A stretch of 32,563 bases of DNA from Candidatus Zixiibacteriota bacterium (GTDB taxonomy: Bacteria > JAAXHH01). Shown piece after piece: positions 1 to 32,563 of the stretch; the first letter of the stretch is position 1; every line of letters begins with the position of its first letter. The DNA lies in NCBI GenBank assembly GCA_016867335.1, contig VGJU01000018.1, forward strand, positions 1 to 32,563, given 5' to 3'. Both the position numbers and the translations under genes were made by a program. The notes beneath the pieces are model-generated. The model did no database searches. It worked only from the letters and a program-made list of their open reading frames with translations, and was not told the origin of the DNA.

Positions 1-1
1 C

Positions 2-442
2 GCGGCGGGTTCCGGCGCGGTTTTGCTCATTCCCGTCATGTTGCGCGATGGTTCCGGTGGGCCGCCATCGCTCGAACTCTCCGATGTGATTGTCGCCTCG
101 GCGCAGGCCCAGCGGGTTCCGGTCACCATCGGCGCGCCGGTGAAGGCCAGCGCCATCCCCACCTCCTTCACGCTTCACGCGGCTCGTCCCAATCCGTTCA
201 ACCCGTCCACGCAGATTGCGTACGAGGTTCCCCAGCAGGCTCACATCACGCTGATCGTCTACAATGTGCTGGGACAGGAGGTTGTGCGCCTCGTGGATGC
301 CGTACAGCAAGCAGGCCGCTATACCGTAACCTGGGACGGGCGCAACACGCGAGGTGAGGCAGCATCCAGCGGTGTTTATCTGTACCGACTTGCCAGCAGC
401 ACCGGTTTTGTCGAGTCGCGCCGGATGCTCCTGCTCAAGTAG
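2..442 (+). CDS. C-terminal end of a secreted protein with FlgD-like/T9SS type A sorting domain (5' partial)
   Basis: The reading frame is open from base 2, so the gene starts upstream of the window; the TTG start in the ORF track is only the first start-like codon. The last ~90 residues contain the NPFNPSTQI motif, then VYNVLGQEVVRLVD, AGRYTVTWDG and SGVYLYRL, ending in a hydrophobic MLLLK. This is the usual pattern of the FlgD-Ig-like / Por secretion system C-terminal sorting domain, which directs cell-surface or secreted proteins of FCB-group bacteria through the type IX system. The catalytic or binding part of the protein is outside the window, so its role cannot be told. It ends 149 bases before the cassette array. 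Confidence 0.85.
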   Translation, partial: AAGSGAVLLIPVMLRDGSGGPPSLELSDVIVASAQAQRVPVTIGAPVKASAIPTSFTLHAARPNPFNPSTQIAYEVPQQAHITLIVYNVLGQEVVRLVDAVQQAGRYTVTWDGRNTRGEAASSGVYLYRLASSTGFVESRRMLLLK

Positions 443-591
443 GACGGGCATCTGCGTGGTCGATAACCGGGTGCGGACCGCAGCCGGGGCGTACGACGGA
501 TGCACCGGAGAGTATCCGTCTGAAAAAGAGGGGTTCATGGCGCAAGCAATTCCGGACGAAACGTGATCAAACAGGCTTTTAAGGAGGAAAC

Positions 592-965
592 ATGAATTGG
601 CATCTGGAAGTTCTCAGGAAGTATGCAGTCTTCAATGGACGGGCAAGAAGGAAGGAATACTGGTATTTCTGTGCCTATTCTATGTCATCATCTTCATTGT
701 TCTTTCAGTCATCGATGGTGTTACCGGAAGCTACAGTCGGGAAGATGGAATGGGCTTACTAGGAGGGATTTACACGCTTGCCGTGTTCGTTCCCAGCATA
801 GCCGTAGCCGTGCGCCGACTTCACGATACTGAGCGTAGCGGTTGGTGGCTTCTAATCGCATTGGTTCCGTTTATCGGCGCAATTGTCCTACTGGTATTCA
901 TGGTTCAAGACAGCAAGCCTGGGAAGAACCAATACGGTGCAAATCCGAAAGAAGCAACCGTCTAA
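592..965 (+). pseudogene. DUF805 family inner-membrane protein, frameshifted
   Basis: A strong Shine-Dalgarno (AAGGAGG) precedes ATG 592. From there the frame reads MNWHLEVLRKYAVFNGRARR and KEYWYF, the classic DUF805 N-terminus, but it leaves the family sequence near base 670 and stops near 760. The family sequence resumes in another frame (ORF track 597-965) with FYVIIFIVLSVIDGVTGS, then SIAVAVRRLHD and SGWWLLIALVPFIGAIVLLV, ending PGKNQYG. One missing base between about 664 and 678 explains the break. DUF805 proteins are small proteins with about four membrane helices and no firmly established function. The TAA stop lies inside the following attC core. A sequencing indel is an alternative to a real pseudogene. 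Confidence 0.85.
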
Positions 966-1092
966 CACGACACGCGCCAGACGAGGCCGGCACTCCGCAT
1001 CTCTTCGCGATGGGGCGCCCCCCTTGGGCGACCGGTCCCGACACTCACGGAGTAATCCAGAGCTGGCCTCGCAGGTGTGCCTACCGTTATCC
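960..1092 (+). repeat. attC-like recombination site 1
   Basis: The left core GTCTAAC contains the stop codon of the DUF805 gene; the right core is GTTATCC, a poor match to GTTRRRY. Inner arms pair: CGAGGCC at 982 with GGCCTCG near 1065, and ACTCCG near 992 with CGGAGT near 1048. At 133 bases it is at the long end for attC. It is less regular than sites 2 and 3. Confidence 0.6.
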
Positions 1093-1133
1093 GTCAAAGC
1101 CAGACGCAAAACCAGCAATCTTGGAGATGTTTC

Positions 1134-1946
1134 ATGACAATTGACCTTGCAAAACTTTGGGATTTCAACAAACCCGATGTAAGCGAGGAACGCTTCCGCT
1201 CAGCGCTTTTAACTGCGTCTGGTGATGACGTGTTAATACTTCAGACACAGATTGCTCGAACATACGGGCTTCGTCGCGATTTTTCCAAATCCCAACAAAT
1301 CCTTACAGACATTGAGCCGCAACTTGAAAAGTCCAGCATTGAAGCGAGAGTGCGTTATTATCTCGAGCTGGGACGGACCTATTCGTCTGCCACGCATCCA
1401 CCTGAGTCGCAGACAGCCGAAGTCAGGGAACTGGCTCGCTCTGCTTTTTTGCAGGCGGCTGAACTTGCGCAACATGGAAAACTCGACAGCCTGGCTATTG
1501 ACGCGCTTCACATGATGACCTTTATAGACACCGCATCCGAAGAACAGATTGAATGGAATCGCAAGGCGATGGTGCTCATGCAATCATCATCCCAGCCAGA
1601 AGCAAAGAAGTGGGCAGGCGCTCTCCACAACAATACAGGATACGCACTTCACCTTTTAGGACGTAATGAAGACGCGCTGGTAGAATTCAAACTAGCCCTT
1701 GCCGCACATGAGCAGGGCGGAAATCCCCCAAACATCCGAATTGCGCATTGGATGATTGCTTGGACATTACGATCTCTTGGACGGTTGAATGATGCAATTG
1801 AGATTCAGTTACGCCTCGAAAAAGAGTGTGATGTAGCAGGCGAACCTGACCCCTATGTTTTTGAAGAACTTGAACTGCTTTATGAAGCGGCAGGCGAAAA
1901 GGAAAAATCTGAATTCTATACGACTCGCCGTAAGGCAACATCGTAA
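1134..1946 (+). CDS. Tetratricopeptide-repeat protein, cassette gene
   Basis: This 270-aa soluble, helix-rich protein has no signal peptide. The start chosen is ATG 1134 (MTIDLAKLWDF), preceded by TTGGAG; the ORF track start at 1077 would run through the attC site. Two TPR-like units are visible near residues 178-211 (NNTGYALHLLGRNEDALVEF) and 214-250 (AHWMIAWTLRSLGRLNDAIE), and further helical pairs occur earlier. TPR folds serve as protein-binding scaffolds; the partner cannot be predicted. Base composition is visibly more AT-rich than in the catabolic genes to the right, in keeping with separate origin as a cassette. It sits between attC sites 1 and 2. Confidence 0.75.
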   Translation: MTIDLAKLWDFNKPDVSEERFRSALLTASGDDVLILQTQIARTYGLRRDFSKSQQILTDIEPQLEKSSIEARVRYYLELGRTYSSATHPPESQTAEVRELARSAFLQAAELAQHGKLDSLAIDALHMMTFIDTASEEQIEWNRKAMVLMQSSSQPEAKKWAGALHNNTGYALHLLGRNEDALVEFKLALAAHEQGGNPPNIRIAHWMIAWTLRSLGRLNDAIEIQLRLEKECDVAGEPDPYVFEELELLYEAAGEKEKSEFYTTRRKATS

Positions 1947-1960
1947 CCTAAAGAAATGAC

Positions 1961-2088
1961 GGCTAACAAGCGTGCATCTGACGTGTGGGTACAGTACGAA
2001 TTTTCAAGCACTTTTCTAGCTTCGAGTTATTCCTGCTTCCAAGCATTCTCCACGCCCGCCCACACGCAGGTAACGCAAACCGTTAGCC
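1961..2088 (+). repeat. attC recombination site 2
   Basis: The outer cores GGCTAAC (1961) and GTTAGCC (2082) are exact reverse complements. The inner arms CTGACGTGTGGG (1978) and CCCACACGCAG (2059) pair along their whole length except for one unpaired A, the extrahelical-base pattern recognised by integron integrases. A variable ~70-base spacer lies between. One of the most convincing sites in the window. Confidence 0.8.
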
Positions 2089-2218
2089 CGACATAGATCC
2101 GAGGAGACAAATACTTGCACTGGATCGCCCCCACCGAAAAAGACGCCGCTCAGGACTAAGTTCGGCGAGAAACGCCGTCATCACCAGTAAAACTGTCCGA
2201 ACCATTAGGAGAACAAAT

Positions 2219-3907
2219 ATGAACAAGAAAATCGCTCTTTCGGTTAGTGTTTTAGGCGTCTTTGGCGTTTTTCTCTCTTGTGCGTGGGCTACAGAGCTTT
2301 TTTCTGGGGCAGATCAATTTGTTGCCATGTTCGCGCCTTGGTCGGTCTTCTTGCTGGTTCTTGCGAATGTTTCAACAGTGAAGGAGCAGAATACGGCGGA
2401 TGCCATAAAGAGAACGGAGGAACTGATCGCCGCGACAGACAAACTGAGACAGAAACTGTGGGACGACCCGCACCGCCCCCGGTATCACTTTATGCCGCGC
2501 CAAGCGTGGATGAACGATATCAACGGGGCAATTTTCTGGAAGGGTCGCTACCACATTTTCTATCAGTATAACCCTGAGGGCGGCTATTGGAAATGGATGC
2601 AGTGGGGGCACGCTTCCAGTGTGGACCTCGTACACTGGGTACATCATCCGATCGCCCTCACGCCGGACCGGGACGGCCCGGACCGAGATGGGTGTTTCAG
2701 CGGCGGAGCATTTGTCAATAAACAGGGGGTGCCAACGTTCATCTACCATGGCGTTCCCGACGGCACCTGCATTGCTACCGCAGATGATGATCTGCTCGTC
2801 CACTGGACCAAACATCCGGCAAACCCTGTCATTCGCGTACCCAAGGAGGGCGAGCCGGGACATGGCAAATACGTAGTCTTTGATCCGACCGCCTGGGTCG
2901 AAGACGATACCTATTTTGCCTTGATCGGCAACCGCATACCCGGTATCGAAGGTGACGGGACAGCGCTGTTCAAATCCAAAAACCTTGAACAGTGGGAGTT
3001 CGTCGGGTCGTTCTACAAATCCGATCGCCGTTGGACCGACGCCCGCGAGGATTGCGCCGTCCCCGACTTCTTCCGCCTCGGGAATAAGCACATGCTGCTG
3101 TTCTGCAGTCACCTGCAGGGAAGCCAATATTATCTCGGACGCTGGAATGGAAAGGATTCTTTTGGAGCGGAAACGCATGGTTGGATGCACTGGCCCGGGG
3201 GGCACATGGGCGGACCGAGAAGTCTGCTGGACGACCAAGGGCGCCGCATCTACTTCGACTGGATATGGGAGATACAAGGCAAGGATCGCGAAAGGGCATT
3301 CGGCTGGTCCGGGGTCATGACGGTGCCGAGAATACTCTCACTCGCCGCCGACGGCAGTACGCTCTTAATCGAGCCGGCGCCTGAACTCGAGGTTCTCCGC
3401 TTCAAACCGCGTAAGCGTCAGAATATCCATATGGCCGCGGATGCTGAAATCAAACTTGATGATATCAGCGGTGATAGCCTCGAACTGGCCGCGGAAATCC
3501 AGCCGACAGGCGCTAGCGAATTCGGCCTGAAAGTTCGCTGCTCGGAAGACGGGACAGAACAGACACTTATCATTTGCGAGCCTTCTGCCCATAAGCTCAA
3601 AATCGACATAAGCAAATCGACGCTCGACGAAGCCATCAGAGAACGGTACCATTGTTACCGAGGTAACGGACCACCTGTGAAAGCCCAGGAAGCGCCGTTT
3701 GAGCTTCGCGACGGGGAAAATCTGAAACTGCGTATCTTTGTGGACAGATCGGTAGTTGAGGTGTTCGCGAACGGGCGGCAGTGCATCACGCAACGAATCT
3801 ATCCTACCCGCGGCGACAGTCTGGGTATCGCGCTTTTTGCCCGAGGCGGCAGTGCGAAAGTAATATCACTTGAGGCCTGGGAAATGGCGCCAACAAACAG
3901 TTATTAG
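2219..3907 (+). CDS. Divergent glycoside hydrolase family 32 (beta-fructosidase-like), membrane-anchored or exported
   Basis: This 562-aa protein starts at ATG 2219, with AGGAG eight bases upstream. Residues ~4-22 and ~33-52 are two hydrophobic segments, so it may be exported or anchored in the membrane. The GH32 propeller begins with WMNDING (nucleophile candidate D100) and YHIFYQYNP. FDP at 221-223 replaces the usual RDP, and REDCAVPDFF (E277/D278) replaces the usual EC motif that supplies the acid/base. The C-terminal sandwich carries the family-like IFVDRSVVEVFANGR. GH32 enzymes release fructose from sucrose, levan or inulin; these substitutions place it in a divergent subgroup, so the substrate is uncertain. 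It lies between attC sites 2 and 3 with brnTA, only 29 bases upstream of brnT, making an unusually large (~2.5 kb) cassette segment. Confidence 0.85.
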   Translation: MNKKIALSVSVLGVFGVFLSCAWATELFSGADQFVAMFAPWSVFLLVLANVSTVKEQNTADAIKRTEELIAATDKLRQKLWDDPHRPRYHFMPRQAWMNDINGAIFWKGRYHIFYQYNPEGGYWKWMQWGHASSVDLVHWVHHPIALTPDRDGPDRDGCFSGGAFVNKQGVPTFIYHGVPDGTCIATADDDLLVHWTKHPANPVIRVPKEGEPGHGKYVVFDPTAWVEDDTYFALIGNRIPGIEGDGTALFKSKNLEQWEFVGSFYKSDRRWTDAREDCAVPDFFRLGNKHMLLFCSHLQGSQYYLGRWNGKDSFGAETHGWMHWPGGHMGGPRSLLDDQGRRIYFDWIWEIQGKDRERAFGWSGVMTVPRILSLAADGSTLLIEPAPELEVLRFKPRKRQNIHMAADAEIKLDDISGDSLELAAEIQPTGASEFGLKVRCSEDGTEQTLIICEPSAHKLKIDISKSTLDEAIRERYHCYRGNGPPVKAQEAPFELRDGENLKLRIFVDRSVVEVFANGRQCITQRIYPTRGDSLGIALFARGGSAKVISLEAWEMAPTNSY

Positions 3908-3936
3908 CCAACTATCGGTTCCTAAAGAGGTGATGT

Positions 3937-4234
3937 GTGCGATATTCTTTTGCATGGGATCCCCAGAAAGCAAGAGATAATCAGCATAAACATGGGATAG
4001 GCTTTGAACGAGCGGCTACGGTCTTTCGTGATTCGCAAGCCCTATCGATTTATGATACGGAGCACAGCAAGGATGAGGATCGCTGGATTACCCTGGGTCT
4101 GGACCGTGAAGGCGTTGTGCTGGTGGTTGTACACACATTTCATGATGTTGATCAAGAGACTACGCGCATTCGTCATCTCCACGCGCAAAGCAACCAGACG
4201 TGAGCAACGTCAATATTTAGAGAGGCAATCATGA
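3937..4234 (+). pseudogene. brnT: BrnT family toxin, 3' frameshift
   Basis: GTG 3937 with AAAGAGG upstream starts a BrnT-like protein: RYSFAWDPQKARDNQHKHGI, FERAATVFRDSQAL, RWITLGLDREGVVLVVVHT. BrnT is a RelE-fold ribonuclease toxin that pairs with BrnA. The frame drifts after TTRIR and stops at 4203. The expected C-terminus, VISTRKATRREQRQYLERQS, is in the next frame and ends at 4234, overlapping the brnA start as ATGA, which is the normal coupling of this operon. One extra base near 4168-4175 accounts for the change. The lost tail carries conserved Arg/Lys residues, so the toxin as sequenced is probably weak or inactive. Confidence 0.85.
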
Positions 4235-4461
4235 AACGAGAATATGATTTTTCTAAAGGTGAGCGGGGGAAGTTTTATCTTCCTGATGCAGAGCTGGATA
4301 TTCCTATCTATCTGGATCCAGAGGTGGCGGCTTTTGTTCAAAAAGCTGCGGCATCCAAAGGGGTTGATATGGAAGAGCTCGTCAACGATTGGATACGTAA
4401 AGATATAGCTTTGATTGAGACGGTCCTTCAGGAAGGCTCCAAAACTTTGTCCTCCACCTGA
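4231..4461 (+). CDS. brnA: BrnA family antitoxin
   Basis: This 76-aa protein (MKREYDFSKGERGKFYLPDA, then DIPIYLDPEVAAFVQKAAAS and LVNDWIRKDIALIE) matches the BrnA antitoxin, with a ribbon-helix-helix-like C-terminal half for DNA binding and toxin neutralisation. Its ATG overlaps the end of the corrected brnT frame (ATGA), so the pair was translationally coupled. BrnA normally represses its own operon and blocks the BrnT ribonuclease. This copy is intact although the toxin frame is broken. Confidence 0.88.
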   Translation: MKREYDFSKGERGKFYLPDAELDIPIYLDPEVAAFVQKAAASKGVDMEELVNDWIRKDIALIETVLQEGSKTLSST

Positions 4462-4555
4462 GAGATGGCCGATTCTGAACGTGATTGGGCCCTATCCAAA
4501 GCCTTGACTCTGAGATAGTCATTAGCCGGGATTCTTATCCAGAAAGAATATTTCC

Positions 4556-4627
4556 ACCCAACAACGGTTTGAAACAGACTGGCGTCTGCTTCGGTCACAC
4601 CGGCTGTTTAAACCAAGGTCGTTAGGC
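4556..4627 (+). repeat. attC recombination site 3
   Basis: The left core ACCCAAC (RYYYAAC) and right core GTTAGGC (GTTRRRY) both fit the consensus. The inner arms GGTTTGAAACAG and CTGTTTAAACC pair perfectly apart from one unpaired G. At 72 bases it has a classic size. It separates the GH32-brnTA segment from the DUF5655-like cassette, whose start is 31 bases downstream. The 94 bases between brnA and this site hold no recognisable feature. Confidence 0.85.
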
Positions 4628-4657
4628 CGAGCGCCATGTCGCTAGGGTCGTCGTGAG

Positions 4658-5116
4658 ATGAGCCAAACAAGGAAGCGGACGAACAGCAGACCGGCGCTGT
4701 GGCGTTGCCCCAAGTGCGGCGAGCGCTTCACGACCCGGAATCAGTGGCACGCATGCGGGTCCTTTGACCTCGACACGTTGTTCGCGCGCAGTCAGCCAGT
4801 CGTGCGTCGCCTCTACGAGCGATTCCTTGAGATCGTCCACGAGTCAGGCCCCGTGACGGTCATTCCACAGAAAACGCGGATCGCGCTCTAGGTTCGAATG
4901 CGGTTCGCCGCCCTGATGCCGCAGAATGATGCGCTGAAGGGCCATCTGGTTCTGGCGCGATGTGTTACTTCGGAGCGATTCGAGAGGATTGAGACGTACT
5001 CGCCTCGCAACCATGTACACGTGTTTCTACTCCGGTCGGAGGACGACTTCGACAAGACGTTTCAGGGGTTCATCAGCGAAGCGTACAGGGTCGGCAGGCA
5101 GGAACATCTTGAGTAG
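4658..5116 (+). pseudogene. DUF5655-like protein with zinc-ribbon-like N-terminus, interrupted by in-frame TAG
   Basis: The two ORF-track pieces 4658-4891 and 4898-5116 are in the same frame and together make one ~150-residue protein. The N-terminus has LWRCPKCGERF and WHACG, a short Cys/His metal-binding-like knuckle. The middle reads GPVTVIPQKTRIAL and the end HLVLARCV, YSPRNHVHVFLL and EAYRVGRQEHLE, as in DUF5655-type proteins. The TAG at 4889-4891 sits where related proteins, from memory, have a residue such as Gln; CAG to TAG is a single C-to-T change. Function of the family is not established. The gene fills one cassette between attC sites 3 and 4. Confidence 0.8.
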
Positions 5117-5119
5117 CCA

Positions 5120-5184
5120 GCCTAACACAGCATGGAGCGAGTGGCGCTGCGCTTGCCAATCCGCTCAACGGCAGGGCGTTAGGG
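5120..5184 (+). repeat. attC recombination site 4
   Basis: The left core GCCTAAC and right core GTTAGGG are complementary at six of seven positions. Inner GGAGCG pairs imperfectly with CCGCTC with an unpaired base. At 65 bases it is a typical short attC. It begins three bases after the stop codon of the DUF5655-like gene. Confidence 0.78.
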
Positions 5185-5371
5185 GGACATGGGACATTCA
5201 AGATGGCACCGGGAATCGCATAATTGCCCAGATGTACAAAGGTGGGCAAATGCCTTTGGATGGTAGGGCCACTTGGGGCCGAGCGACTTCGATGAGAGAA
5301 ACGACGCCTACCATGCTGCTGGCCTTTCGAATGTAAGAAGTTGTTGCATTAAACCAAGCTGCGCCTAATGA

Positions 5372-5596
5372 ATTCGGTTTCCACGAGAAATTGCGATCCG
5401 TGCTGTACGTAAACTCGAACAATTACATGCTGCCACTGTACTTGATGACTTGAAAACACCACCAGACAACCGGCTCCATGAGCTTGGACGCGACTGTAAC
5501 GGACAACACTCGATTTCCGTCAATGACCAATGGCGCATCTGTTTCAGGTTTGAAAATGGCGATGCCTATGAGGTCGAGGTCTGTGACTATCACTAG
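5372..5596 (+). pseudogene. higB: HigB/RelE-type toxin remnant lacking its start
   Basis: This open frame is missing from the ORF track because it has no start codon at its 5' end. It encodes IRFPREIAIRAVRKLEQLHA, then TPPDNRLHELGRDC, GQHSISVNDQWRICFRF and a final VEVCDYH. This is the body of HigB, an mRNA interferase of the RelE/ParE superfamily, ending 12 bases before higA as expected. The first ~18 residues, including the start Met, are absent: the frame is closed upstream by TAA TGA at 5366-5371. The frame before those stops ends in GCCTAA, like a cassette end, so a deletion joining another cassette's tail to higB is possible. A frameshift is the alternative. About 190 bases upstream hold no recognisable gene. 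Confidence 0.78.
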
Positions 5597-5608
5597 GAAA
5601 GAGGCATA

Positions 5609-5923
5609 ATGAGCATTCCCAACACCAGACGGATGAAGCGTCGGCCTACTCATTCAGGCGAGATATTGCGCGAAGACTTCATGCCTGACAACAATCTGAC
5701 CGTCATCGGGCTGGCAAGTGCCCTTGGTGTTTCCCGACAAACGGTTAACGAACTTCTTCGTGAGCGTCGTGCAATCAGCCCAGGGATGGCTCTACGTCTG
5801 TCTCGTCTTTTTGGCAACTCCCCGGAATTCTGGCTTAACTTACAACGCGCAGTGGATCTTTGGGACGCGGAAGCCGCGATCAAGAAGGATGTACGACAGA
5901 TTAAGCCGTTGCACATCGCCTAA
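5609..5923 (+). CDS. higA: HigA family antitoxin (XRE-type HTH)
   Basis: This 104-aa protein starts at ATG 5609, after GAAAGAGG. It contains the HigA signature: HSGEILREDFMPDNNLT, then a helix-turn-helix (ASALGVSRQTVNELLRERR) and PGMALRLSRLFGNSPEFWLN. HigA binds and neutralises the HigB mRNA interferase and represses the operon promoter. The order toxin-antitoxin is the usual reversed order of HigBA. Its stop TAA lies inside the left core of attC site 5, a normal cassette arrangement. The gene is intact while its partner toxin lacks a start. Confidence 0.92.
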   Translation: MSIPNTRRMKRRPTHSGEILREDFMPDNNLTVIGLASALGVSRQTVNELLRERRAISPGMALRLSRLFGNSPEFWLNLQRAVDLWDAEAAIKKDVRQIKPLHIA

Positions 5924-6013
5924 CACATCGCACTGGAGCCGACCGCACCAATGACAGTCGGTGCTGCCAGTCCATCGTCCGTGGCGCGGCGGCTCACTCC
6001 ATCTCGGTTGCAA
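5918..6013 (+). repeat. attC-like recombination site 5
   Basis: The left core GCCTAAC overlaps the higA stop codon. Inner TGGAGCCG pairs with CGGCTCAC, leaving an unpaired base; the right core GTTGCAA keeps only the GTT and the first purine of the consensus. It is 96 bases long, and the next gene starts 12 bases downstream. Confidence 0.68.
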
Positions 6014-6025
6014 TAAAAGACTACA

Positions 6026-6955
6026 ATGAACGATTATGTTGCTGTGAGTTTGGGTGTGATATGTGCCGGAATGGGCGGGGAGCTTTTTGTGCGAGGCGCC
6101 GTCGGTCTTGCGCACTGGGCGCGAGTTTCTCCGGGTATTATCGGGGTAACCGTTGCCGCCTTCGCCACCTCGAGCCCCGAACTGTCCGTCGCTATCAATG
6201 CCGGGATGGCTGGACAACCACCAATTGCCCTCGGCGATGTGCTCGGAAGTAACGTGGTGAATGTCGCGCTGATCCTTGCGCTTGCTTTGGTCATTTCCGG
6301 TATTCAGAGCCCTCGTGACAGCGTGAAAAGAGATTTTCCTGTGGCCATGTTGGTCCCGGTTGTCACAGGCGTGCTTATGCTGGACGGCATGCTGTCCAGA
6401 TTCGACGGCGGCCTCATGTTGAGCATGTTTTTCGCGTGGCTGGTGGCCGCGGTTATTGAGGCACGCAAACAACGCAGTGTCACAGAGGAGGTTCTTGGTG
6501 AGCATCGGGGGTGGTTTGCTGTGCTGTCCTGCATTGTCGGTCTCGGCTTCCTGATCGCTGCAGGCACGCTCATTGTGGCGGGATCCCGAGGCATTGCTAT
6601 GGCCTTGGGGATCGATGCCTTTGTTATTGGGGCAACCATTGTGGCGGTGGGCACATCCGTGCCTGAACTCGCCACCACCGTCATTGCCAAGCTGCTAGGA
6701 CACGATGAGGTGAGCTTGGGGACCATCCTGGGCAGTAATATCTTTAACGGCGTTTTTATCGTTGCCGTAGCGGCCATGCTCTCCCCGATCACCATCAGTT
6801 GGCGTGAGGTGGTGGTTACCTTGGTGTTTGGCCTCGTGGCTTTGGTGTGCACGTACCCCACGCGCACCGGCTTCATCGAAGGCAGGCGGGGCGTGTTGCT
6901 GCTGGTGCTTTATGCGGTCTATCTCACGACGATCCTGCAACGCCAAGCAGCCTAA
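6026..6955 (+). CDS. Calcium/sodium antiporter (CaxA/YrbG family)
   Basis: This 309-aa inner-membrane protein has about ten hydrophobic segments. The two alpha repeats of the cation/Ca2+ exchanger superfamily are plain: ATSSPELSVAI with LGDVLGSNVVN near residues 50-80, and VGTSVPELATTVIA with LGTILGSNIFN near 213-245. Each repeat supplies an acidic residue (Glu of SPEL/VPEL) to the ion-binding site. The protein probably exchanges Na+ or H+ for Ca2+. It starts 12 bases after attC site 5 and its TAA stop lies in the left core of site 6, so it seems to be a cassette despite its size. A transporter of this kind is less common cargo than the small genes around it. Confidence 0.92.
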   Translation: MNDYVAVSLGVICAGMGGELFVRGAVGLAHWARVSPGIIGVTVAAFATSSPELSVAINAGMAGQPPIALGDVLGSNVVNVALILALALVISGIQSPRDSVKRDFPVAMLVPVVTGVLMLDGMLSRFDGGLMLSMFFAWLVAAVIEARKQRSVTEEVLGEHRGWFAVLSCIVGLGFLIAAGTLIVAGSRGIAMALGIDAFVIGATIVAVGTSVPELATTVIAKLLGHDEVSLGTILGSNIFNGVFIVAVAAMLSPITISWREVVVTLVFGLVALVCTYPTRTGFIEGRRGVLLLVLYAVYLTTILQRQAA

Positions 6956-7031
6956 CCCACGCGTTGCACCTGACTGCCTACAGCCTACGCTTGGCTCCGG
7001 CTTCCGACAGCAGGTGAGCGCCACGCTGGGC
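6950..7031 (+). repeat. attC-like recombination site 6, degenerate right core
   Basis: The left core GCCTAAC contains the stop of the exchanger gene. Inner GCACCTGACTG pairs with CAGGTG and flanks, with an unpaired A. The right core GCTGGGC differs from GTTRRRY at its second base. It is the last site seen in the array; the next ~270 bases hold no gene, so the array probably ends here. Confidence 0.6.
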
Positions 7032-7304
7032 GGCACGAGCACAACCGTGGATGATGTCAGTCGCAGAACGCGTAGACGATAGCCGCTATGATCACATCGC
7101 TTTTAACATTGACAGCGCGAACTATTGAAGACGGGTCTCCAGACTCATGCGTCTTGGCGTCAAGCAATGGATCGTGATTAGGGCGTTGACGCAGCATGAG
7201 ACGGACATCCGGAGCGATTGTCGTGGCGGCCTACGTTAATTGGCGCAAAAGTGGCCTCGTAGAGGCGTGGTACAACTGAGGAACACAGACACCCTCCTTA
7301 AAGA
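7032..7304. other. Intergenic stretch between cassette array and permease operon
   Basis: I see no convincing gene, RNA or palindrome here. It lies after the last attC-like site and downstream of the minus-strand permease operon. It could be a decayed cassette, or the place where missing downstream genes of the transporter operon once were. Confidence 0.5.
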
Positions 7305-8135
7305 TTACGTCTTATATGTTCTATCTTCTCCTCTCATCCTCGGATCCAGCCGGTCTCGCAGGTAATCCCCCAGCAGATTGAATCCCATCACCATCACCAT
7401 GATGCACAGACCGGGGGCAACGGCCAGCCATGGCGCACTCTGGACATACATGCGTCCCCGGCTGAGCATGGCACCCCATTCCGGCGTGGGGGGTTGTACG
7501 CCAAGACCGAGAAAGGAAAGCCCGGCCGCTACCAGTATCCCCGCACCGATACGCAGGCTGGCCTGTACAAACACCGGAGCCAGCGTGTTGGGCAGGATGT
7601 GGATAAACAGGATGCGCGACGTCCGACAGCCGGTCGCCATCGCCGCCTCCACATAGGGCATTTCGCGGACGGCGATTACCGCACCGTGCGAGATACGTGC
7701 AAAAGTTGGCATCGAAAACAACCCGACCGCCACGACGACATTGACAACACCTGTGCCAAGTACGCTGATGATGGCAAGGGCGAGCAGTATACCGGGAAAC
7801 GCCAGCAATACATCCACCACGCGCATCAGGAGCGTCTCCGTTTTTCCCCGGAAGTAGGCGGCAATCATGCCCCACGGTACGCCACAGATCAGTCCGGCGA
7901 CCATGCCCGTCACCCCTATGATCAGCGCATAGCGTGATCCGTAGAGCAATCGACTCAACACATCGCGGCCCAATTCGTCGGTACCGAGCCAGTACGCGCC
8001 GCCGGGCGGCATCAACGTGGTTTCCAGATGATTTGCCAAAGGGTCGTAAGGCGAAAGTACAGGGGCTAACAGCGCTATCAGCCCGCCCGCCGCGACGATA
8101 CCACCCCCGATAAAACCGGTCGTATGTTTTGACAT
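7305..8135 (-). CDS. ABC transporter permease, DppC/OppC type
   Basis: This 276-aa inner-membrane protein has about six helices. HWLGTDELGRDVLSRLLYG-like sequence near residues 48-66 (YWLGTDELGRDVLSR) and the cytoplasmic EAA loop (VEAAMATGCRTSRILFIHIL) mark it as the second permease of the peptide/nickel/opine ABC family. GLSFLGLGVQPPTPEWG is typical of DppC. It pairs with the DppB-like gene 47 bases upstream to form the channel. No ATP-binding subunit follows it in the window. The substrate cannot be read from a permease; the neighbouring oxidoreductase and isomerase genes hint at a sugar or derivative. Confidence 0.93.
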   Translation of the reverse strand: MSKHTTGFIGGGIVAAGGLIALLAPVLSPYDPLANHLETTLMPPGGAYWLGTDELGRDVLSRLLYGSRYALIIGVTGMVAGLICGVPWGMIAAYFRGKTETLLMRVVDVLLAFPGILLALAIISVLGTGVVNVVVAVGLFSMPTFARISHGAVIAVREMPYVEAAMATGCRTSRILFIHILPNTLAPVFVQASLRIGAGILVAAGLSFLGLGVQPPTPEWGAMLSRGRMYVQSAPWLAVAPGLCIMVMVMGFNLLGDYLRDRLDPRMRGEDRTYKT

Positions 8136-8182
8136 CGTTCAGCCTTTTCCTTTGTCACGCCACCCCTTGCACCCGGATTGAT

Positions 8183-9103
8183 TTATTTTTTCACCCTTAC
8201 CCTCGGATCGATCAGTCCGTACAAGAGGTCCACGCCAAGATTGACCAGCACAAAGACGACGGCCAGCAACAGGACCGCCCCTTGGATCACCGGAAAATCC
8301 CGGACACCGATGGCATAGACGATAAGTCGTCCCAGACCGGGCCAAGCAAAAACCATCTCGGTAAGTACCGCACCGCCAAGCAGCGATCCGAAGCTAAGCC
8401 CTACGACCGTAGTCGTCGGAATCAGGGCGTTGCGCAGTGCGTGTTTGAGCACCACCCACGACTCGCGCAACCCTTTGGCACGGGCGGTACGCACATAATC
8501 CTGCCGTAGCACTTCGAGCAGGCTGGATCGTGTCATGCGCGCGACAATCGCCATGGCGCCCGCGCCAAGCGTGATCGCGGGCAACACAAGATGCGCGGCG
8601 CTCTGATATCCGGTGGACGGAAGCCAGTCGAGCCATACGGCAAATACCATCATCAATACAAATCCAAGCCAAAACGCGGGTGCGGAAACGCCAAGAAGCG
8701 CGATGACCGTGCTCGCATGATCCAACACCGATCGGGCGCGGATAGCGGCTACAATACCCGCGGGAAAACCCGCTATCACCGCCACACCGACGCCTGCCAC
8801 CGCCAAAATTACCGTGTTGGGAAACCGATCCATCAGTTCGTCCGCTACCGGACGTCCCGTGCTTATGGACCGACCGAGATCTCCTGTGCAAAGCCCGTAT
8901 ACATAACGCAGATACTGCCGCCACACCGGAAGATCGAGACCCATTTCGCGTCGTAGCGCCTCTATATCCGTCGCCGACGCATCCGCCCCGGCCAGTATCT
9001 GTGCCGGATCGCCCGGAATCAGATGCAACAGCGAAAAGGTGACGAGCGTCACTCCGAACAACACGGGGATCAAACTCGCCAGTCGTCGCAGGACAAAACT
9101 CAC
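8183..9103 (-). CDS. ABC transporter permease, DppB/OppB type
   Basis: This 306-aa inner-membrane protein begins with the DppB-like N-terminus (RRLASLIPVLFGVTLVTFSL, then HLIPGDPA). It contains the family loop YVRTARAKGLRE and the ending LVNLGVDLLYGLIDPRVR. It starts with GTG at 9103, and that codon overlaps the stop of the upstream solute-binding-protein gene (GTGA), so translation is coupled. It should form a heterodimeric channel with the DppC-like protein. The EAA loop needs a DppD/F-type ATPase, which is not encoded in the window. Confidence 0.93.
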   Translation of the reverse strand: MSFVLRRLASLIPVLFGVTLVTFSLLHLIPGDPAQILAGADASATDIEALRREMGLDLPVWRQYLRYVYGLCTGDLGRSISTGRPVADELMDRFPNTVILAVAGVGVAVIAGFPAGIVAAIRARSVLDHASTVIALLGVSAPAFWLGFVLMMVFAVWLDWLPSTGYQSAAHLVLPAITLGAGAMAIVARMTRSSLLEVLRQDYVRTARAKGLRESWVVLKHALRNALIPTTTVVGLSFGSLLGGAVLTEMVFAWPGLGRLIVYAIGVRDFPVIQGAVLLLAVVFVLVNLGVDLLYGLIDPRVRVKK

Positions 9104-10683
9104 GGCGCGCTCCAGTGTGCCTTATACCCGAATACCAGCGCCAGCGGAGAAATGACGAGGTTTTCGAGACCCCGGCTGTAAGCGACGATTTGATTGATCT
9201 CATAGAGCATGAGCACAGGCGCGTCTTCGACCAGAGTACGCTGGAGGTCCGCATAAACCTGACGACGCGCTTCCCGATCCGCTGTGACCATACCCTGCTC
9301 GATCAGCGCATCCACCTTGGGGTTGGCATAGAAATATCGGTTGTTTCCAGGGTTACCGGGCAAAGGCCATTCTTTTGAATAGTACATAGGCCGGATGCCC
9401 CAGTCCGCATCTGCTGTCGAAGGCGCATGGGCGATATAAAAAAGTTCGGCCTGTGTCTCTTCGAGCGGCTTGCTGATCATGTCGATATACGTTCCCCACT
9501 CAAAGGTCTGAAAATCCACCTTCAGCCCCACATCACGCAGATACCCCGCGATCGCCTCACATACGGGCACGACCGCTGTGTATCGCCCCGATGGACACCA
9601 GAGTTTTACGGTAAATCCTTCGGGGATGCCCGCCTCTTTGAGCAACTGCCGCGCCCGTTCGGGGTCGTAGCCATACGAAAAGATGGGCGCATATCCCCAG
9701 TTGGCCGGCGCCAACAACGAGTCGGATACCCGTCCGTACCCCTTGAGAAAGACGCTGACGAGTTTTTCCTTGTCCACCGCATGGTTGAGCGCCTGACGAA
9801 ACCGCACGTCGTTGTACGGCGGTCTTTGATTGTTCATACCCAGATAATACCAGCCATTGGCAGGCGCGTTGGATATCTCTACTTCCGGGTGGTCCTCAAG
9901 CCGCTGTACGTCGTTGGGGTCTATGTTGAGCGCCACGTTGGCTTCGCGTTTCTGCAACATGATCATCCGGCTCGAAGGTTCCGGAACGGTGACGAACTCG
10001 ATACGATCGATCTTGGGTTTTTCGCACCAAAAACCGTCGTTGCGTTCCAGCACGACCCGATCGCCCGCAGTCCACGAGACAAACCGATACGGGCCGGTTC
10101 CTACCGGATTGCGACCAAAGTCGTCTCCGAATTTTCGGTGCGCGGTCGGGCTTATGATCGCACCAGCGGCGTGCGTCATGTGCGCCAACATAGGGCCAAA
10201 CGGTTTTTCCGAATCGACGGCTATGGTATATTCGTCCACCACGCGTACGGTATCTATAAACGGCTCGTAGAGCGAGGTGCGTTTGGTCGGGCGTCCGGTA
10301 TCCAGCATACGGTCGAGCGTGTATTTGACCGCATCCGCGTTAAAAGGCGTCCCGTCGTGAAACACCACCTCGCGTCGCAGATGAAACGTCCATGTCTTCG
10401 CATCGGGGCTGACCTCCCACGATTCGGCCAAACCGGGAAGGTGGTTGAGGTTTTCGTCAAACTCGACCAGGTTGTTGTACAGATGACGGATCACGTCTTC
10501 GGTGGTGTTGTCGGTCTGGTTGGGTGGGTCGAGCTTGTCGGGTTCGTTGTGAATGGCAAAGACGAGGCTGTTTCCGACGGGTTTCTCCCCGCCGTCTCCG
10601 CCGCAGGATAGACACAGCAGGGCCGCCACAAGGACGGATCGTATAATACCGATTTTGGATTTTAGATTTTGGATGCCAAGCAT
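9100..10683 (-). CDS. ABC transporter solute-binding lipoprotein, family 5 (DppA/OppA type)
   Basis: The ORF track start at 10830 is too early. ATG 10683 is chosen because it gives a lipoprotein signal (IRSVLVAALLCLSCGG, lipobox LSC) and has AAGGGGG upstream. The mature protein shows family-5 features: AIHNEPDKLDPP, DVIRHLYNNLVEFD, GLAESWEVSPDAKTWTFHLR, VVFHDGTPFNADAVKYTLDR and FRQALNHAVDKEKLV. It is tethered to a membrane and captures peptide, nickel or oligosaccharide ligands for the two permeases that follow. The first ~13 codons, which encode the basic n-region of the signal, coincide with a dispersed intergenic repeat found again near 20.97 kb. A divergent sugar-type oxidoreductase gene suggests a carbohydrate ligand, but this is inference. 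Confidence 0.92.
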   Translation of the reverse strand: MLGIQNLKSKIGIIRSVLVAALLCLSCGGDGGEKPVGNSLVFAIHNEPDKLDPPNQTDNTTEDVIRHLYNNLVEFDENLNHLPGLAESWEVSPDAKTWTFHLRREVVFHDGTPFNADAVKYTLDRMLDTGRPTKRTSLYEPFIDTVRVVDEYTIAVDSEKPFGPMLAHMTHAAGAIISPTAHRKFGDDFGRNPVGTGPYRFVSWTAGDRVVLERNDGFWCEKPKIDRIEFVTVPEPSSRMIMLQKREANVALNIDPNDVQRLEDHPEVEISNAPANGWYYLGMNNQRPPYNDVRFRQALNHAVDKEKLVSVFLKGYGRVSDSLLAPANWGYAPIFSYGYDPERARQLLKEAGIPEGFTVKLWCPSGRYTAVVPVCEAIAGYLRDVGLKVDFQTFEWGTYIDMISKPLEETQAELFYIAHAPSTADADWGIRPMYYSKEWPLPGNPGNNRYFYANPKVDALIEQGMVTADREARRQVYADLQRTLVEDAPVLMLYEINQIVAYSRGLENLVISPLALVFGYKAHWSAP

Positions 10684-10760
10684 GAGGCCCCCTTGAACAG
10701 AACAGCGAGTGCAACCCCCGCAGGTAGAAGCGTGAAGAGGCTTCGATGGCTGCGCTATGG
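10644..10760. repeat. Dispersed intergenic repeat, copy A
   Basis: This stretch shares TAATACCGATTT, GGATTT(T)AGATTTT, GAACAGAACAGCGAGT and CCCCGCAGGT with copy B at 20970-21100, in the same orientation, with different insertions between the blocks. It covers the first ~40 coding bases of the solute-binding-protein gene and the leader upstream of it. Confidence 0.75.
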
Positions 10761-10932
10761 CTGCGGGGTTAACGAGCGGGCTTCCAACCGGTTCTCGTCG
10801 CTTGCGACGCGGTTCCCTGCTGTCGAACATGACGCTGTCTCCCGATGAATGGCGGGACGTCTTAGGAAGCGTTACTCGGCCCGCGCGATGAAAGGGGTAA
10901 GAGGAGGGTCCGATTTTTGCGGATGGCTTGCG

Positions 10933-10961
10933 AGTCTACGGCGAAGCGGCGAGGCTGTCAA
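10933..10961 (-). promoter_or_regulatory. Sigma70-like promoter for the transporter operon
   Basis: On the minus strand a perfect -35 TTGACA (10961-10956) is followed by 17 bases and TAGACT (10938-10933), four of six matches to the -10. It faces the solute-binding-protein gene and would give a ~240-base leader that includes repeat copy A. Found by eye only. Confidence 0.55.
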
Positions 10962-10997
10962 GGACGGATTCCTGTGTCACGGGCGTCGAGATCGCGC

Positions 10998-11026
10998 TTG
11001 ACAGAATCCTCGTTTTGCCCTACGTT
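10998..11026 (+). promoter_or_regulatory. Sigma70-like promoter for the oxidoreductase-isomerase operon
   Basis: A perfect -35 TTGACA, 17-base spacer and TACGTT form a plus-strand promoter. It is back to back with the minus-strand promoter; the two -35 boxes are 36 bases apart, leaving room for a shared regulator. Confidence 0.5.
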
Positions 11027-11031
11027 ATGGC

Positions 11032-11051
11032 CTGTCGGGACGGCCCGACAG
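11032..11051. promoter_or_regulatory. 20-bp palindrome at the expected transcription start, candidate operator
   Basis: CTGTCGGG and CCCGACAG are exact reverse complements around four bases. The palindrome begins five bases after the -10 box, where a repressor would block transcription. It could instead be a hairpin in the leader RNA. No regulator gene is adjacent in the window. Confidence 0.5.
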
Positions 11052-11101
11052 ACGATTGAAACGTCGATTTTTGTGTGCTTACCGTACCGAAGGAAAAACC
11101 G

Positions 11102-12373
11102 ATGTCTCGCATACGTCTGGGTTTTATCGGTTGTGGAGGGATGGGACACCGGCATCTGTTCGGGCTTGCCGAACTGCATCGCGCCGGACTGTGTCCGTTC
11201 GATCCGGTTGCGGTGTGCGACCCGCGCGAGGAAAACGCGGTGTCGCTTGCCTCGCACGTCGAAAACCATTTCGGAGTACGCCCGCTTGTCGCCCGCAACC
11301 CGGAAGAGATGGCAAAGGCGGAGCTTCAGGCGGTAGACATCTGCACCGACCCGCGTCACCATCATACCATGGCTGTCGAGGCGATGGAGCGAGGTTGGGA
11401 TGTGATGACCGAAAAACCCATGGGGCTTACGGTGCGCGCCTGCCGGATCATGTCGGAGACTGCGCGTCGCACGGGGCGTCTTTTGTCGGTCGCCGAAAAC
11501 TACCGCCGTGACCCGGTCAACCGTCTTGCCAAAGCCTTGCTCGACACGGGTGTCATCGGTAGTCCCCGGTCAATGATACACAGTTCCGCCGGTGGCGGCA
11601 ACCGGATGCTGATCTCGGTATGGCGGCATCAGAAAAACGCCAGCGGTATCTTGCTCGACGTCGGTGTGCACTACTCGGATATCCTCGAATACTTTCTCGG
11701 ACCGGTCGTCTCCGTATATGCGCAGACACGGCTTCACGAAAAGATCAGATACAATCCCGCTTCGGGCAAAGATCCGGATACGCTTCCGAAAAACTCGCCG
11801 GCAGGCGTATACGAGAAGTGGCAGACCCAGATGCCTGCCGAGTTCGCGGCCACTGCCGAAGATGCGGCGCATGCCGTGTTGGTTTTTGCCAGCGGCGCGG
11901 TATGCCAGTATCTCGAAGATCATGCGGCGCACGGACGCGGATTCTGGCATCGGGCCATCTACGGCTCCGCAGGTTCGCTCGATCTGCCCGGCGACCGTTC
12001 CGGCAACCCGATAACGCTCACGCTGAGCGACGGAACCGTCCACGACGGCGCCTCCCTGCTCGATTTCGTCCCGTCGTTTCGGCTGGACGATGCGACATCC
12101 GTGCTGTTTGCCGGCGATCGGCTGTGGCGGTACGCTTTTCCATTCCCGGAAACCGACCGCAAAATCATCGCCATCGAATACGCGGACTTCGGACAGGCCA
12201 TACGCGACGGACGACCGCCCGAGGTGGATGCCGAAGCCGGAACCCGCTCGGTCGCGGTGTCGTACGGCATGCTGGAGTCTGGCTATGCGGGACATGTCGT
12301 CTCCGTGGAAGAGGTCATAACCGACCGCACAAACGCCTATCAATCGGAAATAAACGAAAGCCTCGGTTTATGA
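11102..12373 (+). CDS. Gfo/Idh/MocA family oxidoreductase
   Basis: ATG 11102 (MSRIRLGFIGCGGMGHRH) is preferred over the earlier start in the track because the Rossmann motif GFIGCGGMG then lies at residues 7-15 and a GAAGG ribosome site lies just upstream. This 423-aa soluble NAD(P)-dependent dehydrogenase carries the EKPMGL motif at 104-109 (catalytic Lys105) and DVGVHYSDILEYFLGP, typical of the C-terminal substrate domain. The family oxidises sugars, inositols and related polyols. It overlaps the next gene by four bases (ATGA), so both are made together. Divergence from an ABC importer suggests a pathway of uptake, oxidation and isomerisation, but the substrate is not determined. Confidence 0.92.
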   Translation: MSRIRLGFIGCGGMGHRHLFGLAELHRAGLCPFDPVAVCDPREENAVSLASHVENHFGVRPLVARNPEEMAKAELQAVDICTDPRHHHTMAVEAMERGWDVMTEKPMGLTVRACRIMSETARRTGRLLSVAENYRRDPVNRLAKALLDTGVIGSPRSMIHSSAGGGNRMLISVWRHQKNASGILLDVGVHYSDILEYFLGPVVSVYAQTRLHEKIRYNPASGKDPDTLPKNSPAGVYEKWQTQMPAEFAATAEDAAHAVLVFASGAVCQYLEDHAAHGRGFWHRAIYGSAGSLDLPGDRSGNPITLTLSDGTVHDGASLLDFVPSFRLDDATSVLFAGDRLWRYAFPFPETDRKIIAIEYADFGQAIRDGRPPEVDAEAGTRSVAVSYGMLESGYAGHVVSVEEVITDRTNAYQSEINESLGL

Positions 12374-13209
12374 AAACAGGATACTCCACATGGGGCATGC
12401 CAAAGGTTCCGCTCGACACGGCGATTCCGCATCTGGCTCGGACCGGATACGCCGGCGTAGAGATCACCGTGATTCCCGGTTATACCTCCGAACTCAGCAC
12501 CCTGACACCCGATGTCCGGCGACACATCCGTGATCTGTTTACGGAGCACGGACTCGAAATGCCCGCCATCGCCGCGCATACCAGCTTGCTCGAAACCGAT
12601 CGGGAGCGCCATGCCGCCAACATGGACCGGTTGCGCGCGTCGGTGGACCTCGCCGTCGAACTGACCCTCGGCGATACGCCTCCCTGTATCGACACCACGC
12701 CCGGGGCCAGACCCGAAGACTGGAAGGAAGTCAGAAATCGCTTGGTCGAAGAAACCGGAGCGCTGATCGAATACGCGGCGGAGCGCGGCGTCGTCATCGC
12801 CATGGAGCCACACGTAGGCTGTTGTCTGTGTACCGTCGAACGAACGCTCTGGCTGTTGGAACAGCTTCCTTCCCCCTATCTCAAGCTCAATTTCGACATC
12901 AGCCATTTCGATGTCGCGGGCGTGTCCACACAGGAGAGTGTTGCGGCGCTGGCTCCCCATACGGTCCATACCCATGTCAAAGACCAGCGAGGAAAAGTAC
13001 CCGACTTCGAGTTTCTGGTTCCGGGCGAAGGCACGTTCGACTATGTCGAATATCTCAAAGCCATGCAAACGGCGGGGTACGACGGATATATCACGGTCGA
13101 GGTCAGCGTGATGGTCCAACGTCGGCCCGATTACGATCCGCTGGCGTCGGCGGACTTGGCGTATCGGACGCTCAGTGCCGCGTTCGAAAAGGCAGGGATG
13201 TCTCCCTGA
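12370..13209 (+). CDS. Sugar phosphate isomerase/epimerase (xylose isomerase-like TIM barrel)
   Basis: The start ATG 12370 overlaps the stop of the oxidoreductase gene; the longer track ORF from 11620 is out of register with that gene and is an artefact. The 279-aa protein opens with TGYSTWGMPKVPLDTAI and shows a full AP-endonuclease-2-type barrel. Likely metal ligands are E146 (IAMEPHVG), D176 (NFDISHFDVAG), H202 (HTHVKDQ) and E244 (ITVEVSV). Such proteins isomerise or epimerise sugars, keto-inositols or hydroxypyruvate-type compounds. Pairing with a Gfo/Idh/MocA dehydrogenase is a common catabolic module. Confidence 0.9.
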   Translation: MKTGYSTWGMPKVPLDTAIPHLARTGYAGVEITVIPGYTSELSTLTPDVRRHIRDLFTEHGLEMPAIAAHTSLLETDRERHAANMDRLRASVDLAVELTLGDTPPCIDTTPGARPEDWKEVRNRLVEETGALIEYAAERGVVIAMEPHVGCCLCTVERTLWLLEQLPSPYLKLNFDISHFDVAGVSTQESVAALAPHTVHTHVKDQRGKVPDFEFLVPGEGTFDYVEYLKAMQTAGYDGYITVEVSVMVQRRPDYDPLASADLAYRTLSAAFEKAGMSP

Positions 13210-13297
13210 CCGACTGTAAAGAGCGGTGTTGCCGTGTAGGCGGTTTTGTCGGTGTTTTGTTCATCCATTTTCATATCTCATAAAGGAGGGTTTTACC

Positions 13298-13714
13298 ATG
13301 TACGATCCGGCACTTGTAGAGCCGATGCGCAGAGAACTTACTGTCCTTGGCGTCGAAGAAATGCGTACCGCCGCCGAGGTGGACAAAGTGCTTACCAGCG
13401 ATGACGAGACGGTGCTGGTCGTCGTCAACTCGGTCTGCGGATGCGCGGCAGCGCACGCCCGTCCCGGTGTAGCGCTTGCGCTCCAGCACGATAAACTGCC
13501 CAAGAAGGTCGCTACCGTGTTTGCGGGGCAGGATTTGGAAGCCACGGCGCAAGCCCGCAGGTATTTCAAAGGGTATTTCCCCACTTCGCCGCAGATCGCG
13601 CTCATGAAAAAAGGCGAAGTAGCGTTTATGCTCGAACGCTACGACATCGAAGGGCGCACGGCGCAGGATGTGGCCCGGCGTCTTGTCGAAGCGTTTGACG
13701 AGCACTGCGGATAA
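13298..13714 (+). CDS. BrxA/BrxB family bacilliredoxin
   Basis: ATG 13298 follows a strong AAAGGAGGG site. The 138-aa protein matches the bacilliredoxin (former DUF1094) pattern: YDPALVEPMRRELTVLGVEE, VVVNSVCGCAA with the C47-G-C49 active site, VFAGQDLEATAQARRYF and a C-terminal AFDEHCG. In Bacillus, BrxA/B removes bacillithiol from mixed disulfides after oxidative stress; family members also occur in Bacteroidota and relatives. This protein should act in the cytoplasm as a thiol-disulfide reductase. It is six bases upstream of a small unknown gene, so they are likely co-transcribed. Confidence 0.92.
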   Translation: MYDPALVEPMRRELTVLGVEEMRTAAEVDKVLTSDDETVLVVVNSVCGCAAAHARPGVALALQHDKLPKKVATVFAGQDLEATAQARRYFKGYFPTSPQIALMKKGEVAFMLERYDIEGRTAQDVARRLVEAFDEHCG

Positions 13715-13720
13715 ATTGCC

Positions 13721-14002
13721 ATGCCGGAAGCCGACACCCCCCATCCGGACCAGAATTTTATAGATGCGGTAAAAGTCGCCGCCGGTGTCGATCCTATGCC
13801 AACGGTACGGCAACTGGCTCGGAACGTGGGGTTGTCTCCGGAGGAAATCGTCCACTATGTGCTGGTGCAGTGGGCGTCCAGCGGCGCCGAGGCTCTTATG
13901 GCCACGCCGCCGCTGGCGCTGCGCCAGTTGAAAGCCGCAGCCGACGCCGGCGACACGAAAAAGGTGCAGGGGATCGTATCGTGGCTCCTCGCCGGAGAAT
14001 AG
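13721..14002 (+). CDS. Conserved-looking 93-aa protein of unknown function
   Basis: I do not recognise this protein with certainty. It is soluble and helical, with VDPMPTVRQLARNVGLSPEE and IVHYVLVQWASSGAEALMAT, then an Ala-rich helix and a final GIVSWLLAGE. The first half resembles a small HTH-like or helical-bundle domain. It begins six bases after the bacilliredoxin gene and is followed 38 bases later by an NHL-repeat gene on the same strand, so it probably belongs to the bacilliredoxin operon. Codon use looks like that of its neighbours, which supports a real gene. Confidence 0.75.
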   Translation: MPEADTPHPDQNFIDAVKVAAGVDPMPTVRQLARNVGLSPEEIVHYVLVQWASSGAEALMATPPLALRQLKAAADAGDTKKVQGIVSWLLAGE

Positions 14003-14040
14003 GCGCTACATGCCGGACGTCCGCAGATAAAACCGACGCG

Positions 14041-14949
14041 ATGAACGTCTCCTCCCTCTTTCTCCTCCTCTCTACGTTGTTTTGTCTTCTATGCGACCCT
14101 GTTTCCGCACAAACCCTCCGGTTTACATGGGAAGGGGTATTGGGGCGTGAGGGCGAAGAGTCCGGCGCGTTTTCCCATCCCTCCTCGATCGCCGCAGACC
14201 CGGCAGGCAATCTCTATATAGCGGATACGGGCAACCACCGGATTCGGAGTTTTGACCGTGACGGGCAGATTGTCGCCGAAACCAGCGGATTCGGGTTGCA
14301 AACCCGGCAATTCACCAACCCGATGGCCGTTGCGGCAACCGGGTTGGATGTATACGCGGCAGATACCCAAAATCGGCGCGTAATCCGTATGGACCGCAAA
14401 CTCAACCTGTTGGGCATGGTGATGGGGGACGACCCGGAAAACCGATTTGGATGTATACGCGGTATTGCGGTATCCACCGAAGGCGATATCTATCTATCGG
14501 ATACGGAAAACGAGGAGATCGTCCGTCTTGGCGCATCCCGACAGGTGGAAGCACGTTTTGGCGGACTCGGCGACGGCGAGGGCAGGTTGAGCAGACCGTC
14601 AGGTGTTGCCGTAGACCGCGACGGCAACGTTTTTGTGGCGGATACGGGGCATCATAGGATCGCGGTATTCGACGCTTTTGGCGGCTATGTGGGCGAACTT
14701 GGCAAAGAGACGCTCAAGGCGCCCGAAGGCGTAGCGGTGGACGAGGCCGGGTGGGTTTACGTGGCGGATACGGGCAATCACCGGATCGTGGCGCTTAGTC
14801 GAGATGGCCTGATATTAGTGGCGTTCGGAGCCGAAGGAAAGGGACCCGGCACGTTTCGCGCGCCGAACGATATCGCCGTCCTACCCGACGGTCGCGTCTT
14901 TGTAGCCGATACGGGCAATCACCGGATTTGCCGGCTGGTTGTTCAGTAG
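14041..14949 (+). CDS. Secreted NHL-repeat beta-propeller protein
   Basis: The true start is ATG 14041 (MNVSSLFLLLSTLFCLL, cleavage likely after VSA), not the earlier track start. The 302-aa product is exported. It contains about six NHL repeats marked by ADTGNHRI (four near-identical copies) and degenerate forms such as SDTENEEIVRL, alternating with SRPSGVAVDRDGNVFVAD-type strands. This predicts a six-bladed propeller in the periplasm or on the surface. NHL propellers bind protein, RNA or carbohydrate ligands; no catalytic residues can be assigned. It converges on the DUF5686-type gene, sharing a hairpin at the stops. Confidence 0.88.
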   Translation: MNVSSLFLLLSTLFCLLCDPVSAQTLRFTWEGVLGREGEESGAFSHPSSIAADPAGNLYIADTGNHRIRSFDRDGQIVAETSGFGLQTRQFTNPMAVAATGLDVYAADTQNRRVIRMDRKLNLLGMVMGDDPENRFGCIRGIAVSTEGDIYLSDTENEEIVRLGASRQVEARFGGLGDGEGRLSRPSGVAVDRDGNVFVADTGHHRIAVFDAFGGYVGELGKETLKAPEGVAVDEAGWVYVADTGNHRIVALSRDGLILVAFGAEGKGPGTFRAPNDIAVLPDGRVFVADTGNHRICRLVVQ

Positions 14950-14981
14950 ATAGGGCCGCAAGGCATTGCCTCTCTATCTAC
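14946..14981. terminator. Hairpin between convergent genes
   Basis: GTAGATAG at 14946 pairs with CTATCTAC ending at 14981, with a second small AGGC/GCCT stem inside. The arms overlap both stop codons (14949 plus, 14978 minus). There is no clear T-run, so a bidirectional terminator is likely but not certain. Confidence 0.5.
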
Positions 14982-17503
14982 CATACAAACCCCGGCCCCA
15001 GCCCCAGTCCTGCATAAAAACCGGGGCGGTCGATCCGCGCCGTAAAATCGAGACGGAACATATACAAAAGTCCATTGATCGACAAACCTGCCTCATGATG
15101 ATATCGGTTCGGGGTGTTTGGCACAACCCCCTGCAGGGCAAGCCGGTTTCGGGTGGTAGCAGATAGCCATGTCCTGCCGTGTCCTCCAAAGACGCTCATC
15201 CCTATCGCGCGTTTTACCAAAGCGTTCCATCCAAACAATTCGAAGGGTGTAGTTCGAAAGTTGTGCTCCCAGAATATCGCTGCGTGGTGCTCTCCCTCGT
15301 ACGGTCTGTTCCACAGCGTTTTAAATACCCCCATCGAACTGCCCGGCCCCAGACTACCGTCCACCGACCCGTAGCGTTGTAGTGGGAGCGTGCCGTGCGA
15401 TACGCCACCCGTTACCCGCAGATCGAGCGTAAGGGGAAGCATCCTGCGTTTGAGCCATGTAGGAAATCGGCGCGAATAGCTTGCCGAGTAGCGGGCAAAA
15501 GAAAAATCGCTACCGGCAAGACGCGGATGGCTAAACTCAGCAGACAACATGATATGACGATAGGCGCGAGAACGGAACGCCTGCGGTGCTCTGCCCCAAT
15601 ACGCCTCTATGGCCACGGAACGAAGATCGCCCGCCTGTATCGCCGGATTGGGACGCTGAACTCGGTCGATACCAAACAGCGCATAATCGGTTTTTTTGGC
15701 AAGCGGACGGTGTTTTTCCATCCGGAAGCCGCCAGTCAGGCTCCAGCGCCCGTTTTTCCCGGCACGCATGTTCAAGTCGATATGGAGATGCTCGTTGTAA
15801 TAGTAGTCGAAATAGTCGTCCTGTCCTACAAGACTGGCAATGGCGGTCCACTTTTGAGGGTAGAGCGATAAAAACCGTGTGGCCGTATCCCGCAGATACT
15901 GCGCCGAAACGCCATATCGGTTCCTCGGCCCGAAACGCCATGCCATGCCGCCGCCATAAGACCATCGCCGGGTTTCGATACCATATCCGGCGGAGGTGTT
16001 GAGGGTCAGGTTCGATTTTGGAAACCAGAACCGCGCGGAGATCGTCCCGTGTCCGCCCTCCACGCGGTTGTAACGCAAAAAATAAGTAAAATACGGTTCC
16101 ACGATCGGGACGTTTCTCGATCCGTCCCCCTGACGTCGGCGCCCCGAAAGACTCGGTCGTCCGTCTCGCTCGCCGTTTGGCCGGTCGTCGTCGAAAGCGC
16201 CGCTTTTTTTGAGCGCGCTGGCGATAAACCCTTTGGGTTCGAATGCCTGAATAAACGTTTTGTTGGAGTCGATTTGGGCATAGGCGCGTTCTTCACGTTC
16301 GGTAAGCGGGATCAGACTCCGTTGTACCAGACTGTCGTTTTTCGCCAGCAACGTCCGTTCCGCCGGTGGCGTAAACACCGGAAGCGGAGACGGGCTTGGC
16401 CGACGTACAGCGGTCAGGCTGTCGGGAAAATCGCGCGACCGCCCGGTCACGCGATAGTTGGAGAACCGCGTCACCAGTCGCATATTCATCCGAGGAAAAG
16501 AAAGCCCTACGATGCCCGCCTTCAAACTCCCCTGCATCTGAAGCCCTACGGGTAGCCAGAACCCTTCGCCAAACCGGGCAAACTGCTGGGTGGCGTTCAG
16601 GACAAACTCTTGAACCGGTGGCGGAAACAAAACCGCTGCACTGGGTTTCAGATCCGCCTCGATCATGGCATAGTCACCGGCGATCACGGAAATGCGTCCT
16701 GCGATTCCCGTGTGCAGCTTGCTCTTAGGCGTCACGCCGATGTCGTATACGATACGTTTGTCGAGAAGTCGCTGCCCCATCATCTCAAACCGATAATATT
16801 TCAACGCCTCCGGATGAGCCGGTCCCATAAGCCGGTGCCCGAGCATATAGATCGTATCGTCATAGAGGTTGAATGTCGCCGCATCGCCACCCAACTGATC
16901 GAGCGTCTTTACATCGTCCATATCCTCGTCGAAAAACCGGTTCGAACTCCGACGATGGTATTTCACATACGTTTTCCATTTTTCTTTGGGGGTCCAAGTG
17001 ATGTCGGCTATGCCTTCCGAAAGAAACAAAATGTCCGAATCGTTTTCCACGGTAAGACGCGCAAAGCCTTCCGCCGTAAGCGACAGAAGACGAGACCTCC
17101 ATTCCTTTTTTCGTTCGATCACCCTGCGAACGATATCCTCGACCGACTCGTGTTCGGTCACGATGACCGGGTCCATATCGAATACGGCGGGAACCAGTTT
17201 TACGGCTTGAAACCCGCTTGCCGATTCTATGAGAAATTCCTGCGAAAAATACCCGATCAGACTGATCCGTATCGTCACCGGTAAACGGGGGACGGTCAAC
17301 ACAAATTTGCCTTCGGCGTTGGTCACGACGGCGTCAAACCCTCCGTCTACCTGCACGGTGACGTCGGAGATCGGTGTTTCGGTCACGGCATCGTGGACAA
17401 CACCCGCAACCGGATGTTGGGCGAGACCGGTGTGCGGGAGAAAAAGAACAGAGAGGATAAACAAGAAGGAAGCTTGAAGGGTGAAGAAAGACATAAAGCG
17501 CAT
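14978..17503 (-). CDS. DUF5686-type outer-membrane protein with N-terminal carboxypeptidase-regulatory-like domain
   Basis: This 841-aa protein has a Sec signal (FFTLQASFLFILSVLFLP, cleavage near GLAQ). Residues ~30-110 are a CarboxypepD_reg-like beta sandwich (VAGVVHDAVTETPISDVTVQ, TNAEGKFVLTVP), as in TonB-linked outer-membrane proteins. The rest has SVEDIVRRVIERKKEWRSRL and then many alternating beta strands rich in aromatic residues, ending in Trp, consistent with an outer-membrane barrel. The architecture fits the DUF5686 family common in Bacteroidota. Its function is not established; surface assembly or transport is a guess. It lies 12 bases downstream of the SDR gene on the same strand. 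Confidence 0.82.
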   Translation of the reverse strand: MRFMSFFTLQASFLFILSVLFLPHTGLAQHPVAGVVHDAVTETPISDVTVQVDGGFDAVVTNAEGKFVLTVPRLPVTIRISLIGYFSQEFLIESASGFQAVKLVPAVFDMDPVIVTEHESVEDIVRRVIERKKEWRSRLLSLTAEGFARLTVENDSDILFLSEGIADITWTPKEKWKTYVKYHRRSSNRFFDEDMDDVKTLDQLGGDAATFNLYDDTIYMLGHRLMGPAHPEALKYYRFEMMGQRLLDKRIVYDIGVTPKSKLHTGIAGRISVIAGDYAMIEADLKPSAAVLFPPPVQEFVLNATQQFARFGEGFWLPVGLQMQGSLKAGIVGLSFPRMNMRLVTRFSNYRVTGRSRDFPDSLTAVRRPSPSPLPVFTPPAERTLLAKNDSLVQRSLIPLTEREERAYAQIDSNKTFIQAFEPKGFIASALKKSGAFDDDRPNGERDGRPSLSGRRRQGDGSRNVPIVEPYFTYFLRYNRVEGGHGTISARFWFPKSNLTLNTSAGYGIETRRWSYGGGMAWRFGPRNRYGVSAQYLRDTATRFLSLYPQKWTAIASLVGQDDYFDYYYNEHLHIDLNMRAGKNGRWSLTGGFRMEKHRPLAKKTDYALFGIDRVQRPNPAIQAGDLRSVAIEAYWGRAPQAFRSRAYRHIMLSAEFSHPRLAGSDFSFARYSASYSRRFPTWLKRRMLPLTLDLRVTGGVSHGTLPLQRYGSVDGSLGPGSSMGVFKTLWNRPYEGEHHAAIFWEHNFRTTPFELFGWNALVKRAIGMSVFGGHGRTWLSATTRNRLALQGVVPNTPNRYHHEAGLSINGLLYMFRLDFTARIDRPGFYAGLGLGPGFVW

Positions 17504-17515
17504 CCTTCTTCTCCC

Positions 17516-18261
17516 TTACGTCCGTCCACCGCAAGCCACGATGGTCTGTCCCGTGACAAAGGAGGAAGCGTCGGAAAGCAGAAATTCGACTACGGAGGCG
17601 ATTTCGGACGGGTCGGCCATCCGGCCCATGGGAGTAACGCGATGATGGCTTCGACGGCGCCGGGGTTGGAGGAGCGGGCCAGGTCGGTGTCGGTAAGCCC
17701 CGGTGCGACGCAGTTGACCCGTACATGCGGGGCAAAGGCTACTGCACAGTGCCGGGTAAACGAGATCACCGCCGCCTTGGCAGTCGCATACGGAATCATC
17801 TCTTTTTTGAGTACGACGCCAGCCAAAGATGCTACGTTGACGATCCGGCCGTACCCACGCTCGATCATCTCGTCCTTGACCGCCCAAGTGGTCAGAAACG
17901 GACCGTCCACATTGACGGCAAACATCCGTTTCCACTGGTCGAAGTCCACCTTGGTATGGTCCGTGCTGACGGCCACCCCTGCGTTGTTGACCAAAAGATC
18001 GACCGGGCCAAGCCGCGTCCGGATTTCGTTTACCATCCGCTCCACGGCATCCGGTTGCGAAACGTCGGCCTGAACGACCATGCCGTCGGCTCCGACGGTT
18101 TTTATGAGAGACAGGGTTTTGCGCGCCTCGTCCTCGTTTTTTTCGTAGTTGACAGCCACCGATGCGCCATTGCGCGCCAACATTTCGCACACGGCGCGTC
18201 CGATGCCGCGCGCGCCGCCCGTTACCAACGCGACGCGATGTTCGAACAGGCGATGGGACAT
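17516..18261 (-). pseudogene. Short-chain dehydrogenase/reductase (FabG-like), frameshifted near the 3' end
   Basis: From ATG 18261 ([20 protein letters not shown]) the frame shows all SDR motifs: TGGARGIG cofactor loop, NNAG, catalytic Ser in VNVASLAG, and YATAK. After [10 protein letters not shown] it runs into nonsense and stops at 17590. The correct ending, [20 protein letters not shown] and [12 protein letters not shown], lies in another frame and ends at 17516. A single missing base near 17634-17641 explains this. Without the last ~40 residues the fold and tetramer contacts would be lost. The family reduces ketones with NAD(P)H. GGGAG lies just before the start. A sequencing error is as likely as real decay. 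Confidence 0.87.
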
Positions 18262-18347
18262 AAAGATCTCCCGGTAAATAGGGGCATGAGGGATAGAGTC
18301 ACGACATGCCGGACCCTGCAATGGGGCGTATCATACTGCGCCCTGCA

Positions 18348-19178
18348 TCACCCGTACGGTCCTTTGGAATGACGGCCTAAAAAGCGTTGCAACCGTTCGT
18401 CCGCACCTTCCCAGACATGGGCGGGCATCCGGTAATCGATAAACGGATACAACCGTTGGGTGATTACCCGCCGCGCGTAGGTTACTCCGCCGAGATACCG
18501 GGTACGGTCCGATACGTTGGGCGCGCCGCGATGCCATGTCTGGTTGTTGAACATATACCCGCCCCCGGCTTTTGTCAGCAATGATACCGGGCTTTGTCCC
18601 TCAAACGACGGACGGTCCTGCGTGGAGGGTTGTCGCCCCGAATAATGACTCCCGGGAACGACCTGTGTCGGTCCGAACGCGACGGTCTCTACGTCGGTTA
18701 ATGGGATCAGCAGGTTGACGACAAAACAGGGCGGCAACAGCGTCGCGTCGTGCCGAACGACAGTGTCCGATAGAGGCCAGAACAGTACGTCGTCCACATG
18801 CCACCCCCCCGGTCCGTCCGCGGTCTGCGACGGATTAGGCGCGTTGTAGAGCGCATTTTGCGACATCATGTGACAGTCGCCCCCCAATATAGCCTCGGCG
18901 ATGCCGGCAAACGGCTCACGGACGATCAGATCACGGAAAGCGACATCGTATTCGAACATCCGCATCAAACTCATCCCACGGATATGGTCGCCTTGTTCGT
19001 CTTCGCGGATGCGGGGATCGGCAAGTTTGCGTATCATGGCGCTACGCAAGGCATCGACTTCGTCGTCGTCGAGTACAGCACCAAAAAAATAATACCCGTC
19101 ACGGTGAAACTGTTCTACAATACGCTGTGTTTCTTCCGGTGTATACGCTTCGCCTTTTTTGATCGGGCTGGAGAGCAT
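18348..19178 (-). CDS. Phytanoyl-CoA dioxygenase (PhyH) family protein
   Basis: ATG 19178 (MLSSPIKKGEAYTPEE) with a GGAG site is chosen over the track start at 19235. The 276-aa enzyme is a non-haem Fe(II)/2-oxoglutarate dioxygenase: H127 and D129 (GGWHVDD) plus H216 (NQTWHRGAPN) form the iron triad, and R227 probably holds 2-oxoglutarate. FGPTQVVPGSHYSG is typical of the double-stranded beta-helix core. Bacterial PhyH-like enzymes hydroxylate diverse small molecules or natural-product intermediates; the substrate is unknown. The gene stands upstream of the SDR on the same strand (86-base gap), so hydroxylation followed by alcohol oxidation is possible. Confidence 0.9.
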   Translation of the reverse strand: MLSSPIKKGEAYTPEETQRIVEQFHRDGYYFFGAVLDDDEVDALRSAMIRKLADPRIREDEQGDHIRGMSLMRMFEYDVAFRDLIVREPFAGIAEAILGGDCHMMSQNALYNAPNPSQTADGPGGWHVDDVLFWPLSDTVVRHDATLLPPCFVVNLLIPLTDVETVAFGPTQVVPGSHYSGRQPSTQDRPSFEGQSPVSLLTKAGGGYMFNNQTWHRGAPNVSDRTRYLGGVTYARRVITQRLYPFIDYRMPAHVWEGADERLQRFLGRHSKGPYG

Positions 19179-19298
19179 GGATGTGCTCCGGGGGGGTTGA
19201 TGGGTAGTCCTGGGTCTGTTCCCAAGATATGGCACTGGCCGACAGAATCAATGGGTTTGTGCAGGGAAAAATCTCGCTTCCCCTCCGAGAGACTTGCC

Positions 19299-19946
19299 AT
19301 GCGACGTCCTGTTTCCGGGTTCTCACTACTGGCTGGTTTGCTCTTGCTGGCCGGTCTCGAACTGTCATGCGGCACCAAACCGCCCGTCACCGTCGATCCT
19401 GCATACCGCGAAGCGAAGTTGCGCCGCGTACTCGTGCTGCCCGTGACCGGGGTGTCGGCCAAAGAGTCCGATGCCATGGCACGCGAAATCGCCTCGGGGC
19501 TCGCCGAACGAAACGATTACGTCTTGGTCGCCTACCATGCGGGTCTGGTTCCCGAATTCGACCGGGCGCTGACCCTTGCCCGCCAAATAGGCGCCGCCCT
19601 GCCGTTGCGCGACCAACTCGAATTAGGAAAAACAATAGGAGTCGACGCGATCATCGTGACCCATCGGTCGACGATTACGCCATCGGGGGTCGCATATCGG
19701 TTCGAATCGGAAACCGAAGCGGTCATCCGAGCGCGCCAGAGCGGGCAATCTCCCAGCCCGAAGGACACTCAGGTATCTGGGGGCTACACACCGATTTCCA
19801 TCTCCTTTCCTTCCGGTCTGTTGCGGTGTCAGATGATCGAAACGGCAAGCGGGCAGCGGCTGTGGGAAGCGCAGGAGACCATCGCAACCTTTGCCGCCCT
19901 GAAAAAACTGATAGGACATGTCCCGGCGGCAGGCGACGGACGTTAG
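19299..19946 (+). CDS. Small lipoprotein, possible CsgG/TolB-N-like fold
   Basis: ATG 19299 (MRRPVSGFSLLAGLLLLAGL) gives a signal II peptide with the lipobox LSC. The 215-aa product continues with RRVLVLPVTGVSAKESDAMA, an alternating strand-helix pattern with EIASGLAERNDYVLV and LGKTIGVDAIIVTH. This resembles the anticodon-binding-like domain of TolB-N/CsgG-related lipoproteins, but similarity is only in pattern. It is divergent from the PhyH gene (120-base gap). Function unknown. Confidence 0.78.
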   Translation: MRRPVSGFSLLAGLLLLAGLELSCGTKPPVTVDPAYREAKLRRVLVLPVTGVSAKESDAMAREIASGLAERNDYVLVAYHAGLVPEFDRALTLARQIGAALPLRDQLELGKTIGVDAIIVTHRSTITPSGVAYRFESETEAVIRARQSGQSPSPKDTQVSGGYTPISISFPSGLLRCQMIETASGQRLWEAQETIATFAALKKLIGHVPAAGDGR

Positions 19947-20016
19947 CGGATCGACTTGTTTAGCGACAACACGGACCTGCTGTCCCATCCGTAGTGGCGG
20001 CCCGTGAGGAGACTGT

Positions 20017-20967
20017 ATGCGTAGTGCGATCTCAACCCTTGGTGGCATTCTTTCTCCGTTGCAACGAACGGTGAAGGATCCCTTGCTTCTCTTCTTCAGC
20101 ATCATGTTGATCTTTCCCACTCAGGCTCAGGACCGCAATCCCGCTATGCTCACATGGAATGACATCGCCGCGCTGCCTGCCCCCGCCGCCGGGCTTCGCA
20201 TCCCCTATGGCGATGGGGCGTTTCAGTTTGGAGACCTCCGTCTGCCCGAAGGGACCGGTCCGTATCCCGTGGCAGTAGTTATCCACGGCGGATGTTGGCT
20301 GTCCCGGATCGATCTCGAACACGCAGGACATCTGAGTGTCGCGTTAAACCGCGCCGGTCTGGCGACATGGACGCTCGAATATCGACGGATCGGCAACCCC
20401 GGCGGTGGTTGGCCCGGCACGTTCGAAGACGTCGCCGCCGGAACCGACCATCTGCGTACGCTGGCGACGCGGTTTCCGTTGGATATAAAACGGGTGGTTC
20501 TTATCGGTCATTCGGCAGGCGGGCATCTTGCGTTGTGGACGGCAGCAAGACCTAATTTCCTGAAGACACATCCACTTTTCTCGCGAGATCCGCTACGGGT
20601 GCAAGGCGTTGTGGCACTCGCGGGAATTACCGATCTGAGGGCTTACGGCACGGGCTCGGGAAACTGCAATGCTTCGGTTTATCCGCTGATGGGGGGAACG
20701 CCCGCCGAGGTCCCGGAGCGCTATGCGCTTGCCAATCCCGTCGAACTCGCACTGTCCGGCGTGCCGGTGTGGCTGGTGCATGGTACGGAAGATGTTATCG
20801 TGCCCGTCGAACAAAGCCGCCGTTTCCGGGACATAGCGCGGTCGAAGGGAGGCGAAGCCAGCTTGCTGACGATACAAAACGCCGGGCATTTCGAACCGAT
20901 CGCGCCGTTTACGCCGGCATGGAAAGAGGTGGAAAGCGTCGTACGAGGGCTGGTCGCGCTACCTTGA
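20017..20967 (+). CDS. Exported alpha/beta hydrolase (esterase/lipase-like)
   Basis: This 316-aa protein has a hydrophobic export signal (LLLFFSIMLIFPTQAQ, residues ~23-38). The hydrolase core shows the oxyanion motif HGGCW (90-94), the nucleophile elbow GHSAGGH (S167), D259 in HGTEDVIVP and H291 in NAGHFEP, a complete Ser-Asp-His triad. The HGGxW motif and layout fit the carboxylesterase/BD-FAE-like or kynurenine-formamidase-like group. It is likely an extracytoplasmic esterase, and the substrate is not known. The long N-terminal stretch before the hydrophobic segment is unusual; M30 (MLIFPTQAQ) would be too short for a signal, so the annotated start is kept. Confidence 0.88.
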   Translation: MRSAISTLGGILSPLQRTVKDPLLLFFSIMLIFPTQAQDRNPAMLTWNDIAALPAPAAGLRIPYGDGAFQFGDLRLPEGTGPYPVAVVIHGGCWLSRIDLEHAGHLSVALNRAGLATWTLEYRRIGNPGGGWPGTFEDVAAGTDHLRTLATRFPLDIKRVVLIGHSAGGHLALWTAARPNFLKTHPLFSRDPLRVQGVVALAGITDLRAYGTGSGNCNASVYPLMGGTPAEVPERYALANPVELALSGVPVWLVHGTEDVIVPVEQSRRFRDIARSKGGEASLLTIQNAGHFEPIAPFTPAWKEVESVVRGLVALP

Positions 20968-20969
20968 TG

Positions 20970-21100
20970 TAATACCGATTTGGATTTAGATTTTGAACAG
21001 AACAGCGAGTCCATAACTGTCGAAGATAGCTTGTGGTACCACTGGCAAGCATACTCCCCGCAGGTGGAAGGCGTAAAGCTGCCTTCGGAAGGCTCCGGGG
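20970..21100. repeat. Dispersed intergenic repeat, copy B
   Basis: Same orientation and block order as copy A at 10644: TAATACCGATTT, GGATTTAGATTTT, GAACAGAACAGCGAGT, then CCCCGCAGGT and GGAAGGCGT. It lies wholly between the hydrolase and PEP mutase-family genes. Copy A has an extra insert between the AT-rich block and GAACAG; copy B has one between GCGAGT and CCCCGC. Confidence 0.75.
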
Positions 21101-21144
21101 GAGGCTTCAACCCTTTTGTCCATTGGTATTGCATAGGAGTTACC

Positions 21145-22002
21145 ATGCCCACCACCCGTGTACATCGTATTCTGCAATCCGGCGCGGTTGTCTTCCCCGG
21201 CGTCTACGATACGCTTTCCGCCAGAATCGCCGAACAAGCCGGTTTTCGCATGGCCTTTATTTCCGGGTACGCCGTGTCGGCTACAGCCATCGGCGAGCCG
21301 GACTTTGGACTTCTGAGCGGAACCGAGATGATCGACCGGGCCCGGTCGATCTGCGCCAGTGTGTCGATTCCCATCATCGTGGATGCAGACACGGGCTATG
21401 GCAACCCGCTCAACGTACATCGGACTGTAACCCAGCTTATCGCTGCCGGCGCCGCCGGATGTTTTCTCGAAGATCAGGTATGGCCCAAACGATGTGGTCA
21501 CATGCGCAACAAGCGGGTGATCGAGCGGGAGTCGTATATCCAGAAGATACGCGCGGCGGTGGATGCGCGTGGCGACCGCGACTTTTTTATCGTAGCGCGG
21601 ACCGACGCCGAAGCGGTAATAGGTATGGATGAGGCGATAGCCCGCGTAGTCGGCGCGCGCGAAGCCGGGGCGGACGCCAGCTTTGTCGAAGCGCCCGGTA
21701 GCCGCGAGCAACTGGCGGAGGTAGGGCGCCGTTCCCCGCGTCCCAACGTGGCCAACATGATCGAAGGGGGAAAAACGCCCGTGCTACCCCAGGAGGAAAT
21801 GGAAAAACTTGGCTTCGACCTGATCCTTTACCCGCTTACGGGTTTGTACGCCGCCGCCGAGGCGTTGTCCATCCTGTACCGAACGCTCAAGGAAAAAGGC
21901 ACGTCGCTGAGCGAAGCGGATCGGCTGATGGCGTTTTCCCGGTTTAACGAATTGATCGGGCTGGAAAAAAAGTATGCGTTGGCCGAACGGTTTGGGGAAT
22001 AG
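21145..22002 (+). CDS. PEP mutase / isocitrate lyase superfamily enzyme
   Basis: ATG 21145 (MPTTRVHRILQSGAVVFPGV) follows AGGAG; the earlier track start reads through the dispersed repeat. The 285-aa barrel protein has YDTLSARIAEQAGF, metal-binding VDADTGYG (D80, D82), FLEDQ (E109) and the signature KRCGH (115-119) with the superfamily Cys117. Members include 2-methylisocitrate lyase, oxaloacetate decarboxylase and carboxyphosphonoenolpyruvate mutase; the KRCGH loop favours a C-C lyase acting on a 2-oxo or hydroxy acid. The gene stands alone and ends in a very strong hairpin. Confidence 0.9.
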   Translation: MPTTRVHRILQSGAVVFPGVYDTLSARIAEQAGFRMAFISGYAVSATAIGEPDFGLLSGTEMIDRARSICASVSIPIIVDADTGYGNPLNVHRTVTQLIAAGAAGCFLEDQVWPKRCGHMRNKRVIERESYIQKIRAAVDARGDRDFFIVARTDAEAVIGMDEAIARVVGAREAGADASFVEAPGSREQLAEVGRRSPRPNVANMIEGGKTPVLPQEEMEKLGFDLILYPLTGLYAAAEALSILYRTLKEKGTSLSEADRLMAFSRFNELIGLEKKYALAERFGE

Positions 22003-22012
22003 AAACGCATAG

Positions 22013-22047
22013 GGGGTGGGGGCGCATAAGCTATGCGCCCCCACCCC
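22013..22047. terminator. Strong 16-bp-stem bidirectional terminator
   Basis: GGGGTGGGGGCGCATA at 22013 and TATGCGCCCCCACCCC ending at 22047 are exact reverse complements with a 3-base loop. It sits between convergent genes, 11 bases after the PEP mutase stop, and covers the last codons of the minus-strand CinA-like gene (stop at 22031). There is no T-run on either side. Confidence 0.8.
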
Positions 22048-22564
22048 GCAACACGGGTTCGATATACAAGGGGAAAAGCCCTTCCACCTCTTTGGGCGGA
22101 CCGGGCAGGATAAACAGCGTGATTCCGCTGTAGTCTGCGGTGATGCAGTGCCCCCAGCCTGCAAGGTTCGGGCCGGCGGCGGCCCGAACCGGAACTGTCG
22201 CCACCTTGCGCATCGCTGGGCCAATCTCCGCGTCTTCCGCCAGCCTTAGCTTGTGGCGGAAATGCGTCACCAGCCCCTCGTCCACCACTACGCCGCGCCC
22301 CATCATCCGCGCCACCGTTTCCACCGTAAGATCGTCCGGCGTCGGTCCCAACCCCCCCGTCGTGATGATATGCGTCGCCCCGCGCGCGGCGGCGGACGAA
22401 ACTGCGGCGACGATATCGGCGGGGTCGTCGCGCACCGTGACGATACGGCGGACGCGTCCGCCCACCGCCACCACGCGACCCGCCAGCCACGCCGCGTTGA
22501 CGTCGGCAACTCTGCCCAGTATAAGTTCCGTACCGATGGTTACGATATCGACAAGGGGGGACAT
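22031..22564 (-). CDS. CinA-type MoCF (molybdopterin-binding) domain protein, short paralogue
   Basis: ATG 22564 (MSPLVDIVTIGTELILGRVA) begins four bases after the upstream paralogue stops. The 177-aa product is a MoCF-domain protein of the CinA N-terminal type: GTELILGRVADVNAAWLAG, TGGLGPTPDDLTVETVARMM and LPGPPKEVEGLF. In CinA this domain has ADP-ribose pyrophosphatase activity and is joined to a deamidase domain, which is absent here. The C-terminal extension of its neighbour is also lacking. Its last residues are encoded by the terminator stem. A role in nucleotide-adduct hydrolysis is possible but unproven. Confidence 0.87.
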   Translation of the reverse strand: MSPLVDIVTIGTELILGRVADVNAAWLAGRVVAVGGRVRRIVTVRDDPADIVAAVSSAAARGATHIITTGGLGPTPDDLTVETVARMMGRGVVVDEGLVTHFRHKLRLAEDAEIGPAMRKVATVPVRAAAGPNLAGWGHCITADYSGITLFILPGPPKEVEGLFPLYIEPVLRGGGA

Positions 22565-22568
22565 ACGG

Positions 22569-23372
22569 TTATGCGTCGTACAGTTCCATCTGTTTGCCCT
22601 GTTCGGCGACAAGGATGGATAGATATTCGACGGCGGCGTTGAGGATATGCTGCGCATCCGCCGCATCTTTTCCGTTTGCCACGATATCTACGGGAAGCCC
22701 CTGTTCCAAGGCATGCCGCATAGCGACATACGCCTTGAGATAGGTGGTAGGATATCGGGCCATGACGGCTTCCAAAAGCGGTGACACTTCCGATTCGAAC
22801 ATGTTGACGATGACACGCAAAGCGGCGCTGCGCGTCTGCACCGAAGCGGAGATAAATTCGGCCACATAGCCGTTAAACAGTGCTTCCATCTCGCGCGGCG
22901 GGCCGGGAAGCACAAAAAAGGTGACCTCGTCTTTGACGAGTTTTATACACGGCGCCCAGCCTACGGGGTTGTGAAACACCTCGGCGCCTTCCGGCACGGT
23001 CGCCATCTTGAGCATCGGCGGCGTGGCTTCTTCTCGGGTGGTCAGGTTGCGTCGACGCATAAAATCTTCCAGCGTAGCCTCGTCCAACACAGGGTCGACG
23101 CCGGCCAGCCGCGCAAGCGCCTCGACCGTCATGTCGTCGGGTGTCGGGCCTAGCCCGCCGGTGACTATCACGACACGGGCACGACGCGACAACGCATCTT
23201 CGAGCGAGGCTACGATCTCGTCCATGTCGTCCGGAACGACGGTCATGCGGCGCAACGCCCCACCCAGCACGGCGACCTGACCCGCGATCCAGTGCGCGTT
23301 GGTATCCTGAATACGCCCCATGATCAGTTCGGTGCCGATCGAATACACCTCTACGGTCAGGTCTGCGGCCAT
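22569..23372 (-). CDS. CinA-type MoCF domain protein, long paralogue
   Basis: The 267-aa product has the same core as the downstream gene: VEVYSIGTELIMGRIQDTNA, VTGGLGPTPDDMTVEALARL and LPGPPREMEALF. A ~90-residue C-terminal part follows (SAALRVIVNMFESEVSPLLE, LKAYVAMRHALEQGLPVDIV), resembling the region beyond the MoCF fold in stand-alone CinA-like proteins rather than the CinA deamidase domain. The two genes are a tandem pair in one operon with the aminotransferase three bases upstream. The pair may work as a heteromer; this is inference. Confidence 0.87.
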   Translation of the reverse strand: MAADLTVEVYSIGTELIMGRIQDTNAHWIAGQVAVLGGALRRMTVVPDDMDEIVASLEDALSRRARVVIVTGGLGPTPDDMTVEALARLAGVDPVLDEATLEDFMRRRNLTTREEATPPMLKMATVPEGAEVFHNPVGWAPCIKLVKDEVTFFVLPGPPREMEALFNGYVAEFISASVQTRSAALRVIVNMFESEVSPLLEAVMARYPTTYLKAYVAMRHALEQGLPVDIVANGKDAADAQHILNAAVEYLSILVAEQGKQMELYDA

Positions 23373-23375
23373 CGT

Positions 23376-24734
23376 CTATCCCCTTACCTTTTTCAGCGTC
23401 TCTTTGACGCTGTCGGTAAAGATGTCCATCATGTAGTCGATATGCTCACGGTTGACGATGAGCGGCGGGGCAAAAGCGATCCAGTTGGGATCGAAACGGG
23501 TAAGCAGTCCCTTTTTGAGCGCGGTCTTGCCGACCTGTACGCCAAATTTGACATCCGGCCCAAACGGCTCTCTTGTCTCCGTATTTTTGACAAACTCGAT
23601 ACCGACAAGCAACCCCTTGCCTCGGATTTCGCCGACGATGCCCAGTTCGGCAAGCGATTCGAGACGGCTTCGCAGATAGGCGCCCATCTCTCTTGCCCGC
23701 GCCGGCAGATCGCGTTCCACGATCTCGGCCAGACAGGCCAGCCCGGCTGCCGCGGCCACCGGATTTCCGCCATAAGTGTGTCCGTGCGAAAACTCGACCT
23801 CGTCCTCGTCGCTACCCCAAAACGCTTCCGCCATCGTATCTCGAAATGCGATACCCGCCAAGGGGATATACCCGCTGGACATTCCCTTTCCCATACACAG
23901 AATGTCCGGCGTAACGCCAAACGTATGCGAAGCGAACATCTGACCGGTCCGTCCGAACCCGGTAATGATCTCGTCAAAGATAAGCAACACGTTGTGTCGG
24001 TCGCACAGTTCCCGGATAGCCGGCAGATACTCCGCCGGCGGAGTCACGACGCCACCCGTGTTGCCGATCGGCTCTAAAATCACCGCGGCTACGGTATCGG
24101 AGCCTTCGAGTTGTATCATATCCTCAATGGTGCGCGCGCAGAAAACATCGCATGCAGGATACGTCTTTTCATACGGACACCGGAAACAGGTCGGCGGATG
24201 GACATGCAGAAAACCGGGTAACATAGGCTCGAACATCGTCTTGCGCCGACGCGTGCCTGTGGCGGACAAGGCGCCCATCGTAGCTCCATGATAGCCGTAG
24301 TACCGGGCGATGATCTTGTATTTGTTGGGATGCCCAGTCTGTTTGTGGTACTGACGCGCTAATTTCATGGCCGCTTCGGTGGCTTCCGACCCGCCGGACA
24401 GCAGTTTTATCGTATTCAGATTGCCGGGCGTGACTTCCCCCAGTCGGCGAACCAACTCGATGGCCGGCGGGTTGGTGGCATGGAGCGGCGGCGCAAAGGC
24501 GATCGTATCGAGTTGGGCTTTGATGGCCCCGATGACGCGTCGGTTGTTGTGCCCTACTGTCACCACGAAAATACCCGACAGACCGTCCATGATTCGTCGG
24601 CCATGCACATCCTCGTACCAAACTCCGTCCGCCTTGGTGATAACCAGGGGATCTTCGATAAACGTCTGCATCTGGCGCAGATCGAGTACCATGTGACGCA
24701 ATGTTTCGGACGCCAGAAGTTGTTCTGTATCCAT
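23376..24734 (-). CDS. Class III aminotransferase (PLP-dependent, omega-aminotransferase type)
   Basis: ATG 24734 (MDTEQLLASETLRHMVLDLR) has GAGGA upstream and removes the spurious N-terminus in the track. The 452-aa enzyme is a fold type I class III transaminase: SGGSEATEAAMKLAR, YHGATMGALSATG, LIFDEIITGFGRTG (D254) and CMGKGMSSGY with the PLP lysine K283. HGHTYGGNPVAAAAGL is typical. Residues 183-199 hold four cysteines (CFRCPYEKTYPACDVFC), seen in a subset of this family. Likely substrates are beta-alanine, taurine, putrescine or similar amines. It is followed by the two CinA-like genes with a 3-base gap and preceded 11 bases upstream by a lipoprotein gene. Confidence 0.92.
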   Translation of the reverse strand: MDTEQLLASETLRHMVLDLRQMQTFIEDPLVITKADGVWYEDVHGRRIMDGLSGIFVVTVGHNNRRVIGAIKAQLDTIAFAPPLHATNPPAIELVRRLGEVTPGNLNTIKLLSGGSEATEAAMKLARQYHKQTGHPNKYKIIARYYGYHGATMGALSATGTRRRKTMFEPMLPGFLHVHPPTCFRCPYEKTYPACDVFCARTIEDMIQLEGSDTVAAVILEPIGNTGGVVTPPAEYLPAIRELCDRHNVLLIFDEIITGFGRTGQMFASHTFGVTPDILCMGKGMSSGYIPLAGIAFRDTMAEAFWGSDEDEVEFSHGHTYGGNPVAAAAGLACLAEIVERDLPARAREMGAYLRSRLESLAELGIVGEIRGKGLLVGIEFVKNTETREPFGPDVKFGVQVGKTALKKGLLTRFDPNWIAFAPPLIVNREHIDYMMDIFTDSVKETLKKVRG

Positions 24735-24745
24735 CAACGTCCTCT

Positions 24746-25345
24746 CTACTTCCGTTCTACGGTGTATGACCGCACGTCGGAAACGGCAAAAGAAAGCGAA
24801 TAGGTCGTGACTACCGTCTCTTGCCGCACCGGCAAAATTACCCCGAACGTCTGCCCTTTCATCCGCATGGCGGCTTCGGAACGCGGGAAAATGGACTTCC
24901 GCTCCCACCCCGTAATATCAGCATATACATAGGGTTTGGGTGTGATGGCGTCGCTGAGCATACCCTGCGGCGGTATGACCGACGGGGTCTGACGCCGAAC
25001 GCCGTCCGCCAGCGGAACCAGTTCGTGCAACACCGGATGCGCGTTGCCCTCCGGATCGACAAACCGTACCTCGTCCCAGTCGATTCGCACCGGGTTGTCG
25101 CTCAGGTTGTAGACTTCGACACCGATTTCCTTTTCTCTGGGAATCAACCGGCAGAAAGCGAGCGTGTCGCGGTACTCAAGCAAGTTGTGCGAAACCGGCC
25201 CGGTAAGCGTGTAGGCATAGGTATAGACGGTTTCGAACACAACCCGATCCGCGCCGGGCGCAACCAACGACGGCGGCGGTTTGGAGGCACATCCGGCCCA
25301 GAACAGCATCAAAACAAACAACGAAACACGAAACACGCTGATCAT
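24746..25345 (-). CDS. Lipoprotein of unknown function
   Basis: The 199-aa product begins MISVFRVSLFVLMLFWAGC, a signal II peptide with lipobox AGC at residues 17-19. The mature part is beta-rich (VFETVYTYAYTLTGPVSHNL, REKEIGVEVYNLSDNPVRID) and resembles an immunoglobulin-like or DUF4352-type extracellular sandwich, but I cannot assign a family. A purine-rich stretch precedes the ATG. The gap to the aminotransferase is 11 bases, so it is probably the first gene of that operon. Confidence 0.8.
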   Translation of the reverse strand: MISVFRVSLFVLMLFWAGCASKPPPSLVAPGADRVVFETVYTYAYTLTGPVSHNLLEYRDTLAFCRLIPREKEIGVEVYNLSDNPVRIDWDEVRFVDPEGNAHPVLHELVPLADGVRRQTPSVIPPQGMLSDAITPKPYVYADITGWERKSIFPRSEAAMRMKGQTFGVILPVRQETVVTTYSLSFAVSDVRSYTVERK

Positions 25346-25480
25346 ACCCTCCCCCTATCGTTAAGGACGGGTTTCAACACCCGCCCAAACCCTCTCCAAA
25401 CAGTAGCCAGACATTGCAATAGGCTTGTATCACCCACCCGAACGTAGGAAGCTATGGAAAAACTGTTTCGTCATAGCGAC

Positions 25481-26674
25481 TTACTGTCCGGCAAGATAGT
25501 CCGCAAGTGCGTCGAGAAAACGGTCGACGTCGTGGCAGGTGTTGTAATAATGCGTCGAGATGCGGATACGGGTCTCGTTAGAACCTTCCATCCTGCCTCC
25601 GGCGATCTGAATACGATAGCGATCCCAGAACTCTTGTATCACTTGATCGCTTTTTACGGAAGTCAGCGTAAAGGTGGTCAGCGAGTTGGAAAGCGCCGGG
25701 TCGGAGGCGTTAAGCAGACGCGCCTCCGGAAAACGGGTACGCAACCCCTCCCGCAGATAGGCCGCTACGTGGCGGCCTCGCGCCGCGATCCGTTCGATGC
25801 CGATGCCGCGCTGGAAATCGACCGCCGCGCCTACACCGGCAAACGGAGACAAGTCCCGCGTTCCGAGCGACTCGAACAGGCGGTGCATATACGAGGTTCC
25901 GGTCTGCCGGCTCAATCCCCACCCGATGGTAGAAGGTTGCAACCGTTCCTGCATGTCGGGACGGGCGTAGAGAAACGCGCTACCCATCGGAGCCATCAGC
26001 CACTTGTGACAGTTGCCGATATAGAAATCCGGGTCGATTTCTCGGAGATTTACGGGAATCATACCGGGCGCGTGCGCACCGTCGATCACCGAGATCAGTC
26101 CGTGTTCCCGTGCCAGCGCGGACAATCGTTTTACCGGAAGAATAAGACCGGTCCGTGTGGTGATATGGCTAAACATAAGGATTTTTGTCTGTGGCGAGAT
26201 GGCCTGCGCGACAGGATCGACGATTTGATCCGGATGTTCCGGTGGCGCAGGCAGTGTCACCCGGCGCATGGTCCAGCCTTTTCGCGCGCCCACGTATTCC
26301 CAGCAGTTGTTGACCGCGCCATATTCCTGATCAGTAGAAAGGATTTCCGCGCCCGGCGCAAGGTCGAGACCGTGTACTGCCATGTTCATACCGATGGTGA
26401 GGTTCATGACCATGGCAAAATCGTCGGCGGAGACGCCGACATAGGCGCCGAGTTTTTCCTTTGACGCCCGAACGATGGGCGGAAACTCACGCAGCAGTTG
26501 CTGCATGGGCTGGCTCTGGAGTTGTTTCATGTAGCCGACGACCGCCTCGAAAACCACCTTGGGTGACGGACCGAACGAGCCGTTGTTGAGGTACGTGGCG
26601 GCAGGGTCCAGCATGAGTTCGCTGCGAAACCGTCCCCAGTATGCCTCTTCCGCCGGATCGGGAGATAGGCTCAT
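25481..26674 (-). CDS. Class V aminotransferase-fold PLP enzyme (isopenicillin-N epimerase-like)
   Basis: The 397-aa protein shows TYLNNGSFGPSPKVVFEAV, FSHITTRTGLILPV, VIDGAHAPGMIPVNL (D198 for the pyridine nitrogen) and FYIGNCHKWLMAPMGSAFL with the PLP lysine K224. These match the CefD-like branch of class V enzymes, whose members act as epimerases, cysteine desulfurase-like lyases or transaminases. A beta-lactam role is unlikely in this context. Its start overlaps the stop of the upstream lipoprotein gene by one base (TGATG), so the two are coupled. Confidence 0.9.
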   Translation of the reverse strand: MSLSPDPAEEAYWGRFRSELMLDPAATYLNNGSFGPSPKVVFEAVVGYMKQLQSQPMQQLLREFPPIVRASKEKLGAYVGVSADDFAMVMNLTIGMNMAVHGLDLAPGAEILSTDQEYGAVNNCWEYVGARKGWTMRRVTLPAPPEHPDQIVDPVAQAISPQTKILMFSHITTRTGLILPVKRLSALAREHGLISVIDGAHAPGMIPVNLREIDPDFYIGNCHKWLMAPMGSAFLYARPDMQERLQPSTIGWGLSRQTGTSYMHRLFESLGTRDLSPFAGVGAAVDFQRGIGIERIAARGRHVAAYLREGLRTRFPEARLLNASDPALSNSLTTFTLTSVKSDQVIQEFWDRYRIQIAGGRMEGSNETRIRISTHYYNTCHDVDRFLDALADYLAGQ

Positions 26675-27171
26675 CAGTAAGCCCTGTCTATGATGATATC
26701 AACACCGGTATTGCCGATCACCGTCTGGGGAATCAGACCCTCCATGTCGCCCGGTCCCGGCGGCCCTGCGCTCCCGTCCCGGTCGATACGGGCGACGACC
26801 GACACTTCACCGGAAAACGGCTGTCCCTGCACCATCTGATCGGCGGCGGACAGGGTGTAGGTCAGAGGGAATTTCGGCTGTTGAATACGTTTGACGGCCA
26901 TGGGCGGGCCGCCCATGCCACGCCGCGCCATGACGAACAGCACCTCGGAGCCGTCGAGTTTTGCGGACAGATCGGGTGCGATGGAGATCGTTCCTGAAAG
27001 TATCGAGCCGCCACCGGACACGGACGGCACAGGGGTGGGCGATATGCCGCCCATCGTGCGCGAAGAAGGGAACACCGGGCCGCCATGCTCCGGAAGCGGC
27101 GCCACATGCTGGTCACATCCCGCTACGACCAGAAAAACCACTGCAACCCACCAATTTCCGTCCATCCTCAT
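26674..27171 (-). CDS. Lipoprotein resembling the C-terminal domain of CcmI/CycH
   Basis: The 165-aa product has a signal II peptide ending VVAGC. After a Pro/Gly-rich linker, residues ~58-165 read SGTISIAPDLSAKLDGSEVL, FVMARR, GGPPMAVKRI, FPLTYTLSAADQM, SVVARIDRDG, PGDMEGLIPQTVIG and VDIIIDRAY. This order of motifs is that of the periplasmic C-terminal domain of CcmI/CycH, the apocytochrome c chaperone of cytochrome c maturation. Here the domain stands alone on a lipid anchor and no other ccm gene is nearby. A chaperone role is inference. It is coupled to the class V aminotransferase-like gene. Confidence 0.75.
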   Translation of the reverse strand: MRMDGNWWVAVVFLVVAGCDQHVAPLPEHGGPVFPSSRTMGGISPTPVPSVSGGGSILSGTISIAPDLSAKLDGSEVLFVMARRGMGGPPMAVKRIQQPKFPLTYTLSAADQMVQGQPFSGEVSVVARIDRDGSAGPPGPGDMEGLIPQTVIGNTGVDIIIDRAY

Positions 27172-27227
27172 ATTGTTTTATCCTCTGGGTTTGCTACGCA
27201 TTATGACAGGGCAGGGCGAACCGGGGT

Positions 27228-27986
27228 CTACCCTACCGCGTAGTGGCTCGCATGATAGGTAAGCGACTGTCCCGGAATCACCTTTACGATCTTGGTATTC
27301 GGACACATCTCTTCGGCCAGCATCTGCATCTTTGCGATATCGGCGCGCTGATTGGGAAACGTGTCGTAGTGACATGGGATGACGATGTCGGGTCTTATAA
27401 AACTGGCTGCCCGAATACCGGCCCGGATATCCATGCCGTATTTGCCGCCGACCGGCATGATGGCGATCTGCGGGCCGTACATCTGGCCGATCAGTTGCAT
27501 GTCGCTAAACAGGGCCGTATCCGCGGTGTCGTAGATCGTGATGCCGTTGTCGAAGGCCATCACCACACCGGTCACGGCGCTGTCCGGGCGGAAATAGTGC
27601 CCTGCAGGAACGTCGCCATGCATCATCGAAAGCGAATGATGCGCCGGCACAAGCGTAATCTGTACGTTTTTGACCCGTCCGGTTCCACCCGGATTGAGCG
27701 TCATCGACTGTTCGTCAAGTTTGATGCCGGCTGCGGTTTCGGCCACCAGACACATCTCGTAGTTGCCGACAAACGTAGCGCCGGTCTGTTTGGTGATCTG
27801 GAACGAATCACCCACATGATCGATATGTCCATGTGTAGCGATGACGATGTCCGCCTTCTTTACATCGGCCACCTTAAGACCGCACGCCGGGTTATCGTCC
27901 AACCACGCATCGAAATAGATGATCGTGCCGTCCGCCTCAAAACGAAACGAGGCGTGTCCCAAAAAATCAATTTTGACCGAACCCAT
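27228..27986 (-). CDS. UPF0173 family metal-dependent hydrolase
   Basis: The 252-aa protein is a metallo-beta-lactamase-fold hydrolase of the UPF0173/YtkL group: VKIDFLGHASFRFE at the N-terminus, the metal motif THGHIDH (H52, H54, D56, H57), VPAHHSLS and ITIYDTADTALFSDM, then MPVGGKYGMDI and IPCHYDTFPNQ. The start has AAGGAG seven bases upstream. The natural substrate of the family is not settled. It is a single gene with 50-90-base gaps on both sides. Confidence 0.93.
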   Translation of the reverse strand: MGSVKIDFLGHASFRFEADGTIIYFDAWLDDNPACGLKVADVKKADIVIATHGHIDHVGDSFQITKQTGATFVGNYEMCLVAETAAGIKLDEQSMTLNPGGTGRVKNVQITLVPAHHSLSMMHGDVPAGHYFRPDSAVTGVVMAFDNGITIYDTADTALFSDMQLIGQMYGPQIAIMPVGGKYGMDIRAGIRAASFIRPDIVIPCHYDTFPNQRADIAKMQMLAEEMCPNTKIVKVIPGQSLTYHASHYAVG

Positions 27987-28074
27987 ATTCTGCTCCTTTC
28001 TCTCTTATCGACACATTAAGACGGATGGTGATTCGCCCCTGCTGTCTCTATTCATAAGCGGAGGTGATCCGCCC

Positions 28075-29067
28075 TTAGGGTTCCACCAATGCCGCGACAT
28101 CGACCGGTTCATCTTGGCCGGTGGCTTTTTGGGTGGCTTCGAGCATGGCGATGGTCCACAGATTGTCCTGTCCGCTGGTCCGAGCGGGTGTGCCGGTGCG
28201 GATGGCTTCGAGCAGTTCTTCCATGAGCGGCCACTCGCTGTTGGGTTGTTCCGACAACGGAACGGGGCTGTATTTGCCCGTTTCAGGATCGCCGAACTGC
28301 AGGTCATTTGCGGCACGAAGCACACCGCCGCTACCGTCTACGCGCCAAAAGTATTCGCCTACCCACGAAGCCCACGCGCCGAGATAGTTTACACGGACGT
28401 TCTGCTCGAACTCGATAAGCACCTGTACCGACGTCTCCCCGGAGAAGTCGCCCCACGGCGGCTGCCAACTCCACCCCGTGATGGTCCGAGGCCGAAGTCC
28501 CAGCGAAAACCGGATCAGATCGAAATCGTGGACGCTCATCTCCCAGAGATAGTTGTGACGCATGTGTTGCTGGTATGTGCCTGCACCGAAACGTCGGCGC
28601 GTTCGGAAAAAACAGCCGATTCCCAGATCGCCGAGTCTGCCGTCGCGAATCTGGCGTTCCATTTCCGCGATACTGACGATATAGCGATAGTTTTGTCCCA
28701 CGACGATCTGTACGCCGGCGCGTGCTGCGGCGTGGACGATGTCTTTTGCATCCGCCAACGTCAACGCAAACGGTTTTTCGACAAGGACGTGCAAACCGGC
28801 CTCTATCGCTTCCATACAGTTTTCCCGGCGACCGGTCGCCGCCGCCGCGATGACGGCGATGTCGGCTTGTACGGTTTGTGCCGCCTCGCGCACCGAAGAG
28901 AAAGTCGGAACCTGAACATTCGGCGCCGCCTCTTGGGCCGCGTGTAGCGAAGCTTCGGACGGATCCACCCATGCGGCGGACACAACCCCCGCGTGTGCCT
29001 GTACCTGGCTCAACCAGTACCGACCGCGTCCGCCGAGACCGACATGCAGTATGCGTTTTTCGCTCAT
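28075..29067 (-). CDS. Gfo/Idh/MocA family oxidoreductase (second copy)
   Basis: ATG 29067 (MSEKRILHVGLGGRGRYWLS) is chosen because GGAG precedes it and the Rossmann motif then starts at residue 9. The 330-aa enzyme has VEKPFALTLADAK (K98) and MSVHDFDLIRFSLG in the catalytic domain. It is clearly a different branch from the 11.1-kb copy: shorter, with GLGGRG instead of GCGGMG and SVHDFD instead of GVHYSD. It should oxidise a sugar, polyol or derivative with NAD(P). No transporter or isomerase is adjacent, so the substrate is open. Confidence 0.9.
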   Translation of the reverse strand: MSEKRILHVGLGGRGRYWLSQVQAHAGVVSAAWVDPSEASLHAAQEAAPNVQVPTFSSVREAAQTVQADIAVIAAAATGRRENCMEAIEAGLHVLVEKPFALTLADAKDIVHAAARAGVQIVVGQNYRYIVSIAEMERQIRDGRLGDLGIGCFFRTRRRFGAGTYQQHMRHNYLWEMSVHDFDLIRFSLGLRPRTITGWSWQPPWGDFSGETSVQVLIEFEQNVRVNYLGAWASWVGEYFWRVDGSGGVLRAANDLQFGDPETGKYSPVPLSEQPNSEWPLMEELLEAIRTGTPARTSGQDNLWTIAMLEATQKATGQDEPVDVAALVEP

Positions 29068-29216
29068 CCTGTCTCCCGTCTTTACCATAGGGCGTGTATA
29101 GGCGGCAGATGGCAGACATCCTGCCTACTCCGATCCACAGAACCGGCGGTTAGTTTAGAAAGACCGCCCCGGCCTGTCAAGCGTCAAATCGGAACGGCGA
29201 ACGGTAAAGAAACGGC

Positions 29217-29244
29217 TTGACTTTCCGGCGTTTCCGTCTAAAAT
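29217..29244 (+). promoter_or_regulatory. Sigma70-like promoter upstream of the CSD-VOC gene
   Basis: TTGACT, a 16-base spacer and TAAAAT give a close match to consensus. It would start a leader of about 115 bases before ATG 29367, long enough to hold the hairpin at 29274-29329. Confidence 0.6.
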
Positions 29245-29273
29245 AACCCCATTGCCCTGCAACCTCAAACAGA

Positions 29274-29329
29274 CATAGCCCACCGGAGAGTCGGAAGGTC
29301 TTCAAAATCAGACGACTTCGGGGTCTATG
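29274..29329 (+). promoter_or_regulatory. Structured leader hairpin upstream of the CSD-VOC gene
   Basis: Nested complementary segments are visible: CATAG (29274) with CTATG (29325), CCG..AGTC with GACTTCGG, and GTCT with AGAC around a TCAAAATC loop. Together they form one long imperfect hairpin inside the predicted 5' leader, 37 bases before the start codon. Cold-shock genes often have regulatory leaders, so a thermosensor-like role is plausible but not shown. Confidence 0.45.
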
Positions 29330-29366
29330 GGAAAAATCTACCCTTCTGTAACGGAAGCCATAGTCC

Positions 29367-29981
29367 ATGCCACAGGGTGTCATCACACGTTTGAACCCGG
29401 CACGTGGATTCGGTTTTGTAAGCAATCCCGAAGGCAACGATCTCTTTTTTCACCGGACCAACGTCAGGGACACCCCTTTTTCGAAGTTGCAGATCGGCGA
29501 TCGCGTAACATACGATTTACAGCATACGGATCGAGGTCCGCGTGCCGGCAACCTGCAGATGTTTGCATCGGCGGTTCAGTTGCAGGTCAATCTCGCGGTA
29601 AGCGATCTGTCTCGATCGGTTGGTTTCTATGTGCAGACGCTCGGATTCAGACAGGTTGCCGAACACCCCGGATACACCCTTGTGCAACGGGGGGCACTGG
29701 TTTTAGGACTAAAAATGGACGATCTACTCTGGCATCCGGCGCTCAAAGATCGTTCGGCAAGCGATTTGGTCCGCGGCGTAGGGACAGAACTGGTCCTCGA
29801 AGTATCCGACATCGACGAGTTTCACGCGGCCATACAAAACGCGGGTCTTGTCATTCAGGAACCGCTCAGGGAACAACCTTGGGGGGCGCGGGATTTTCGT
29901 TTGTTGGACCCCGACGGGTATTACTGGCGCATCTCCTCGCCACGCCAGTTGACTGAACAGATCGCTATTTCCGAAGACTAA
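29367..29981 (+). CDS. Fusion of a cold-shock domain and a VOC (glyoxalase/bleomycin-resistance) domain
   Basis: This 204-aa protein starts at ATG 29367. Residues 1-67 are a complete cold-shock domain: GVITRLNPARGFGFVS with RNP1 (GFGFV), NDLFFH as RNP2, then KLQIGDRVTYDL and GPRAGNL. Residues ~72-192 are a VOC-fold domain: VNLAVSDLSRSVGFYVQTLG, GTELVLEVSDIDEFHAAIQ and RDFRLLDPDGYYWRIS. The canonical metal His of glyoxalase I is not seen at the start of the VOC unit (N75), which favours a binding rather than a metalloenzyme role. The CSD should bind single-stranded RNA or DNA. There is no frame break at the junction, so the fusion looks real. It stands alone behind a good promoter and a structured leader. 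Confidence 0.85.
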   Translation: MPQGVITRLNPARGFGFVSNPEGNDLFFHRTNVRDTPFSKLQIGDRVTYDLQHTDRGPRAGNLQMFASAVQLQVNLAVSDLSRSVGFYVQTLGFRQVAEHPGYTLVQRGALVLGLKMDDLLWHPALKDRSASDLVRGVGTELVLEVSDIDEFHAAIQNAGLVIQEPLREQPWGARDFRLLDPDGYYWRISSPRQLTEQIAISED

Positions 29982-30093
29982 GACGAGGTTATGGATGAGT
30001 CTTCGTCCGATGCGGCTATATCGCGCTCCATTTAAACAAAATAAGCATTACGCATAACTTTCGTTTCCAAACCCGTAACAGGGAAGACCGATC

Positions 30094-30963
30094 ATGTAGC
30101 AGCCACTGGAATTTATTCCCGACGAAATTCCGGAGACGGTAAAGCGTCAGGAAATCGAAAACGGTCACAAAGGGCGCAGGGGATTGCCCCGCCCGCCCGA
30201 CTATCTCTGCTACCTAACACCGGAACCGCTGGCTGTAGACGGTCGACTCGACGAGGCCGTCTGGCAGCGCGCCAAATGGCTGGGACCGTTTGTAGATATG
30301 GAAAAAGGAACTCCCACCGAATACGATACGCAGGTCGCTTTTTTGTGGGAAGATACCTACTTTTATACCGGATTCCGGCTTGAAGAGCCGGATGTGTTCG
30401 GCTATGAAACCAAACGCGACGGCGGCGTAGGCGGCGACTGCGAAGTAGAACTTTTTATCCTCGGCGAAGGCGTGTATTACGAACTCGAACTCAGCGTACT
30501 TAACACGATCTACGAAGTTTTCTGGACATGGTTTCAGTCGCTGGCGGAAAGAAACGATCTGGCGACGCTGGACGAACTGTTCAAGACGCGGCGCATGACC
30601 TACGGTGGTCTGACCGACGACTATCCGGGCAGACACGGCAGTTTCGACTGGGATTTTCCGGGGATACAAACTGCGGTATGGATCGATGGGGCGCTCAACT
30701 GTCGGCGTATCCGCGATCGAGAATGGTCCGTAGAGATCGCGCTTCCCTGGTCTGGGTGGACCGATCTTGCCAGAGGACGGCGCTCAATCCCGCCAAAGGA
30801 CGGAGATGTCTGACGCATAGGTTGCTCGCGTGTAGAGCACTGGCGTGACGAAGAAGGCAATATACTCCGAGGACGCGACTGGTCGATCTGTCAACACGGC
30901 AAAATTCAGATGCACGTGCCCGACCGGTGGCCGTACGTCATCTTTTCCGAGAAAACGGTTTAA
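30094..30963 (+). pseudogene. CBM9-like carbohydrate-binding protein with two in-frame stop codons
   Basis: One frame from ATG 30094 to TAA 30961 encodes a 289-residue CBM9-like protein, but it has TAG as its second codon and TGA at 30811. Before the track ORF it reads QPLEFIPDEIPETVKRQEIE; the middle has EPLAVDGRLDEAVWQRAKWL and TQVAFLWEDTYFYTGFRLEE; after the TGA it continues RIGCSRVEHWRDEEGNILRG and VPDRWPYVIFSEKTV. The TGA sits where a Trp (GDVWRI) is expected, a TGG-to-TGA change. There is no signal peptide, as in many CBM9-like proteins annotated near sugar enzymes. AGGGAAG precedes the ATG. TGA and TAG end other genes here, so recoding is unlikely. Confidence 0.82.
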
Positions 30964-30985
30964 AACCTATCGAAAGGAGTCACAG

Positions 30986-31777
30986 ATGGAAGTTCTCGGC
31001 ATCGACATTGGCGGCACAGGCATCAAAGGCGCGCCGGTCCATATAGAAACCGGCGAACTGACTGCAGAGCGGCATCGCATCCTGACGCCTCAGCCCGCCA
31101 CACCGGAGTCCGTTTTGCAGGCCGCCGGCGAGTTGATCAAACATTTCAACTGGAACGGTCCTATCGGCTGTGGGTTTCCGGCGGTCGTCAAAAACGGTGT
31201 CATGCAGACCGCCGCCAACGTGGACGCCTCGTGGATCGGCGCGGACGCGGTGGCTACGCTCAAAAAACTTACCGGAAAACCCGCAGTATTTCTCAACGAC
31301 GCGGATGCCGCCGGGCTGGCCGAGCTCAGATTCGGCGCAGGCAAAGGACGCAATGGGCTTATCGCCATTGTGACGCTTGGAACCGGTATCGGAACCGCCT
31401 TTTTTGTCGATGGGACGCTGATCCCCAATACCGAGTTGGGGCATATCGAATTGAGGGGCAAGGACGCTGAACGCCGGGCCGCGGAGAGCGTGCGTATCCG
31501 CAAGAACCTGACTTGGAAAAAATGGGCCAAAGGTGTAAACGAATATTTTCAGCGATTGGAGGCACTGCTCTGGCCGGACCTGATCATCGTCGGAGGCGGG
31601 GGAAGCAAGAATTTCGATAAATTTGCCCCGTATCTGTCGCTCAAAACCGAAATCGTCCCTGCACAACTACTCAACGAAGCCGGTATCGTAGGGGCCGCCC
31701 TCGCTGCCGTCCCTGCCACGCCGGCAAGACGCCGCGCCGCTTCATCCGCTCGCGCGACCCAGTCCAAAACCAAGTGA
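30986..31777 (+). CDS. ppgK: Polyphosphate glucokinase (ROK family)
   Basis: ATG 30986 follows AAAGGAG; the track start at 30845 reads through the CBM9-like tail. The 263-aa protein has the phosphate motif DIGGTGIKG (7-15), [10 protein letters not shown], catalytic [12 protein letters not shown] (D105) and the second loop [11 protein letters not shown], all typical of polyphosphate-dependent glucokinase rather than ATP-only ROK kinases. It makes glucose 6-phosphate from glucose in the cytoplasm. The last ~20 residues are a basic Arg/Lys/Ala/Ser tail beyond the conserved fold, possibly helping polyphosphate binding. Its stop overlaps the GTG start of the methyltransferase gene. Confidence 0.9.
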
Positions 31778-32373
31778 ACCCTTGGCGTGACCCTGATCCG
31801 GAGATTCTCCGGTTCGGGGAGACGCTAAAGACACACGGCGCATGGCGGATTCACGATATAGGCTGCGGCACCGGTCGCCACGCCCTCGCCCTGTCCCGCG
31901 CGGGGTTTTGCGTCATTGCCACAGATATCGACTTTCCCACCCTTGCCGCCGCCGTCGCCGGTAACCCCGGCGGCTTCCTTCCGGTCGCCGCCTCCATGCT
32001 GGGCAGCCCATTTTCCGACGCCAGGTTTGACGGCATCGTAGCGTTTAACGTGGTATATCACACGCGACGTGCCGACATGGAAAAAGCTCTTGCCGAAGCA
32101 TATCGTACCCTCCGGCCCGGCGGTCTGCTCTACCTGACCCTCGCCACGCCCGAACACGGTAGCTACGGACGCGGAGCCGAAGTGGAAGCCAACACCTTCC
32201 TACCCGTTTCGGGTGTTCTTCATCATTTTTCGGACCGCGAGGAGGCCGAAGTACTCCTGGCTCGTTTTCAAGTGATCCGGTGGGACAAGTCTGCACTTGA
32301 CTACCACACCCGGCAGGGCGACACGATCCGGTGCATACATTGGAGAGCAGAGGTAAAAAAACCTGAAGGTTGA
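31774..32373 (+). CDS. Class I SAM-dependent methyltransferase
   Basis: The GTG start at 31774 overlaps the ppgK stop (GTGA), implying coupled translation. The 199-aa protein has motif I IHDIGCGTGRHALALS (26-41), acidic ATDID for the SAM ribose, FDGIVAFNVVYHT and the post-motif LRPGGLLYLTLATP. This is a methyltransferase domain type 11/25 fold. The segment AEVEANTFLPVSGVLHHFSD may shape the acceptor site. The acceptor is unknown. Confidence 0.88.
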   Translation: MNPWRDPDPEILRFGETLKTHGAWRIHDIGCGTGRHALALSRAGFCVIATDIDFPTLAAAVAGNPGGFLPVAASMLGSPFSDARFDGIVAFNVVYHTRRADMEKALAEAYRTLRPGGLLYLTLATPEHGSYGRGAEVEANTFLPVSGVLHHFSDREEAEVLLARFQVIRWDKSALDYHTRQGDTIRCIHWRAEVKKPEG

Positions 32374-32402
32374 AGCGCCAGGATCAAGAGGCAAAACAAA
32401 AA

Positions 32403-32435
32403 CCGCTCGGCAAATACGAAGATCGGTACGAGCGG
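32403..32435 (+). terminator. Possible terminator after the methyltransferase gene
   Basis: CCGCTCG and CGAGCGG pair across a 19-base loop, 30 bases after the stop codon. Only a short, mixed TTTCTTC follows about ten bases later, so this is a weak call. Confidence 0.35.
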
Positions 32436-32469
32436 CTGTTAGCGTTTCTTCAATGCTTCAACAGCCAGA

Positions 32470-32516
32470 TGACAGCAATTGTAGGTCAGTCAAGTGACAG
32501 CAATTGTAGGTCAGTC
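32470..32516 (+). repeat. Two 22-bp direct repeats, possible insertion-sequence end
   Basis: TGACAGCAATTGTAGGTCAG plus TC occurs at 32470 and again at 32495, separated by AAG. Direct repeats that begin with TG, ~70-90 bases before a start codon, resemble the multiple terminal repeats of IS21-type elements. The transposase gene itself would lie beyond the window. Confidence 0.5.
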
Positions 32517-32560
32517 TCCTTGAGGTATATTAGCAGAAAACTGTCCACAAGGAGGCTCTG

Positions 32561-32563
32561 ATG
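32561..32563 (+). CDS. Start codon of a gene continuing past the window
   Basis: A very good ribosome site (AAGGAGG at 32549-32555) stands five bases before an ATG that is the last codon of the window. With the direct repeats upstream, this may be the first gene of an insertion sequence such as istA, but no protein sequence is available. Confidence 0.45.

Follow-up and report, generated by a model that had tools for sequence, protein, structure and literature searches.

A cold-shock domain fused to a VOC domain is conserved with polyphosphate glucokinase in Candidatus Zixiibacteriota

A cold-shock domain (CSD) and a VOC domain are joined in a single protein that is encoded on a stretch of 32,563 nucleotides from a Candidatus Zixiibacteriota bacterium (hereafter the window), one contig of a 431-contig genome. 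The fusion is genuine, and represents a new combination of two well-known domains. We tentatively interpret it as a phylum-specific, ligand-responsive RNA-binding protein, a reading based on the observed fusion, its conservation, the selection acting on it, the loss of the VOC metal site, the fold match and the neighbouring gene for polyphosphate glucokinase (ppgK). The usual view of cold-shock domains is that most bind RNA or DNA constitutively; a CSD coupled to a small-molecule pocket would, if the reading is true, let the level of a metabolite act directly on RNA binding.

The fusion gene (29367-29981, forward strand) is a single uninterrupted ORF of 204 amino acids plus a TAA stop codon; the interval that first drew attention, 29217-29981, extends from the first base of the -35 box through this stop codon. 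The CSD covers residues 3-64 (29373-29558, forward strand; Pfam PF00313, 9.1e-14, 51.5 bits, cut-off 27), and the VOC/bleomycin-resistance-like domain residues 73-188 (29583-29930, forward strand; Pfam PF00903, Glyoxalase, 7.5e-13, 49.4 bits, cut-off 20.6). Both domains score well over their cut-offs, and no family besides CSD and VOC was matched in the ORF. The two folds are separated by a linker of only about 5 residues (66-70), the most variable segment of the protein, with 0-20% identity to the window compared with 56-69% within the domains. The single frame, the near absence of a linker and the two Pfam matches bear out the original prediction of a CSD running straight into a VOC domain. 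An indel at the domain junction, a concern raised at that stage, is excluded, since 14 of 14 full-length orthologues have the same two domains, and the occurrence of the same fusion in the separate assemblies of 14 other genomes rules out an assembly or indel artefact at this point. The structure model of the full-length protein is of moderate quality (pLDDT 73.4).

The phylum was sampled with 16 genomes from one order, three families and five genera (g1-g5). Fifteen of them encode the fusion as one open frame (14 of full length and one truncated where its contig ends), with 56-63% protein identity across genera, so that the possibility of the two domains occurring as separate genes alone can be set aside; in the sixteenth (G012), ppgK starts at base 71 of its contig, which places the expected position of the fusion off the contig. 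The gene is single-copy in all 15 genomes with a visible locus, which suggests that it is important to these uncultivated bacteria. Averaged over 44 pairs within genus g2, dN/dS is 0.105 (0.038/0.359) for the CSD part and 0.13 (0.042/0.323) for the VOC part; both halves are therefore maintained, and purifying selection acts on the two domains alike. A tree of the VOC domain meant to date the fusion was too poorly resolved to give a date.

The closest relatives outside the phylum are stand-alone genes for a CSD or for a VOC domain. A profile of the fusion that recovered all 15 phylum members as a positive control, and that could miss a distant CSD-VOC fusion whose VOC part comes from a different subfamily, detected no relative of the fusion when about 1,380 further bacterial genomes were searched (five draws), the sole matches being three VOC-only genes (L073, L117 and L118). 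Plasmids, phages and viral contigs yielded single-domain or weak matches only and no relative of the fusion; the places on Rhizobium plasmids that span more than 80% of the query are weak alignments with 23% identity (E 6e-6) and lie under genes annotated as a VOC protein and an AraC-family regulator. Matches across both domains in the Actinomycetota Sinomonas and Glutamicibacter raised the possibility that CSD-VOC fusions arose there independently; this was ruled out, as the ORF sequences are double-VOC proteins. Public relatives that bear names are MAGs labelled Latescibacterota or Gemmatimonadetes. A literature search that left out most subscription journals found no prior description of a CSD-VOC fusion; as far as that search reached, its earlier characterisation as an undescribed system is upheld, and its phylum-wide conservation together with ppgK is, as far as we found, likewise undescribed. 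As a separate observation, a different CSD fusion is present in genome G041, where one open frame (L023:1084-1695) combines a DoxX domain with a C-terminal CSD, both over their Pfam cut-offs.

All 14 full-length orthologues match PF00313 in their CSD, and this domain is a variant (residue numbers in the CSD follow B. subtilis CspB). RNP1 (RGFGFVSN; 29403-29426, forward strand) is complete, and RNP2 (LFFHR; 29442-29456, forward strand) has F30 replaced by R; W8->R and F9->L replacements are present in every orthologue. The original description of a complete CSD with both RNP motifs is corrected accordingly. The fusion resembles CspA and CspB (PDB 2lxj and 1csp) in its CSD fold, in RNP1 and in the retained set F15 (Y in genus g2), F17, F27, H29 and F38; it differs from them in the three replacements, in being fused to a VOC domain and in standing apart from its genome's main cold-shock proteins, which have genes of their own. 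None of R8, L9, H29 and R30 varies among the 14 full-length orthologues. In classical cold-shock proteins such as B. subtilis CspB, W8, F9 and F30 are important for binding single-stranded DNA and RNA; because all three are replaced, RNA binding by the fusion CSD could be weak or altered. The same genome encodes two further CSDs, both ordinary W8/F9 cold-shock proteins, and the fusion is therefore not the housekeeping cold-shock protein. The R-L pair at positions 8-9 also occurs in other CSDs, in Paceibacter (L047) and Dehalococcoidia (L048). A defence role like that of the Retron Se72-type CSD effector was ruled out (NF038236, 42.9 bits against a cut-off of 82); a PADLOC match to CSD_V covers the CSD part alone, and no reverse transcriptase is present among the annotated neighbour genes of the fusion.

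The variant CSD also raises the question of a ribosomal target. HPFcold, a ribosome hibernation factor composed of S30AE and CSD (PDB 9t0z), likewise carries an R-L-pair CSD fused to a second domain, and shows that a CSD in a fusion protein can have a specific RNA target, as its CSD binds the 16S anti-Shine-Dalgarno sequence (PMC13392368). By analogy, this precedent is a lead to the RNA target of the fusion. The variant CSD might thus dock on rRNA, for example on the 16S anti-Shine-Dalgarno, with the VOC domain reporting a metabolite; HPFcold shares with the fusion both the R8-L9 pair and the pattern P-D/E-G-E...NV...F..L.VG, and is the second-best PDB match for residues 3-47 of the orthologue L007. 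We nevertheless regard a ribosome-associated factor as quite improbable: H29-R30 of the fusion corresponds to N-A in HPFcold, ordinary cold-shock proteins outscore HPFcold over the whole CSD, and the fusion lacks an S30AE domain (PF02482), for which the genome has a protein of its own. The two architectures also differ in that the CSD is N-terminal in the fusion, with VOC as its partner, and C-terminal in HPFcold. Among 30 S30AE loci, no HPFcold-type protein with a similar CSD was found.

The VOC domain on its own gives a confident structure model (mean pLDDT 86.7) with the paired beta-alpha-beta-beta-beta fold of the VOC superfamily, and this model matches many VOC structures at a Foldseek probability of 1.00. 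Its highest-ranking fold matches were FosA structures and TioX, and glyoxalases were matched too; TnmS1, TnmS3, ZbmA and BLMA are among the best 50 fold matches. Within the PDB, TioX (3itw) gives the best sequence match (3.2e-9) and is also the best fold match of the full-length model. Known metal-dependent VOC enzymes require glyoxalase-type ligands. E. coli GloA has its metal ligands at H5, E56, H74 and E122; in an alignment with GloA, the corresponding residues in the fusion are Q73 (H in 1 of 14), G114, E141 and R188, with G114 placed by eye from the neighbouring VLGLK/VIELT strand, where the automatic alignment gapped. The His/Glu ligand set of metal-dependent VOC enzymes (glyoxalase I, FosA, extradiol dioxygenase) is absent in the fusion. 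The original prediction had noted a missing first metal ligand; the loss is real and is not confined to the first position, the whole set being gone. Catalysis by the VOC domain, whether it uses no metal or holds one in an unusual site at E141, and with the CSD positioning the enzyme on nucleic acid or regulating it, would agree with the invariance of E141, with the E and R kept in standalone relatives and with the fold matches to FosA and glyoxalases; three of the four metal positions are, however, occupied by non-ligands (G114, R188 and, in all orthologues but one, Q73), and we judge an enzyme to be very unlikely.

Since all the usual metal ligands are lost, the VOC part resembles a binding domain of the TioX or bleomycin-binding type. 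TioX itself has changed metal ligands (V, Q and E at three aligned positions), and those of the fusion are absent; TioX, BLMA, ZbmA and TnmS3 share with it the VOC fold, about 25% identity and an expected small-molecule pocket. The lost ligands are compatible with drug binding that involves neither metal nor catalysis and, together with the likeness to drug-binding VOC proteins, fit the small-molecule-binding module proposed at the outset, as judged from sequence. Drug sequestration has been proposed for several VOC proteins, and TioX could be involved in sequestering thiocoraline (PMC6804068). The fusion could accordingly be imagined as a resistance protein that sequesters a drug or toxin, with the CSD as a tether that shields nucleic acid from damaging compounds, and the PDB matches to TioX, TnmS3, ZbmA and BLMA and a weak NCBIfam bleO score speak for this. 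The NCBIfam drug-resistance cut-offs are, however, not reached (bleO 34 bits against 275, BLMA 23.6 against 140, FosA 24 against 250), and identity to TioX is only about 25%. Unlike the fusion, TioX, BLMA, ZbmA and TnmS3 lack a CSD and come from antibiotic gene clusters or from resistance elements. In the fusion, E141 and R188 are present; its gene, single-copy and part of the core set of the phylum, lies beside that for polyphosphate glucokinase, and the annotated neighbours show no sign of mobility or of a biosynthetic cluster. Sequestration of this kind thus appears improbable, and the stress-resistance role suggested earlier is weak, because the gene is tied phylum-wide to ppgK and not to resistance or antibiotic genes.

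A retained ligand site is suggested by the VOC residues that are invariant in the orthologues (E141, W172, F177, R178, D181, G184, Y185, Y186, W187 and R188), most of which are common to standalone VOC relatives. From the alignment and a predicted monomer, E141, W172, F177, R178, Y185, Y186, W187 and R188 can be assigned to a putative, pocket-like set. Standalone VOC proteins with the signature ELVLEV...PW..DFR.LDPDGYYWRI occur in Chloroflexota, Microbacterium and other bacteria and are 36-40% identical to the VOC domain of the fusion; they share its E and R where the metal ligands would have been, and differ from the fusion in lacking a CSD and in their varied neighbourhoods. Examples with both the signature and the lost metal site are found at L117:1510-1893 (genome G1080), L042 and L044. 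The ligand of the fusion, once found, would inform this broad standalone group, which shares the pocket signature. These residues also bear on the idea that the protein is an RNA or DNA chaperone in which VOC serves solely as a dimerisation scaffold, bringing together two CSDs for avid single-strand binding with no ligand involved. VOC domains commonly dimerise, and the lost metal site and the well-conserved CSD would suit such an arrangement. Yet conservation is as strong in the VOC part as it is in the CSD, and the pocket-type residues E141, R178, R188, W172 and Y185-W187, common to close standalone relatives, exceed what a dimer needs; a mere scaffold therefore seems rather unlikely.

The genomic context of the fusion is provided by ppgK (30986-31777, forward strand; NF045942 equivalog, 4.5e-101, 337.6 bits, cut-off 250), which lies downstream of the fusion in 10 of the 10 loci examined, whereas the genes upstream vary among loci. 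In the six genomes examined from genus g2, the two genes overlap by a 4-base RTGA stop/start that is preceded by an AGG-type ribosome site; this overlap strongly suggests that the two are transcribed as a unit and that their translation is coupled. The link between the fusion and ppgK is at the level of the operon only, and in one phylum only. Between them in the window lies a gene with weak CBM9-like similarity, below cut-off (30100-30810, forward strand), which is conserved in four genera. The window copy of this intervening gene (30095-30811) looks broken, with an ATG followed at once by TAG and a frame that ends about 50 residues short of the end of its relatives; the copies at L075, L076 and L077 are intact.

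Our tentatively preferred reading, a ligand-responsive RNA-binding protein, could operate as follows. The VOC domain would form a homodimer and bind a small metabolite, organic or aromatic, with neither metal nor catalysis involved, in the mode proposed for bleomycin-binding proteins and TioX, and the variant CSD of each subunit would bind single-stranded RNA or DNA. Occupancy by the ligand would alter the spacing or the affinity of the two CSDs, and hence the expression of the target transcript. The likeliest target would be the protein's own operon with polyphosphate glucokinase, with the proposed outcome that sugar phosphorylation is linked to the level of the metabolite. In its most novel form, in which the VOC pocket is an allosteric switch for the CSD and the protein, as a metabolite sensor of a new RNA-binding class, a counterpart of a riboswitch that tunes the ppgK operon across the phylum, the idea is an unlikely one.

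Transcription of the fusion gene may start from a sigma-70-like promoter (29217-29244, forward strand) with a -35 box TTGACT (29217-29222) and a -10 box TAAAAT (29239-29244). As a pattern, the near-consensus promoter of the original prediction was confirmed: it scores 10 of 12 matches, and two sites of this quality were found in the region compared with 0.6 expected from shuffles. The -35 core CTTGACTTT recurs upstream of the orthologue in the four genera g1, g3, g4 and g5, starting 91-151 bases before the start codon, and is present only once in the whole window; for these reasons the promoter is probably real. The core was not found upstream of the orthologue in genus g2, and the -10 region is less clear than the -35 across genera, so that -35 is the only conserved promoter element.

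The 5' leader that follows (29250-29366, forward strand) shows no sign of a conserved or unusual structure. The nested hairpin originally described does appear in the predicted fold of the window leader; neither unusual stability (z-score -0.57 against shuffles) nor conservation accompanies it, as orthologous leaders differ in sequence, length and fold (z from -0.5 to +1.2). Pairing is predicted to be essentially unchanged from 5 to 55 °C, and the suggestion of temperature- or stress-dependent control by the leader did not hold up; an RNA thermometer or cold-shock leader is not supported, given the same z-score, the non-conservation and the steady predicted fold. There is no Rfam match in the window, and no conserved structure or obvious target element was seen in the leaders. 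The probable Shine-Dalgarno sequence GGAAG (29353-29357, forward strand) is predicted to be paired, somewhat more strongly than in shuffled sequences (fraction 0.04 at 37 °C), and no hairpin like the one pairing it turned up in the other genera that have this promoter. In genus g2, a short palindrome, GGTTC....GGAACC, the recurrence of which may reflect merely close relationship, is located just before the start codon of the fusion (for example in L009, L010 and L012, before position 1501).
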